Assembly (NCBI GenBank): GCA_938034415.1
Contig: CALHLE010000021.1
Location: 1 to 56,092, forward strand
Source: an uncultured Anaerolineae bacterium
GTDB lineage: Bacteria > Chloroflexota > Anaerolineae > J036 > Brachytrichaceae
Direction of reading: 5' to 3'
Length of the DNA stretch: 56,092 nucleotides
The notes under the pieces were generated by a model. That model made no database searches. It saw only the letters and a program-made list of their open reading frames with translations, and had not been told where the DNA came from. A program made the translations under genes and the position numbers. Numbering within the stretch: position 1 is the first letter of the stretch; each line of letters opens with the position of its first letter. Shown here one piece after another: positions 1 through 56,092 of the stretch.

Positions 1-426
1 GTCTATGTCGTCAGCATCCAGCCCGGCGAGGAGACGGCTAAGGCCATCGCCACCCGCAGCGCCATGGGCGCGGTTGGCGCAACCTACACGCAGTATCAGG
101 CCGGCCAGGCCATGCGCGAAGCAGCGCAGAACCAGAGCGGCGGCGGCGCGGGGGTCGGCGTGGGCCTGGGCGCCGGCATCGGCATCGGCCAGGCCATGGC
201 CGACGCCATCCGGCAGGGCGTGCAACAGCCGGCGCAGCAACCCGCACCGCCAGCCGGTCAGCAACCTCCCGCCGGCGGCGTGACGGCAGCCCCGACCACC
301 AAGGCTCAAATCGAGCAGGCATTGGTTAACCTCGACTTGCGCCTGGCGAACGGCGAGATTAGCGAAGTAACCTACAACAAACTGCGCGAGAATCTGGAGA
401 AAGCCCTGCAGAATGCGACGAGCTAA
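1..426 (+). CDS. SPFH-type protein with C-terminal SHOCT domain (5' end missing)
   Basis: The reading frame is already open at base 1, so only the last 141 residues are present. They begin with a segment typical of the tail of SPFH-domain (virion-core-like) proteins, in which a short beta strand leads into an Ala/Met/Gln-rich helix. A Gly-rich and then Gln/Pro-rich linker follows (about residues 40-95). The last 35 residues form a SHOCT-like helical hairpin containing LANGEISEVTYNKLRENL. SHOCT domains are short oligomerisation or targeting modules at the ends of membrane-associated proteins. The SPFH call for the missing N-terminus is inference from this tail. A terminator-like hairpin follows 15 bases after the stop, so this gene probably ends its transcription unit. 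Confidence 0.6.
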   Translation, partial: VYVVSIQPGEETAKAIATRSAMGAVGATYTQYQAGQAMREAAQNQSGGGAGVGVGLGAGIGIGQAMADAIRQGVQQPAQQPAPPAGQQPPAGGVTAAPTTKAQIEQALVNLDLRLANGEISEVTYNKLRENLEKALQNATS

Positions 427-441
427 GTTAGCAATCAGAAT

Positions 442-470
442 CCAGGCTCCCCGCCGGGAGCCTGGATTTC
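442..470 (+). terminator. Hairpin terminator after the SHOCT gene
   Basis: CCAGGCTCC at 442-450 pairs perfectly with GGAGCCTGG at 457-465 around a 6-base loop. Only a weak T-run (ATTTC) follows. It lies between the stop at 426 and ilvE. Confidence 0.55.
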
Positions 471-501
471 GTCGCGTGGTTTGATCACGAGTGGAACGGT
501 C

Positions 502-1578
502 ATGAACATCAAGATTGAGCCATTGGGGCCGAATGCGCGGCCGCCGCTTGCCGAGAAGCCGGTCTTCGGCAAGACGTTTACCAATCGCATGTTCAGCCAG
601 TGGTGGACCGAGGAGAAAGGCTGGCACGATGCCAAGATCGGTCCATATCAGCCGCTATCGCTCGATCCGGCGACGGCGGTGCTCCACTACGCCCAGGAGA
701 TCTTTGAAGGCACGAAAGCCTACCGCCGTCCCGACGGGCACATCAACCTCTTTCGTCCCTGGGAGAACGTCGCACGCTTTAACCGCTCCGCCGATCGCAT
801 GGCGATGCAGAAAGTGGATCCCGAAGCGCACCTAGAAGCCATCATCGAGCTAGTGCGGCTGGAGCACGAGTGGGTGCCCAGCGGGGAGGGCGAGTCGCTC
901 TACATCCGCCCGGTGATGATTGCGATGGACGTTGGCCTGGGCGTATATGCCAGCAAGAGCTATCTGCACTACATTATCGTTGGACCTGCCGGGGCATACT
1001 TTTCGACCGGTTTCAAGCCGGTTTCGGTCTATGTGTCGGATGAGTACGTGCGCGCCGTGCGCGGCGGCACCGGCGCGGCCAAGACCGGCGGCAACTACGC
1101 CGCCAGCCTGCGCGAGAGCGAGCGGGTGAAGCATCTGGGCTATCAGCAGGTGCTCTGGCTGGATGCGATCGAGCGCAAATACATCGAGGAAGTGGGCGCG
1201 ATGAACATCGCGTTCGTCTATGGCGGCAAACACATCGTCACCCCTGAGCTGTCGGGCAGCATCTTGGAGGGCGTGACGCGCGATTCAGTGCTCAAGCTGG
1301 CGCCCGATCTGGGTTACACGGCGTCGGAAGCGCGCCTGGCGCTGAGTGACGTGCTGCGCGACATCGAATCGGGTGAGATCACCGAGGTGTTCGGCATGGG
1401 CACGGCGGCGGTGATCGCGCCGGTGGACAAGCTGGGCTACCGTGGCAAGGACTACCTAGTGCGTTATGCGCCGGGCCCGGTCGCCGATCATCTCTTCAAG
1501 AGCCTGACCGACATCCAGTATGGTCGCGTCCCCGATCCCTACCGCTGGACGCACAAAATTGAGGTGGACGGTCGGTAA
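502..1578 (+). CDS. ilvE: Branched-chain amino acid aminotransferase
   Basis: This is a PLP-dependent fold-type IV transaminase of 358 residues. It makes the last step of valine, leucine and isoleucine synthesis, exchanging amino groups with glutamate in the cytoplasm. K194 in the AAKTGGNYAASL segment fits the Schiff-base lysine, and the EEVGAMNI segment 35-36 residues later fits the conserved glutamate that contacts the PLP pyridine nitrogen. The early FEGTKAYRRPDG segment and the late GMGTAAVIAPV segment are also typical of BCATs, and the length is normal. ATG 502 is chosen because family proteins start a few residues before this point; a TTG at 481 would add seven residues without support. 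coaE starts 27 bases downstream on the same strand, so the two are probably co-transcribed. Confidence 0.93.
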   Translation: MNIKIEPLGPNARPPLAEKPVFGKTFTNRMFSQWWTEEKGWHDAKIGPYQPLSLDPATAVLHYAQEIFEGTKAYRRPDGHINLFRPWENVARFNRSADRMAMQKVDPEAHLEAIIELVRLEHEWVPSGEGESLYIRPVMIAMDVGLGVYASKSYLHYIIVGPAGAYFSTGFKPVSVYVSDEYVRAVRGGTGAAKTGGNYAASLRESERVKHLGYQQVLWLDAIERKYIEEVGAMNIAFVYGGKHIVTPELSGSILEGVTRDSVLKLAPDLGYTASEARLALSDVLRDIESGEITEVFGMGTAAVIAPVDKLGYRGKDYLVRYAPGPVADHLFKSLTDIQYGRVPDPYRWTHKIEVDGR

Positions 1579-1605
1579 GGGCTGGCCAGGCCTGCCGCTC
1601 GCGCT

Positions 1606-2199
1606 ATGCCGCGCCTGCTCATTGGCCTCACCGGCAACATTGCGACGGGCAAAAGCGCCGTCGCTCGCATGCTGCGCGAACTCGGCGCGGTCGTCATTGA
1701 CGCCGATCAAGTTGCGCGCGAGGTCGTGCGCCCGGGTCAGCCGACGTTGGAGGAGATCGTGCGCGCCTTCGGGCCAGGCGTGCTCCTCCCCAACGGCGAG
1801 CTTGACCGTCCTAAGATGGCGCGCCTGGTTTTCGGCGATCCGGATCGGCTCAAGCAGCTAGAGGCGATCGTCCACCCCGCCGTGCGCGAAGCGATGGGGC
1901 GCGCCATTCGTGCGCAGCCGGACGATGCGGTGGTAGTTATCGAAGTCATCAAACTCTTCGAGAGCGGCTGGGCGCGTGAGTGCGACCAGGTATGGGTGAC
2001 GCATTGTCCGCCGGAAGTGCAAATGGCGCGGCTGGTGAGCGAGCGCGGCCTCTCCCCGGCAGAGGCGCGCGCGCGCGTCGAGGCGCAAAATCCACAAGCC
2101 GATAAGCTCGCGCGAGCCGATGTGGTGATTGACACATCGGGCAGCTTGGAAGAGACCCGTCGGCAAGTGGAGGCCGCTTGGATGGCAGCGCGATGCTAG
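1606..2199 (+). CDS. coaE: Dephospho-CoA kinase
   Basis: The 197-residue product fits dephospho-CoA kinase, which phosphorylates the 3'-hydroxyl of the ribose in dephospho-CoA, the last step of coenzyme A synthesis. The N-terminus carries the P-loop GNIATGKSAV. GAVVIDADQVAREV matches the DADxxaRE segment that binds substrate, and the LID-type region near residues 140-160 (RLVSERGLSPAEARARV) is conserved in the family. Length is usual. The start has no clear Shine-Dalgarno and lies 27 bases after the ilvE stop, which suggests expression within the ilvE operon. The stop codon overlaps the -10 box proposed for the next gene. Confidence 0.92.
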   Translation: MPRLLIGLTGNIATGKSAVARMLRELGAVVIDADQVAREVVRPGQPTLEEIVRAFGPGVLLPNGELDRPKMARLVFGDPDRLKQLEAIVHPAVREAMGRAIRAQPDDAVVVIEVIKLFESGWARECDQVWVTHCPPEVQMARLVSERGLSPAEARARVEAQNPQADKLARADVVIDTSGSLEETRRQVEAAWMAARC

Positions 2200-2202
2200 A
2201 AT
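2197..2202 (+). promoter_or_regulatory. Candidate -10 box (TAGAAT) for the CPBP gene
   Basis: TAGAAT overlaps the coaE stop codon and ends 10 bases before ATG 2213, which would leave a leader of only a few bases. It has no clear -35 box and is the weakest of the near-leaderless promoters in this window. Confidence 0.4.
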
Positions 2203-2212
2203 CGTCGGCGGT

Positions 2213-3445
2213 ATGGACTCACTCAGCCGGTCGAGCGTAGCGGCTGCATCTGCCGAGGGCGAGGGGACGCAGCCGGCCGGATCCTTAGCCGGAAGTCTCA
2301 CCGTCCTGGAATGGGGCATCCGCGTGGTCTTGTTTGCGTCATTCATCGGCGTCCTCATCCAGCCGCTTAACGCGCTATCACTCAACCAGGCGTTGTATCC
2401 ATTGATACTCTACGGCTTGCTGGCAGCCGCCTATTTGCTGGCAAGTGTGCCGACTGTTGCTGCGGCCATCCGCCGTCAAGCCGAAAGCCAGCCATTGGGC
2501 ATGGCGTTATTGGCATTGGTGCCGTTGGCTCCAGTGATGTTATATGCGCGCACAGCGCTTAACATGGAGCTGACGGGGTTGTTGTTTATCGGCGCGCTCG
2601 TCTTTCTGCCAGCCGCATGCGCCGTCCTGAATGTGCCGCAGTTACGCCGCGCCGACGTCTCGCTCGGGCTGATTACCGTGGCGTTGCCCTTGCTGCTGCC
2701 GTATACGCCGGACTCAGGCATTGGCACTTCGCCCGAGTCTCCTACGGCATTCGATATTGCCATGCGCCTCGGCGCCTTCTTGTTGCCGCTCGCGTTGCTG
2801 TTGTTCACCACGCACGAGCAGAAGCAACGGCTTAACTTCCTCTTCGTATGCGCTGTGCTGTCATTGTGGTATGCCGTGCAATTCGGAGCGTTCCCCGCTC
2901 TTCCCATCGCCCATGATACGGAGGTGACTTACTTCCAGCTCGCGGTCATTCCGCTCTTTTTATATGTGCTTGCAGTAGCCGGTCGCTTTGACCGGCTGGG
3001 GATGCTGTTTAAGCCCTCGCCACGTGGCGTGAGCGTAGTGGCCGCAAATCTCGCCTTGTTGGCGGCGCTCGGCGTGCCGTTGGGTTTGGTGACCGGTGCG
3101 CTCGCGCCCGCGTTTCAAGGCCCCCCGCTGCTGGAAGCGGCGACACAAGCGCTGAACATCTTCTTGTTGGTGGGATTGCCGCAGGAGATCCTCTTCCGTG
3201 GCACGCTGCTGACTTATCTCCAAGATGCGCTGCGCCTTGATGCTGGCGTGGCTGCTGTCATCAGCGGCATCCTTTTTGGCGCGGCACACGCGCAAAACTC
3301 GGCCGGCTTCGGTTGGACATTCATCCTGGCGACGTTAGCGGGCATCTTCTGCGCGCGCGCATTCCTGGCTACGCGGAACGTCGTGGCCGCCGGCGTCGTC
3401 CATACCTCGGCGCGTTGGGTAAAGTGGTTGTTGTTCAGTGGCTGA
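2213..3445 (+). CDS. CPBP-type intramembrane protease-like protein, variant motifs
   Basis: This is a 410-residue multi-pass membrane protein with about ten hydrophobic segments. The last third resembles the CPBP (CAAX protease and bacteriocin-processing, Abi) family of membrane glutamate proteases. Motif 1 is normally EExxxR; here it reads Q324-E325-I-L-F-R329. Motif 2 (FxxxH) is present as FGAAH with H359. Motif 3 is normally HxxxN or HxxxD and here is H397-T-S-A-R401. The second glutamate, both histidines and the arginine are retained, but two family positions differ, so activity is uncertain. ATG 2213 is preferred because it follows a -10-like TAGAAT; upstream in-frame starts lie inside coaE. 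Substrate unknown. Confidence 0.7.
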   Translation: MDSLSRSSVAAASAEGEGTQPAGSLAGSLTVLEWGIRVVLFASFIGVLIQPLNALSLNQALYPLILYGLLAAAYLLASVPTVAAAIRRQAESQPLGMALLALVPLAPVMLYARTALNMELTGLLFIGALVFLPAACAVLNVPQLRRADVSLGLITVALPLLLPYTPDSGIGTSPESPTAFDIAMRLGAFLLPLALLLFTTHEQKQRLNFLFVCAVLSLWYAVQFGAFPALPIAHDTEVTYFQLAVIPLFLYVLAVAGRFDRLGMLFKPSPRGVSVVAANLALLAALGVPLGLVTGALAPAFQGPPLLEAATQALNIFLLVGLPQEILFRGTLLTYLQDALRLDAGVAAVISGILFGAAHAQNSAGFGWTFILATLAGIFCARAFLATRNVVAAGVVHTSARWVKWLLFSG

Positions 3446-3576
3446 ATGTTCGAGTGCTTTGACCTAGGCCGGCTTGAAACGTCTCTTTGAAGCGGATGCC
3501 TGCCGGACGCCGCAGCAAACTGTGAGCGCTCGGGGTGGGGTAAGCATAGAGGGCAACGGGAAAGGCGCGTCGAGTC

Positions 3577-5385
3577 ATGAGGCTGCGCACCATCGGTCGT
3601 TACCAGATCAAGGCCGAGCTGAACTGCGGCGGCATGTCGGTCGTCTATCTTGCCCATGACCCAAACATCGGGCGGGACGTCGCCATCAAAGTGCTTGCGC
3701 GCAGCCTGGCCGATCAGGCCGTGGCGCGTGAGCGCTTCGTGCGCGAAGTGCGCGCCGTCGTGCAGCTCGACCATCCGGCGATTGTTCCGATCTACGATTT
3801 CGGTGAGGAGGACGGCCAACCTTACATCGTGATGCGCTACATGCCCGGCGGCTCGCTGGCCGATATGCTGACCTACGGCCGGCTGAACCTGGCCGATGCC
3901 AAACGCATTCTGGAGCGAGTCGCGCATGCGCTTGACGCCGCCCATGCCCAACGCATCATCCATCGCGATCTGAAGCCGGGCAATATCCTGTTCGACAGCT
4001 ACGGCGAAGCCTTTCTCAGCGATTTCGGCATCGTCAAGAAGGTCTACGAAGGCGGCGCGGAGACGCCGACGCTGACCGGCAGCGTGGTATTGGGCACGCC
4101 GGCCTACATGAGTCCAGAGCAGGCCCTGGGCAAGCCGCTCGATGAGCGCAGCGATGTGTACTCGTTGGGCGCTGTGCTGTATGAGATGTTGACCGGTGTG
4201 CCGCCCTATAAGGGGCCGACCGGCATCAGTGTGGCGATGAAGCATGTGACGGAGCCGGTGCCGAATCTACGACAACATCGCCCCGATCTGCCAGACGCAT
4301 GTATCGCCGTCGTGGAAAGAGCGATGGCGAAGGACCCGGACGCTCGCTTCGCCACCGCCGGCGAGATGGCGGCCGCGTTTGCCGCGGCGGTCGCCAGCGC
4401 GCCGTCCGCAGAGCCGATGATGCCTCCGTTGACCATACGCAAGAAAGTGCGCACGACCTCAGGCGCTGCGGCGCTCCAACCGAGCGATTCAGCCCCTGAG
4501 CCGGCGGTAACTACGGAATGGATGACGCGCGAGTCGCCTGCGCAGGAAGGCGGCCTCCAGCGCTTCCTGATTGCGGGCGCAGCAGCAGTGGCTACGCTTT
4601 TTGTCGTCGGGTTGGGGGTGTTCTTGTTCGCCCTAGTTCAGCGGAGCGGCGGTGCAGCGCAGCCATCGGGAGGCGCCATGCCTAACCCAACCGCTTCTAC
4701 AACCCCGCCGATCCCGCCAACGCGGGTCGCGCCGGCGCCGGTTGCGCCGACGCCCTCCCAGAGTCCTGCCCCTGCCACAGAACCGGCTCCCAAGCCGACC
4801 GACACGTCCGCGCCAAAAACAGCGCGATTGCGCGTCATTCAGTTCGCCAATGTGCGCGCTGGCCCGAGCACGCAGTTCCCCATCCTAGCTCAGTTGCTGG
4901 CAGGCACGGAAATCACCCCTAGCGCCGTCTCTGTTCAGCGCGATGGCGATTGGTATCTGACCCGACTAGATGATGGCCGCGTCGGTTATATCTTCGCCGG
5001 AGTCGTGGAGGTTCTCAACCCGGATGCGCTCTCGGCCTTGCCGACCGTGATCGTGATCGTGCCACCTACCGAAACCCCTGAGCCGACGCCCACGCCGACA
5101 CCGACGCCGACGCCTACGGCGACGCTGACGCCGACCCCAACGCCGTCACCCACACCGACGCCGACGCCAACACCAACGCCTACGGCGACGCCGACGCCAA
5201 CGCCGACACCGACACCGACGCCGACGCCAACGCCGTCACCCACACCGACGCCGACGCCAACACCAACGCCTACGGCGACGCCGACGCCCACACTGACGCC
5301 GACGCCAACGCCGACACCAACACCAACACCAACACCAACACCAACAGAGACCCCCACACCTACGGCGACAGCGACGGCAGCCTAG
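3577..5385 (+). CDS. Membrane Ser/Thr protein kinase with SH3 domain and Thr-Pro tail
   Basis: This is a 602-residue PknB-like receptor kinase. The cytoplasmic kinase domain (about 8-270) has a glycine loop (NCGGMSVVY), K38 in VAIKVL, the catalytic loop H129-R130-D131-LKPGN, D149-FG, and SPEQA in place of APE. A single membrane segment spans about 330-352. The outer part holds a Pro-rich spacer, a bacterial SH3-type domain (about 415-485, with [13 protein letters not shown]), and a tail of about 100 residues made almost only of Thr-Pro with a few Ala, Ser and Glu. Kinases of this family usually sense cell-wall signals through the outer domain. The tail is encoded by repeats that may vary in length between strains. 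No phosphatase gene is nearby. Confidence 0.9.
5137..5288 (+). repeat. 62-bp direct repeat with 90-bp period in the Thr-Pro coding tail
   Basis: The stretch 5137-5198 recurs at 5227-5288 with no mismatch seen by eye. It lies within a wider run of ACGCCG/ACACCA-type triplet pairs coding for Thr-Pro. A 90-bp step keeps the frame (30 residues), so slippage or recombination here would change tail length without breaking the kinase. Confidence 0.8.
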
Positions 5386-5415
5386 CGGACAACACGTGGT
5401 GTGCGCAGAGAAGGT

Positions 5416-5430
5416 CGTGAGAAAATCACG
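5416..5430. promoter_or_regulatory. Inverted repeat overlapping the pcrA start region
   Basis: CGTGA and TCACG flank GAAAA, giving a perfect 5+5+5 inverted repeat that ends two bases before ATG 5433. GAAAAT within it sits where a leaderless -10 box would be. This could be a repressor site; its owner is unknown. Confidence 0.35.
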
Positions 5431-5432
5431 CT

Positions 5433-7577
5433 ATGCTTTCGATCCTCGACGGCCTGAATCCGCAGCAGCGCAGGGCGGTTGAAGCGCCGGACGGGCCGAC
5501 GCTCATCCTGGCCGGGCCCGGCAGCGGCAAGACGCGCGTGTTGACCAGCCGAGTGGCCTACCTCATCAGCGCGCGGAACGTCTACCCGCATCGCATTATG
5601 GCCGTGACGTTCACCAACAGGGCCGCGCGCGAGATGCGCGACCGGTTGACCCGCATGGCCGGCGCGGACCGGACTGCTGACCTCATGCTCGGCACCTTTC
5701 ACAGCATCTGCGCGCGCCTGCTGCGACGCGAGGCGCCGCAGGCCGGCCTCGATCGCGACTTCACCATTTACGACAGCGACGACCAGATCAACGTGGTGAA
5801 GGCGGCGCTGGTCGAGCTGAACCTGGACGAGAAGAAATACAAGCCTGCGTCCATCCACGCCGCCATCAGCGCGGCTAAGAATGAGCTGGTGACGCCGGAG
5901 CGCTACAAGCCGGACTCCTACTTTGGCGAGATTGTCGGTCGCGTCTATGTGCGCTACAACGCTATTCTGCGCGCCAACAACGCGCTGGATTTCGACGATC
6001 TGCTAATGGAAGCCGTGTTGTTGTTGCAACGCGACGCGACCGTTCGCGCGAAGGTGCAGGAGCGCTACCTGCACGTGTTGGTGGATGAGTTTCAGGATAC
6101 CAACATCGCGCAATACGAGCTGATCAAGTTGATCGCCGGCAAGCATCGCAGCGTGTTCTGCGTGGGCGATGCGGATCAGAGCATTTACACCTGGCGCGGC
6201 GCCGACCATCGCAACGTGCTGCGCCTGCGCGAGGATTACCCCGACCTCAATGTCATCGCGCTGGAACAGAACTACCGCTCGACGCAGACTATCCTGGATG
6301 CGGCCATGGCGGTGATCAAGAAGAACCCGAACCGCCTGCACATCAACTTGTTCACGCAGCGAGGCTACGGGCCGAAGATCGCCGTGCGCGAGATGTTCAA
6401 TGAAGATGAAGAGGCGCAGTATGTGGTGGACACCATCGCCGAGCTGGTGCGTCTCAAGGCGGCTGAGCCGGGCGAGATCGCGGTGATGTACCGCACCAAT
6501 GCGCAGTCGCGCGCCATCGAAGATGCCTTCGTGCGCGCCGGCATGCCCTATCGCCTGGTCGGCGCGACGCGCTTCTATGCGCGCAAAGAGATTAAAGACG
6601 TGCTGGCGTATTTGCGCATTGTGAATAACCCATCGGACTGGGTAAGCCTCAAGCGAATCATGAACGTCCCCCCGCGTGGCATTGGCGATAAGACCTTCGC
6701 GCAACTGGAAGCAGCCTCTCGCGCTGCCGGCCTGACGTGCCTGGACGTCATCCAGCAAGGGAACTGGCCGGGCCGTGGCGCGCGCGCGCTCGGGGAATTC
6801 GGCGCGCTGTGGGCGCAGTGGGTGCGTCTGCGCAACGAGCTGAGCGTCGGCCAGTTGTTCGACCACATCATCCAGACCAGCGGTTATAAGGACTACCTAA
6901 AAGATGGGACAGAGGAGGGCGAGGACCGTTGGGCCAACGTGATGGAGCTGCGCAACGTGGCTGCCGAAGCCGGCGAAGCGCCGCTGAGCGAGTTCCTCAA
7001 CGACATCGCCCTGGTGAGCGATGTGGATAACTACGACGAGAACGCGAATGCCCCCACGCTGCTGACGCTCCACGCGGCCAAGGGCCTGGAGTTCAAGGTG
7101 GTGTTCATCGTCGGCTTGGTGGAAGGGGTGCTGCCGCACAGCCGCAACATGGACACTCCTGAACAGTTGGCCGAGGAGCGTCGGCTGCTATACGTCGGCA
7201 TCACGCGGGCGAAAGAGCGCCTGTACTTGCTGCGGCCTTTTCGCCGCTCGCAGTGGGGCGCGAGCGATATCGCCGAGCCGTCGCGCTTCCTCGCCGACCT
7301 GCCCGATGAAGTGGTGGACGGCAAGCCGCGCGCGAATAGCGAGATTCTGCGCGATTCGACGACGTGGCGCAGCGATAAGCCGCCGGAGCCGCGCGCGACG
7401 CTCGCCGACACGCAATTCAAGCCAGGCGACCGCGTGGTGCATCCGCGCTTTGGGGATGGCTTGGTTCTGCGCAGCACCCGCGTGCGCGACGATGAAGAGG
7501 TGGAGGTGTTCTTCGAGCATGCCGGCGGCAAGCGGCTTTCGGCAGCGCTGAGCGGGCTGAAGAAGCGGCGCACCTGA
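5433..7577 (+). CDS. pcrA: ATP-dependent DNA helicase, PcrA/UvrD family
   Basis: The 714-residue product has every superfamily 1A motif in order: GPGSGKTRVL (motif I), AVTFTNRAAREM (Ia), LVDEFQDTN (II), GDADQSIYTWRGAD (III), QNYRST (IV), TLHAAKGLEFKVVF (V) and RRLLYVGITRAKERLYLL (VI). The C-terminus carries the Tudor-like extension of PcrA/UvrD (FKPGDRVVHPRFGDG), which binds RNA polymerase or other partners. It should act as a 3'-5' helicase in excision repair and in removing RecA or stalled polymerase. The sequence just before ATG 5433 is an inverted repeat (5416-5430) containing a -10-like GAAAAT, so the transcript may be leaderless. uvrC and a photolyase also lie in this window but not in the same operon. 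Confidence 0.95.
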   Translation: MLSILDGLNPQQRRAVEAPDGPTLILAGPGSGKTRVLTSRVAYLISARNVYPHRIMAVTFTNRAAREMRDRLTRMAGADRTADLMLGTFHSICARLLRREAPQAGLDRDFTIYDSDDQINVVKAALVELNLDEKKYKPASIHAAISAAKNELVTPERYKPDSYFGEIVGRVYVRYNAILRANNALDFDDLLMEAVLLLQRDATVRAKVQERYLHVLVDEFQDTNIAQYELIKLIAGKHRSVFCVGDADQSIYTWRGADHRNVLRLREDYPDLNVIALEQNYRSTQTILDAAMAVIKKNPNRLHINLFTQRGYGPKIAVREMFNEDEEAQYVVDTIAELVRLKAAEPGEIAVMYRTNAQSRAIEDAFVRAGMPYRLVGATRFYARKEIKDVLAYLRIVNNPSDWVSLKRIMNVPPRGIGDKTFAQLEAASRAAGLTCLDVIQQGNWPGRGARALGEFGALWAQWVRLRNELSVGQLFDHIIQTSGYKDYLKDGTEEGEDRWANVMELRNVAAEAGEAPLSEFLNDIALVSDVDNYDENANAPTLLTLHAAKGLEFKVVFIVGLVEGVLPHSRNMDTPEQLAEERRLLYVGITRAKERLYLLRPFRRSQWGASDIAEPSRFLADLPDEVVDGKPRANSEILRDSTTWRSDKPPEPRATLADTQFKPGDRVVHPRFGDGLVLRSTRVRDDEEVEVFFEHAGGKRLSAALSGLKKRRT

Positions 7578-7703
7578 CCAGTCGCGCAGGCGCACACTGG
7601 CTGGATGGATATACCCCGCGGCGGCGATTTCGCTTAAAACCAGGCAGTGATGCTCCACAGGGTGCTAAGCTACGTACAGCCTGCGGGGAGTAGATGAAAA
7701 ACC

Positions 7704-10457
7704 ATGACCACGACACATCATGCGCCGATGGCGCAAACTCCCACCGGAAAGGTCATCACCTCCATTGAGGCGCTACAACGCGAACGCGAGTCGTTCGACG
7801 CGTTGTTCAAGCCCAGGACGATTGCCGTGATCGGCGCGACGGACAAAGCCGGCAGCGTCGGCCTGGCGATCATGCAGAACTTGAAGACCTTTCGCGGCCC
7901 GGTCTTCCCCGTCAATCCCAAACGCGACGCAGTGCTCGACTTGCCGGCCTACCCTCACATTGCCGCCGTGCCGGCGAAGGTGGATTTAGCCGTGATCGTC
8001 ACGCCGGCGCCGACGGTGCCCGGCATCATCGGCGAGTGCATCGCCGCCGGTGTGAAGTCGGCGTTGATCATCTCGGCCGGCTTCAAGGAGGTCGGCCCAC
8101 AAGGCGCAGCGCTGGAGCAGCAAATCCTCGCCCAGGCGCGCGAGGCGCGCATGCGCATCGTCGGCCCGAACTGCCTGGGCATCATGAACACCAGCATTGG
8201 CCTCAATGCCACTTTCGCCGACGCCATCGCCAACCCCGGCAACGTGGCCTTCATTAGCCAGAGCGGCGCGTTGTGCACCGCCGTGCTCGATTGGAGCTTC
8301 CGCGAGAAGGTCGGCTTTAGCTACTTCATCTCGGTGGGTTCGATGCTGGATGTGGGATGGGGCGACTTGATCGATTATCTGGGCGATGACCCCAACACCG
8401 ACAGCATCGTGATGTATATGGAGACGATCGGCGATGCGCGCTCGTTCATCTCGGCCGCGCGTGAGGTGGCGCTGAACAAGCCGATCATCGTCATCAAGGC
8501 CGGGCGCACGGCAGCGGCAGCGCAAGCGGCTGCATCGCATACCGGCTCGCTGGCCGGCAGCGACGACGCGCTCGACGCTGCATTCCGACGCTGCGGCGTG
8601 CTGCGCGTGAACACCATCGCCGACCTTTTCTACATGGCCGAGGTGTTGGCCAAGCAGCCGCGCCCCAAAGGCCCGCGATTGACCGTGGTGACGAACGCCG
8701 GCGGCCCTGGCGTGTTGACGACCGACGCCCTGGTGCAGAACGGCGGTGAGCTGGCGCCGCTCTCGCCGGAGACGATGGAGAAGCTAAACGCCCTACTGCC
8801 GCCGCACTGGAGCCATAATAACCCGATTGACGTTCTGGGTGACGCTACGCCCGAACGCTATGCGAAGACGCTTGAAATTGCCGCCGCCGATCCGAACAGC
8901 GATGGCCTGCTGGTTATCCTTACCCCGCAAGCGATGACCGATTCGACGGCGACAGCAGAATTGCTGCGCCCGTATGCGCGGCTGCGCGGCAAGCCGGTGC
9001 TGGCGAGCTGGATGGGCGGCGATACCGTCGAGCCTGGCGAACGCATCTTAAACGAGGCCGGCATTCCCACATTCGGCTACCCCGATACGGCTGCCCGCAT
9101 GTTTACCTACATGTGGCGCTACAGCGACAACCTGCGCGCGCTCTACGAGACGCCCGTGCCGGGCGATGATCGGGCCATACATCGCGACGAAGCAGCGGCG
9201 ATCATCGCGCAGGTGCGCGCAGCCGGGCGGACGCTGCTGACCGAGTATGAGTCCAAACGGCTGCTGGCCGCATACGGCATCCCCACCGTGCCGACGTTCA
9301 TCGCCGAAAGCGAAGACCAGGCCGTCGAGCAAGCCGAGCGCATCGGCTATCCGGTCGTGCTCAAGCTACACTCGGAGACGGTGACGCACAAGACCGATGT
9401 CGGCGGCGTGCATTTGAACCTATGCAGCGCATCCGATGTGCGGGATGCCTACCGGCTGATCAAGGCGTCGGTGTCGGCGCGGGCCAGAGTGTCCGACTTT
9501 CTCGGCGTGACCGTGCAGCCGATGATCAAACTGGACGGCTACGAGCTGATCCTCGGCAGCACCACCGACGTTCAGCTTGGGCCGGTGCTGCTGTTCGGCG
9601 CCGGCGGCCAGTTGGTGGAGGTGTTCAAGGATCGCGCGCTCGGTTTGCCACCGCTGAACACCACGCTGGCGCGGCGCATGATGGAGCAGACGAAGATCTA
9701 CACCGCGCTGCAAGGTGTGCGCGGGCGCAGGCCGGTGCCTTTGGACGAGCTGGAGCAATTGATGGTGCGCTTCAGCTACCTGGCGGCGGAGCAGTTGTGG
9801 ATCAAAGAGATTGACCTCAACCCGTTGTTGGCCTCGGAAGAGCGCCTGATTGCGCTGGACGCGCGCGTGGTGCTGCATGATCCGCGACTGACCGAGTCTG
9901 AGCTGCCACGCACGGCGATCAAACCCTATCCGGTGCAGTATGTCGGGTCGTGGGCGTTGCGCGACGGCACGCCGGTGACGATCCGGCCGATCCGCCCGGA
10001 GGACGAGCCGCTGCTGGTCGAATTCCACCATACGCTTTCGGAGCAGACCGTCTATCAGCGCTACTTCCACTTGATCCCGCTGAGCGAGCGGATCGCCCAT
10101 GAGCGGCTGACGCGCATCGCGTTTGTCAGCTATGAGCGCGAGATGGCGCTGGTGGCGGAGGTGCGCGACGCGGCGCTGAAACCGCACATCATCGGCGTGG
10201 GGCGCTTGATCAAGCTGCGCGGCGGCGAGGAGGCCGAGTTCGCGATCCTGATCAGCGATGAGTATCAACATCACGGACTGGGCCGCGAGTTGCTTCGCCG
10301 GCTGGTGGAGATCGGCCGACAGGAGGGCGTGAAGCGCATTGTGGCCGAGATTTTGCCGGACAACATCGGCATGATTCGCGTGAGCGAGCAGGTGGGTTTC
10401 ACGTGCAAGTATCACCCCGACGAAGGCGTGGTGAAAGCGGAGCTGCTGCTGGTCTAG
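7704..10457 (+). CDS. NDP-forming acyl-CoA ligase fused to a GNAT acetyltransferase (Pat/PatZ-like)
   Basis: The 917-residue protein has the architecture of bacterial protein lysine acetyltransferase Pat: a CoA-binding Rossmann domain ([18 protein letters not shown] near residue 40), two ligase domains, an ATP-grasp domain (about 490-730) and a C-terminal GNAT domain (about 760-917). The ligase segment [17 protein letters not shown] keeps a histidine, H279, where ADP-forming acetyl-CoA synthetases carry their phosphohistidine. As I recall, enteric Pat proteins have lost that residue. The protein could therefore make or use acyl-CoA as well as acetylate proteins. The GNAT part has [18 protein letters not shown], the acetyl-CoA loop. 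A GGGGAG at 7685-7690 serves as ribosome site for ATG 7704. It appears monocistronic. Confidence 0.85.
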
Positions 10458-10474
10458 CCGAGGCGAAGCGAGAG

Positions 10475-10720
10475 TTACCTGCCGCCGCCGTTGAACAGCC
10501 GGGCAATCAGGTTGAGGAGAATCGAGAGCGCGATGCTAAGCAGGATCATTGTGCCCAATGGGATATACAGCTTGAAATTGTCGCGTTCGATGACGATATC
10601 GCCGGGCAGCCGGCCGATGTTAGGCAGTAGGCTGGTGGCCAGTTGCACGAGCAGCCCCAACACGATCAAGCCGATCCCGCCGAAGATCAGCAGCCGGGCA
10701 AAGGGATGGAGTTCGGGCAT
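10475..10720 (-). CDS. DUF2905 small membrane protein
   Basis: The 81-residue protein has two hydrophobic helices (about 9-30 and 51-72) joined by a short basic loop with LLPNIGRLPGDIVIERDNF, the signature of the DUF2905 family. Function is unknown; members are common in Chloroflexota, Firmicutes and Proteobacteria. ATG 10720 is chosen because a -10 box (TACAAT on the minus strand) ends 7 bases upstream, which would make the message leaderless. The next in-frame ATG at 10729 overlaps that box. It is divergent from glucokinase and ends 17 bases from the stop of the acyl-CoA ligase gene, facing it. Confidence 0.85.
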   Translation of the reverse strand: MPELHPFARLLIFGGIGLIVLGLLVQLATSLLPNIGRLPGDIVIERDNFKLYIPLGTMILLSIALSILLNLIARLFNGGGR

Positions 10721-10727
10721 GTAACGC

Positions 10728-10733
10728 ATTGTA
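10728..10733 (-). promoter_or_regulatory. -10 box TACAAT, leaderless DUF2905 gene
   Basis: TACAAT on the minus strand ends 7 bases before ATG 10720, so transcription should start at or next to the start codon. Confidence 0.6.
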
Positions 10734-10817
10734 ACGAAGATTAAACTGCGCGCTCCGCCGGCGGCCGATCCACGATGGCCATCACGGCTGTGAAGCGCGA
10801 CGAATGGAGCACAAACG

Positions 10818-11801
10818 ATGAATATCCTGGCGAGCGACGTTGGCGGCACCAAGACGATCCTAGCAATCTTTTCGTCCGCGCAGGGGATGCACGATCCGCT
10901 CTTTGAGGCGACGTTCGTGAGCGCGAACTATCCCGACCTCGAATCCATCGTCAGGGAGTTCCTGAGCAAAACGGATTTGCGGGTGGAGCGAGCCGCCTTT
11001 GGCGTGGCCGGCCCGGTCTTGAACGGCGTGGCGCGCATTACCAACCTGCCATGGGTCATGGAAGAAGCGAAGCTGGCCGAGGCCCTCGGACTATCCAGCG
11101 TGAAGCTGATCAACGATCTGGAGGCCATCGCCAACGCAGTGCCCGTTCTGGAAGCGAGCGATCTTGTGTTGTTGAACGACGTGCAGCCGGCGGCCGGGGG
11201 CGCCATCGGCGTGATTGCGCCGGGCACCGGCTTGGGCGAGGCATTCCTGTTGTGGGTGGACGGCAGCTACCGCGCCTTCCCCTCCGAGGGGGGGCACAAC
11301 GACTTCGCGCCCAGCAACGAACTCGAAAGCGAACTGCTGCGCTACCTGCAACGCAAATTCGGCCGGGCCAGCTACGAGCGCGTATGCTCGGGCATCGGTA
11401 TCCCCAACGTTTACCAATTCCTGCGCGATTGCGCCTATATCCAGGAATCGCCCTGGGTAGCCGAACAACTGGCTTCCGCCAAGGATCCCACGCCGGTGAT
11501 CGTGGCGAATGCGCTCACCGAGCCGCCCGATCCGCTGTGCGCGCGCGTGATGGACATCTTCGCCTCGGTGCTGGCGGCCAAGGCCGGCAATCTGGCGCTG
11601 ACGGTGATCGCCACCGGCGGCATCTATCTGGGCGGCGGCATTCCGCCGCGCATCTTGCCGCTGCTCCAGCGCGAGTCGTTCATGAACACCTTCCGCTACA
11701 AAGGGCGCCTCTCGGGGCTAATGGAGCGCATCCCGGTGCGCGTGATCATGAACAGCAAGGCCGGCTTGCTGGGTGCAGCGCGCGTGGCTGCCGGCAATTA
11801 A
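10818..11801 (+). CDS. glk: Glucokinase (Glk family)
   Basis: The 327-residue product matches ATP-dependent glucokinase of the Glk family, which phosphorylates glucose to glucose-6-phosphate. The N-terminus has the phosphate-binding loop ASDVGGTKTILAIF. Other family segments are FGVAGPVLNGVARITNLPW, LINDLEAIANAVP (with the catalytic Asp), VIAPGTGLGEAFLLW and PSEGGHNDFAP. It differs from ROK kinases, since the ROK zinc-binding cysteines are absent. GGAG at 10806-10809 lies 8 bases before ATG 10818. The gene is divergent from DUF2905 and convergent with rpe. A separate ROK kinase lies at 48117, so the cell has two sugar kinases of different families in this window. Confidence 0.9.
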   Translation: MNILASDVGGTKTILAIFSSAQGMHDPLFEATFVSANYPDLESIVREFLSKTDLRVERAAFGVAGPVLNGVARITNLPWVMEEAKLAEALGLSSVKLINDLEAIANAVPVLEASDLVLLNDVQPAAGGAIGVIAPGTGLGEAFLLWVDGSYRAFPSEGGHNDFAPSNELESELLRYLQRKFGRASYERVCSGIGIPNVYQFLRDCAYIQESPWVAEQLASAKDPTPVIVANALTEPPDPLCARVMDIFASVLAAKAGNLALTVIATGGIYLGGGIPPRILPLLQRESFMNTFRYKGRLSGLMERIPVRVIMNSKAGLLGAARVAAGN

Positions 11802-11870
11802 GCAAGCCCACAGTCGCTGCCGCCAGCGCGCTGATTCGGAAGGAAGGCAGTCCGCGCTTGCTCCATGGCC

Positions 11871-12533
11871 TTACGGCTCGCCATCCAGCGCCCTGCGCAG
11901 CGCAGCGATGCCTTCGGCCACGCTGTGGTTGGGCGAATAGACTGCCGAGCCCACTACGGCGATGCTGGCGCCGGCGTCGCGCACATCGCGTATAGTGTGC
12001 ACGTTCACGCCGCCGTCCACTTCTAGTTCGGCATTCGGGTTGACCGCGTTCAGCAGCTCGCGCACGCGCCGGATGCGCTGGGTCGAGCCGGGGATGTAGG
12101 CTTGGCCGCCGAAGCCCGGCTCCACCGACATGATCAGCACCAGATCCACCAACGGCAGCGCCTCCTCGATTGCGCTGAGCGGGGTGAGCGGGTTGAGGGT
12201 GACGCCGACTTGTAGATCGAGCTTGCGCAGCGCCTGGATGGTCGAGTATAGGTGCGGGCAAGCCTCCACATGCACGATGATGCGCTGCATGCCGGCCGCT
12301 TTGTAGTCTTGAAAGAAGCGTTCCGGCGCTTGCACCATCAAGTGTGCCTCGCAAGGCAGCGATGTGCTCCGTCTCACAGCCTCGCAGACGGCCGGCCCAA
12401 ACGTGATGTTGGGCACAAGTGCGCCATCCATCACGTCGAGATGCATCCAATCGGCGCCGGCATGTTCGGCTGCGCGGACCTGTTCGCCCAGCCGGGCGAA
12501 GTCTGCTGTGTAGATCGAGGGGGCGAGTTTCAT
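11871..12533 (-). CDS. rpe: Ribulose-phosphate 3-epimerase
   Basis: This 220-residue TIM barrel interconverts ribulose-5-phosphate and xylulose-5-phosphate in the pentose phosphate pathway. Family features are KLAPSIYTADFARLGEQV at the N-terminus, DWMHLDVMDGALVPNITFG with the metal-binding His and Asp, EAHLMV with another metal ligand, MSVEPGFGGQ for phosphate binding, and EVDGGVN near the C-terminus with the catalytic Asp. Length is normal. A -10 box (TACAAT) ends 8 bases before ATG 12533, so the message is probably leaderless. It is divergent from the isomerase gene at 12602, with only 68 bases between the two starts. Confidence 0.95.
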   Translation of the reverse strand: MKLAPSIYTADFARLGEQVRAAEHAGADWMHLDVMDGALVPNITFGPAVCEAVRRSTSLPCEAHLMVQAPERFFQDYKAAGMQRIIVHVEACPHLYSTIQALRKLDLQVGVTLNPLTPLSAIEEALPLVDLVLIMSVEPGFGGQAYIPGSTQRIRRVRELLNAVNPNAELEVDGGVNVHTIRDVRDAGASIAVVGSAVYSPNHSVAEGIAALRRALDGEP

Positions 12534-12541
12534 CGGTGCGA

Positions 12542-12547
12542 ATTGTA
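12542..12547 (-). promoter_or_regulatory. -10 box TACAAT, leaderless rpe
   Basis: TACAAT on the minus strand ends 8 bases before the rpe ATG. It lies beside the plus-strand promoter of the divergent isomerase gene. Confidence 0.6.
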
Positions 12548-12563
12548 GGCAAAATCGCGTATT

Positions 12564-12591
12564 TTGACTTTCGCTCGCCCCGGGCTATATT
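12564..12591 (+). promoter_or_regulatory. Promoter of the isomerase-dehydrogenase cluster
   Basis: TTGACT (12564-12569) and TATATT (12586-12591) are 16 bases apart. The GTG start at 12602 is 10 bases after the -10 box, so the leader would be only a few bases long. Confidence 0.6.
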
Positions 12592-12601
12592 GCCCCTTGC
12601 T

Positions 12602-13615
12602 GTGAATTCCCAGGTCGCGTTTGGACTCTCCTGTTACACCTTCCCGTTTACGTGTGGATTTCTGAAACGCGACGGCCGGCCAGCTTGCCCGCGCCCGATG
12701 AACGGCCTCGACCTGGTTGAGCTGGCTGCGCAGCACGGCATGGCCAGCGTCGAGTTCCCGCTCAGCATCCTCCCTGATCACACGGAAGCCGGCATGGATC
12801 GCTTCGGTGCGCTGTTGTGCGCGAAGGGCATGGCCTATGTGCTCGATCTGCCTGTGTTGGACGTGGAGCAGGCGCGCGCCTGGCTACCACTCGCCAAGCG
12901 CGCCGGCGCGCGCATCGTGCGCTGTGTGGTCAGCGGTTTCCTGGAAGGCGCGCGCGCCGCGTATGCGCCGGATTGGAACGGGCACATGCGCGAGATGATT
13001 ACGAAACTGCTCGCCGTGCGCCCGCTGCTCGATGAGTTGGACATGGTGCTGGCCATCGAGAATCATCAAGACGTGAGCGCAGATGATTTGCTGGCGCTGT
13101 GTCAGGCCGGGGGATCGCGCGTCGGCGCGACGTTCGACGTAGTGAACCCGCTGGCGGTGGCCGAGGAGCCTTGTGAGTTCGCCCGTCGGCTGGGCGCGCG
13201 CATCTTCAACGTCCACATCAAAGACTACACCATCCATCCCACCCTCAGCGGCTACAAACTGGTGCGGGCCAGCATAGGCGAAGGGTGTATTGATTGGCGC
13301 GCCATGTTGACGCTGCTACGCGAAATCGCCCCAGGCGCGGCGTGGCATATCGAGTTAGCCGCGTTGAACGCGCGGCATATCCGGCTGTATGAGGATCAGT
13401 GGTGGCGGGGCTATCCACCGCGTGATATTCGCGCTATGCTGGCGTTGTTCCGCTTTCTCGCCCGGCACATGCAACCGGCCAACGCGCCGTGGCAGACGCC
13501 GTGGGAGCGCGGCGCATCGGCTGACGAATGCGAACGCTATGAACGCGACCAGCTCGAACGCACGGTGCGTTACCTCAAGTCGGAGCTTGCTGACCTGGTG
13601 GCCGCCAACCCGTGA
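12602..13615 (+). CDS. Sugar-phosphate isomerase/epimerase, xylose-isomerase-like TIM barrel
   Basis: The 337-residue product has the TIM-barrel fold of the xylose isomerase/AP endonuclease 2 superfamily. A divalent-metal site can be traced: Glu in LAIENHQD, Asp in ATFDVVN, His in NVHIKDY and Glu in WHIELA. Such enzymes isomerise or epimerise sugars, inositols or keto sugars; substrate cannot be read here. GTG 12602 is chosen because it follows a good promoter by 10 bases and gives a short N-terminus before the first strand (FGLSCYTF). A zinc dehydrogenase, a short-chain dehydrogenase and a DUF362 protein follow on the same strand, suggesting a sugar or polyol oxidation pathway. Confidence 0.8.
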   Translation: MNSQVAFGLSCYTFPFTCGFLKRDGRPACPRPMNGLDLVELAAQHGMASVEFPLSILPDHTEAGMDRFGALLCAKGMAYVLDLPVLDVEQARAWLPLAKRAGARIVRCVVSGFLEGARAAYAPDWNGHMREMITKLLAVRPLLDELDMVLAIENHQDVSADDLLALCQAGGSRVGATFDVVNPLAVAEEPCEFARRLGARIFNVHIKDYTIHPTLSGYKLVRASIGEGCIDWRAMLTLLREIAPGAAWHIELAALNARHIRLYEDQWWRGYPPRDIRAMLALFRFLARHMQPANAPWQTPWERGASADECERYERDQLERTVRYLKSELADLVAANP

Positions 13616-13732
13616 TCGGCGAATGGATAGGCGAAGGAATTACCGGATGACGAGGAGCAGTGCCACACCGTCGCGTTGCACCGGCAGTTGTGGGGCTGAG
13701 GCTTGATCCCAATCTCTGTCGAGTGGCCGAAC

Positions 13733-14758
13733 ATGAAGTGTCTGCTCTACCCTGCCTGGGATGAACTGGAGATCACCGAGCAACCGATGCCGGTTCTGGC
13801 TGAGGGCGAAGTGCTGGTCAAAGTCGCTGCGGTCGGCGTGTGCGGCAGCGAGCTGGAGGCTTTTCGCCATCGCAACCCGCGCCGCACGCCGCCGCTTGTC
13901 ATGGGGCACGAGTTTTGCGGTGAAATCGTCGCGTTGCATCCGAGCGCGTCGAACGCTGGCTGGCGCGTCGGCGATCGGGTTGTCTGTAACGCGCTCGTGC
14001 CGTGTGGCGAATGCGTCCGTTGCAAGCGTGGCGATCCGCATCTATGCGCCCGGCGCCAGATCTTCGGCATGCACCGTCCGGGCGCTTTCGCCGAATACGT
14101 CAACGTGCCGCTGCGCGCGCTCATCCCGTGGCCGGCCGGTATGCCGGCCGAGCATGCCGCGCTGGCCGAGCCGCTTGGCAACGGCGTGCACATGGTCAAT
14201 CTGGTCAGAGACCTACGACCTAAAACGGTGCTTGTCATCGGCGCGGGACCGATCGGCCTGTTGGCGCAGCAGGCGTTTCAAGCGCTGCTGGGCGTCACGA
14301 CGTATGCCGCCGACCTGAGCGCCGAGCGCCTGGCGGTGGCGCGTCGCGTAGGCGCGGCGCAGGTGTTCAACCCGCGTGATACGGACTTGGCGCAGGCGGT
14401 GCGCGACCTGACCGACGGCGAGGGCGTAGATGTGGTGATTGATGCGGTTGGCGCCGGCGTGACCAAGAAGCAGGCGGTGCAGGCGGCCCGGCCGGGCGGC
14501 GCGGCGGTGTGGATCGGCCTGCACGAGAATACAATCGCTGCGTTCGATACCTACGATGTGACGCTGCCGGAGAAGCGGGTGTTCGGCACCTATGCGGCCA
14601 GGCTGGAGGAGATGCAAACCGCGCTTGAGCTGATAGCCGCCGGCAAAGTAGAGGTGAGCAGTTGGCCGGAAGTCTTCCCGCTTGAGCGCGGCGTCGAGGC
14701 CTTTCGGCGCATGCTGGCCGCCCAAGGCCGCGACATCAAGGCGATCCTCAAGCCGTGA
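13733..14758 (+). CDS. Zinc-dependent medium-chain alcohol/polyol dehydrogenase
   Basis: The 341-residue protein is a zinc-dependent medium-chain dehydrogenase. The catalytic zinc site appears as VCGSELEAF and MGHEFCGEIV. The structural zinc lobe has four cysteines in PCGECVRCKRGDPHLC. NAD(P) binds in a Rossmann domain with VLVIGAGPIGLLAQQ near residue 165, and DGEGVDVVIDAVGAG follows. The relatives suggested by these segments are sorbitol, threonine and galactitol dehydrogenases. ATG 13733 fits the usual N-terminus (KCLLY). It lies 117 bases after the isomerase and 85 bases before the short-chain dehydrogenase, all on one strand. Confidence 0.88.
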   Translation: MKCLLYPAWDELEITEQPMPVLAEGEVLVKVAAVGVCGSELEAFRHRNPRRTPPLVMGHEFCGEIVALHPSASNAGWRVGDRVVCNALVPCGECVRCKRGDPHLCARRQIFGMHRPGAFAEYVNVPLRALIPWPAGMPAEHAALAEPLGNGVHMVNLVRDLRPKTVLVIGAGPIGLLAQQAFQALLGVTTYAADLSAERLAVARRVGAAQVFNPRDTDLAQAVRDLTDGEGVDVVIDAVGAGVTKKQAVQAARPGGAAVWIGLHENTIAAFDTYDVTLPEKRVFGTYAARLEEMQTALELIAAGKVEVSSWPEVFPLERGVEAFRRMLAAQGRDIKAILKP

Positions 14759-14843
14759 GCGTGACAATCAGGGTAATCTCATCTGCCGACTCCACTCCCC
14801 CTGGCGCGGAGGAGCCGGCCAGCTTGAACGAAGGACGAACATC

Positions 14844-15629
14844 ATGGGTCTGCTGACAAACAAACGCATCATCGTCACCGGCGCGACGATGGGCATCGGA
14901 CAGGCCGTCGCCATGCGCGCGGCTAAAGAAGGCGCCGACGTGGCGTTCTGCGGGTTGACCGATGAGGGCGCCGATGAGACGATTCGCGCGGTTGAAGCCG
15001 CCGGCCGGCGCGCCTTTTTCAAGGCGGTGGACCTGCGCGATCTGGACGCCGCGCGGCAGTTTGCCCGCGAGGCGATTGCTGACTTGGGCGGGCTGGATGG
15101 CCTGGTCAACAACGCCGGCGCGAACACCTGGCATGGGGTGCTGACTTCGACGTTTGAGGATTTGGACAATTGCTTCCGAGTCAACTTCTATCATGCCTGG
15201 GCGTTGAGCCAAGAGGCGTATCCGCATCTCAAGGCGGCCGGCGGCGGCGTCATCGTCAACCTCTCCTCGATCAATGCAGAGCGGACGCTGCCGGGCGTGT
15301 TCCCTTACAACGTCGCCAAGGCGATGCTGGTCGCGCTGACCCGGTCTATTGCGCTGGAATGGGGCAAGGATAACATCCGCTCGGTGGCCATTCAGCCCGG
15401 CTTGATCATGACCAACCTAGCCGTCGAGTACTTCAACAAGTTCCCCGATCCACAAGCGGCGCGATACCGCAGCGAAGGCGTGTATCCGCTCAAGCGCGGC
15501 GGGCGGCCAGAGGAGATCGCTGCCACGATCGTCCATATCTTGAGCGGCGAGAACGGCTTCTTGAACGGGGTGCCGATCTTGATTGACGGCGGCATCAGCG
15601 CGCTCTACGAGACGCGCCTGGATGAATAA
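14844..15629 (+). CDS. Short-chain dehydrogenase/reductase
   Basis: The 261-residue product is a classical SDR. The cofactor site is VTGATMGIGQAVAM, the NNAG motif appears as LVNNAGANTW, and the catalytic Ser, Tyr and Lys lie in NLSSIN and YNVAKAM (YxxxK). The C-terminal LIDGG is typical of sugar and 3-oxoacyl-ACP SDRs. ATG 14844 is chosen for alignment with the usual start seven residues before the Gly-rich loop. It is third in the cluster that starts at 12602 and ends 8 bases before the DUF362 gene, so those two are surely co-transcribed. With the zinc dehydrogenase it may carry out successive oxidations of one sugar. Confidence 0.9.
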   Translation: MGLLTNKRIIVTGATMGIGQAVAMRAAKEGADVAFCGLTDEGADETIRAVEAAGRRAFFKAVDLRDLDAARQFAREAIADLGGLDGLVNNAGANTWHGVLTSTFEDLDNCFRVNFYHAWALSQEAYPHLKAAGGGVIVNLSSINAERTLPGVFPYNVAKAMLVALTRSIALEWGKDNIRSVAIQPGLIMTNLAVEYFNKFPDPQAARYRSEGVYPLKRGGRPEEIAATIVHILSGENGFLNGVPILIDGGISALYETRLDE

Positions 15630-15637
15630 TAGCGCGC

Positions 15638-16888
15638 ATGACCGATTCCCTGAAACCCGTTGTGCGGGCTGTGCATTGCGATTGGCGCGCCGATGATGAG
15701 ACGGTCTATCAAGCTCTCAAGCGTGCCGTTCAGCCGTTGACGCACGCCTGGGATAGGCTGCGCAATGCCCGGCGCATCGCCATCAAGTTCAACCAAGACA
15801 AAGAGGCGCGCAATCTCATCACTTTCCACCATCATCGCGTGCAGCTCGTGAGCGACTGTGTGGCGCGGGCGACGTTGCGCCTGCTGCGCGAGAACACTGC
15901 TGCTGAGTTGTATTGCGTGGATGTGAGCTTCTACCGCAAGTATGTGCCGCAGGCCAAACACGAGGACACAACGCAACTGCGCCACGTGTTGCGCGAGTTC
16001 GATGTGACCTACATTGACGGCAATGTGGATGTGGTCTGGGCATCCGTGCCCGGCGGCGGCCTGATGTTCGACCGCTATCCCGTGACGCGCGAATTCGCCG
16101 ACATAGACGCCTGGGTGAGCGTGCAAAAGCTGAAGAACCATGCCTTCACGGGCGTCACGCTGTGCATGAAGAATCTTTTTGGCCTGATGCCGACCGAGCC
16201 GCTGGGCCGCCCGCGCACCTACTATCACCACCTCGTGCGCATGCCTTACATGCTGGCCGACCTCGGCCGGCTCTACAACCCGGCGCTCAACATCATTGAT
16301 GGTTTGGTGTGCCAGGCCGGAGAGGAGTGGGGCAAGGGCGAAGAAATGCGCATCGCCAACACGCTCATCGCCGGCGATCACGTCGTGGCGACCGACGCCG
16401 TTGGCGCGCATCTGATGGGCCACGACCCTGCGCATAGCGATTGGAGGACTGAGCCGTTTCACCGCGACCGCAACGCGCTGCGCGTCGCGGCCGAGAGTGG
16501 CTTTGGCACGGTGAACCTGGACGAGATGGACTTTGCCAGTGAGGTGACCGCTCCAGTAGGCGACAAGCCGTTCTTCGCCAAGATCACCGATTCGCCGCAA
16601 ATCGTGCACAGTTGGCGCAAGACCACTGCCGAACAAGGGTTGTATTACCGCGACCACCGCGAAGATTTCATCCGACGCTACGCCGGTGAGTACATCCTGC
16701 TGCAGATGGGCGAGGTGAAGTGGCATGATCCCAGCGGCACGGTGCACGCCTCGCGCCGCGTCCTCAGCGGCGATCACCCCGAGCAAGCGATGTGGATGAA
16801 ATACGTAGACCCCGACGAGGCCGAGGGCGAACACTTTGAGGTTTACGAGCGTACGCTCGACGAGATGCGCGCGCTCATCCCACAATAA
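15638..16888 (+). CDS. DUF362 domain protein
   Basis: The 416-residue protein matches DUF362 along most of its length. IKFNQDKEARNLITFHHHRV, a middle segment with SVQKLKNHAFTGVTLCMKNL and a C-terminal segment with IAGDHVVATDAVGAHLMGHDP are the family blocks. The biochemical role of DUF362 is not settled; some members carry ferredoxin-like iron-sulfur domains, but no CxxCxxC cluster is visible here. It begins 8 bases after the SDR gene, so it is the last member of the isomerase-dehydrogenase operon. Its role in that pathway is open; it could be an oxidoreductase partner or an accessory enzyme. Confidence 0.82.
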   Translation: MTDSLKPVVRAVHCDWRADDETVYQALKRAVQPLTHAWDRLRNARRIAIKFNQDKEARNLITFHHHRVQLVSDCVARATLRLLRENTAAELYCVDVSFYRKYVPQAKHEDTTQLRHVLREFDVTYIDGNVDVVWASVPGGGLMFDRYPVTREFADIDAWVSVQKLKNHAFTGVTLCMKNLFGLMPTEPLGRPRTYYHHLVRMPYMLADLGRLYNPALNIIDGLVCQAGEEWGKGEEMRIANTLIAGDHVVATDAVGAHLMGHDPAHSDWRTEPFHRDRNALRVAAESGFGTVNLDEMDFASEVTAPVGDKPFFAKITDSPQIVHSWRKTTAEQGLYYRDHREDFIRRYAGEYILLQMGEVKWHDPSGTVHASRRVLSGDHPEQAMWMKYVDPDEAEGEHFEVYERTLDEMRALIPQ

Positions 16889-16912
16889 CCTACCCGGGCC
16901 TGTCGCGCGCGC

Positions 16913-17566
16913 CTACTCGGCTCTTAGCGCCGCTTTTGCCGCGATGATGAATGCGCGCACTTTTGCGTGATCTTTTTTGCCGGGCTGCGCCTCGACGCCG
17001 CTGGCGACATCTACGCCCCAGGGCCGAATCATGCGAATCGCGTCGGCCACGTTGTCGGGCGTAAGGCCGCCGGCGAGCAACAGCCGGCAGCGCCGAGCCA
17101 GATCCATCGCTAATGATGCGTCGGCGCGCTGACCGGTGCCGCCGTAGCGCGTGGGGTGGTGGGCATCGAGTAAGAGGTCGGGCAGAAAGCCATCCGCGGC
17201 GCGCGCCGGGATAAACGCGGCGCTATCGGCGTCCCACACGCGAACAGCCTTATACGCGCGGCGACCGATCGCGGCGAGATCGGCGGGCGATTCATCCCCG
17301 CTGAGTTGCGCGTAGTCCAGGCCGGCGACGTCCATCATCTGTGATATGTGGGCCGGCGCTTCATTGACGAACACGCCCACGTATCGCGCGCGCGGCGCCT
17401 GTGGCGCGCGCGCCCGGATGTCGGCGATGAGCGCGCGCGCCTGGTCAAGCGTCACCGCGCGCGGACTCTTGGGGTAGAAGATGAAGCCGAGCAAGTCTGC
17501 GCCCGATTCAATCGCGCACAGCGCGTCGTCCAGATTGGTGATGCCGCAGATTTTGACGACCGTCAT
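16913..17566 (-). CDS. trpF: Phosphoribosylanthranilate isomerase
   Basis: The 217-residue TIM barrel fits TrpF, which converts phosphoribosylanthranilate to an anthranilate ribulose phosphate in tryptophan synthesis. Family features are VKICGIT at the N-terminus with the catalytic Cys, LGFIFYPKSPRAV, the Asp near LLDAHHPTRYGGTGQ, LLAGGLTPDNV and GVDVASGVEAQPGKKD at the C-terminus. Length is usual. No other trp gene lies in the window. The start is 61 bases from that of uvrC, which is divergent. A TATAGT box ends 8 bases before ATG 17566, so the mRNA should be leaderless. Confidence 0.93.
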   Translation of the reverse strand: MTVVKICGITNLDDALCAIESGADLLGFIFYPKSPRAVTLDQARALIADIRARAPQAPRARYVGVFVNEAPAHISQMMDVAGLDYAQLSGDESPADLAAIGRRAYKAVRVWDADSAAFIPARAADGFLPDLLLDAHHPTRYGGTGQRADASLAMDLARRCRLLLAGGLTPDNVADAIRMIRPWGVDVASGVEAQPGKKDHAKVRAFIIAAKAALRAE

Positions 17567-17574
17567 CTCCGGCG

Positions 17575-17580
17575 ACTATA
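17575..17580 (-). promoter_or_regulatory. -10 box TATAGT, leaderless trpF
   Basis: TATAGT on the minus strand ends 8 bases before the trpF ATG. Confidence 0.6.
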
Positions 17581-17613
17581 GCGCAAGGGCCGGGGGCGCC
17601 GGCCGGCGATGGC

Positions 17614-17619
17614 TAAAAT
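17614..17619 (+). promoter_or_regulatory. -10 box TAAAAT, leaderless uvrC
   Basis: TAAAAT ends 8 bases before ATG 17628. It is divergent from the trpF -10 box with 33 bases between them. Confidence 0.6.
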
Positions 17620-17627
17620 TTGCGCGT

Positions 17628-19553
17628 ATGCCTGTGCCTGAGCATCTGGAGGCGACCGTCAGGAATCTGCCGACGTTGCCGGGCTGCTATCTTTTCTACG
17701 ACAGCCGGGGCGAGGTTATCTACGTCGGCAAGGCAGTGAACCTGCGCAGCCGCGTGCGATCCTATTTCAACCCCAACACATGGGCCGCTCATCCGAAGAC
17801 TGGCCGAATGGTCAAAGAGATCGCGCGCATCGAGTTCGTCGTGCGCGGCAGTGAGCTGGAGGCGCTGATCCAGGAAGCCGAGCTGATCAAGAAGCATCGC
17901 CCACGCTACAACATCCGCCTGAAGGATGACAAGCGCTATCCGTATCTCAAGGTGACTTGGCAAGATGACTTCCCGACCGTTACGGTCACGCGGCGGATCG
18001 AGCGCGATGGGGCGCGCTATTACGGTCCGTATTCCAGCGCCAAAGCGGTGTATGCCACGCGCGACGCGCTGCGCAAGATGTTCCCCTTCCTTAACTGTGA
18101 TCGCGTGATCACCGGCCATGACACACGCGCCTGCATGTATTACGACATCAAGCTGTGCAGCGGCCCATGCATCGGCGCCATCAGCCGGGCCGAATACCGC
18201 GCCAACATTCAGCGCCTGTGCGACTTCCTCGAAGGTAAGAGCGAGCAAGTGATCGCCGACGTGCGCGCGCGTATGGAACGCGCAGCCAGCGCTTATCAGT
18301 TTGAGAGGGCAGCCGAATACCGCGATCAGCTCAAAGCGCTGGAGCACGTGGTCGAGAAGCAGCGCGTCGTCAGCAGCGCCGGCACCGATCAGGATGTGAT
18401 CGCCTTTGCGCGCGACGAAGGCGAGACCTGCGTGCAGGTGCTCTTCATTCGCGGCGGCAAGCTGCTGGGCCAGGAATACTTCGTGCTCGACGGCGCGGAA
18501 GGCGAAGATGATCAGAGCGTGCTCGACGCGTTCATCAAGCGCTTCTACGACGAGGCGGCTTACGTGCCGCCGGAGGTGCTGTTGCCGACGCTAGTCGAAG
18601 AGGCTAACATCATCGAAAACTGGTTGAAGCAAAAGCGCGGCGCGGCAGTGAAGATTCGCGCCCCGCAGGCCGGCGCCGACGCCAGCTTAGTCGAGCTGGC
18701 GCGGCAGAATGCCCAGGAGCAGCTTGCGACGTTGAAGGCGCAATGGCGCGAGGACAGCGTGCGCCAGGAAGCGGTGTTAAAGGAGCTGCAGGAAGCGCTC
18801 GACTTGCCTCGCTTGCCGGTGCGCATCGAGTGCTATGACATCAGCAACACCCAGGGCGCGGCCATCGTCGGCAGCATGGTGGTGTTCGTTCATGGCGTGC
18901 CGAAGAAGAGCGACTATCGCCGCTTTAACATCCGGGACATCGCCGGCCCGAACGACTTTGAGAGCCTGCGGCAGATGCTGCGACGGCGGTTCCAGCGGTG
19001 GAAGGACGCTCACGGCGGGAAACCAGAGCAAGGGGATATGGCGCAGCAGCAGGATGGACGGTCTCGCATTCCCACAGCCTCGCCATCCCTCAGTCTGAAG
19101 AGAGGGAACGATATGAGCTGGGCCTTGCTGCCCGACCTGATCATCATTGACGGCGGCAAAGGTCAGCTCAGCGTCGCGGTCGAAGTGCTGCGTGAGTTCG
19201 ACCTAGCCCACATCGTGCCTGTCGTATCGCTGGCCAAGCAGAAGGAGGAAATCTTCCTGCCGGGCAGGGCAGACTCGATCTTGTTGCCGCGCAACGCCCA
19301 GAGCTTCTTCCTCGTGCAGCGCATCCGCGACGAGGCGCATCGCTACGGAATCACCGGCCATCGTCGGCAGCGCGAGAAGATCGGCCTGGCCTCGCAGCTC
19401 GACGCGCTGGCGGGTGTCGGACCGGCGCGCCGCAAGAAGCTGCTCACAACTTTTGGCTCGATCGAGGGCATTCGCGCCGCGAGCATGGAGGAGTTGGCCA
19501 AAGTGGTGCCGCGGCCCGTGGCCGAGGCGATCAAAGACGGGCTGGGCAGCTAA
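17628..19553 (+). CDS. uvrC: Excinuclease ABC subunit C
   Basis: The 641-residue protein is the dual-incision nuclease of nucleotide excision repair. The N-terminal GIY-YIG domain (GCYLFYDSRGEVIYVGKA) makes the 3' cut. A UVR motif for UvrB contact is around residues 205-240 (YQFERAAEYRDQLKAL). The RNase H-like domain for the 5' cut has IECYDISNTQGAAIVGSMV and LIIIDGGKGQL. Two helix-hairpin-helix motifs end the protein (LAGVGPARRKKLL). Between the two halves of the RNase H domain lies a Gln/Ser/Pro-rich linker of roughly 45 residues, which is long and looks poorly conserved. ATG 17628 is chosen because a TAAAAT -10 box ends 8 bases before it and the next residues align with the family start. 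Confidence 0.95.
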   Translation: MPVPEHLEATVRNLPTLPGCYLFYDSRGEVIYVGKAVNLRSRVRSYFNPNTWAAHPKTGRMVKEIARIEFVVRGSELEALIQEAELIKKHRPRYNIRLKDDKRYPYLKVTWQDDFPTVTVTRRIERDGARYYGPYSSAKAVYATRDALRKMFPFLNCDRVITGHDTRACMYYDIKLCSGPCIGAISRAEYRANIQRLCDFLEGKSEQVIADVRARMERAASAYQFERAAEYRDQLKALEHVVEKQRVVSSAGTDQDVIAFARDEGETCVQVLFIRGGKLLGQEYFVLDGAEGEDDQSVLDAFIKRFYDEAAYVPPEVLLPTLVEEANIIENWLKQKRGAAVKIRAPQAGADASLVELARQNAQEQLATLKAQWREDSVRQEAVLKELQEALDLPRLPVRIECYDISNTQGAAIVGSMVVFVHGVPKKSDYRRFNIRDIAGPNDFESLRQMLRRRFQRWKDAHGGKPEQGDMAQQQDGRSRIPTASPSLSLKRGNDMSWALLPDLIIIDGGKGQLSVAVEVLREFDLAHIVPVVSLAKQKEEIFLPGRADSILLPRNAQSFFLVQRIRDEAHRYGITGHRRQREKIGLASQLDALAGVGPARRKKLLTTFGSIEGIRAASMEELAKVVPRPVAEAIKDGLGS

Positions 19554-19589
19554 TCGCGGCGGCCCTCGGTCTGGTATCATGCCAGAATC

Positions 19590-19662
19590 GGGCCTGTAGC
19601 TCAGCGGTGAGAGCAGTCGGCTCATAACCGATTGGTCGCTGGTTCGAATCCAGCCGGGCCCA
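19590..19662 (+). tRNA. tRNA with CAT anticodon (Met or lysidine-modified Ile2)
   Basis: A full cloverleaf is visible: acceptor GGGCCTG pairs with CGGGCCC (one T-G pair), D arm GCTC/GAGC, anticodon arm GTCGG/CCGAT with loop CTCATAA, variable TGGTC, T arm GCTGG/CCAGC with TTCGAAT, discriminator A. No CCA is encoded. The CTCATAA loop and TGGTC variable loop resemble tRNA-Ile2 of E. coli as I remember it, whereas many elongator Met tRNAs have TTCATAA. The identity cannot be settled by eye. It sits 36 bases after uvrC, with a TATCAT -10 candidate at 19575-19580. Confidence 0.92.
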
Positions 19663-19717
19663 TCTTGGGGCGAGCTGCTGTGACCCTTGAAGTCAACTCG
19701 CTCGCCTTAGCGTGTCT

Positions 19718-20656
19718 ATGTCGGTCGTCACGCTCACGCAGCGCTTTCTTGCGCCGCCGGCTGAAGCGTCTTATTCTGTTCGCACCGTTTACATTCCCCC
19801 CGCGCAGCTCGAAGTGCCGCAAACGCTCATCCGGCGGTTCAACGTGTCATCTGAGCAGGCCGAGCTGTTGCGTCGCCAGGCGGCGAATGCGCGCCAGCCG
19901 GGCACGTGGCTGCAGCCTCACACGTGGAACGGGGCCGTCGCCCTGCTTATTTGCGGCGCCGGTGACAACCGTCATGCGTTCAAGTGGTTGCTCTTTCGCC
20001 GGCTGCTTGAGCGCAACATCGCCGTGCTCACCTTGGACCCGCCCGGACATGGGGAATTCATGTCCGTGCCTTGCACGGTGGACAATGCCCGCCGCGCGGC
20101 GCGCGCTGCACTGGACTGGCTGTGCGACCAGCCCGGCGCGCGAAGCGTCGGCGCGATCGGCATCAGCTTCGGCGGCAATCAAGTGCTGGACCTCGCGGCG
20201 CATGATGAGCGCGTGGCGGCGTTGGTCACGATCTCTGCGCCGGTGAAGCTGCCGCCGGTGACGCCCTTGACGATTGCCCGTGAATCGCTCGGCTTGCTGT
20301 GCCTGCCGCGTAATCTCGCGTTGCTGCGCTACCAGTCGCTGCCCAAGATGTGGGCCGAATGGCGAAGCATGAATGGCGCGTGGTTTGGCGAGAGCTTATA
20401 CGACATGATCGCGCGCTTCGACGCCCTACAAGCCGTCCGCGCAATCGGTCAGCGCCCCAAAATGTTCGTTCATGGCAAGTGTGATGTGGCCGTGCCGCCC
20501 ATCAATGCCAAGCGGTTATACGAGGCATCCGAGCCGGAGCGCGAGCTACTCCTGATCTCGCAAGCCACCCATCTCAGCGTCATCCTCTTCGACAAGGAGA
20601 TGACGCAGATGGCCGACTGGCTGGCGGCTAAACTTGCGAACACCGCCAAGCCATGA
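19718..20656 (+). CDS. Alpha/beta hydrolase
   Basis: This is a 312-residue serine hydrolase. The nucleophile elbow is GISFGG (about residue 151), the oxyanion region is RNIAVLTLDPPGHGE, the acid is probably Asp in HGKCDVAVPP, and the base is His in ISQATHLSVILFD. It starts with a long unaligned N-terminus of about 65 residues before the core fold, which could hold a lid or cap. A GTG at 19712 is an alternative start, two residues longer. Substrate cannot be inferred. It follows the tRNA on the same strand. A 9-bp stem at 20693-20719 may end its transcript. Confidence 0.8.
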   Translation: MSVVTLTQRFLAPPAEASYSVRTVYIPPAQLEVPQTLIRRFNVSSEQAELLRRQAANARQPGTWLQPHTWNGAVALLICGAGDNRHAFKWLLFRRLLERNIAVLTLDPPGHGEFMSVPCTVDNARRAARAALDWLCDQPGARSVGAIGISFGGNQVLDLAAHDERVAALVTISAPVKLPPVTPLTIARESLGLLCLPRNLALLRYQSLPKMWAEWRSMNGAWFGESLYDMIARFDALQAVRAIGQRPKMFVHGKCDVAVPPINAKRLYEASEPERELLLISQATHLSVILFDKEMTQMADWLAAKLANTAKP

Positions 20657-20692
20657 GCGGGTGCATTTCTCTGCAGGGTCGGCGAGACACGG

Positions 20693-20719
20693 TCAGGCGC
20701 AGGCATTGCTTGCGCCTGA
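20693..20719 (+). terminator. Hairpin after the alpha/beta hydrolase gene
   Basis: TCAGGCGCA (20693-20701) pairs perfectly with TGCGCCTGA (20711-20719) around a 9-base loop. No T-run follows, so termination is not certain. Confidence 0.4.
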
Positions 20720-20807
20720 TCGCGATATGTTGCGCATGCCCTTCGCCAGAAATGTACCTCCTGGCCTAGCCCAGATTGGCGCTTGTAAAAATCAAATAAA
20801 TGTCGGG

Positions 20808-20813
20808 CATAAT
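20808..20813 (+). promoter_or_regulatory. Candidate promoter of the coiled-coil gene
   Basis: CATAAT at 20808-20813 has TTGTAA at 20783-20788, spaced 19 bases. An AT-rich stretch lies between. The leader of about 30 bases carries GGAGGT at 20841-20846. Confidence 0.45.
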
Positions 20814-20853
20814 TACCTTCTGTAAGCACGATTTCGATCGGGAGGTAATCCGA

Positions 20854-21270
20854 ATGTCCGAGCAGAATGCGCAACAGTCTTCAATCGAGCGCGAACTTAA
20901 CAAGCTGGGAGAGAATTTGGGCAATCTCTTCCGCGCGATGTGGGAGTCGGAGGAGCGCAAGAGCATTGAGCGCGAGGTGACGGCCAACTTGGAGCGGCTG
21001 AACGCGCGCATGAACGAAATGGTCGAGAAGGTGCGCGCCAATAAAGTGGCGGCCAATCTCAAACAGAGTGTGAAGGAGGCCTGGGAGACCGCGCATGGCC
21101 CGCAGATCCTGAACGAGCTACAAGCGGGGTTGGCCGATATGCTTCACAAGCTGAATGAGGAGATCGCCAAGCGCGCCCAACCGGCCCAGGAAGTACGGCC
21201 GGATGAGCCGTCTGCCCGGCAGACGGCTAACGGTGAGCCGGTCGGCATGAGTGAAGCCAAGCCGGAGTAA
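20854..21270 (+). CDS. Small amphipathic coiled-coil protein, unknown function
   Basis: The 138-residue product is rich in Glu, Lys, Ala and Asn. Residues 8-110 form amphipathic helices with heptad-like leucine, valine and methionine spacing, e.g. ELNKLGENLGNLFRAMW and NLERLNARMNEMVEKV. The last 30 residues are Pro/Glu-rich and disordered. There is no signal peptide or membrane segment. Such make-up resembles small helical, apolipoprotein-like or stress proteins, but no family was recognised. A strong GGAGGT lies 7 bases before ATG 20854, so this is a leadered gene, unlike many neighbours. It is convergent with the enolase-family gene. Confidence 0.7.
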   Translation: MSEQNAQQSSIERELNKLGENLGNLFRAMWESEERKSIEREVTANLERLNARMNEMVEKVRANKVAANLKQSVKEAWETAHGPQILNELQAGLADMLHKLNEEIAKRAQPAQEVRPDEPSARQTANGEPVGMSEAKPE

Positions 21271-21299
21271 GGTCGCGCATCGCGCATCCCTCTGCAAAC

Positions 21300-21326
21300 G
21301 CAAGGCGCGGGGGAAACGCGCCTTGC
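21300..21326. terminator. Hairpin between convergent genes
   Basis: GCAAGGCGCG (21300-21309) pairs perfectly with CGCGCCTTGC (21317-21326) around a 7-base loop. It lies between a plus-strand stop (21270) and a minus-strand stop (21343), so it could serve both. There is no T-run on either side. Confidence 0.5.
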
Positions 21327-21342
21327 GATGTGCGCTTGCATC

Positions 21343-22467
21343 CTACCGCTCGAAGACCTCGTGACGCAGGGTGATCCGGCGCAGGCGCTCCGGCACAACG
21401 TTGACGCCAAGGCCCAGGCCGGTGGGCACGCTGAGCGTCCCATCGCTGTTGATCTCGAAGGGCGGCTCGATCACATCCGGGTTGTAGTAGCGGTTGCTCG
21501 CGCTCAGGTCGCTGGGGAGCGTGAAGTTGGGCAGCGCTGCCAGCGCCAGGTTCAACGCGCGGCCGATGCCGGTCTCGAGCATGCCGCCGCACCACACGGG
21601 GACGTTGTGCGCCTCGCAGATGTCATGCACGGTGATCGCGTGCGTCAGCCCGCCCACGCGCCCCTGCTTGATGTTGATGATCCGGCACGCGCCTAGCTCG
21701 ATAGCCATGCGGGCGTGGTCGGGTGTGTGGATGCTCTCATCCAGGCAGATCGGCGTCTTGAGCTGAGGCTGCAGCTTGCTGTGCTCGTAGATGTCGTCAT
21801 AGCCCAGCGGCTGCTCGATCATCAGCAGGTTCAAGTCATCCATCTGCTTGAACAGCTCGGCATCCTGCAGCGTATAGGCGCTGTTGGCGTCCACCATCAG
21901 CATCTGATCGGGGAAGGCGGCGCGGGCGGCGCGCACGTCGTGCAGGTCGCGTCCCGGCTTGATCTTCATCTTGATGCGGAGATAGCCGTATTTCAGGAAG
22001 CCCTCGATTCGCTCAAGCAGCTTCTCGGTCGTCGGCTGGATGCCGATGCTGACGCCGACGACGATGCGGTCTTTCATCGGCCGGCCGGTCACTCGGCCGA
22101 TGTAGTCGCGCAGGCTCAAGCCGGCCTGTTGCGCGGCGATGTCCCACAGCGCGGCTTCCAGCGCAGCCTTGGCCATGTTGTGGCCGCGCACGCGACCGAA
22201 GCGCGCCGGTGCCTCGCGCGGATCGCCGATGGGCGCGCTGAACAGCGCCGGAATGAGATAGCCGGTCATCACGTGCCAGTTGGTCGTGACGGTCTCGTAG
22301 GAGTAGCCGGGGTCGGCATCGGCCACGCTCTCGCCCCAACCGGTCACGCCGTCGGCGGTGATGCGCACCAGGGTGCTCTCGCGGTCGGTCGTCACGCCGA
22401 AACTGGTCTCGAACGGGGCGACGAGTGGGATGCGAATGTGGAAAAGTTCAACGCGTTCGATGTTCAT
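21343..22467 (-). CDS. Enolase-superfamily enzyme, OSBS/N-succinylamino acid racemase type
   Basis: The 374-residue protein is of the muconate-lactonising subgroup. Catalytic and metal residues can be traced: K166/K168 in RIKMKIK, D193 in VDANS, E218 in IEQPL, D243 in LDES and K267 in INIKQGRVGG. The N-terminal capping domain (PFETSFGVTTDRESTLV) and the GWGES segment fit o-succinylbenzoate synthases that are often also N-succinylamino acid racemases. No other menaquinone gene is in the window, so MenC versus racemase cannot be decided. ATG 22467 matches the usual MNIERVEL start. The 2-hydroxyacid dehydrogenase gene lies 70 bases upstream on the same strand, so they may be co-transcribed. Confidence 0.85.
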   Translation of the reverse strand: MNIERVELFHIRIPLVAPFETSFGVTTDRESTLVRITADGVTGWGESVADADPGYSYETVTTNWHVMTGYLIPALFSAPIGDPREAPARFGRVRGHNMAKAALEAALWDIAAQQAGLSLRDYIGRVTGRPMKDRIVVGVSIGIQPTTEKLLERIEGFLKYGYLRIKMKIKPGRDLHDVRAARAAFPDQMLMVDANSAYTLQDAELFKQMDDLNLLMIEQPLGYDDIYEHSKLQPQLKTPICLDESIHTPDHARMAIELGACRIINIKQGRVGGLTHAITVHDICEAHNVPVWCGGMLETGIGRALNLALAALPNFTLPSDLSASNRYYNPDVIEPPFEINSDGTLSVPTGLGLGVNVVPERLRRITLRHEVFER

Positions 22468-22537
22468 GGTGGGCGGCGGAGGAGAGTTGTCTGTGGTGAG
22501 TTGTTGTTCGCCAATTATCAATCATGACCTCTATCAA

Positions 22538-23503
22538 TCATGACCTCGCCGGCGTGAGCGGGTTCTTCAGCGGCTCGCCGCGCAAGGCGCGGGCGACCTC
22601 CTCGGCGGCGTTGACCTGCAGTTGGATCATCGCCTCTTCGGAATACCAGGCGGCGTGCGGATGAAGGATGACGTTCGGCGCGTTGCGGATGGGGTGGTCG
22701 GCGGGCAGCGGCTCCTGCTCGAACACGTCGAGCGCTGCACCGGCGAGTCTGCCCATCCGCAGCGCGTCCGCCAGCGCCCGCGTATCCACGATTGCCCCGC
22801 GCGCCACGTTGATCAGATAGGCGCTGGGCTTCATCTTGCCGATCACTTCGGCGTTGATGAGGTGGCGCGTCTCCGGCGTGAGCGGTGTATGGATGGAGAT
22901 GAAGTCCGCCTCGCGGAGCAGCGTATCGAGGTCCACGAGCGCTGCGCCGACCGCCTGCGCGCGCTCCGACGAAAGATACTTGTCGTGCGCGATCACGCGC
23001 ATCCCAAAGCCGAGCGCGCGCCGGGCCACTGCGCTGCCAATGCGCCCCATGCCGATCAAACCGAGCGTCTGGCCCTCGATGCGATGCGCCGGCTTAGCCG
23101 TCTTCAGCGTCGCCCATTCGCCGCGCCGCACGCTCGCGTCGAGCGGGATTACCTTGCGCGCCAGCGCCAGCAGCAGCGCCATGGCGTGGTCGGCCACTTC
23201 GGGAATGCAATAGTCGGGCACGTTGGCGACCTGGATGCCGCGCGCGGCAGCAGCCGGCACGTCAATCGTCTCGTAGCCGACGCCGTAGCGCACAACGCAG
23301 CGCAGCCGAGGCAGGGCATCCATCACGCGGGCCGTGATGGGCACAAAGCCGATGATCAGCGCGTCGGCATCGCGCGCGGCGCGGATCACATCCTCCTCGG
23401 TGCGCAGTGGGCTGAGGTCTATCACTTCTGCTAGGCCGGCGAGCACACTGCGTTCTGGGTCAAGCGAGGGAAACGCGTGGTCGGTGACAACTACTTTGTA
23501 CAT
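22538..23503 (-). CDS. D-isomer-specific 2-hydroxyacid dehydrogenase
   Basis: The 321-residue protein belongs to the D-2-hydroxyacid dehydrogenase family (PGDH, glyoxylate/hydroxypyruvate reductase, CtBP). The NAD site is LGLIGMGRIGSAVARRALGFG. The catalytic Arg is in INVARGAIVD, the Glu in FEQEPLP and the His in LHPHAAWYSEEA. The exact substrate cannot be read. ATG 23503 begins the first strand (YKVVVTDH); a TTG at 23527 is an alternative. A divergent promoter for greA lies upstream and appears to share its -35 region. It precedes the enolase-superfamily gene, which suggests a common pathway for a hydroxy- or amino-acid derivative. Confidence 0.88.
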   Translation of the reverse strand: MYKVVVTDHAFPSLDPERSVLAGLAEVIDLSPLRTEEDVIRAARDADALIIGFVPITARVMDALPRLRCVVRYGVGYETIDVPAAAARGIQVANVPDYCIPEVADHAMALLLALARKVIPLDASVRRGEWATLKTAKPAHRIEGQTLGLIGMGRIGSAVARRALGFGMRVIAHDKYLSSERAQAVGAALVDLDTLLREADFISIHTPLTPETRHLINAEVIGKMKPSAYLINVARGAIVDTRALADALRMGRLAGAALDVFEQEPLPADHPIRNAPNVILHPHAAWYSEEAMIQLQVNAAEEVARALRGEPLKNPLTPARS

Positions 23504-23531
23504 AAACTTTTCAGGATGCGACCGCAAACGC

Positions 23532-23562
23532 CTTATAAATTATGCAAAACCGTTCTTGTCAA
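23532..23562 (-). promoter_or_regulatory. Candidate promoter of the 2-hydroxyacid dehydrogenase gene
   Basis: On the minus strand, TTGACA occupies 23562-23557 and an AT-rich stretch including TATAAG lies at 23542-23532. The spacing is 17-19 bases depending on which -10 is used. The -35 overlaps that of the greA promoter on the other strand. Confidence 0.5.
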
Positions 23563-23584
23563 CCACGGGCGAATCGGGTATACT
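23556..23584 (+). promoter_or_regulatory. greA promoter
   Basis: TTGTCA (23556-23561) and TATACT (23579-23584) are 17 bases apart, a near-consensus sigma-70 promoter. Transcription would start near 23591, leaving a leader of about 170 bases before greA. Confidence 0.75.
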
Positions 23585-23616
23585 TGCCTTACGTTACATT
23601 CATGTCGTCGGTAGAG

Positions 23617-23645
23617 TAGAGGCGTTTGCGCGGCGCCTCTATTTT
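23617..23645 (+). promoter_or_regulatory. Attenuator-like hairpin in the greA leader
   Basis: TAGAGGCG (23617-23624) pairs perfectly with CGCCTCTA (23634-23641) around a 9-base loop and is followed by TTTT (23642-23645). It lies about 25 bases after the predicted start of transcription and over 110 bases before greA. No plus-strand gene ends upstream, so it is not a terminator for a neighbour. E. coli greA has a comparable leader terminator that yields the GraL RNAs. Confidence 0.6.
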
Positions 23646-23760
23646 AATTCTGACATTGCTGCGTGACACTCGTTGTCCGATGTTGTGGCGTGACGCTTGT
23701 TAGTGACAACCGGTATCAACTGCGCCAATGCAGATCGTTCAGAAGGTAGGTAGATGCACG

Positions 23761-24234
23761 ATGATCGAACAGGAATATCTCACTCCAGAGGGTTTGAAGC
23801 GGCTCGAAGAAGAGCTGGAGTATTTGAAGACCGTTCGCCGGGCCGAGGTCGCTCAGCGATTGCATGACGCGATGGCCGAGGGTGAGGTCGAGGAGAATCC
23901 CGAGTACGAGGATGCCAAGAATGAGCAGGCCTTTGTGGAGGGGCGCATTCTGGAGATCGAGACCATCCTTGCCAACGCCGTGCTGATTGAGAACAAGGGT
24001 CCATCCAATGAGGTGCGCCTGGGCAGCAAGGTCACCATCACCGAGATCGGCTCCGGTCACAAAGAGCACTACATCATCGTCGGTTCGGCCGAGGCCGACC
24101 CGGCCAGCGGGCGAATCAGCAACGAATCGCCGCTGGGCCGCGCTTTGCTCGGCCACAAGGTGAACGACATCGTCTCCGTGCAAGCGCCTGAGGGCGAGAT
24201 CAAGTACAAAGTCACCCACATCGCGAACAAGTGA
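23761..24234 (+). CDS. greA: Transcription elongation factor GreA
   Basis: The 157-residue product fits GreA, which enters the secondary channel of RNA polymerase and stimulates cleavage of backtracked transcripts. The N-terminal antiparallel coiled coil (about 1-75) has acidic tip residues in EVEENPEYEDAKNEQAF. The C-terminal FKBP-like domain (about 80-157) includes VGSAEADP, SNESPLGRALLGHKVND and the ending seen in the family. ATG 23761 is chosen since GAAGGTAGG (23742-23750) lies before it; ATG 23728 would add eleven residues. The long leader with a hairpin suggests attenuation. A clear terminator follows the gene. Confidence 0.95.
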   Translation: MIEQEYLTPEGLKRLEEELEYLKTVRRAEVAQRLHDAMAEGEVEENPEYEDAKNEQAFVEGRILEIETILANAVLIENKGPSNEVRLGSKVTITEIGSGHKEHYIIVGSAEADPASGRISNESPLGRALLGHKVNDIVSVQAPEGEIKYKVTHIANK

Positions 24235-24274
24235 TCTGAAGCTGCATTCGGCTGCGCGGATCGGACGGGAGAGG

Positions 24275-24308
24275 AGCCATCGCAATCGCGGTGGCTTTTG
24301 CATTTCTA
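24275..24308 (+). terminator. Terminator of greA
   Basis: AGCCATCGC (24275-24283) pairs with GCGGTGGCT (24288-24296, one T-G pair) around AATC. TTTTGCATTT follows. It lies 40 bases after the greA stop and separates greA from the helicase pair. Confidence 0.75.
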
Positions 24309-24319
24309 ACCAGCCGGGC

Positions 24320-26479
24320 ATGAGCAAACATTACCTCGTCGGTCATCCGGGCGTCGGCAAAACGGCGCGGCTGACCGATCGGCTCATCGAGCTGCTCGGC
24401 AGCGGTGTTCGCCCGGATCGCATCCTCATCCTTGTCCCTCAGGAATCTCACGTCGGGCGTTTTAAGGCTGCGTTGGCCCTCGCGCGCGATGCGGCAGCGG
24501 CATCGCGCGAAGGGCGCAAGGCGCGGCGCGCGCGCCTCTCTGAGCCGGAGATCCACACGTTCTTTGGGTTGGCCCAGCAGCACGTGAGCTTGTTCTTCCC
24601 GCGCATTGCGCTGCGCGCCGGCTTCGCCGATCCCCACCGCGAGCCGGTCTGGGTGAACGTCGAGGCGGCGCAGTATCTCCTCGATCGCATCGTCGCGCCC
24701 CGCATCGGCGAGTTTGAGCACCTGCGCATGCCGCGCAGCCGTCTGCTCATCCAAATCCTGGACGATCTCAACCGCGCTGCGACGACAGGCTTCCCGCTGG
24801 AGGAGCTGGCCGATCGGCTGGCGTCGGCCTGGCACGGCGCCGAGCCGCGTGAGCAGACCTATCGCGCCGTGCAGGACATCGCGCTCGCCTTTCGCCGGTT
24901 TTGCCTGCGCCATACGCTGGTGGACTTTTCGCTCGGCATGGAGCTATTCAGAGCGCATCTGTTGGCCGCCGACTTCTACCGCGAGTACGTCGCGGCGCGT
25001 TATCGCCATGTGCTGGCCGACAACATCGAAGAAGGCGCGCCGATCGTCCATGATTTCCTGCGGCTGCTCCTGGAGACGTCCGAAACCGCGATGCTCGCCG
25101 AAGACGCCCCGGGCGGTTTCCGGGTTAACCTGGGCGCGGCGCCTCGGTCGGCGCGTTCGCTCCAGTCGGCATGTGAAGTGACGCCGATACCCGATCCGCG
25201 GCTGCAACCGGACGCGCCGGATTCGCCGGCTCGCTTCGGCCAGGCGCTCATGCGCGCGATCAACGAGCGCGCACCGCGCCTCGCGCTACGCAGTTCGGCT
25301 GTTGAGAAACTGTACGACGGCGCGGCGCCGGCGCGCTACTGGGCAACTATGGTGCAGGCCGTGGCCGATCACATCGGCGCGCTCGTGCGCTCCGGTGTGG
25401 CGGCGCGCGAAATCGCCGTCGTGGCGCCGGTGGTGGAGGATGTGCTGTGGTTCGAGTTGGAAGAGCGCTTGAGGCGTTACGGCGTCGGCGTGCACGCCGT
25501 GCGTCCCTCCCGGCCGCTGCATGACCAGCCGCTCGTCCGCGCCTTAGTCACCTTCGCGCGGTTGGGACATCCCAAATGGGCGCAGCCGGTTTCGACATCG
25601 GAGTTGGCGCGCGCCCTGGCGTTGGTGATATCCGGGTTGGATGTGGTGCGGGCGCAGCTTATCGCCGACGCCGCGCGCCGCGCGTGTGGACCCGGCGGCA
25701 TCGTCGCCCTGCCACTGCTTGCTGAGCCGATCCTCTGGGATCGCGTGGGCAAGCCGTTTCACGAGCGCTACACCGCGCTGCGAGACTGGCTGGCTGCGTG
25801 GGCCGGCGGGCGCCAGGCCCAGGATGCGCCTCTCGACCTGTTCTGGCGAGAGCTGACCGCCGGGCCGATGTCCCAGCCGGGCTTTGTGCTCGGCGATGAT
25901 CCGGAGGCTAGGGGGGTGTGCGACAAGCTGATCGCCTCGGCGCGCGCCTTCCGCGAAGTGTTCGAGCAGGCCGACCTCGCGTCGCAGCCGATCGGCGAAT
26001 CGTCTCAGCCGCCGGAGCTCTCGGTGTTGGGTCTGTCGCCCAGGCCGGAGGTGGCCGAGCGGGTGGAGGCGGGTCAAGCCTACGTCGTCGCGCTCATGCA
26101 GAACGTCCTGGCCGCCGAATACGCTCCTGAGCGGACGCCGGATGTATCCGAAGGCAGCATCCTGCTGGCGCCGGTTTACACGTATCTCACCGATAACTAT
26201 CGCTCGCGCTATCAATTCTGGCTCAACGTCAACGCCTTGAATTGGCACGAACGCTTCTACCAGCCGCTCACCCATCCCTACGTCCTGTCGCGCGAATGGT
26301 CGCCGGGCATGCGCTGGACCGACGACGACGAGCAGCGCGCCAGCCGCGACCTGCTGGCGCGCGTGGTGGGTGGGTTGGCGTTTCGCTGTCGCGACAAGAT
26401 CTACCTGGCGGCCAGCGGGCTGACCATGGCCGGACAGGAAGAGAGCGGCATGCTCGCCCAGGCGCTGCGAGGCTTATGA
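24320..26479 (+). CDS. Inactivated superfamily 1 helicase-like subunit (AddB-like, no nuclease)
   Basis: The 719-residue protein keeps the outline of a UvrD/RecB-type helicase. Walker A is intact (GHPGVGKT, residues 8-15), followed by a strand like motif Ia (ILILVPQESH). Where Walker B should read DExQ it has D234-N235-I-E-E, so the catalytic Glu is missing. The last 100 residues mimic motifs V and VI (QRASRDLLARVVGGLAFRCRDKIYL) but lack the motif V TxHxxKG and the arginine finger pattern TRAK. It ends right after this block, so it has no PD-(D/E)XK nuclease and no iron-sulfur cysteines. Its stop overlaps the start of the active helicase by ATGA, which implies a complex. This resembles the inactive AddB of AddAB, without the nuclease. 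Confidence 0.75.
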   Translation: MSKHYLVGHPGVGKTARLTDRLIELLGSGVRPDRILILVPQESHVGRFKAALALARDAAAASREGRKARRARLSEPEIHTFFGLAQQHVSLFFPRIALRAGFADPHREPVWVNVEAAQYLLDRIVAPRIGEFEHLRMPRSRLLIQILDDLNRAATTGFPLEELADRLASAWHGAEPREQTYRAVQDIALAFRRFCLRHTLVDFSLGMELFRAHLLAADFYREYVAARYRHVLADNIEEGAPIVHDFLRLLLETSETAMLAEDAPGGFRVNLGAAPRSARSLQSACEVTPIPDPRLQPDAPDSPARFGQALMRAINERAPRLALRSSAVEKLYDGAAPARYWATMVQAVADHIGALVRSGVAAREIAVVAPVVEDVLWFELEERLRRYGVGVHAVRPSRPLHDQPLVRALVTFARLGHPKWAQPVSTSELARALALVISGLDVVRAQLIADAARRACGPGGIVALPLLAEPILWDRVGKPFHERYTALRDWLAAWAGGRQAQDAPLDLFWRELTAGPMSQPGFVLGDDPEARGVCDKLIASARAFREVFEQADLASQPIGESSQPPELSVLGLSPRPEVAERVEAGQAYVVALMQNVLAAEYAPERTPDVSEGSILLAPVYTYLTDNYRSRYQFWLNVNALNWHERFYQPLTHPYVLSREWSPGMRWTDDDEQRASRDLLARVVGGLAFRCRDKIYLAASGLTMAGQEESGMLAQALRGL

Positions 26480-28701
26480 ACCTGCGACCCCAGCAAGCGC
26501 GCATCGTTAACGAATACGCCGGCGGCAAGCTGGCCGTTTTGGCCGTGCCGGGCAGCGGCAAGACACACACGCTGGCTGCGCTGGCGGTGCGCCTGCTGGC
26601 GCGCGGGATGGTCGGCCCGGATGCCGAGGTGTTGGTGGTCACCTTCACTAACTCGGCGGTGGAGAACGTCCAGGCGCGCATTCGCTTGGCTTTGCGCGAC
26701 CTGGGCCTGAGCGATGGTGGCTTTCGCGTGTTCACCCTGCACAGCCTGGCCAACGCGATCGTGCGCGAACGCCCCGATCTCGCCGGCGTGACCTCCGACT
26801 ATCGCATTGACGATGAGCTGAGCAACAGCCGCGCGATGGCCGAAGCTGCGCGCTGGTTCATGCAACAAGAACGCGACTACTGGCTCAGCTTTCTGCCCTC
26901 TGATCTGACGCCGCAACAGCGCTGCCGCCTGGAGAGCGCATGGTCCGATGACACAGTGCGCCTCGGCGCGGAAGTGACCAAGCTGGCCAAACACCTGCGG
27001 TTGACGCCGGCGGATGTGCGCGCGCTAATTGCGGAGCGCGAAGACCAAGCGCAGGAGCTGATGGCTATATCGCCGTTCCTGCGCATTGGCGCGGCGATCT
27101 ACGAGCGCTACGACCAGATGCTGCGCGCCGGCGGCCGGCTGGATTTCGATGACCTGATCTGGGCGGCCATTCGCGCTCTGAACAACGACGACGACTTTCG
27201 CCGCCGGCTGGGCCGGCGCTGGCCGTTCATTCTGGAGGATGAGGCGCAGGACAGCACGCCACTGCAAGAAGAGATCCTCGCGCTGCTCTCGCGCGAGCAT
27301 GGCAACTGGGTGCGCGTCGGCGATCCCAATCAGGCCATCATGACCACGTTCACGGCGTCGGACGCGCGCTTCTTCCGCGCATTCAAGGAGCGTCCCGATG
27401 TGCGGGCGATGCCGTTGACGGTGAGCGGCCGCAGCGCGCCGGAGATCATCGCCCTGGCAAACCGACTGGTGGATTGGGCGACCCGCGCGCATCCGGAGCC
27501 GGATGTGCGGCGCGCGGCGCTGAGCGCCGATGGGATCATTCAACCCGCGCCGCCCGACGATCCTCAGCCGAATCCACCGGCGGGGCGCATTCGGCTGCAG
27601 CCCTTCGATGATGAAGATGCCGAGGCGCAGAAAGTAGCCCAGAGCGCCGTTCGGTTTGTCCTGGACGCGCCCGATCGCACCTGCGCCATCCTTTCGCCGA
27701 CCCACTACTTTGGCCAGCGCATCGTGCAGGCGCTGGAAGAGATACAAGCGCGCTACCCGCAGCGCAAGCTGTATCAGGATCAACTGCGCAATCCACAACC
27801 GGTGCGCGACGTGGCGCGCGTATTGGCCCAGGCCGTGCGCTTTTGCAGCCAGCCCACGAATATGAACGCGCTGGTGGACTTGCGCACGGCGATGATCGAG
27901 GCCGGCGTTGGGCCGACCGGCGATGCGCGCGACCATCGCGTGAAAGCGCTGCTGCGAAGCGCGCGGCCTGAGCGACTGCTCTTCCCGCTATCCGATGCGG
28001 CGCCGGCTTTGCCGCCCGGCCTTGCCCTGCGCGAAGATGAGGCGCGCGAGGTCTATGCGCTGGCGGCGCTCACCGCGCGCTGGTTGCGGGCCAGCGTGCT
28101 GCCGGTGGATCAGCTCATCCTCGCCATCGCTCAGCAGCTCTTCGCGCGGGAGAACGACCTGGCAATCGCGCACAGCTTGGCGTCGAGCCTGCGCCGTTAT
28201 ATGGCGCTCCACCCCGATGCGCACTTGGCCGATGTCGCGCGCGAGCTAGACGAGATCGCCAGCAATCGCCAGCGATACCTCAGCAGCTCGCTCATCGAGG
28301 CCGGATTCCAGCCCGTGGCCGGTCAGATCACCGTCACGACCATGCACAAAGCCAAAGGGTTGGAATGGGATCGCGTGTATCTCACCTGCGTGGACGAGGT
28401 CGAGTTCCCGCACGATGCGTCGGGCGAGTTTCGCGGGCAGGCCTGGTATCTTGCTGGGCACGATCCGGCCCTGGAGGCGCGCATCCAACTAGAGGCGCTT
28501 GCCGGCGGCGCGGCGAGTTGGACCGCCGCCGACCTGGTGCGACGAGAGCGCATCGAGTATGTCGCGGAGCGGCTGCGTTTGCTGTATGTCGGCATCACGC
28601 GGGCGCGGGCCGATCTGTTCATCAGCTATAGCCGTCGGCGCATGGAGCGAGATAATAGCATCGCATTGGCTATGCGCGAGGTGTTGCGTCATGCTGGGTA
28701 A
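26476..28701 (+). CDS. UvrD-like superfamily 1 DNA helicase, partner of the upstream subunit
   Basis: The 741-residue protein has a full set of SF1A motifs: AVPGSGKTHT (K29), VVTFTNSAVENVQ, ILEDEAQD (D255, E256), VGDPNQAIMTTFTASD, a motif IV region around LTVSGRSAPEIIAL, TTMHKAKGLEWDRVYL and LRLLYVGITRARADLFI. It ends about 25 residues after motif VI, so there is no nuclease domain as in AddA or RecB. Motif III lacks the Trp-Arg pair seen in PcrA at 5433 (IYTWRG), which sets it apart from that subfamily. ATG 26476 overlaps the TGA of the previous gene. The two proteins probably form a heterodimer with one motor, for repair, recombination or replication restart. Confidence 0.88.
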   Translation: MNLRPQQARIVNEYAGGKLAVLAVPGSGKTHTLAALAVRLLARGMVGPDAEVLVVTFTNSAVENVQARIRLALRDLGLSDGGFRVFTLHSLANAIVRERPDLAGVTSDYRIDDELSNSRAMAEAARWFMQQERDYWLSFLPSDLTPQQRCRLESAWSDDTVRLGAEVTKLAKHLRLTPADVRALIAEREDQAQELMAISPFLRIGAAIYERYDQMLRAGGRLDFDDLIWAAIRALNNDDDFRRRLGRRWPFILEDEAQDSTPLQEEILALLSREHGNWVRVGDPNQAIMTTFTASDARFFRAFKERPDVRAMPLTVSGRSAPEIIALANRLVDWATRAHPEPDVRRAALSADGIIQPAPPDDPQPNPPAGRIRLQPFDDEDAEAQKVAQSAVRFVLDAPDRTCAILSPTHYFGQRIVQALEEIQARYPQRKLYQDQLRNPQPVRDVARVLAQAVRFCSQPTNMNALVDLRTAMIEAGVGPTGDARDHRVKALLRSARPERLLFPLSDAAPALPPGLALREDEAREVYALAALTARWLRASVLPVDQLILAIAQQLFARENDLAIAHSLASSLRRYMALHPDAHLADVARELDEIASNRQRYLSSSLIEAGFQPVAGQITVTTMHKAKGLEWDRVYLTCVDEVEFPHDASGEFRGQAWYLAGHDPALEARIQLEALAGGAASWTAADLVRRERIEYVAERLRLLYVGITRARADLFISYSRRRMERDNSIALAMREVLRHAG

Positions 28702-28787
28702 ACTACGCGTGTGCGCTCGTGGCCCGGCCGGCAATTTGCCTCGCGCCAACTGAGCAATCTTCCATCTGGCAATCGAACGCTGACACC

Positions 28788-29858
28788 ATGAAAGGCCTCA
28801 TCTTAAGCGGCGGCAAAGGCACGCGCCTGCGCCCACTCACCTTCACCAGCGCCAAACAGCTCATCCCGCTCGCCAACAAGCCGGTTCTCTTTCGGGTCAT
28901 TCAGGCGATCCGCGACGCCGGCATCGAGGAGATCGGCATCGTGATTGCGCCAGAGACCGGCGCAGAGATCAAAAGCGTCGTCGGCGACGGGTCGCGCTGG
29001 GGTGCCCGAATCACCTACATCCTTCAGGACGAACCGCGCGGCCTGGCGCATGCGGTGAAGATCAGCCGGGACTTCCTTGGCGACTCGCGGTTCGTCATGT
29101 TCCTCGGCGACAACTGCATCGAGGGCGGCATCCATCGCCTGATCGAGCAGTATGCCGCTTCGGACTACAACAGCCAGATCGTGTTGACGCGCGTGGCCGA
29201 CCCGCGACAGTACGGCGTCGCCGTGTTGCGCCCCGACGGCAGCATTGAACGCCTGGTCGAGAAGCCCAAAGACCCGCCCAGCGATCTGGCCCTTGTCGGC
29301 ATCTACATGTTCGACAAGCATGTGTTCGAGGCAGTGGAGGCCATTCAGCCCTCGTGGCGCAATGAGCTGGAGATCACCGACGCGATCCAGTGGCTGGTGA
29401 CGCATGGCTATCGCGTGTATCCCTACGTGCATACTGGCTGGTGGGTGGACACCGGCAAGCGCGAAGACATGCTTGAGGCGAATGCGCTGGTGCTGGAAGA
29501 GCTGACGCCGCGCTGCGAGGGCGAAGTGGACGCGCGCTCAACTGTGGATTCGCGGGTGACCCTGGAGCGCGGCGCGCGCGTCGTCAACAGCGTTGTCCGG
29601 GGGCCGACGATCATTGGCGAGAACACGCAAATTATCAACAGCTACATCGGCCCGTTCACCAGCATCGATCGCGATTGCATGATCGAGAACGCCGAGATCG
29701 AGCGCAGCATCGTGCTGGAAGGATGCCGCATCGAGCACATCCCAGCGCGCATTCACGATAGCTTGATCGGCCGGCGTTCAATAATCACCCACGCGGCGAC
29801 CAAGCCCAACGGTTATCGCCTGCTGTTGGGCGATTACAGCCAGGCGGGTTTGCTGTGA
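28788..29858 (+). CDS. Glucose-1-phosphate thymidylyltransferase, long form with beta-helix
   Basis: The 356-residue protein has an N-terminal nucleotidyltransferase domain (GLILSGGKGTRLRPLT, PLANKPVL, MFLGDNCIEGG) and a C-terminal left-handed beta-helix of hexapeptide repeats (about 245-340, e.g. ARVVNSVVRGPTIIGENTQI). This long form occurs in Chloroflexota, actinobacteria and archaea as dTDP-glucose or other NDP-sugar synthases; the nucleotide is not certain. The product feeds deoxysugar or exopolysaccharide synthesis. ATG 28788 places the Gly-rich loop at residue 6. No rmlBCD genes are adjacent. It starts 86 bases after the helicase gene. Confidence 0.88.
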   Translation: MKGLILSGGKGTRLRPLTFTSAKQLIPLANKPVLFRVIQAIRDAGIEEIGIVIAPETGAEIKSVVGDGSRWGARITYILQDEPRGLAHAVKISRDFLGDSRFVMFLGDNCIEGGIHRLIEQYAASDYNSQIVLTRVADPRQYGVAVLRPDGSIERLVEKPKDPPSDLALVGIYMFDKHVFEAVEAIQPSWRNELEITDAIQWLVTHGYRVYPYVHTGWWVDTGKREDMLEANALVLEELTPRCEGEVDARSTVDSRVTLERGARVVNSVVRGPTIIGENTQIINSYIGPFTSIDRDCMIENAEIERSIVLEGCRIEHIPARIHDSLIGRRSIITHAATKPNGYRLLLGDYSQAGLL

Positions 29859-29916
29859 CGAGCGACGCCTGCGCCCGCCTGCGCGGCGAAACATATCCTC
29901 ACCGGTCACCTCGCCT

Positions 29917-29922
29917 TACAAT
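29917..29922 (+). promoter_or_regulatory. -10 box TACAAT, leaderless acyl-CoA-dehydrogenase-fold gene
   Basis: TACAAT ends 6 bases before ATG 29929, placing the start codon at the predicted +1. Confidence 0.6.
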
Positions 29923-29928
29923 GGGCTC

Positions 29929-31080
29929 ATGCGTTCATTCGACGAGGTGCTGGCCTGCGTGGATCGGCTGGCGGAGGCTTTCGCTGCGCGCGCCGATCAG
30001 CATGACCGCGAAGGCTCGTTCGCCTTTGAAAACGTGGCTGACATGCGCGCTGCCGGTTTGCCGCGTTTGCCGGTCCCGGCGGCATTGGGCGGGGATGGCT
30101 TTAACCTCTTCCAGTGCGTTTGCGTCTTGCAGCGCCTCGCCCGCGCCGACGCCAGCACGGCGCTCGGCCTGGCCATGCACTTCCATGTGGTGGGTTCGCT
30201 GGCCGAACACTGCGCTTGGCCCGAAGATGCTTATGCGCGATTGTGCGAGGAGATCGTGCGCGACGGCGCGCTGGTCAACAGCGCGGCCAGCGAGCCCGAG
30301 ATGGGCAGCCCATCGCGCGGCGGCTTGCCCGCCACCCGCGCGACGCGCGTCGCCGGCGGTTACCGGCTGAACGGGCGCAAAAGTTGGGTGACCTACGCGC
30401 CGGCTTTGCGCTACTTCCTCGTCACGGCGACGCTCGATGACGCGACCGGCGTGTTCGCCGTGGCCGGCGATTCGCCTGGCCTGACGCTCATAGACAACTG
30501 GGGGACGAGCCTCAGCCTGCGCGCGAGTGGTTCGTTCGACGTCGTTCTGGAAGATGTATTTGTGCCGGAGTGCTGGCACGTCGAACAGCGCGCGCCCGGC
30601 CAGGCGCGGCGCGGCGGCTTGCCGGCGGGTTGGGCCACATGCGCCTTCGCAGCGGTGTATCTGGGAGTGGGCGAGGGGGCGCTACACGCCCTGGCTCGCT
30701 ATGCCCAGCAGCGCGTGCCGACGGCGCTAGGCAAGCCGATTGCTGAGTTGCCCCACGTCCAGCGCGGCATCGGACAGATGGACGTTGCGTTGCGCGCCGC
30801 GCGCGCAGCGCTATACACAGCGGCGCAGACGTGGGCGGAGCAGCCGGCGCGGCGCGCCGGGATGGAAGCGGACTTGGCGGCGGCCAAGTATCTATGCACC
30901 AACGCAGCCATCGCCGCAACCGACATCGCGCTGCGCATCGCCGGCGCCGGTGGGTTAGACCGCCGCCTGCCCCTCGAACGCCACTTCCGCGACGCCCGCG
31001 CCGGCTTGATGCATCCGCCACAGGACGATCGCGCCCTGGAATTGATCGGCAAGGCGGCGATTGCAAGCATCGGGGCGTGA
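29929..31080 (+). CDS. Acyl-CoA-dehydrogenase-fold flavoprotein
   Basis: The 383-residue protein has the three-domain ACAD fold: N-terminal helices (1-125), a beta domain with NSAASEPEMGSPSRG and YRLNGRKSWVTYAP, and C-terminal helices. The C-terminal segment reads HFRDARAGLMHPPQDDRALELIG. It lacks the usual RxxxIyxGTnEI block of beta-oxidation dehydrogenases and resembles the DszC-like or acyl-CoA dehydrogenase type 2 branch, so it may be an FMN-dependent monooxygenase rather than a fatty-acid enzyme. No acyl-CoA ligase or ETF gene is near. ATG 29929 is supported by the -10 box just upstream. The pentapeptide-repeat gene follows 34 bases downstream. Confidence 0.82.
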   Translation: MRSFDEVLACVDRLAEAFAARADQHDREGSFAFENVADMRAAGLPRLPVPAALGGDGFNLFQCVCVLQRLARADASTALGLAMHFHVVGSLAEHCAWPEDAYARLCEEIVRDGALVNSAASEPEMGSPSRGGLPATRATRVAGGYRLNGRKSWVTYAPALRYFLVTATLDDATGVFAVAGDSPGLTLIDNWGTSLSLRASGSFDVVLEDVFVPECWHVEQRAPGQARRGGLPAGWATCAFAAVYLGVGEGALHALARYAQQRVPTALGKPIAELPHVQRGIGQMDVALRAARAALYTAAQTWAEQPARRAGMEADLAAAKYLCTNAAIAATDIALRIAGAGGLDRRLPLERHFRDARAGLMHPPQDDRALELIGKAAIASIGA

Positions 31081-31114
31081 GCGCGCTGCACTTGCTTCCC
31101 ATGCCTGGCTCGCT

Positions 31115-31942
31115 ATGGCTGAACTGACGCGCAAAGAAGTGATCCAGATTCTGGCGGCTGTGCCTCGACTAAGGGAGGGCGAAGCGGGCGCACGGCTGAC
31201 GGGCGTGGACCTAAGCGGGCTAGACCTGCGCGGCTTGAACTTCACATTCGCCGACCTGCGCGGCGCGAATCTGGCCGGCGCATCGCTGAGCCACGCAATC
31301 CTGACGCGCGCATGGCTGGCCGGAGCGGAAATGACCGATGTAGATGCGGCATTTTGCGACTTCACCGGCGCCGACCTGGCGTCGGCGCAACTCACCCAGG
31401 CGCGCCTGAACGACGCGAATCTGACCGAGGCTAACCTCGAAGCGGCCAACTGCATCGGCGCGGACATGCGCGGCGCCAAACTCCATCGCGCGCGGCTATC
31501 CACGGCAGACCTGCGTTCCGCCGACCTGACGCGCGCCGAGCTCAGCCGCGCGCGCATGGCCGGCGCGCATTTGTGCCACGCCGACTTGACCGCAGCCGTC
31601 ATGGAAGAGGCGGAGCTGAACGAGGCCAACCTGGATGAGGCACTGTGCGAGCGGGTCGTCCTGCGCCATGCTTACCTGCATCGCGCCAGCTTGATCGAGG
31701 CCCGGTTGCGCTTCGCCGATTTACGCGGCGCAAATCTCAGCGATGCCTTGCTGCTGCGCGCCGATCTCACCGAAGCCGATTGCAGCCGGGCAATATTCCG
31801 CGGCGCGAATTTGAACGGCGTCCTCCTCGATCACGCGAATTTGAGCAGCGCAATCCTGCGCGGCGCGCAGTTGTCGGGCGATGCGTTGAAGGCGGCGATC
31901 CTCAACCAAACGGTTCTGCCGGATGGCGCTTTGGGACCTTGA
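31115..31942 (+). CDS. Pentapeptide-repeat protein
   Basis: The 275-residue protein has about 40 A(D/N)Lxx-type repeats from residue 25 to the C-terminus, e.g. ADLRGANLAGASLSHAIL, with Leu or Met at the central position. They build a right-handed quadrilateral beta-helix. A short N-terminal helix (ELTRKEVIQILAAVPRL) precedes them. It has no signal peptide. Some such proteins mimic DNA and protect gyrase from quinolones (Qnr, MfpA), but most are of unknown role; no loop typical of Qnr was noted. It starts 34 bases after the flavoprotein gene and may be co-transcribed with it. Confidence 0.88.
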   Translation: MAELTRKEVIQILAAVPRLREGEAGARLTGVDLSGLDLRGLNFTFADLRGANLAGASLSHAILTRAWLAGAEMTDVDAAFCDFTGADLASAQLTQARLNDANLTEANLEAANCIGADMRGAKLHRARLSTADLRSADLTRAELSRARMAGAHLCHADLTAAVMEEAELNEANLDEALCERVVLRHAYLHRASLIEARLRFADLRGANLSDALLLRADLTEADCSRAIFRGANLNGVLLDHANLSSAILRGAQLSGDALKAAILNQTVLPDGALGP

Positions 31943-31993
31943 AGCTGCAGCGCGCGGCGCAGTGCTGTCGGCGAGCGCCGATGCGTTCGGGAG

Positions 31994-32066
31994 TGCCCCC
32001 AACGGGACTCGAACCCGTGTTTCGGCCTTGAAAGGGCCGCGTCCTGGACCGCTAGACGATGGGGGC
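31994..32066 (-). tRNA. tRNA-Glu (TTC anticodon)
   Basis: On the minus strand the cloverleaf reads acceptor GCCCCCA with TGGGGGC, anticodon stem CGGCC/GGCCG with loop CTTTCAA (anticodon TTC), T arm ACGGG/CCCGT with TTCGAGT, discriminator A. CCA is not encoded. A minus-strand -10 candidate TACAAT (32088-32083) lies 16 bases upstream. Confidence 0.95.
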
Positions 32067-32083
32067 GCGTATAACGAGCGTCA

Positions 32084-32113
32084 TTGTAACATACGGATTG
32101 TTGTCTCTATAAT
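32084..32113 (+). promoter_or_regulatory. Promoter of the DUF3048 lipoprotein gene
   Basis: TTGTAA (32084-32089) and a perfect TATAAT (32108-32113) are 18 bases apart. The predicted start near 32120 leaves a 35-base leader. The -35 shares bases with the minus-strand -10 candidate of tRNA-Glu. Confidence 0.7.
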
Positions 32114-32154
32114 CGTCTGGCGTCAATCGCTGTGCGTTCTTTGACAGAATCACC

Positions 32155-33348
32155 ATGAGCCTCGTTCACCGTCATCGCGCCATTGCAGCGCTCGGGCTGA
32201 GCTTCGCCCTCGTTCTGGCTGCCTGCGGCTCGGGCGAGCCGGCCCCGGCGCCGGAGAACTTTCAACCGATTGTGACCATTTATGCGCCGACTGTCGCGCC
32301 TTCGCCGACGCCTGAGCAGCCCACGCCGTTGCCCCAACCTACAGCTACGGCAACCGCAGTGTTAGAAGCCGCCGGCGCGGTGACCGACGCGGCAGCCCCG
32401 GCGTCCGGCCCAATCGGCGAGAACGTCAACCCGTTCACCGGCCTCGTTGTGGCCGACCCCGCTGTCCTCCGGCGCCGGCCGCTGCTCATCAAAGTGGCCA
32501 ACACCTCCGATGTGCGGCCGCAGTCCGGCTTGAACAGCGCCGACATCGTCGTCGAGCACTACTCCGAAGGCAGCATCACGCGCTTCACGGCACTGTTTCT
32601 TACAAACGCGCCGACTAAAGTCGGCTCGGTGCGCAGTTGTCGCCTCATTGACATTGAGCTGCCGATGATCTTTGACGCGGCCCTGCTATGCTCCGGCACC
32701 AGCCCCGGCGTCAAGCCGCTGATGCGCGCCTCGTGGGCGCATCGCAATAACCTCACGATGATTAGCGACATGGGGGGCACAGAATGCGCCACATGCCCGG
32801 CCTTTCGCACCCCGGATCGTCTGCCCCCTCACAATCTGTTCGCCAACACAGTCCGCGCCTGGGAAGAGCTGGACAAGCGCGGCAACAACACCCCCTCGAG
32901 CTTCCGCGCCTGGACGTTTGATCCGAATCCGCCCCAGGGCAAGCCGACTACGCTGATCGAGGTCGGCTATAAGTCCGGCAGCGTGATCTGGGCCTACGAT
33001 CCGCAATCCGGCCGATGGCTCAAGTCGCTGAGAAACGAGAAGCAGATTGATGCGCTCACGCGCGAACAAATCTTCGCGGCAAACGTATTAGTGGTACATG
33101 CGCCTCATGTGACGACGCTGATCCAGGAAGATGTCAGCGGCGCGCGTTCCATCGAGATTCAACTGTGGGGTGAAGGCCCGTTGCGCGTTTTCCGCGACGG
33201 CATCGAGATCGGCGGTCGCTGGCGGCGCGGGCCGGAAATCGGCATGTTCGATCTGCTCGATGTGAACGGCAACAAGATCCCGCTCAAGCCCGGCAACACC
33301 TGGATTCAGCTTGTGCCGATGAGCGACATTGCCGTGAACACGCGGTAA
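32155..33348 (+). CDS. DUF3048 domain lipoprotein (YerB-like)
   Basis: The 397-residue protein starts with a lipoprotein signal (hydrophobic stretch 9-22 ending LVLAAC, lipid Cys at 23). A Pro/Thr-rich spacer of about 50 residues follows. The rest has the two DUF3048 modules: NPFTGLVV, RRPLLIKVANTSDVRPQSGL and ADIVVEHYSEGSITRFTALF in the first, and a C-terminal half near LWGEGPLRVFRDG ending PLKPGNTWIQLVP. YerB of Bacillus is the best-known relative; its role is not known. It should be anchored on the outer face of the membrane. A strong promoter precedes it. It is convergent with the LysM gene, with a possible 7-bp stem (33361-33384) at the junction. Confidence 0.88.
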   Translation: MSLVHRHRAIAALGLSFALVLAACGSGEPAPAPENFQPIVTIYAPTVAPSPTPEQPTPLPQPTATATAVLEAAGAVTDAAAPASGPIGENVNPFTGLVVADPAVLRRRPLLIKVANTSDVRPQSGLNSADIVVEHYSEGSITRFTALFLTNAPTKVGSVRSCRLIDIELPMIFDAALLCSGTSPGVKPLMRASWAHRNNLTMISDMGGTECATCPAFRTPDRLPPHNLFANTVRAWEELDKRGNNTPSSFRAWTFDPNPPQGKPTTLIEVGYKSGSVIWAYDPQSGRWLKSLRNEKQIDALTREQIFAANVLVVHAPHVTTLIQEDVSGARSIEIQLWGEGPLRVFRDGIEIGGRWRRGPEIGMFDLLDVNGNKIPLKPGNTWIQLVPMSDIAVNTR

Positions 33349-33382
33349 GCCCAAGCCAGAGAGCCGGATGCGACCGGCCGGC

Positions 33383-34000
33383 TCAGTGACAGGTGATGAT
33401 CGTCAGCCTCTGGCCGGCGCGGATTGTGCGCGCGTCGGCGATGCCGTTGCGGCGCGCGATAGATGCGATGGTGGTGTTATAGCGCAGGGCGATGCGGAAG
33501 AGGTTCTCACCCGGCTGGACGACGTGAACGACGCGCGCGCCGCAGGACACGCGCGCCCCGCCGCTGCTTCCCCGGCTCGCGCCTGAGCCAGCCGGAGCAG
33601 ACGACGGCGCGCTGCTGCCGTCATCCACATCTCCTTCTACCGGCACTGGCTCAACGTCGCTGGGGAACACCGGCGGGCTGATAGGAGCCGGGATTGCGGT
33701 CGGTTGAGGCGTGGGCTGCGCAGGCGGCGGTTCAGGCTCGGCCGGCGGTTGCGGCTGCGCAGTCTCAAGGAGCGGGGGCGGCTGTGGTTGAGCGGGTTCG
33801 GGCGGCGCCACGGCGGGAACCAGTCGCGATTCGATCAGGACTGCATCGGGCAAGCCCACGCTGGCGGCGAGTGGGTTAAACAGCCGGCCGCTCCTGATGA
33901 GCAACGCGATCAACAGCGCAAGCACGAGCAACAGCAAAACTGCAACGCTTGCGATGATGAAAGTATTCAGCGGCGCTCCGCTTGCCTTTCCTCTGCTCAT
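33383..34000 (-). CDS. LysM-domain membrane protein
   Basis: The 205-residue protein has an N-terminal membrane anchor (about 12-38, LNTFIIASVAVLLLLVLALL), a long Pro/Gln/Glu-rich spacer (about 60-135), a Gly/Ser-rich stretch, and a C-terminal LysM domain (VHVVQPGENLFRIALRYN, with IRAGQRLTI at the end). LysM binds peptidoglycan or chitin-type glycans, so the protein probably tethers the membrane to the wall or sheath. A Cys pair (about C157 and C204) flanks the LysM and may form a disulfide. ATG 34000 is preferred; a GTG at 34015 would add five residues. TACCTT ends 6 bases before ATG 34000, so it may be leaderless. Confidence 0.85.
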   Translation of the reverse strand: MSRGKASGAPLNTFIIASVAVLLLLVLALLIALLIRSGRLFNPLAASVGLPDAVLIESRLVPAVAPPEPAQPQPPPLLETAQPQPPAEPEPPPAQPTPQPTAIPAPISPPVFPSDVEPVPVEGDVDDGSSAPSSAPAGSGASRGSSGGARVSCGARVVHVVQPGENLFRIALRYNTTIASIARRNGIADARTIRAGQRLTIITCH

Positions 34001-34006
34001 GGGGCT

Positions 34007-34012
34007 AAGGTA
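34007..34012 (-). promoter_or_regulatory. Candidate -10 box TACCTT for the LysM gene
   Basis: TACCTT on the minus strand ends 6 bases before ATG 34000. It matches TAnnnT only and overlaps the alternative GTG-start reading. Confidence 0.35.
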
Positions 34013-34044
34013 CACTATGCGGACGGAAATTGCAAAGGATTGTC

Positions 34045-34557
34045 ATGATGCGCAGAGAAGAGTCACCGCGCCAGGAAGTCTTGACATGGGCAGATGTGGA
34101 CGCGCTCATAGACCAACTGCTGCCACAAATGGTCGGGGCGTTTGATTCGTTGGTCATGATCACCCGTGGGGGGATCATACCAGGTGGATTAATCGCCGAG
34201 GCGCTGAACATCAAACATATCTTAACGGCGGCTGTTGAATTTCCGGCCGAAGATGCGCCGCGTTTGCTAGCATGGCCGACCTTCTTACAGTTTCCGGAAG
34301 AAGAGTTGACGCGCGGGCGCCGCGTGCTGGTCGTAGATGATGTCTGGACACACGGCCGTCATATTATGACAGTGCGAGGGCGCGTAGAGGCGAGCGGGGC
34401 GCGAGTCGAAACGGCAGTGTTGCACTATAAGCCGGCGGCATCCCTCTTCCCTCATCACAAGCCGACCTACTTCGCGGCTGTCACGGATGCCTACATCGTT
34501 TACCCCTGGGAGATTGACCGACGCCTGCGTCCCTCGCGCATCACGATGCCCGTCTAG
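34045..34557 (+). CDS. Phosphoribosyltransferase (xanthine/hypoxanthine type)
   Basis: The 170-residue protein has a PRTase type I core. The PRPP-binding loop reads LVVDDVWTHGRHI (usually DDxxxTGxT) and the PPi loop is ITRGGIIPGGL. The tail IVYPWEIDRRL resembles archaeal and bacterial guanine/xanthine PRTases that salvage purines with PRPP. The exact base is not readable. ATG 34045 is chosen; AAGGAT lies just 4 bases upstream, so the ribosome site is poor, and ATG 34048 is possible. It is divergent from the LysM gene. Confidence 0.8.
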   Translation: MMRREESPRQEVLTWADVDALIDQLLPQMVGAFDSLVMITRGGIIPGGLIAEALNIKHILTAAVEFPAEDAPRLLAWPTFLQFPEEELTRGRRVLVVDDVWTHGRHIMTVRGRVEASGARVETAVLHYKPAASLFPHHKPTYFAAVTDAYIVYPWEIDRRLRPSRITMPV

Positions 34558-34639
34558 GCTGAATCCAGCCTGTCGAAAGCGAGTCGCGTTGCTAGGGAAA
34601 GGGAAACTTTGCTTTCGGCCACGGCGTCTCGATTGAATC

Positions 34640-35887
34640 GTGGATCTGAGCAACATTCCGAAAGATACATGTCCGCTGTGCCGGCGCGTCGCCCTGGAGC
34701 GCGCCGGCACGCTCTGGCAGTGCCGCGCGTGCGGGTGCAAGCTGGAGTTCGACCCGCGGACGCGGCGCTCGCGCATTGTGCACTTCCCGGATGAATATGC
34801 GGCCTTCGAGAGCGTCATAGGGCCGGCTTGGCTCAGTCGACGCGAAATGTTCGAGCGAGCCGAAGAAGCGCATCGAGCACAGATCGCGGCGGAGCAGCCC
34901 GCTACATCTCGTTTGCTCGGCTTGGCCGTTGTTGCTGCCTCGGCGTTAATGGCGGCTTTCGTCATCCTGGCAGCGGTTGCGGCGGCGTTCGTCCTCAGTC
35001 CCAGCCTGGCGCGCACGCGCAGGACAATTTCGGCGGCCTATCAGGCGACGCCGACGCCGATAGCCACGCCGGTCTTGACAGCGACCGACAGCCCGGTCAC
35101 GCCAGTTGCGACGGACGCATCAGAATCCCCGTCGCCTCAGCCGATGCAGCCAACCGAAGAGACGACAGAGAATAATGCCGCAGGACCAATAGGCCTCAAT
35201 CCAGAGAATGGCCCATCGGTTCCAACGCCTATGGCTGCGGCAATACCCGAGCCGCCACGGACCGACCTTGTTCCCGAACTACCGCCAGCGCCCGCGCCGG
35301 CGCTGGAATCGCCATTGCCAAGGCCGGAATTGACGCTTCCGCCCACTTTTACGCCGCTGCCACCACCCCAACCCGCGCTGAACACGCCGCAGCCGGCGCC
35401 GGAGATCGCGGCAACGCTTACGCCGCAATCACCTGCGCCTCCCACTCCCACGCCGACATCGCCCACCCCTACGCCGGTTGACTCGGCGCCCCAGCCTACG
35501 CCAACTCCGCTTGAGAGAGGGTCGTTTGTCTTTAGAGGCACAGTGCGCATCCTGTCTATTCAGGCGGTGGGCAGCGGGCCCAATCAGGCCGATGAATACG
35601 TCGAGTTGTACAACGAAGGGGTGCAGCAGGTGGATTTGAGTGGCTGGACGCTGAAAGCCATCCGCCTAGCCGACAACACCGTTATAGGCACCTTTCGATT
35701 CGGCAGCGGCGCGATTATTGCCGCCGGGCAGTTCTGCCGCATTTATACCAATGTGCTTGTTGCGCCTGACAACTGCGGCTTCTCCGGCGGGTTTGCCAGC
35801 GCCGAGCCTATTTGGCCGGATAACGGCGGCGCGCGGGCATCGCTGTTCAATCCAGAGAATATCGAGTACGCCCGCTTTACATATTGA
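34640..35887 (+). CDS. Zinc-ribbon, membrane and lamin-tail domain protein
   Basis: The 415-residue protein has three parts. The N-terminus is a zinc ribbon (CPLC about residues 11-14 and CRAC about 29-32). A membrane segment lies at about 91-118 ([20 protein letters not shown]). Then comes a long Pro/Thr-rich outer region (about 130-290) and a C-terminal lamin-tail domain (about 295-415) with QADEYVELYNEGVQQVDLSGW and WPDNGGARASLFN. Lamin-tail domains in bacteria sit on surface or secreted proteins, often next to nucleases or adhesins. The GTG start 34640 has no competing ATG in frame. Role unknown; an envelope-linked sensor is one option. The stop lies beside the rpoD promoter. Confidence 0.8.
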   Translation: MDLSNIPKDTCPLCRRVALERAGTLWQCRACGCKLEFDPRTRRSRIVHFPDEYAAFESVIGPAWLSRREMFERAEEAHRAQIAAEQPATSRLLGLAVVAASALMAAFVILAAVAAAFVLSPSLARTRRTISAAYQATPTPIATPVLTATDSPVTPVATDASESPSPQPMQPTEETTENNAAGPIGLNPENGPSVPTPMAAAIPEPPRTDLVPELPPAPAPALESPLPRPELTLPPTFTPLPPPQPALNTPQPAPEIAATLTPQSPAPPTPTPTSPTPTPVDSAPQPTPTPLERGSFVFRGTVRILSIQAVGSGPNQADEYVELYNEGVQQVDLSGWTLKAIRLADNTVIGTFRFGSGAIIAAGQFCRIYTNVLVAPDNCGFSGGFASAEPIWPDNGGARASLFNPENIEYARFTY

Positions 35888-35889
35888 AC

Positions 35890-35918
35890 TTGACAATATA
35901 ATGCGGAGTCACTAATAT
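35890..35918 (+). promoter_or_regulatory. rpoD promoter
   Basis: TTGACA (35890-35895) is 17 bases from TAATAT (35913-35918). A perfect TATAAT also lies at 35897-35902, with a weak TTTACA at 35876-35881. One or both may be used; the leader before ATG 36002 would be 75-95 bases. The -35 touches the stop of the upstream gene. Confidence 0.65.
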
Positions 35919-36001
35919 CTGCGTAATTGGCGGCCCTTCACAGGCCAATTTGCGCGGGTTTTAACGCGCGTCTCATTAGGGGTGTGTATAACACTAAGTC
36001 A

Positions 36002-37384
36002 ATGGCTACGAAGAAATCCGCGAAAGCCCTAAAGACTGTCCGCAAGCCGGCGACCAAGCCGACCAAGCGTCAGTCCAAGCGGGTGGCGCAGGCTGCTCAC
36101 TCGCCGGTGAGCGCCGTACCAAACGCGGCCATTGAATCGCCCACTGCGCCTGTTCCAGTCGTTCAGACCGACGCGGTCTCTCCGACGGCTGCCTCAATCG
36201 AGGAGATCACCGTAGAAGAGTTGAGCGGCGAAGAGCAGTTGATAAACCTCGGCCGGGAGAAAGGGTATGTGACATACGAGGACATCCTCAACCTCTTCCC
36301 CGATGCTGAGAAGCACCTGGATCAACTCGAAGACCTGTTCGCTGCGCTGTCCGATGCCGGCATCAACGTAGTCGCCAGCGAGGACGAGGCTGCCGACCAA
36401 ATCGTGGATGACGAGGACGACGAAGAGGACGAGTTCAACGACCGGACCAACGAAAACTTGCTCGAGGCGATCGAAGCAGACGACACGGTGGGCCTGTATC
36501 TGAAAGAGATCGGCCGCGTGGCGCTGCTCACAGCACCGCAGGAAGTGGACCTCGCCCAGCGCATGGAGCGCGGCCGCGAAGCCCGTGAGCGGCTCCAGTC
36601 TGACCCGAACCTGACGCCGGAAGATCGCGAGCGTCTGGAGATGCTGGTCGAAGACGGCATGGCCGCGCGTGAGCATCTCATCAACGCTAACTCGCGGCTG
36701 GTTATTAGCGTGGCGAAGAAGTACATCGGCCGCGGCGTGCCGTTCCTGGATTTGATCCAGGAGGGCAACATTGGCCTGATCCGGGCGGCCAAGAAGTTTG
36801 ACTGGCGTCGCGGTCATAAGTTCAGCACGTATGCCACCTGGTGGATTCGCCAGGCCGTCACGCGCGCGATTGCCGATCAAGGCCGCACTATTCGCGTGCC
36901 GGTGCACATGGGCGACCAGATCAATCGCCTGCTGCGCGCCAGTCACCAGTTGACGCAGGAGCTTGGCCGCGACCCCACGGTGGCCGAGTTGGCCGAAGCG
37001 TTGAACGTGACCGTGCGCAAGGCCGAGCAGATGATCCAAGTCGCGCGCCGTCCAATCAGCCTGGAGACGCCAACTGATGACGAGGAAGAGAGTGTGCTCG
37101 GCGATTTCATCCCGGACGAGGACAGCCCGGCGCCGGTCGAGATAGTGACGAATCAGATGCTGCGCGAGCAACTGGCCGACATCCTCGACACGCTGCCGCC
37201 GCGCGAAGTGCGCATCTTGCAGTTGCGCTACGGCCTGCTTGACGGCGAGACGTACACGCTCGAAGAAGTGGGCCGCAAGCTCGGCGTGACGCGCGAGCGC
37301 GTCCGGCAAATCGAGGCCCAGGCGCTTAGCCGGCTGCGGTTGCCGGCGCATGCCCGCAAGTTGCGCGACTTCCTGAAAGAATAG
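36002..37384 (+). CDS. rpoD: RNA polymerase primary sigma factor
   Basis: The 460-residue protein is a group 1 sigma-70 factor. After a Lys/Ala/Pro-rich basic N-terminus (1-65) comes a 1.1-like segment ([20 protein letters not shown]) and an acidic run (about 130-155). Region 1.2 is [21 protein letters not shown] shortened. Regions 2.1-2.4 contain NLRL-like [18 protein letters not shown] and [17 protein letters not shown], which reads the -10 box. Region 3 is [17 protein letters not shown]. Region 4 has [20 protein letters not shown] and the helix-turn-helix [20 protein letters not shown] that reads the -35. ATG 36002 fits the MATKKSAK start. A terminator lies 11 bases downstream. Confidence 0.97.
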
Positions 37385-37395
37385 TCGCTCACCAT

Positions 37396-37426
37396 GCCCG
37401 ATCCTGTGTGATCGGGCCTTTCTTTT
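37396..37426 (+). terminator. Terminator of rpoD
   Basis: GCCCGATC (37396-37403) pairs perfectly with GATCGGGC (37410-37417) around a 6-base loop, followed by CTTTCTTTT. It is the clearest Rho-independent terminator in the window. Confidence 0.9.
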
Positions 37427-37711
37427 GCCCCACAGCCCTTGCGGATTTCATGGCCGTGCGGCGCAAACTGACCCCGCTGCCGTTCACATGCGTCAAACCA
37501 TCCGACCGCTTCCGGACGCCGCGCATTGAGACCAATCGCGCGGCAACCCTGCCGGCGGAGTGTGCGATGTGCGAGGCCACCGGCCGCATCGCCGCCATCG
37601 AGCTACAGACAAACGATTGTTACTCGATGTGATGCGTTGGCTGGCGCGCAAAGTATGCGCTTGCGGTCCATCCAATTGCCAAATCCGAATCGCTCAGGCG
37701 CCGGAAGCGTT
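37427..37711. other. rpoD-clpX intergenic stretch
   Basis: About 285 bases lie between the rpoD terminator and the clpX promoter. A 60-codon frame starts at ATG 37450 and ends at 37632 on the plus strand, with ECAMC and TC cysteine pairs, but it has no ribosome site and no -10 box close to it. I see no strong case for a gene. It could be a small zinc-binding protein. Confidence 0.3.
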
Positions 37712-37717
37712 TATACT
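37712..37717 (+). promoter_or_regulatory. -10 box TATACT, near-leaderless clpX
   Basis: TATACT ends 9 bases before ATG 37727, so the leader would be 2-3 bases. No -35 is clear. Confidence 0.55.
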
Positions 37718-37726
37718 TGCGAAGCG

Positions 37727-39022
37727 ATGCCCAAGCCTGGCTCGTCCATCAATCACTGCTCGTTCTGCGGCAAGAGCGAGCTGCACGTCAACCGGCTGAT
37801 CGCCGGTCCGCGCAACGTGTTCATTTGCGATGAGTGCGTGCAGATGTGCCAGGACATCCTGGATGGTGAGCGGCGGGCGGCGCGCGAAAACCGAACGACG
37901 CCGGCGGGCAGCGCGCACCTCGCTTCGCTGGCGCCGCGCATGATCTACAAACATCTCAATGAGTATGTGGTAGGTCAAGAGCGGGCCAAACGCGCACTTG
38001 CCGTTGCGGTCTATAACCACTACAAGCGCATTGAGAACAAAGCGCGTTTCGCCGATGTCGAGGTCGGCAAGAGCAACGTGCTGCTCATCGGGCCCACCGG
38101 CAGCGGCAAGACCTATCTGGCCCAAACGCTGGCCAAGCTGCTGGATGTGCCGTTTTGCATTGCCGACGCGACGGCCCTCACCGAAGCCGGCTATGTGGGC
38201 GAAGATGTGGAGACCATCCTAGTCCGCCTGATCCAGGCCGCCGATGGCGACGTGCGCCGCGCCCAGCGCGGCATCGTCTACATTGACGAACTTGATAAGA
38301 TCGCCCGCAAGTCTGCCGACAACCCCAGCATCACCCGCGACGTGTCCGGCGAAGGCGTGCAGCAAGCCCTCCTGAAGATCATCGAAGGCAGCATCGTCTA
38401 TGTGCCGCCGGACGGCGGTCGCAAGCATCCGCAGGCCGAGATGCTGCAGATAGACACGAGCGACATTCTGTTCATTTGCGGCGGCACATTTGAGGGCCTG
38501 ACGCAGGTGATCGGCGAACGCATTGGCGCGAGGCGGCGCATCGGCCTGCCCACCTACACTTCCGGCGCGCCCAAGGTCCGCCGCAACGAAGAACTATTGC
38601 ATCATGTAAACCAGGACGACCTCACGCGATATGGGTTCATCCCCGAACTCGTCGGGCGCTTACCGGTGCTGGTCACGCTCGACGCGCTCGACCGTCAGGG
38701 ATTGATTGAGGTGCTGACCCGCCCGCGGAACGCGATCATCAAGCAGTATCAGCGGTTGCTCAGCCTGGACGGCGTAGAGCTGATCTTCACCAGCGAGGCG
38801 TTGAACGCCGTAGCCGACGAGGCGATCCAGAGCGGCAGCGGCGCGCGCGCCCTGCGCGCGATCATCGAGCGCGTCTTGCTCGACGTCATGTATGAGGTCC
38901 CGTCACGGCGCGACGTGCGGCGCGTCGTGGTAGATGCCACGGCGGTTCGTGACCAGGCCACGCCCAAGCTCTACGATCAAAATGGGCGCTTGATCGGCGG
39001 CGAGCTGGACAAAGCCGCCTAG
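37727..39022 (+). CDS. clpX: ATP-dependent protease ATPase subunit ClpX
   Basis: The 431-residue AAA+ unfoldase has the N-terminal four-cysteine zinc domain (CSFCGK and [10 protein letters not shown]), Walker A GPTGSGKT, Walker [10 protein letters not shown], and the [11 protein letters not shown] pore loop. Sensor and arginine-finger regions ([11 protein letters not shown]) and the C-terminal [11 protein letters not shown] block are present. The loop that contacts ClpP is usually IGF; the matching place here reads [11 protein letters not shown], so the third residue is Leu as in ClpA. ATG 37727 is set by the family start and the -10 box. No clpP is adjacent in this window. Confidence 0.95.
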
Positions 39023-39053
39023 CTGCGCGGATAGTGCGCCTCCCCCTTGCGCT

Positions 39054-40559
39054 ATGGCTTCTCCCTCGCTGCCCGGCTCGCACGCGCATCCCCTGCCGCT
39101 GATCGCGATTTGTGCGCTGGCCGGCTTAATCGGCGGCGTGTTGGCGGCCCTGATCAACCCACTCGCGCTGATCGGCCTCGTTGTAGCCGTGCCGTTAGGT
39201 CTCTGGCTGATCGGCAGCGTTCCGCGCGCTTTATTTGCGCTAGTGGTGGTGATCGGGATATTGCCCCGCTTCGCGCTGCCCGCGCGGCTGGGCTTTACGC
39301 CGACCTTTCTCGACCTGGCGCTGGTGGGGTTAGCCATCGCGTGGGCGCTGCATCAGCTCGGCGTTCGGCGCGATTTGCCGCTGCGCCGGACGCCGATCGG
39401 CGCGCCGGTGCTTTTGCTGGCGCTGATCGCGTTGGCCACCTTCATCGTCGGCTTGCCGAACGGCGCGCTCACGCCGCTTGTGCTGCGACGTTTCGCCGAG
39501 CTGGTGCTCAGCCTGCTCATGTCGCTGCTCATCGTCGCCGCATTGCCCGATCTCTCGGCTCAAGAGCAGCTCGTTCGCTGGATGCTGCTGATCGGCGCGC
39601 TCTCGGCGGCGATCGGCATTGTGTTGTATGTCATCCCGGATGACCTGGCCATCCGCGCGTTGTCGGCGCTGCGGCCATTCGGTTATCCTACCGGCCCCGG
39701 CGTGCTGCGTTTCATCCGTGACGATCCGGCCTTGATGCAACGCGCGACCGGGCTTTGGATTGACCCGAATGCTTTCGGCGGCTATCTGTCGGTCACAGGG
39801 GCTTTGGGGCTGCCGCAGCTCTTTTCGCCCAGGCCAGTGGCGCGTCGCGGGCTGGTCGGTTTGTGTCTGCTGCTCATCGGCAGCGCGCTTGTGCTCACGG
39901 TGTCGCGCGGCGCGATGCTCGGCTTCGCCCTAGTCGTCGGGCTGATGGGCGCGCTGCGCTACCGGCGATTGTTGATCTTGATGGCGATCGTGTTGACGCT
40001 GGCACTCGTGTTGCCGCAGACGCGCGAATTGGTGCAACACTTTGCGGAGGGATTCCAGGGACGCGATCTGGCAACCCAGATGCGGTTCGGCGAGTACAAG
40101 GATGCGCTGCGGTTGATCGAGCGTTATCCGGCGCTCGGCGTCGGCTTCGTGGGTACGCCGGACGTAGATCTCTACATCGGTGTTTCCTCGATGTATTTGT
40201 TGATGGCGCAGCAGATGGGACTGCTCGGGGTTGCGATTTTTGCGAGCGTGATCGTCGCCCTGTTTGCAAGCGCCGCCCGCACCTGGCCGGCGGTTGCCCG
40301 CGATTCGCGCGCTGCGGCAGTGTTTCTGGGGGCGCATGGCTCAGTGGTTGGCGCGCTGTTCAGCGGCATTTTCGACCATTACTTCTTCAACATAGACTTT
40401 CACAACTCGGTCACGTTGTTCTGGATGATGATCGCACTGGCTACGAGCAGCCAGTTTTTGAAGAAGGGGGAGACCGTCGTGAGGCGCCCTGATTCATTCG
40501 GGCTTGCAATCCCGCATCCGGCAGGGTCGAGCGATCAGGCTATTGGGTATCGCGCATGA
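39054..40559 (+). CDS. O-antigen ligase/polymerase-like membrane protein
   Basis: The 501-residue protein has about ten to twelve membrane helices and belongs to the Wzy/WaaL-type O-antigen ligase superfamily. The large outer loop and its signature lie in GRDLATQMRFGEYKDALRLI followed by YPALGVGF, and LTVSRGAMLGFALVVGL marks the preceding helix. Such proteins join lipid-linked glycans into polysaccharide. The final cytoplasmic tail of about 40 residues is hydrophilic. It starts 31 bases after clpX on the same strand. Other glycan genes, a GT2 at 41617 and a GT39 at 44921, are near but on separate units. Confidence 0.82.
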   Translation: MASPSLPGSHAHPLPLIAICALAGLIGGVLAALINPLALIGLVVAVPLGLWLIGSVPRALFALVVVIGILPRFALPARLGFTPTFLDLALVGLAIAWALHQLGVRRDLPLRRTPIGAPVLLLALIALATFIVGLPNGALTPLVLRRFAELVLSLLMSLLIVAALPDLSAQEQLVRWMLLIGALSAAIGIVLYVIPDDLAIRALSALRPFGYPTGPGVLRFIRDDPALMQRATGLWIDPNAFGGYLSVTGALGLPQLFSPRPVARRGLVGLCLLLIGSALVLTVSRGAMLGFALVVGLMGALRYRRLLILMAIVLTLALVLPQTRELVQHFAEGFQGRDLATQMRFGEYKDALRLIERYPALGVGFVGTPDVDLYIGVSSMYLLMAQQMGLLGVAIFASVIVALFASAARTWPAVARDSRAAAVFLGAHGSVVGALFSGIFDHYFFNIDFHNSVTLFWMMIALATSSQFLKKGETVVRRPDSFGLAIPHPAGSSDQAIGYRA

Positions 40560-40632
40560 GCCGGCGCGCGGTTATACTTCTAGCGGCCATACGCGCATTG
40601 GTTGATAGGTGGCCTTAGTTAGGCTTACTGTC

Positions 40633-40683
40633 GCTTGCGGCGGGGCGGAGACGCCTCCCCCTCGCCTTCGTTCCGCCGCAAGC
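40633..40683. other. Long GC-rich stem between convergent genes
   Basis: GCTTGCGGCGG (40633-40643) pairs perfectly with CCGCCGCAAGC (40673-40683). The 29-base loop holds an inner stem GGCG/CGCC closed by GAGA, a GNRA-type tetraloop. TATACT at 40573-40578 could drive a plus-strand transcript through it. It lies between convergent stops (40559 and 40718), so a two-way terminator, a repeat copy or a small RNA are all open. Confidence 0.45.
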
Positions 40684-40717
40684 CCCCTCAAAAGCCCAGG
40701 CGAAACGCGCAGCGCGA

Positions 40718-41620
40718 TTAGTTTTGCGCGCCTAGAAACCGAAGCGTTTGCTCCAGCGTAGGCGCGCCGGCTTGCCCGCCGGTGCGCGTCGCTTTCAATG
40801 CTGCCGCAGCCGAAGCCAGGCGGATGCGTTCCGCGGCCGGCATCCCCTTCGCCAGCGCTGCGCAGTATGCGCCATGAAACACGTCGCCACAGCCGGTCGT
40901 GTCCACGGCTCGGACGGAGAAGGCGGGCTGATAGCTCACGGCTTGGCCGTCATCGCTGAAGAAGCAGCCGTCTTCTCCACAGGTCACGGCCACCAGCGCG
41001 CGCCCGGGCGCCCATAGTCGGTGGACGCCTTCCTCCGGCGAATGAGCGCCGGTCAGCGCGCGCGCGAAATCCCAACTCATCACAACGTGATCCACCAGTG
41101 CGAGCAGCTCGCGGCAGCCCGGCAAGTCGCGCTCCACGTCGGAGACGACGGGGATGCCGGACTCGCGCGCGATGCGCGCTGCGCGGATCATGCCCTCGAT
41201 GCCGACGTGGTCCACGAACAGCACGCGCGCGTTGCGGATCACCGGTTCTGGGGGCAGGGTGGGGTGCGCGCCGCACTGCGCCGGGTGTTCCGGGAAGACG
41301 TTGCGCGTGCCGCGGTCGGTCCCGACGATGATAGTGGAGCGGATCGGGCCGGCGTCGTCGCGCACGATCAGGTGCGACAGGTCAACGCCCTCGCGCCGCA
41401 GCGTCTCTGCGACGAACTGCGAGGCGTCATCTCGACCGAGCATGCCGGCGTAGGCGCAGCGCGCCCCCAGCCGCGACGCCGCCACCAGCGCCGTAGCCGT
41501 CAGGCCGCCGCACTGGCGCTCGCTGCGCTGAACGTACGATTTGACGTTGGGCGGTGGATAGCTGGGCACGTAGATCAAGTGATCTACTGCGGTTGCGCCC
41601 AAGCCGAGGATGTCCATCAT
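40718..41620 (-). CDS. PfkB-family carbohydrate kinase
   Basis: The 300-residue product is a ribokinase/PfkB-like sugar or nucleoside kinase. The substrate glycine motif is in QCGGLTATALVAASRLGA, and the ATP/anion-hole motif DTTGCGDVFHGAYCAAL holds the catalytic Asp (GAGD type, with Cys replacing Ala). Substrate is not readable; ribose, fructose, adenosine and sulfofructose kinases share this fold. ATG 41620 overlaps the TGA of the glycosyltransferase gene by ATGA, so the two are translationally coupled. An ATG at 41617 is also in frame. Confidence 0.87.
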   Translation of the reverse strand: MMDILGLGATAVDHLIYVPSYPPPNVKSYVQRSERQCGGLTATALVAASRLGARCAYAGMLGRDDASQFVAETLRREGVDLSHLIVRDDAGPIRSTIIVGTDRGTRNVFPEHPAQCGAHPTLPPEPVIRNARVLFVDHVGIEGMIRAARIARESGIPVVSDVERDLPGCRELLALVDHVVMSWDFARALTGAHSPEEGVHRLWAPGRALVAVTCGEDGCFFSDDGQAVSYQPAFSVRAVDTTGCGDVFHGAYCAALAKGMPAAERIRLASAAAALKATRTGGQAGAPTLEQTLRFLGAQN

Positions 41621-42387
41621 GTGATTCGCGGGTCTTGATACGCCCCGCGCAGGTCTGCTGCGCGAATCTCGAGCAACTCGCGCACGCCGCGCAAGCTGTC
41701 CCTCAGCAGGTTCACGCGCCGCGAGTGGCGGTAGTCCCATTCCACCGGCACTTCCTTGACGCGGTAGCCGAGCCGCTGGGCCACAAAGAGCACCTCCACG
41801 TCAAAGCCGGCCGTGACCGTTGCGCCATGCACCTCGGCGTGTTTGGTGAAGTTGTAGAGATGCAAGTGATCCAGAATGGGGCCGATCGCGCTGCCGCGAA
41901 AGGACTTGAAGCCACACTGCGTATCGGTAACGTCCTTGAAGCCGAGTATCAGGTTGCGCAGCAGGATCTGGCTGCGCGACATGAATTTGCGCCACAGCGG
42001 CGCGTTGCGCCGGTAGGTGCCCCGCGAACCGACGACGACGTCGTAGCCGCGCTCGTACCACGGCAGCAGCTTGGCCGTCTCCTGTATCGGCGTGGCCTGA
42101 TCCATGTCGGTGAACAGCACGATCTGGCCGGTCGCGGCGCGCAGGCCGGTCGTCACGGTGAAGGCTTTGCCGCGGTGCGGATTGCGGATCAGGCGGGTGT
42201 TGCGGCGCTGGGCGACAAAATCCTCAGCCAGCGCTGCCGTCTCGTCGGTGCTGCCGTCGTCAACCACGATGATCTCATACGGATAGGACTGGGCGCATAG
42301 GTAATCGTGCACAGCGGTCAGCGATCCAGAACGGATGTTGGCAGCCTCGTTGTAGGCGGGGATCACGACAGACAGATATGGGTTCAT
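41617..42387 (-). CDS. Family 2 glycosyltransferase, dolichyl-phosphate-mannose-synthase type
   Basis: The 256-residue GT2 has LSVVIPAYNEAANI at the N-terminus, the VVDDGSTDET nucleotide block, FTDMDQATP as the metal-binding DxD, and the acceptor block TDTQCGFKSFRG. The pattern fits polyprenyl-phosphate glycosyltransferases that make Dol-P-Man-like donors. No C-terminal membrane helices are visible, so it would act at the inner membrane face. Its product could serve the GT39-like enzyme at 44921, which uses such lipid donors. ATG 42387 is preferred over 42396. It is coupled to the PfkB gene by an ATGA overlap. Confidence 0.88.
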   Translation of the reverse strand: MNPYLSVVIPAYNEAANIRSGSLTAVHDYLCAQSYPYEIIVVDDGSTDETAALAEDFVAQRRNTRLIRNPHRGKAFTVTTGLRAATGQIVLFTDMDQATPIQETAKLLPWYERGYDVVVGSRGTYRRNAPLWRKFMSRSQILLRNLILGFKDVTDTQCGFKSFRGSAIGPILDHLHLYNFTKHAEVHGATVTAGFDVEVLFVAQRLGYRVKEVPVEWDYRHSRRVNLLRDSLRGVRELLEIRAADLRGAYQDPRIT

Positions 42388-42721
42388 GGGATGCACGACT
42401 CGCGCTCGGCAGTCAGCGTAGGCTGATTATCGCAAATCCGCCTCGTGCAGTTGTCTGCGGCCAAAGCCGGTTTGGCCCCTGCTCGCCGAGCATTTCGGAG
42501 ACGACGCTTGCGCAGGCTGCGATGACGCGCTCCGAGCAGCCGGCCGCGTGGGGCGCTTGCAACACATCTCGCGCGGCGGAGGACAGGCATAGCCGCCGTT
42601 GGCGATGTTCAACACGGCGCTCGTCCAGCCGATGAGCGAGATGTTCACTCAGTCGGTCGGCGTCCTCGCGGCAGATGCTCGGGCCGGCGTGCGTGTGGGT
42701 ATAGGGCATGGATCAAAGCGC
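42388..42721. other. Unassigned stretch between the GT2 and tyrS genes
   Basis: About 330 bases hold no convincing gene. Minus-strand frames of 73 codons (42427-42648) and 98 codons (42413-42709) overlap here. One contains SLIGWTSAVLNIANGGYA, which looks protein-like, while the other looks more natural further on. This could be a decayed gene with a frameshift, but I recognise no family. Confidence 0.3.
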
Positions 42722-43945
42722 TCACGCCTTGACCAGCCTGGCAAATCGCCGCTTGCCGACTTGCAGGATTTGTGGCGGGGCAGGGATCTCGCTCGCGTCG
42801 GAAACCGTGCGCCCATCGAGATACACGCCGCCGCCGGTGATCAATCGCCTGGCTTCGCCCTTGGACGCGGCGAATTTGAGCGCGACCATGACATCCACAA
42901 TGTTCATGCCGTCGCTCACGCTAAACTCCGGCATCGCATCGGGCAGCTCCTTCTTCTGGAAGACGGACACGAAGTGCGCTTCGGCCTGCTCAGCAGCTTG
43001 TGGGCCGTGAAAGATGCTGACGATCTCGCGCGCCAGTTCCATCTTTACATCGCGCGGGTTCACGCCGTCGGCCAGCCGGCGCCTCACGTCTTCGATCATT
43101 GCGGGTGTATAGCGCGTGGCCAGCTCGAAGTAGGGGATGAGCGCACGGTCGGGGATGGACATCACTTTGCCGTACATGTCCTCCGGCGCAGCCAGGATGG
43201 GGATATGGTTGCCCAGCGACTTGGACATCTTCACGACGCCGTCGGTGCCGGGCAGAATGCCTAGGATGATGCCGATCTGCGGCCGCTGGCCCATGGCCTC
43301 TTGCAGCTTGCGGCCGGCAGTGATGATGTTGAACAACTGATCGCTGCCGCCCACTTGCACGTCGGTCTTCAGCGCCACGGCGTCGTAGGCCTGCATCAGG
43401 GCGTAGAACGTCTCATGGAGATAGATTGGCTCGCCCTTCTCCAGCCGCAGCGCAAAGTTCTCGCGCGTCATGAACTGTTGCACGGTGAAGTTTTGGGCGA
43501 TCTGGATCAGCTCCAGGAACGACAACTTGCTCAGCCATTCGGCGTTGTAGCGTATGTGGGTCTTTTCGCGGTCGAGGATCTTGAACGCCTGCTCGGCGTA
43601 GGTGCGCGCGTTGGCCTCCACCTGTTCGGCGGTGAGCATTGGGCGCAGCCGGTCTTTGTCCGACGGGTCGCCCAGCAAGCTGGTGTAGTTGCCGATGAGG
43701 AAAGTAACTTCGTGCCCCAGCTCCTGGAACTGCCGCAACTTGCGCATGGGGATGGTGTGACCCAGGTGCAGGTCGCTGGTGCGCGGGTCAAAGCCGCAGT
43801 ACACGCGCAGCGGCCGGCCCTCCTGCAGCCGCTCGCGCAGCTCGTTGGCCATGTGGCGCGCCAGCGTCTCATCGCCGTAATCGGTGCCCTGCATCAGCAG
43901 GGCGACCTGTTCGTCTAGCGAGAGCGATGTCGGTGCGATTGTCAT
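42722..43945 (-). CDS. tyrS: Tyrosyl-tRNA synthetase
   Basis: The 407-residue class I synthetase charges tRNA-Tyr. The HIGH motif is HLGHTIPM, the KMSKS motif is VKMSKSLGNH, and the tyrosine-binding block includes QAYDAVALKTDVQVGGSDQ. The C-terminus has an S4 RNA-binding domain (about 345-407, EARRLITGGGVYLDG). It is of the form lacking the longer Bacillus-type N-terminus, like enzymes of Proteobacteria and Thermus. A perfect TATAAT on the minus strand ends 7 bases before ATG 43945, so the message is leaderless, with no T-box leader such as Firmicutes use. Confidence 0.95.
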   Translation of the reverse strand: MTIAPTSLSLDEQVALLMQGTDYGDETLARHMANELRERLQEGRPLRVYCGFDPRTSDLHLGHTIPMRKLRQFQELGHEVTFLIGNYTSLLGDPSDKDRLRPMLTAEQVEANARTYAEQAFKILDREKTHIRYNAEWLSKLSFLELIQIAQNFTVQQFMTRENFALRLEKGEPIYLHETFYALMQAYDAVALKTDVQVGGSDQLFNIITAGRKLQEAMGQRPQIGIILGILPGTDGVVKMSKSLGNHIPILAAPEDMYGKVMSIPDRALIPYFELATRYTPAMIEDVRRRLADGVNPRDVKMELAREIVSIFHGPQAAEQAEAHFVSVFQKKELPDAMPEFSVSDGMNIVDVMVALKFAASKGEARRLITGGGVYLDGRTVSDASEIPAPPQILQVGKRRFARLVKA

Positions 43946-43952
43946 TGCGGCG

Positions 43953-43958
43953 ATTATA
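43953..43958 (-). promoter_or_regulatory. -10 box TATAAT, leaderless tyrS
   Basis: A perfect TATAAT on the minus strand ends 7 bases before the tyrS ATG. It fits inside the 27-base gap after the nucleoside hydrolase stop. Confidence 0.75.
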
Positions 43959-43972
43959 CGAAGCGGGCGCCG

Positions 43973-44863
43973 CTATGACGCGAACACGCCGAAGTACTCG
44001 GCGAAGAATCGCTCGTCGTCCACGCTTACGGCGACCTCGTGCCGACCCTCCGCGCCCGGCGACCAGCGCGTGACGGCAAAAGCGTCCGGGTCATGCAGCT
44101 CGACGCGCACCTCGCCGCGCTCGAACGCGCAAATGCGCGCATCGAAGATCGTGGCCGCTGCCAGCGGGTCATGAAAGGTGATCTTCTCGGCGTTCTGGAA
44201 CCACACCTCGGCGAAGTCGAGCACCGGCTGCAGCAACGGCGCTTGAAAGCGTCGGCGCGCTTCTGCGGCGTCCATGGTCACTTGTGTGGTCACGTCCAGG
44301 CCAACGCTGCGGTGCATGGCAACCGGCGCGCGATAGACGATGGCGGCAGCGTGGGGGTCGCAATAAATATTCCATTCCCATTTGCTTCCACGCCAGTATC
44401 GCGTGCGCGACGGGTCGAACATCCCGCCCATGCTCACCATGCCTTTGAGCAGCAATGGGATCTCCGGGTCGGCCTTGAACAGCAGGGCGATGTTGGTGAG
44501 CGGGCCGATGGTGAGCAGGATGACCTCACCGGCATGCCGGCGGATGGTCTGGCGTAGGAACTCGATTGCCTCGCCGCGTGGGAAGTCTGTTTCGTGCGGC
44601 CAGCGCGCCAGCGCATCGGCTTGCGGCGCTTGGGATTGGCGCGACGCGACCAGCAGCGGCTCGGCTGCGCCGGGGTAGATCGGGATGTGCTTGCCGGCCA
44701 ATCTGCACAGCGCGCTGGCCATCATCGCGCGGCGCTCCGGCTCGCCGCTGACGGTGGTGATGCCGAGCAGCTCACAATCGGGCTCGGCCAGCAAATAGGC
44801 CAGGCATACGGCGTCGTCGATGTCTGAACCGATGTCGGTATCGAGCAAGAGTCGAATGGGCAT
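43973..44863 (-). CDS. Inosine/uridine-preferring nucleoside hydrolase
   Basis: The 296-residue protein has the calcium-binding motif [11 protein letters not shown] at the N-terminus that marks the nucleoside hydrolase family, plus [15 protein letters not shown] and [21 protein letters not shown]. The catalytic His normally near residue 240 may be in [12 protein letters not shown]. Such enzymes split the N-glycosidic bond of nucleosides for salvage. Which base is preferred is not readable. A TACAAT box ends 7 bases before ATG 44863, so it is leaderless. tyrS starts 27 bases downstream but has its own -10 box. Confidence 0.9.
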
Positions 44864-44870
44864 GAGGAAG

Positions 44871-44876
44871 ATTGTA
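44871..44876 (-). promoter_or_regulatory. -10 box TACAAT, leaderless nucleoside hydrolase
   Basis: TACAAT on the minus strand ends 7 bases before ATG 44863. Confidence 0.6.
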
Positions 44877-44920
44877 GGTTACACGTGACATGTCGCCTGC
44901 TGCCGGTCGTAGCATCTAAA

Positions 44921-46528
44921 ATGGCCGACGAGTTGAGACTTTCCAATGCTCGCGCGGCGGTCATCGCCCTGCTCTTCGTGGCTTTTATCCTGCGCATGGC
45001 CAACCTGACCGGCGAAAGCCTCTGGCGCGACGAGGTGGACTCGGTGCGCTTTGCATTCGAGCCGCTGAGCGATGTGCTCGCGCGCTTCACCATGACCGGC
45101 TTCAACGGCCCGCTCTATCACCTGATCGTGCGCAGCTGGCTGTCGTTGGCCGGCGTGAGCGATTTTGCGCTGCGCTACTTGTCGGTGACCTGCGGCGTCG
45201 CGCTCGTGGCATTGGTCTACGTCTTAGGCCGACGTATGTTCGGCGCGCGCGCGGGGTTCATGGCAGCCTGGCTGGCGACCATCTCGCCGGTCTTGGTCTG
45301 GTACGCCGGGGAGGGCAAGATGTATTCCTTACAGCCCATGCTGCTTGCCCTGGCGCTCTACGCTCTCCTGCGCGCAACCGATTCCCCGTCCAATGGCCGA
45401 TCGCTGCGCTGGTGGATGGTCTTCGTCGTTGCAGCCAGCTTGAGTTTCTACGTTCATGTGCTTTCGCCGTTGTTCGTGCCGGTGGCGGTGCTTTTCTTCC
45501 TGGCCCAGTGGCCGGCCGCGCGACGCCATCTTATCGGCGGCGCGGCGGCCCTCGCGCTGCTCACCCTGCCGTATCTGCCGCTGCTGGCCTGGCAGGCGTC
45601 GGCCTTGTTGCAAGGCGGCGACATCGGCCATCGTTTCTATCCTCTCGGTCAAATCGCTTGGGCGTTAGCGTCGCACTGGCTTTTTGGCCTGGATGGGCGG
45701 GCGCCCTTGTTGTGGGCGGCATCTGGCGAGTCCGTGATGCTGGTTCGCCGTTTCGCGATTGCGCTCGGCCTGATGCTCGTCGCGTATGGCCTGCTGGTCA
45801 CAGCGCGTTGCGCGTTGCGCGATGCGCGTGAGGCGAAAGCCTGGCGCATGCAACTGGCGACGCTGGGATGGATGGCGCTGCCGGCGCTGCTGATGTTCCT
45901 GATCTCGCTGCGGATGCCTCTCTTCTTGCCGCGCTACGCGCTGTGGTCGGCGCCGGCGTTCTACTTGCTGACCGGCGTTGGGCTGAGCCGGCTGCTCGCC
46001 GAGCAACGCGCCGGGCGCGTGATGGCCCAGTTGGGGCTTGTGGCCGTGAGCGCGATCAGCTTGGCCGGCGTCGCGGCGCAGGTCATCTACCCGATTCGCC
46101 CTGATCTGCGGGGCGCCGTCGCCTATGTGCTACGCCATGCCCGGCCTGGCGACAAGGTTGTCTTTCAGATTCCCTACATGAAGCACAGCTTCACCTACTA
46201 CGCCGAGCGATTCGGCTGTCCGCCGGCGCAGTTGCAGTTGGCCGAAGCGCCGTTCACCAACTATGGGATGTCGCCGGACGATGTCGCGCGGGTGATGCGC
46301 GCCCTAGTTGACTCAGCGCCGCGCGTGTGGTTGTTCGAATCCGAAGCGGCGATGTGGGATCAGCGCGGCCTGGTTCGTCGGTGGTTCGATGAGACGTTGA
46401 CATCGCTTGATCGGCGGGCCTTTCGCGGCGTGGAGGTGGGTTTGTATGCGACTGAAGCTGAGCGGATGGAAGAGGGCGCGCCGCCAGGCCTCATGGCAGT
46501 CCGGCTAACTGCCTGGCCGCCGCGTTAG
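44921..46528 (+). CDS. GT39/ArnT-like membrane glycosyltransferase
   Basis: The 535-residue protein has about eleven to thirteen membrane helices. The first outer loop carries LWRDEVDSVRFAFEPL, matching the catalytic acidic residue of PMT/ArnT GT-C enzymes that move sugars from polyprenyl phosphate to proteins or lipids. A hydrophilic outer domain of about 130 residues (QIPYMKHSFTYYAERFGCP onward) ends it. ATG 44921 is chosen over a GTG at 44885. TAGCAT ends 5 bases before it, so it may be leaderless. It overlaps the minus-strand SH3 gene by 38 bases at the 3' end. The donor may be made by the GT2 at 41617. Confidence 0.82.
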   Translation: MADELRLSNARAAVIALLFVAFILRMANLTGESLWRDEVDSVRFAFEPLSDVLARFTMTGFNGPLYHLIVRSWLSLAGVSDFALRYLSVTCGVALVALVYVLGRRMFGARAGFMAAWLATISPVLVWYAGEGKMYSLQPMLLALALYALLRATDSPSNGRSLRWWMVFVVAASLSFYVHVLSPLFVPVAVLFFLAQWPAARRHLIGGAAALALLTLPYLPLLAWQASALLQGGDIGHRFYPLGQIAWALASHWLFGLDGRAPLLWAASGESVMLVRRFAIALGLMLVAYGLLVTARCALRDAREAKAWRMQLATLGWMALPALLMFLISLRMPLFLPRYALWSAPAFYLLTGVGLSRLLAEQRAGRVMAQLGLVAVSAISLAGVAAQVIYPIRPDLRGAVAYVLRHARPGDKVVFQIPYMKHSFTYYAERFGCPPAQLQLAEAPFTNYGMSPDDVARVMRALVDSAPRVWLFESEAAMWDQRGLVRRWFDETLTSLDRRAFRGVEVGLYATEAERMEEGAPPGLMAVRLTAWPPR

Positions 46529-47837
46529 GAATGACGTACTGCGCCATGACCCATGCGGTGCCGTCCGCGCCGCCGGCGTAAGCGATGCGCCACCACTGCT
46601 TGTCGGGCGATACTCCTTTGACTTCTAGGCTGGCGCCGTTCTGCGCGCGGCCCAAGATCGGCGACTTCATGGATGGCGCAGCCCGTATGTTCAATCGGCT
46701 GTCGCCGGTGTTGACGACTACCTGCGCCGGCGCGCCGACGACCGTCTGCGCTGATGTTGCCGGCTGTGTTGCTGCGGCGGCGTTGCCGCCGAGCGCGGCC
46801 TGCGCAGCAGCGTTTGGCGTCACTACCGAATGGTGGATGTAAGCCAGGCCATCTTGCGCGCCGCTGAATTCGATCTGCCACCACTGGCGATCGGCGGTAT
46901 AGGCGCGCACCGTGAAGGTCGTCCCTTGCGGGGCCATGGCCAGGATGTTGCTGTTAAGGCTGGGCGCGGCGCGCACATTGGCGGTCGGCGTCTTCACGAC
47001 CACGCCTGGCGCCGCAGCGCCCGAGACAGCGGGCGGCTGACCGCCGGTTGGCGCAGCCGGCGCTGCCGGTTGTTGGGGGGCCGGCGCATCGCCGACCACG
47101 ACAAGCGATGCGTCGTCCACGTGCACATCGTTGTGAAGCACTGGGTACTCCGCTGTAGTGTCAACAATGACCGCGACGGTATCGGATGCTGCGGTAGCTT
47201 CCACGACCAGTTCCCCCCATGTGTCATAGGGTCGCATCCAGATGCTGCACACCACTGCTGGGTCGTTCAGGTTGGGGGTGAGCGCGACGAAGCCCGTGGT
47301 GTGGATGCAAGCGCGCGCTTGCAAGCCGCCCGGCTGGCGCGACGAATGCAGCGGCAGCACGTCGGAGTTCGTGGTGAGTAAGTTCACCCACACGCTGAAG
47401 CGCAGTCGTGTTCCGGGTGTGATGCCGCGCACGATCTGATACAGGCCGGCCGAACGGTTGATCGAACGATAGTTGAAGAAGCTGGCGCTGGTCGGATAAC
47501 TGCGCACGCGGTCGGCGGCGATGTCCACGGTCATCACCCGGAACTCTGGCGAGCGATTGACCAGGTCTTGATTCAACTCCTCACCGCTCTTGCACGTCCA
47601 AAACGCCGTCCATTCGTGCGGGGTAATGGCGTTGTCTTTGGCCCAGCCAGGGGCGCATACGTCGCCGTTAGTTTGCGCCGGCCAGTCGAAGCCGGGGTTC
47701 TTCAGCAGGTTCGGCCCGCTGCTTTGGGCGCGCGCGATGCTGGGTGCCATGAGCGCGGTAACGCACAGCGCAACGCGCAGCGCAAAGCGCATCAGACGCG
47801 CGCCCATTGGCTGTTGAAGGAGCTTCGCGCCGATCAT
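46491..47837 (-). CDS. Secreted protein with carbohydrate-binding-like region and two SH3 domains
   Basis: The 448-residue protein begins with a signal peptide (hydrophobic stretch about 19-33, ARAQS cleavage site). A beta-sandwich-like domain follows (about 40-250): it opens NLLKNPGFDWP, contains TRLRFSVWVNLL and ends DVHVDDASLVV, all typical of CBM/discoidin-like modules. A Pro/Ala-rich linker leads to two bacterial SH3 domains (about 285-345 and 375-435) with NVRAAPSLNSNILA and NIRAAPSMKSPILG. Such domains bind wall or sheath glycans. A TATAAT box ends 7 bases before ATG 47837, giving a leaderless message. The 3' end overlaps the GT39 gene. Confidence 0.85.
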   Translation of the reverse strand: MIGAKLLQQPMGARLMRFALRVALCVTALMAPSIARAQSSGPNLLKNPGFDWPAQTNGDVCAPGWAKDNAITPHEWTAFWTCKSGEELNQDLVNRSPEFRVMTVDIAADRVRSYPTSASFFNYRSINRSAGLYQIVRGITPGTRLRFSVWVNLLTTNSDVLPLHSSRQPGGLQARACIHTTGFVALTPNLNDPAVVCSIWMRPYDTWGELVVEATAASDTVAVIVDTTAEYPVLHNDVHVDDASLVVVGDAPAPQQPAAPAAPTGGQPPAVSGAAAPGVVVKTPTANVRAAPSLNSNILAMAPQGTTFTVRAYTADRQWWQIEFSGAQDGLAYIHHSVVTPNAAAQAALGGNAAAATQPATSAQTVVGAPAQVVVNTGDSRLNIRAAPSMKSPILGRAQNGASLEVKGVSPDKQWWRIAYAGGADGTAWVMAQYVIPNAAARQLAGLP

Positions 47838-47844
47838 GAGGATG

Positions 47845-47850
47845 ATTATA
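47845..47850 (-). promoter_or_regulatory. -10 box TATAAT, leaderless SH3-protein gene
   Basis: A perfect TATAAT on the minus strand ends 7 bases before ATG 47837. Confidence 0.7.
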
Positions 47851-47940
47851 GGGCAAGCAGAAGAGCGCGTGGTGCAAATGGGCAGCGCGCTAGGGCTAAC
47901 GCATCACATCAGCGCTTGACGAAGTACGGCCATGGTCGGA

Positions 47941-47974
47941 TTGAGACGCGATGCTACATGCCGGACAATCCGGC
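47941..47974 (+). promoter_or_regulatory. Candidate promoter with palindrome upstream of the ROK gene
   Basis: TTGAGA (47941-47946) and GACAAT (47964-47969) are 17 bases apart. The -10 lies inside a palindrome, GCCGGA-CAA-TCCGGC (47960-47974), a plausible repressor site. The leader to ATG 48117 would be about 140 bases. Confidence 0.4.
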
Positions 47975-48116
47975 CCATATCGCTGATCTAGACCCCGATG
48001 GCCGCTAGGCCAAAGCTAGGTAGCCTATGCCGTGTCGAACGCGAACGACGGAACGGCGACATCGAACCGGTGTTTGCGCCAGGCCGAAGGGGATGGTAGA
48101 ACAGAGCCTGAACATC

Positions 48117-49034
48117 ATGGTCGGATCCACTTCTCAGGCGCTCTACGGCGGCATTGAGGCTGGCGGCACCAAGTTCAACTGCATCATCGCAAGCGGCCCC
48201 GATTGCATCGCCGCAGAGGCGCGCTTCCCCACCACCACACCTCAGGAGACGCTTGCCCAGGTCATCGCCTTCTTTGAACAGGCGCAGTTGCCTCTGCGGG
48301 CGATCGGCATCGCCTCATTCGGGCCGGTTGACCCCGACCCGGCGTCGCCCACCTTCGGTTACATCACCAGCACGCCTAAGCTGGCCTGGCAAAACACCGA
48401 TTTCGCCGGCGCGATCCGGCGTGCGCTGAACGTCCCGATCGCCTTTGACACCGACGTGAACGCGGCAGCGTTCGGCGAATACGTGTGGGGGGCGGCGCGC
48501 GGGCTGCGCACCTTTGTCTATTACACCATCGGCACCGGCATCGGCGGAGGCGGCATGGTCGAAGGCCGGTTGATGCACGGCCTGATCCATCCAGAGATGG
48601 GCCACATGCGCCTGCCGCACGACTGGGCGCGCGATCCATTCGCCGGCGTCTGCCCCTTTCACGGCGATTGCTTCGAGGGATTGGCCAGCGGGCCAGCCAT
48701 CGCTCAGCGCTGGGGCGCTGACCCCAAGACGCTGCCGCCGACACACGACGCTTGGCGACTCGAGGCGCACTACATCGCGCTGGCGATGGTCAATACCGTT
48801 TGCATGCTGTCGCCCCAGCGCATCATCCTGGGCGGCGGCGTGATGGAACAAACCTTCCTCTTCCCGATGATTCAGAACGAAGTGCAGCGCCTGTTGAACG
48901 GTTACATCAACCACAAAGCTATTCTTGAAGGGATAGAGGACTACATCGTCCCGCCCGCGTTGGGCGGGCGTGCCGGCGCGCTTGGCGCCGTCGCGCTGGC
49001 GCAGCATCTGGCAACCGATATGCGCATCGCTTGA
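48117..49034 (+). CDS. ROK-family sugar kinase, probably fructokinase
   Basis: The 305-residue protein has the ROK/fructokinase pattern: [14 protein letters not shown] for phosphate binding, [20 protein letters not shown] with the catalytic Asp, [18 protein letters not shown], and the zinc site formed by HPEMGH and [17 protein letters not shown]. This arrangement fits ScrK/GmuE-type fructokinases that phosphorylate fructose or mannose. ATG 48117 is chosen because family proteins start 8-10 residues before the first Gly-rich loop; ATG 48093 is an alternative. A ribosome site is not clear for either. The photolyase gene starts 45 bases downstream with its own -10 box. Confidence 0.9.
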
Positions 49035-49066
49035 CAACGCACCGGCGCGCTTCGCCGGAGGTGCGG

Positions 49067-49072
49067 TATCCT
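49067..49072 (+). promoter_or_regulatory. -10 box TATCCT, leaderless photolyase
   Basis: TATCCT ends 7 bases before ATG 49080. TTGACA at 49031-49036 is 30 bases away, too far to be its -35. Confidence 0.5.
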
Positions 49073-49079
49073 CGCGCCC

Positions 49080-50547
49080 ATGCCGATCATTCACTGGTTC
49101 CGCCGCGATCTGCGGCTGGCCGACAACACCGCGCTGAACGCTGCCGCGCGCGACGGTGAGGGCGCGGTCATCCCCACCTTCGTGCTGGACGACAACCTGC
49201 TGAAGGGCCGCGACGTCGCGCCGGTGCGCGTGCAATTCATGCTGGAGAGTCTGCGCGCGTTGGATGACGGGCTACGCCGGCGCGGCGCGCGACTGGTTGT
49301 GTTGCGCGGCGATCCGGCGACCGAGCTGGTTCGGCTGGCCCAGGCCACCGGCGCATCAGCCGTGTATTTCAACCGAGATTACACGCCGGCCGCCCGTCGG
49401 CGCGACAAGCGCGTGGCCGCAGCGCTGCAATCGGCCGGCGTGCGCGTCGAATCCTTCAAGGACTTGGTGATCTTCGAGGAGGACGAGCTGCTGACCGCCT
49501 CTGGCCAGCCCTACACCGTGTTCACCCCCTACAAGAAAGCCTGGCTTTCGCGCATCACGCCGATCCGGCCGGAGCACGGAGAATGGCGATTAGCACCACT
49601 CCCTGACCTCCCCGCCGATGTCTTCTATATCCCTTCCGCCGCCGAACTTGGCTTCACCAACACGCAAGACGGCCCCAAGGGCGGCGAGCCAGAAGCTATG
49701 CGCCTGCTGACGCAGTTCAAGGACAGCGGCGCGTTGCAGGCATATTCGACTCGGCGCGACTTCCCCGGCGTGGAGGGCACGTCGCGGTTGTCGCCGCATC
49801 TGCGCTTTGGGACGATCTCGCCGCGCCAGTGCTACGCCGTCGCCGTCTCGACGCTCAGCTATGCCTTTCCGGCCAAACGCAGCTTCTCGCCGGCGGCCAG
49901 CGATGCGAAGAAGGAAGGCGCGGATGCGTGGATCAGCGAGTTAATCTGGCGCGAGTTCTACATGCAAATCCTGTATCACTTCCCGTATGCCGACCGCGCC
50001 AACTTCAACCGCGCCTACGACGTCGTGCGCTGGGGCAGCGGCGATGCTGCGCTGGACGAGGCGCGCTTCGCCGCATGGTGCGAAGGGCGCACCGGATACC
50101 CGATCGTGGACGCGGCAATGCGCCAGCTCAACCAGACCGGCTGGATGCACAATCGCACCCGCATGATCGTCGCGTCTTTCCTGACCAAGGATCTGTTATT
50201 GGATTGGCGCCTGGGCGAGCGCTACTTCATGCGCAAGCTGGCGGATGGCGACCCGGCGTCCAACAACGGCGGCTGGCAGTGGGCCGCCAGCACCGGCACC
50301 GACGCTCAACCGTACTTCCGCATCTTCAATCCCAAACTGCAAAGCGAACGCTTTGACCCCGACGGCACATACATCAAGCGCTGGCTGCCGGAGCTGGCGC
50401 GCGTGCCGGTGGAATACATCCACGAGCCGGCGTCCATGCCGCCGCTGATGCAGGCGCAGGTCGGCTGCATCATCGGCCGGGACTACCCTGCGCCGATCGT
50501 GGATCACGCCGAGCAGAAGGAAGAGATCCTGCGCCGCTTCAAGGCGG

Positions 50548-50564
<17 letters not shown>
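49080..50564 (+). CDS. phrB: Deoxyribodipyrimidine photolyase
   Basis: The 494-residue flavoprotein repairs cyclobutane pyrimidine dimers with blue light. The N-terminal antenna domain opens with [17 protein letters not shown]. The FAD domain has [54 protein letters not shown] and [18 protein letters not shown], and [21 protein letters not shown] shortened forms the flavin pocket. The pattern is that of class I CPD photolyases. ATG 49080 is supported by the close -10 box. The 3' end overlaps carB by 17 bases on the other strand. Light exposure in the habitat is implied. Confidence 0.93.
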
Positions 50565-53889
<3,325 letters not shown>

Positions 53890-54061
53890 GTCGGGGTTCA
53901 ATGTTAAACGATTCATGCGCCGAGGCGAGCGCTGATGCTCGAATCATCTGTAGGCGAACGATACCCACTTCGCTCACCACAACGGCGAGCGTGGAAACGC
54001 GGCCAAAAGCGCGCTTAATAAAAAGTGAGACAATCTAGTAGACATTTATAAGGAGCATGAG

Positions 54062-55708
54062 ATGACCAAACTCAGAACCATCCTGCGCCACACAGTAGTG
54101 GGCGCGATTGCCCTGGCCATAGCCGGCCAGAGCTTCGGCGCAACCTCGCCACCGGCCAGCCCGGCCACCAACATCATCCCCGCTGCAGTGGTCGAAAGAC
54201 CCAACCCCGCGCAGTCCATCCGCCCGACACCACGCCCCACCCTGTCCCCCACACCGACCCCAGCCAAGGCGCCGGCAACAACGGCGGACAAGCGCATCGA
54301 GGAGCGCGATGGGGGGTTCGCCTATATCCCGCCCGCCGGCTGGCGAACCGAGAAAGTCTCACAGTCGCCCTTCAAGGTGCTGCTTGCCCCTTCTGATGGG
54401 AGCGGCTTTACCCCTAACGTGAATTTCAACGTAGACGAGTCTGGGGTTGACCTGGAGACTTACATGGAACTTGTAATTGAGGAGTTGAAGAAGGGAATCT
54501 CAGGATTCACTTTGCGCAAAGAGGAAAGGCTAGCCACAGACCAAGACGCTGACGTAGTCAAGCTGACCACCGATTTGACATTCCAGGGGCGGCGGTTGCG
54601 CCAAATCCATTACATCGTTGGGCTGGGGCCTCGTCGGCTCATCGTCACTTACACCCGCCTGCAGAACAGCCAGCAGCAGTACGACAGGGATGTGGACAAC
54701 TTCGTTAAGACCATCGAACTACTTGAAGTTGGCGAGGAGAAAACCAAGACTTCGCGACACGTTGAGCCGGATGGCGGGTTCTCGTATGTCATCCCAGAAG
54801 GCTGGGAGCTTGAAGACATTCCCAACGCAGAATTCAAATCCCTCGTCAATCCAGGAGAAGAAGGCAGCGCTAAACCAACCGTCGCCTTCTTCACGCTGGA
54901 TGATCCTGCGCCCATCGATCAGGCATTTAGGCGCAAATATCGCACCCTGCTGCCGAACCGGCTGCGGGAGTTCTATGGCGGCACGCAGAGCGCCCGCCTC
55001 GTCCGGGATTCGCTGTTCACCACCGATGCGGGCTACGACGCTGCCAAGTTCATCATGGAAGGCGCGGTTGCCAACCAGCGCGCGCAGATCACCGCCTACA
55101 TCGTTGATGTTGAGGGGCGCAAGATTGCAGCGCTCTATGCGCGGCCGCGCGGCAGCTCGGCGGAGAACGATGAGCAAGTCGAAGCGATGATCAACACGCT
55201 GGGACCCGCAGATGCTGAGCCAGCAGCCGATGAGGAGGAAGAGGCGCCGGAAGATGGACGGCACTACGAGCCGCTCGGCGACTTCTCCTACAACCTGCCG
55301 CCGGGATGGAGCTTGAAGTCTCCCCAAGAAATGAATGTCTCAAACACCGAATTCAGCATCCTGATTGGCCCTATTTCGCAGAACTTCGCTCCGAATCTCA
55401 TCTTCCTCGAGGAGACAATGTCCGGCAAACTGTCGGACTACGTCAGCTCACTGACGCGCCAACTGCGCAGCAGCGGCCGGCGCGTAAGCTCAGAACCACG
55501 AGAGGGAAAGACCGATGACGGCTTGACATACGTGCGCTTCACCACCACGAGCACAGATGGCGGGCAGCAAGTGCAACAAGCCTTCTACGTCTTCCCCGGA
55601 CAAAGGCGCGTGGTCGTTGGCATATACACACGGCTGGCCCAACGCAGCCAGGCAGCGCTCGACAGCGAAATTGAGGCAGTGATGCAGTCGTTCCGTTTTG
55701 GAAGATAA
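54062..55708 (+). CDS. Secreted protein with three DcrB/PsbP-like repeats
   Basis: The 548-residue protein has a signal peptide (about 1-28, hydrophobic VVGAIALAIAG) and a Pro/Thr-rich stretch (about 30-75). Three similar domains follow of about 140-150 residues each, starting at GGFAYIPPAGW, GGFSYVIPEGW and GDFSYNLPPGW. The repeats resemble the DUF1795/DcrB/PsbP fold by pattern: a GF.Y.(I/L)P.GW opening, a middle N(L/F) strand and a closing YTRLxxxxxxxD helix. Acidic linkers separate repeats 2 and 3. Function is unknown. AAGGAG (54050-54055) lies 6 bases before ATG 54062, so it has a usual leader. A long perfect hairpin follows. Confidence 0.78.
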   Translation: MTKLRTILRHTVVGAIALAIAGQSFGATSPPASPATNIIPAAVVERPNPAQSIRPTPRPTLSPTPTPAKAPATTADKRIEERDGGFAYIPPAGWRTEKVSQSPFKVLLAPSDGSGFTPNVNFNVDESGVDLETYMELVIEELKKGISGFTLRKEERLATDQDADVVKLTTDLTFQGRRLRQIHYIVGLGPRRLIVTYTRLQNSQQQYDRDVDNFVKTIELLEVGEEKTKTSRHVEPDGGFSYVIPEGWELEDIPNAEFKSLVNPGEEGSAKPTVAFFTLDDPAPIDQAFRRKYRTLLPNRLREFYGGTQSARLVRDSLFTTDAGYDAAKFIMEGAVANQRAQITAYIVDVEGRKIAALYARPRGSSAENDEQVEAMINTLGPADAEPAADEEEEAPEDGRHYEPLGDFSYNLPPGWSLKSPQEMNVSNTEFSILIGPISQNFAPNLIFLEETMSGKLSDYVSSLTRQLRSSGRRVSSEPREGKTDDGLTYVRFTTTSTDGGQQVQQAFYVFPGQRRVVVGIYTRLAQRSQAALDSEIEAVMQSFRFGR

Positions 55709-55727
55709 CCCTGCCATCGCATCCCAA

Positions 55728-55757
55728 GCTGAAGCCGGCCGACGAGCCGGCTTCAGC
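55728..55757. terminator. 12-bp hairpin between convergent genes
   Basis: GCTGAAGCCGGC (55728-55739) pairs perfectly with GCCGGCTTCAGC (55746-55757) around 6 bases. It lies between the stops at 55708 and 55773 and may serve both directions. The T-run is weak (GTCTT). Confidence 0.7.
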
Positions 55758-55772
55758 GTCTTAAGTGTCTGT

Positions 55773-56092
55773 TTAATCCTCCAAGGCGCGCGAAGGGCGA
55801 ATCGCGCCCCCTTTGACGCCGTGCGCGGCTCGGTTTGCGGTTTGCGTAAAAGGGTATTCGCCCGGCGGCGGCGCATCAAAGGTGATCGTGTCGCTCTCGC
55901 CGGCGGCAACCAGGCGCGTATGCGCGATGACATTCGGATCGTTCGGCTTGGCGTAGCTCGTCTCGGGCGAGCCCTCAGACTGGCTGTCGCTCACCACGCG
56001 GAGCTTGGCGTTCGGCTTCACCAGCACCCAGTTGAACATCCGATTCGAGCCAGGGTCAGCGGCGTTCTTGAACGTAAGCGTGATGCGCGCGC
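55773..56092 (-). CDS. Cupredoxin-like protein, 5' end outside the window
   Basis: The frame is open to the window edge; about 105 C-terminal residues are visible. They resemble the end of an azurin/auracyanin-type cupredoxin: ARITLTFKNAADPGSNRMFNWVLV, then VIAHTRLVAAGESDTITFDA and PPPGEYPF, as in secreted blue copper proteins (first run split by position 56039). The copper ligands look lost. Where the family has HNW the protein has FNW. Where it has CxxPGH it has QTANRAAH, without Cys. It may be a cupredoxin fold without copper. Its tail is Lys/Gly-rich. It is convergent with the three-repeat secreted protein. Confidence 0.65.
   Translation of the reverse strand, partial: ARITLTFKNAADPGSNRMFNWVLVKPNAKLRVVSDSQSEGSPETSYAKPNDPNVIAHTRLVAAGESDTITFDAPPPGEYPFTQTANRAAHGVKGGAIRPSRALED

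Follow-up and report, generated by a model that had tools for sequence, protein, structure and literature searches.

Two overlapping SF1 helicase-family genes of Anaerolineae as probable parts of a split, AddAB-like helicase-nuclease

The window analysed here, a 56,092-nucleotide stretch of a contig from an uncultured Anaerolineae bacterium, carries on its forward strand two helicase-family genes, P1 and P2, preceded by a greA-like gene and followed by a nucleotidyltransferase gene. Their features are as follows.

24320-26479, + strand: P1, 719 aa, an inactive SF1 subunit resembling the AddB N terminus
24341-24364, + strand: P1 Walker A, GHPGVGKT (residues 8-15), with Lys14 invariant in 37 homologues
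25019-25033, + strand: P1 degenerate motif II, DNIEE (residues 234-238), standing where DExQ is expected
26171-26416, + strand: P1 C-terminal conserved block that replaces motifs V/VI, PxYTYL ... W-x5-QPLTHPYVLSR ... GL-x2-RC
26476-26479, + strand: ATGA overlap of the P1 stop (TGA, 26477-26479) and the P2 start (ATG, 26476); a -4 overlap is found in most of the genus
26476-28701, + strand: P2, 741 aa from its ATG, an active-type SF1A (UvrD-type) motor
26551-26565, + strand: P2 motif I, GSGKT
27238-27252, + strand: P2 motif II, DEAQD, present in 27/27 homologues
28336-28359, + strand: P2 motif V, TTMHKAKG
28585-28608, + strand: P2 motif VI, YVGITRAR

The coordinates, strands and ATGA overlap agree with the original prediction made from this DNA, and translational coupling of P1 and P2 through the ATGA is likely. 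In some genomes the two genes are separated by an insert; the inserts are mutually unrelated (transposase-like, PIN-like or lipoprotein-like by eye) and thus give no indication of a fourth subunit. One genome (G007) holds a second, frame-broken P1-P2 copy (L073:735-4096) beside the intact one, or else a contaminating or poorly assembled contig. Elsewhere in the window lie ordinary repair genes that do not adjoin the pair, encoding UvrC (17481-19553) and a DNA photolyase (49080-50564), and a 917-aa fusion of an acyl-CoA synthetase (NDP-forming) type protein with a GNAT acetyltransferase domain (7704-10457).

The unusual motif content of P1 extends to its whole family. Lys14, Asp234, Glu237 and Glu238 are invariant in 37 homologues, Salinibacter included, at identities down to 34%, and the catalytic-Glu position (residue 235) is Asn in 35 of them and Gln in the other 2, giving a motif II equivalent of xDNxEE. 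Motifs V and VI are absent family-wide, and the C-terminal block has invariants of its own in the homologue alignment (W642, Q648, LT, P653 and C690). The original prediction had noted the retained Walker A, the DNIEE and the missing motifs, and their conservation across the 37 homologues marks these defects as a conserved family feature as opposed to damage. Because Walker A is kept while the other motor motifs are gone, the sequence suggests that P1 probably binds a nucleotide and is unlikely to act as a motor. The only Pfam match above cut-off is to the UvrD N-terminal domain (3e-6), NCBIfam holds no family for P1, and an AlphaFold2 model built from 4 sequences reached a pLDDT of 38. The window's genome belongs to the Candidatus Roseilinea group, with 89% identity over P1 to the nearest named record. 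An Ilyobacter protein with 20% identity was discarded as a relative of the system, being a generic UvrD-domain protein without the associated genes described below.

By contrast with P1, P2 has every helicase motif intact (GSGKT, DEAQDS, GDPNQ, TTMHKAKGLEW and YVGITRAR), as had been claimed, with the key residues conserved in 27/27 homologues. Pfam assigns it UvrD N- and C-terminal domains, and the protein ends about 20 aa beyond the UvrD_C match. Consistent with the earlier reading that neither protein bears a nuclease, Pfam detected no PDDEXK domain in P1 or P2, only UvrD-type/P-loop domains. P2 scores 93-132 bits against the pcrA, uvrD and rep family models and fails their cut-offs of 911-1168. 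In a tree that left out GajB, and in which long branches limit finer placement, it forms its own clade (support 100/99) beside PcrA/UvrD/Rep and AddA/RecB. The pair is also distinct, as predicted, from the gene at 5433, which encodes a separate, ordinary PcrA (TIGR01073, E=1e-234). Within the genus, P1 has a dN/dS of 0.13-0.19 and P2 one of 0.09-0.15, low values that indicate purifying selection and thus maintenance of both genes.

A PF12705 search of relatives uncovered a third gene, P3, which in many of them lies directly downstream of P2 and encodes a PDDEXK_1 protein of ~290-385 aa. The downstream PDDEXK_1 genes that we tested are all homologous (E<1e-29) to the nuclease of Salinibacter ruber M8 plasmid pSR56. 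P3 is typically a PD-(D/E)XK nuclease of ~300 aa in which four Fe-S cysteines are invariant. Its Cas4/AddB-type residue set is complete (C38, H74, D138, (D/E)WK, Q170, Y174 and C251-x2-C254-x5-C260), and across 23 sequences all of these residues vary little or not at all. P1-P2-P3 runs occur in many Anaerolineae, and in the genomes G212 and G441 the three genes are contiguous. Outside Chloroflexota, pSR56 carries a P1-P2-P3-recJ operon (L105:9947-17830), preceded by genes for an XRE-type regulator and for a small hypothetical protein, in which P1 is annotated as hypothetical and P2 as an ATP-dependent helicase. The trio of this plasmid has the accessions WP_013060222 to WP_013060224.

We surveyed 199 Anaerolineae genomes that are at least 95% complete. 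P1 and P2 were each present in 155, both in 153 and neither in 42, with 4 discordant genomes, so that about 79% of Anaerolineae genomes have P1 or P2; in a 300-genome sample of the phylum, P1 was limited to this class. P3 accompanies P1 or P2 in 143/157 genomes and appears in 1/42 genomes without them, there as a partial match. Fisher tests on these counts (p~4e-38 for P1 with P2, p~3e-29 for P3) ignore phylogeny and shared ancestry within the class, and the stronger argument is co-retention of the genes when they are unlinked: in three closed genomes (G428, G443 and G465) P1, P2 and P3 lie apart and all three are retained. The original prediction had proposed a pair that is nuclease-free by design, which the distribution of P3 does not support, and the linked, separate nuclease gene that would speak against such a design is largely in place, as roughly half of the relatives have P3 a short way behind P2 and 11/20 neighbourhoods across the class have it on the same stretch.

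We had expected P1P2 to replace AddAB, in line with the idea that the pair marks genomes lacking AddAB or RecBCD. AddB was found in 63/157 genomes that have the pair and in 15/42 that do not (Fisher p=0.72), which bears out neither. With no mutual exclusion, simple replacement is unlikely, and replacement offers no proof of a role at DNA breaks.

P3 was undetectable in 8/8 P1P2-positive genomes of the window's own genus, a single-contig genome included. Relaxing the threshold to E<=10 in five of these genomes yielded only two matches to Cas4-like ORFs, both short and confined to the Fe-S region, and neither in the window's genome. The gene thus goes undetected in the genus as a whole, and in 7 scattered genomes besides; the nuclease-less state of this genus appears real, but derived. 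One genome of the genus (G001) that seemed to have lost P1P2 was set aside as a probable assembly gap, the gene that normally adjoins the pair being missing too. Either the genus runs P1P2 without a nuclease, or an unrecognised nuclease took over. AddB was not detected in the window's genome, where the sole PDDEXK_1 match is a solo-Cas4-like 171-aa PD-(D/E)XK ORF on another contig (C58, L001:1339-1854). This ORF has an N-terminal hydrophobic, membrane-like segment, and similar ORFs occur in most relatives. We rejected it as the substitute nuclease, as solo Cas4 genes are found in genomes with and without the pair and show no tie to P1P2; the solo-Cas4 type has been described as common among Chloroflexi (PMC5704561). 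Another genome of the genus without P3 (G004) encodes a 951-aa UvrD-Cas4-type fusion helicase-nuclease (L177:1087-3939).

Taken together, these results make it probable that P1 and P2 belong to a DNA helicase-nuclease of three subunits and split, AddAB-like design, from which P3 was lost or replaced in the window's genus. The three-subunit system looks ancestral, and its role is probably DNA-end processing; complex formation, activity, polarity, strand specificity and a part in break repair are inferred in the model that follows. P2 would be the sole ATP-driven motor, moving 3' to 5' along one strand as an SF1A enzyme. P1, a helicase fold that keeps Walker A and lacks the motifs for hydrolysis and translocation, would probably serve as a clamp, strand separator or channel for scanning single-stranded DNA, a role modelled on AddB or RecC, whose N-terminal helicase domain is inactivated. 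Such inactivated domains in these two proteins are described as scanners, and the AddB nuclease as resecting the 5' strand (PMC4824097). P3, an AddB/Cas4-type Fe-S nuclease from a separate gene that usually lies nearby, would cut one of the unwound strands, the 5'-terminated one by analogy with AddB, and so leave RecA a 3' tail. P3 would have been lost in the window's genus, or swapped for a nuclease unrecognisable as P3, with P1P2 persisting as a helicase pair.

For this genus, a competing account is that P1P2 is now a truly nuclease-free helicase heterodimer, derived by nuclease loss and serving in fork restart, RecA-filament or R-loop handling, which is the machine originally predicted but as a derived state. 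In its favour are the uniform lack of detectable P3 while P1 and P2 remain under strong purifying selection, and a genome whose only PDDEXK_1 protein belongs to a type that pair-less genomes also carry; yet the profiles used would miss a nuclease that is unrelated in sequence or has diverged strongly, and several genus genomes, though not the window's own, have extra Cas4-like ORFs. On balance we consider it a real possibility that falls somewhat short of even. A role of the trio in anti-phage defence instead of housekeeping repair is improbable. In its favour, defence systems often contain helicase-nuclease pairs, P2 matches GajB models in a generic way, the Salinibacter trio is plasmid-borne, and UvrD-Cas4 fusions have been reported from defence-gene contexts (PMC5704561). 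However, the genes occur throughout most of the class and are fully co-retained when unlinked, the window offers a chromosomal housekeeping neighbourhood, no specific PADLOC family applies, and no P1 relatives were found in viral contigs or phages. Far less credible still is a reading of P1 as what is left of an ordinary AddB/UvrD paralogue and of P2 as one more accessory UvrD, their adjacency being incidental: the similarity of P1 to UvrD that suggests it is weak (E 1e-8), and it is at odds with the near-perfect co-occurrence even of unlinked genes, the P1-specific invariants and the purifying selection.

Should the three-subunit reading hold, the trio may tentatively be regarded as an undescribed class of DNA-end-processing machine with one motor, three subunits and a detachable nuclease, which most Anaerolineae would have in addition to AddAB or in its stead, and which would be reduced in one genus to a pair that works alone or with a borrowed nuclease. 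A search of the open-access literature found no prior description of the trio, which is weak evidence of novelty, and standard annotation names P1 and P2 'hypothetical protein' and 'ATP-dependent helicase'. In AddAB, AdnAB and RecBCD alike the nuclease is fused to a motor-fold chain, which makes it difficult to tell what motor, scanner and nuclease each contribute. A system that occurs naturally in three pieces, with a genus that has dropped the nuclease alone, would allow these parts to be tested apart and could represent an evolutionary intermediate. The trio is also a candidate break-resection enzyme for Anaerolineae, many of which have no detectable AddB.

Among known machines AddAB is the closest in design, pairing one SF1A motor with an inactivated helicase-like subunit and an AddB-type Fe-S nuclease. 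In profile comparisons, whose E-values are pairwise and do not come from a database search, P1 aligned with residues 22-606 of Anaerolineae AddB (hhalign 98.3%, E 2e-14, 522 columns) better than with P2 (5e-10) or AddA (8e-7), and gave no match to a single RecB sequence. P3 matched the C-terminal nuclease of AddB (E 1.6e-10) and not that of AddA, and P2 can be aligned with AddA over its whole length. As judged from sequence, P1 thus appears to share the inactivated SF1 fold of AddB. What AddB joins in one chain is, however, divided between P1 and P3; P2 lacks the C-terminal RecB-type nuclease fused to AddA and lies outside the AddA/RecB branch; and genuine AddBA operons coexist with the pair in 63 genomes. 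With both defining nuclease fusions absent, the system is AddAB-like in design but not a member of AddAB. In AddAB, Chi recognition involves an ionic latch between a conserved Glu in 1B and an Arg in 2A. In the alignment with AddB the Glu position corresponds to D/N149 of P1, and the alignment does not extend to the region of the latch Arg; lacking the latch Glu, P1 may lack Chi-type regulation.

RecBCD is likewise built of three subunits, one of them an inactive helicase fold, and has only one nuclease, but it has two motors (RecB and RecD) and its nuclease is fused to RecB, whereas here only P2 is motor-intact and no RecD-like gene was seen in the P1-P2-P3 operons. AdnAB supplies the best solved-structure match of the P3 profile, the AdnB nuclease region (E 4.5e-4), and P2 resembles AdnB (4e-28); AdnA and AdnB both bear nucleases, however, and P1 and P2 do not. 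The UvrD and Cas4-like operons and fusions covered in parts of PMC5704561, reported there mainly in Clostridiales, also set a UvrD-type motor beside a separate pfam12705 nuclease, and those parts describe no inactive partner of the P1 type. With Gabija GajB and with PcrA, UvrD and Rep, P2 shares the SF1A core. It differs from Gabija in that no GajA (OLD-like) gene was seen beside it, the neighbours being the greA-like and nucleotidyltransferase genes in the window and P1 or P3 elsewhere, and from PcrA, UvrD and Rep in its supported clade and sub-threshold family scores. Of the distinct machine originally proposed, a conserved one-motor pair with an inactive partner, neither PcrA nor genuine AddAB, still stands; in most of the class it now appears as part of a larger system that includes a nuclease.
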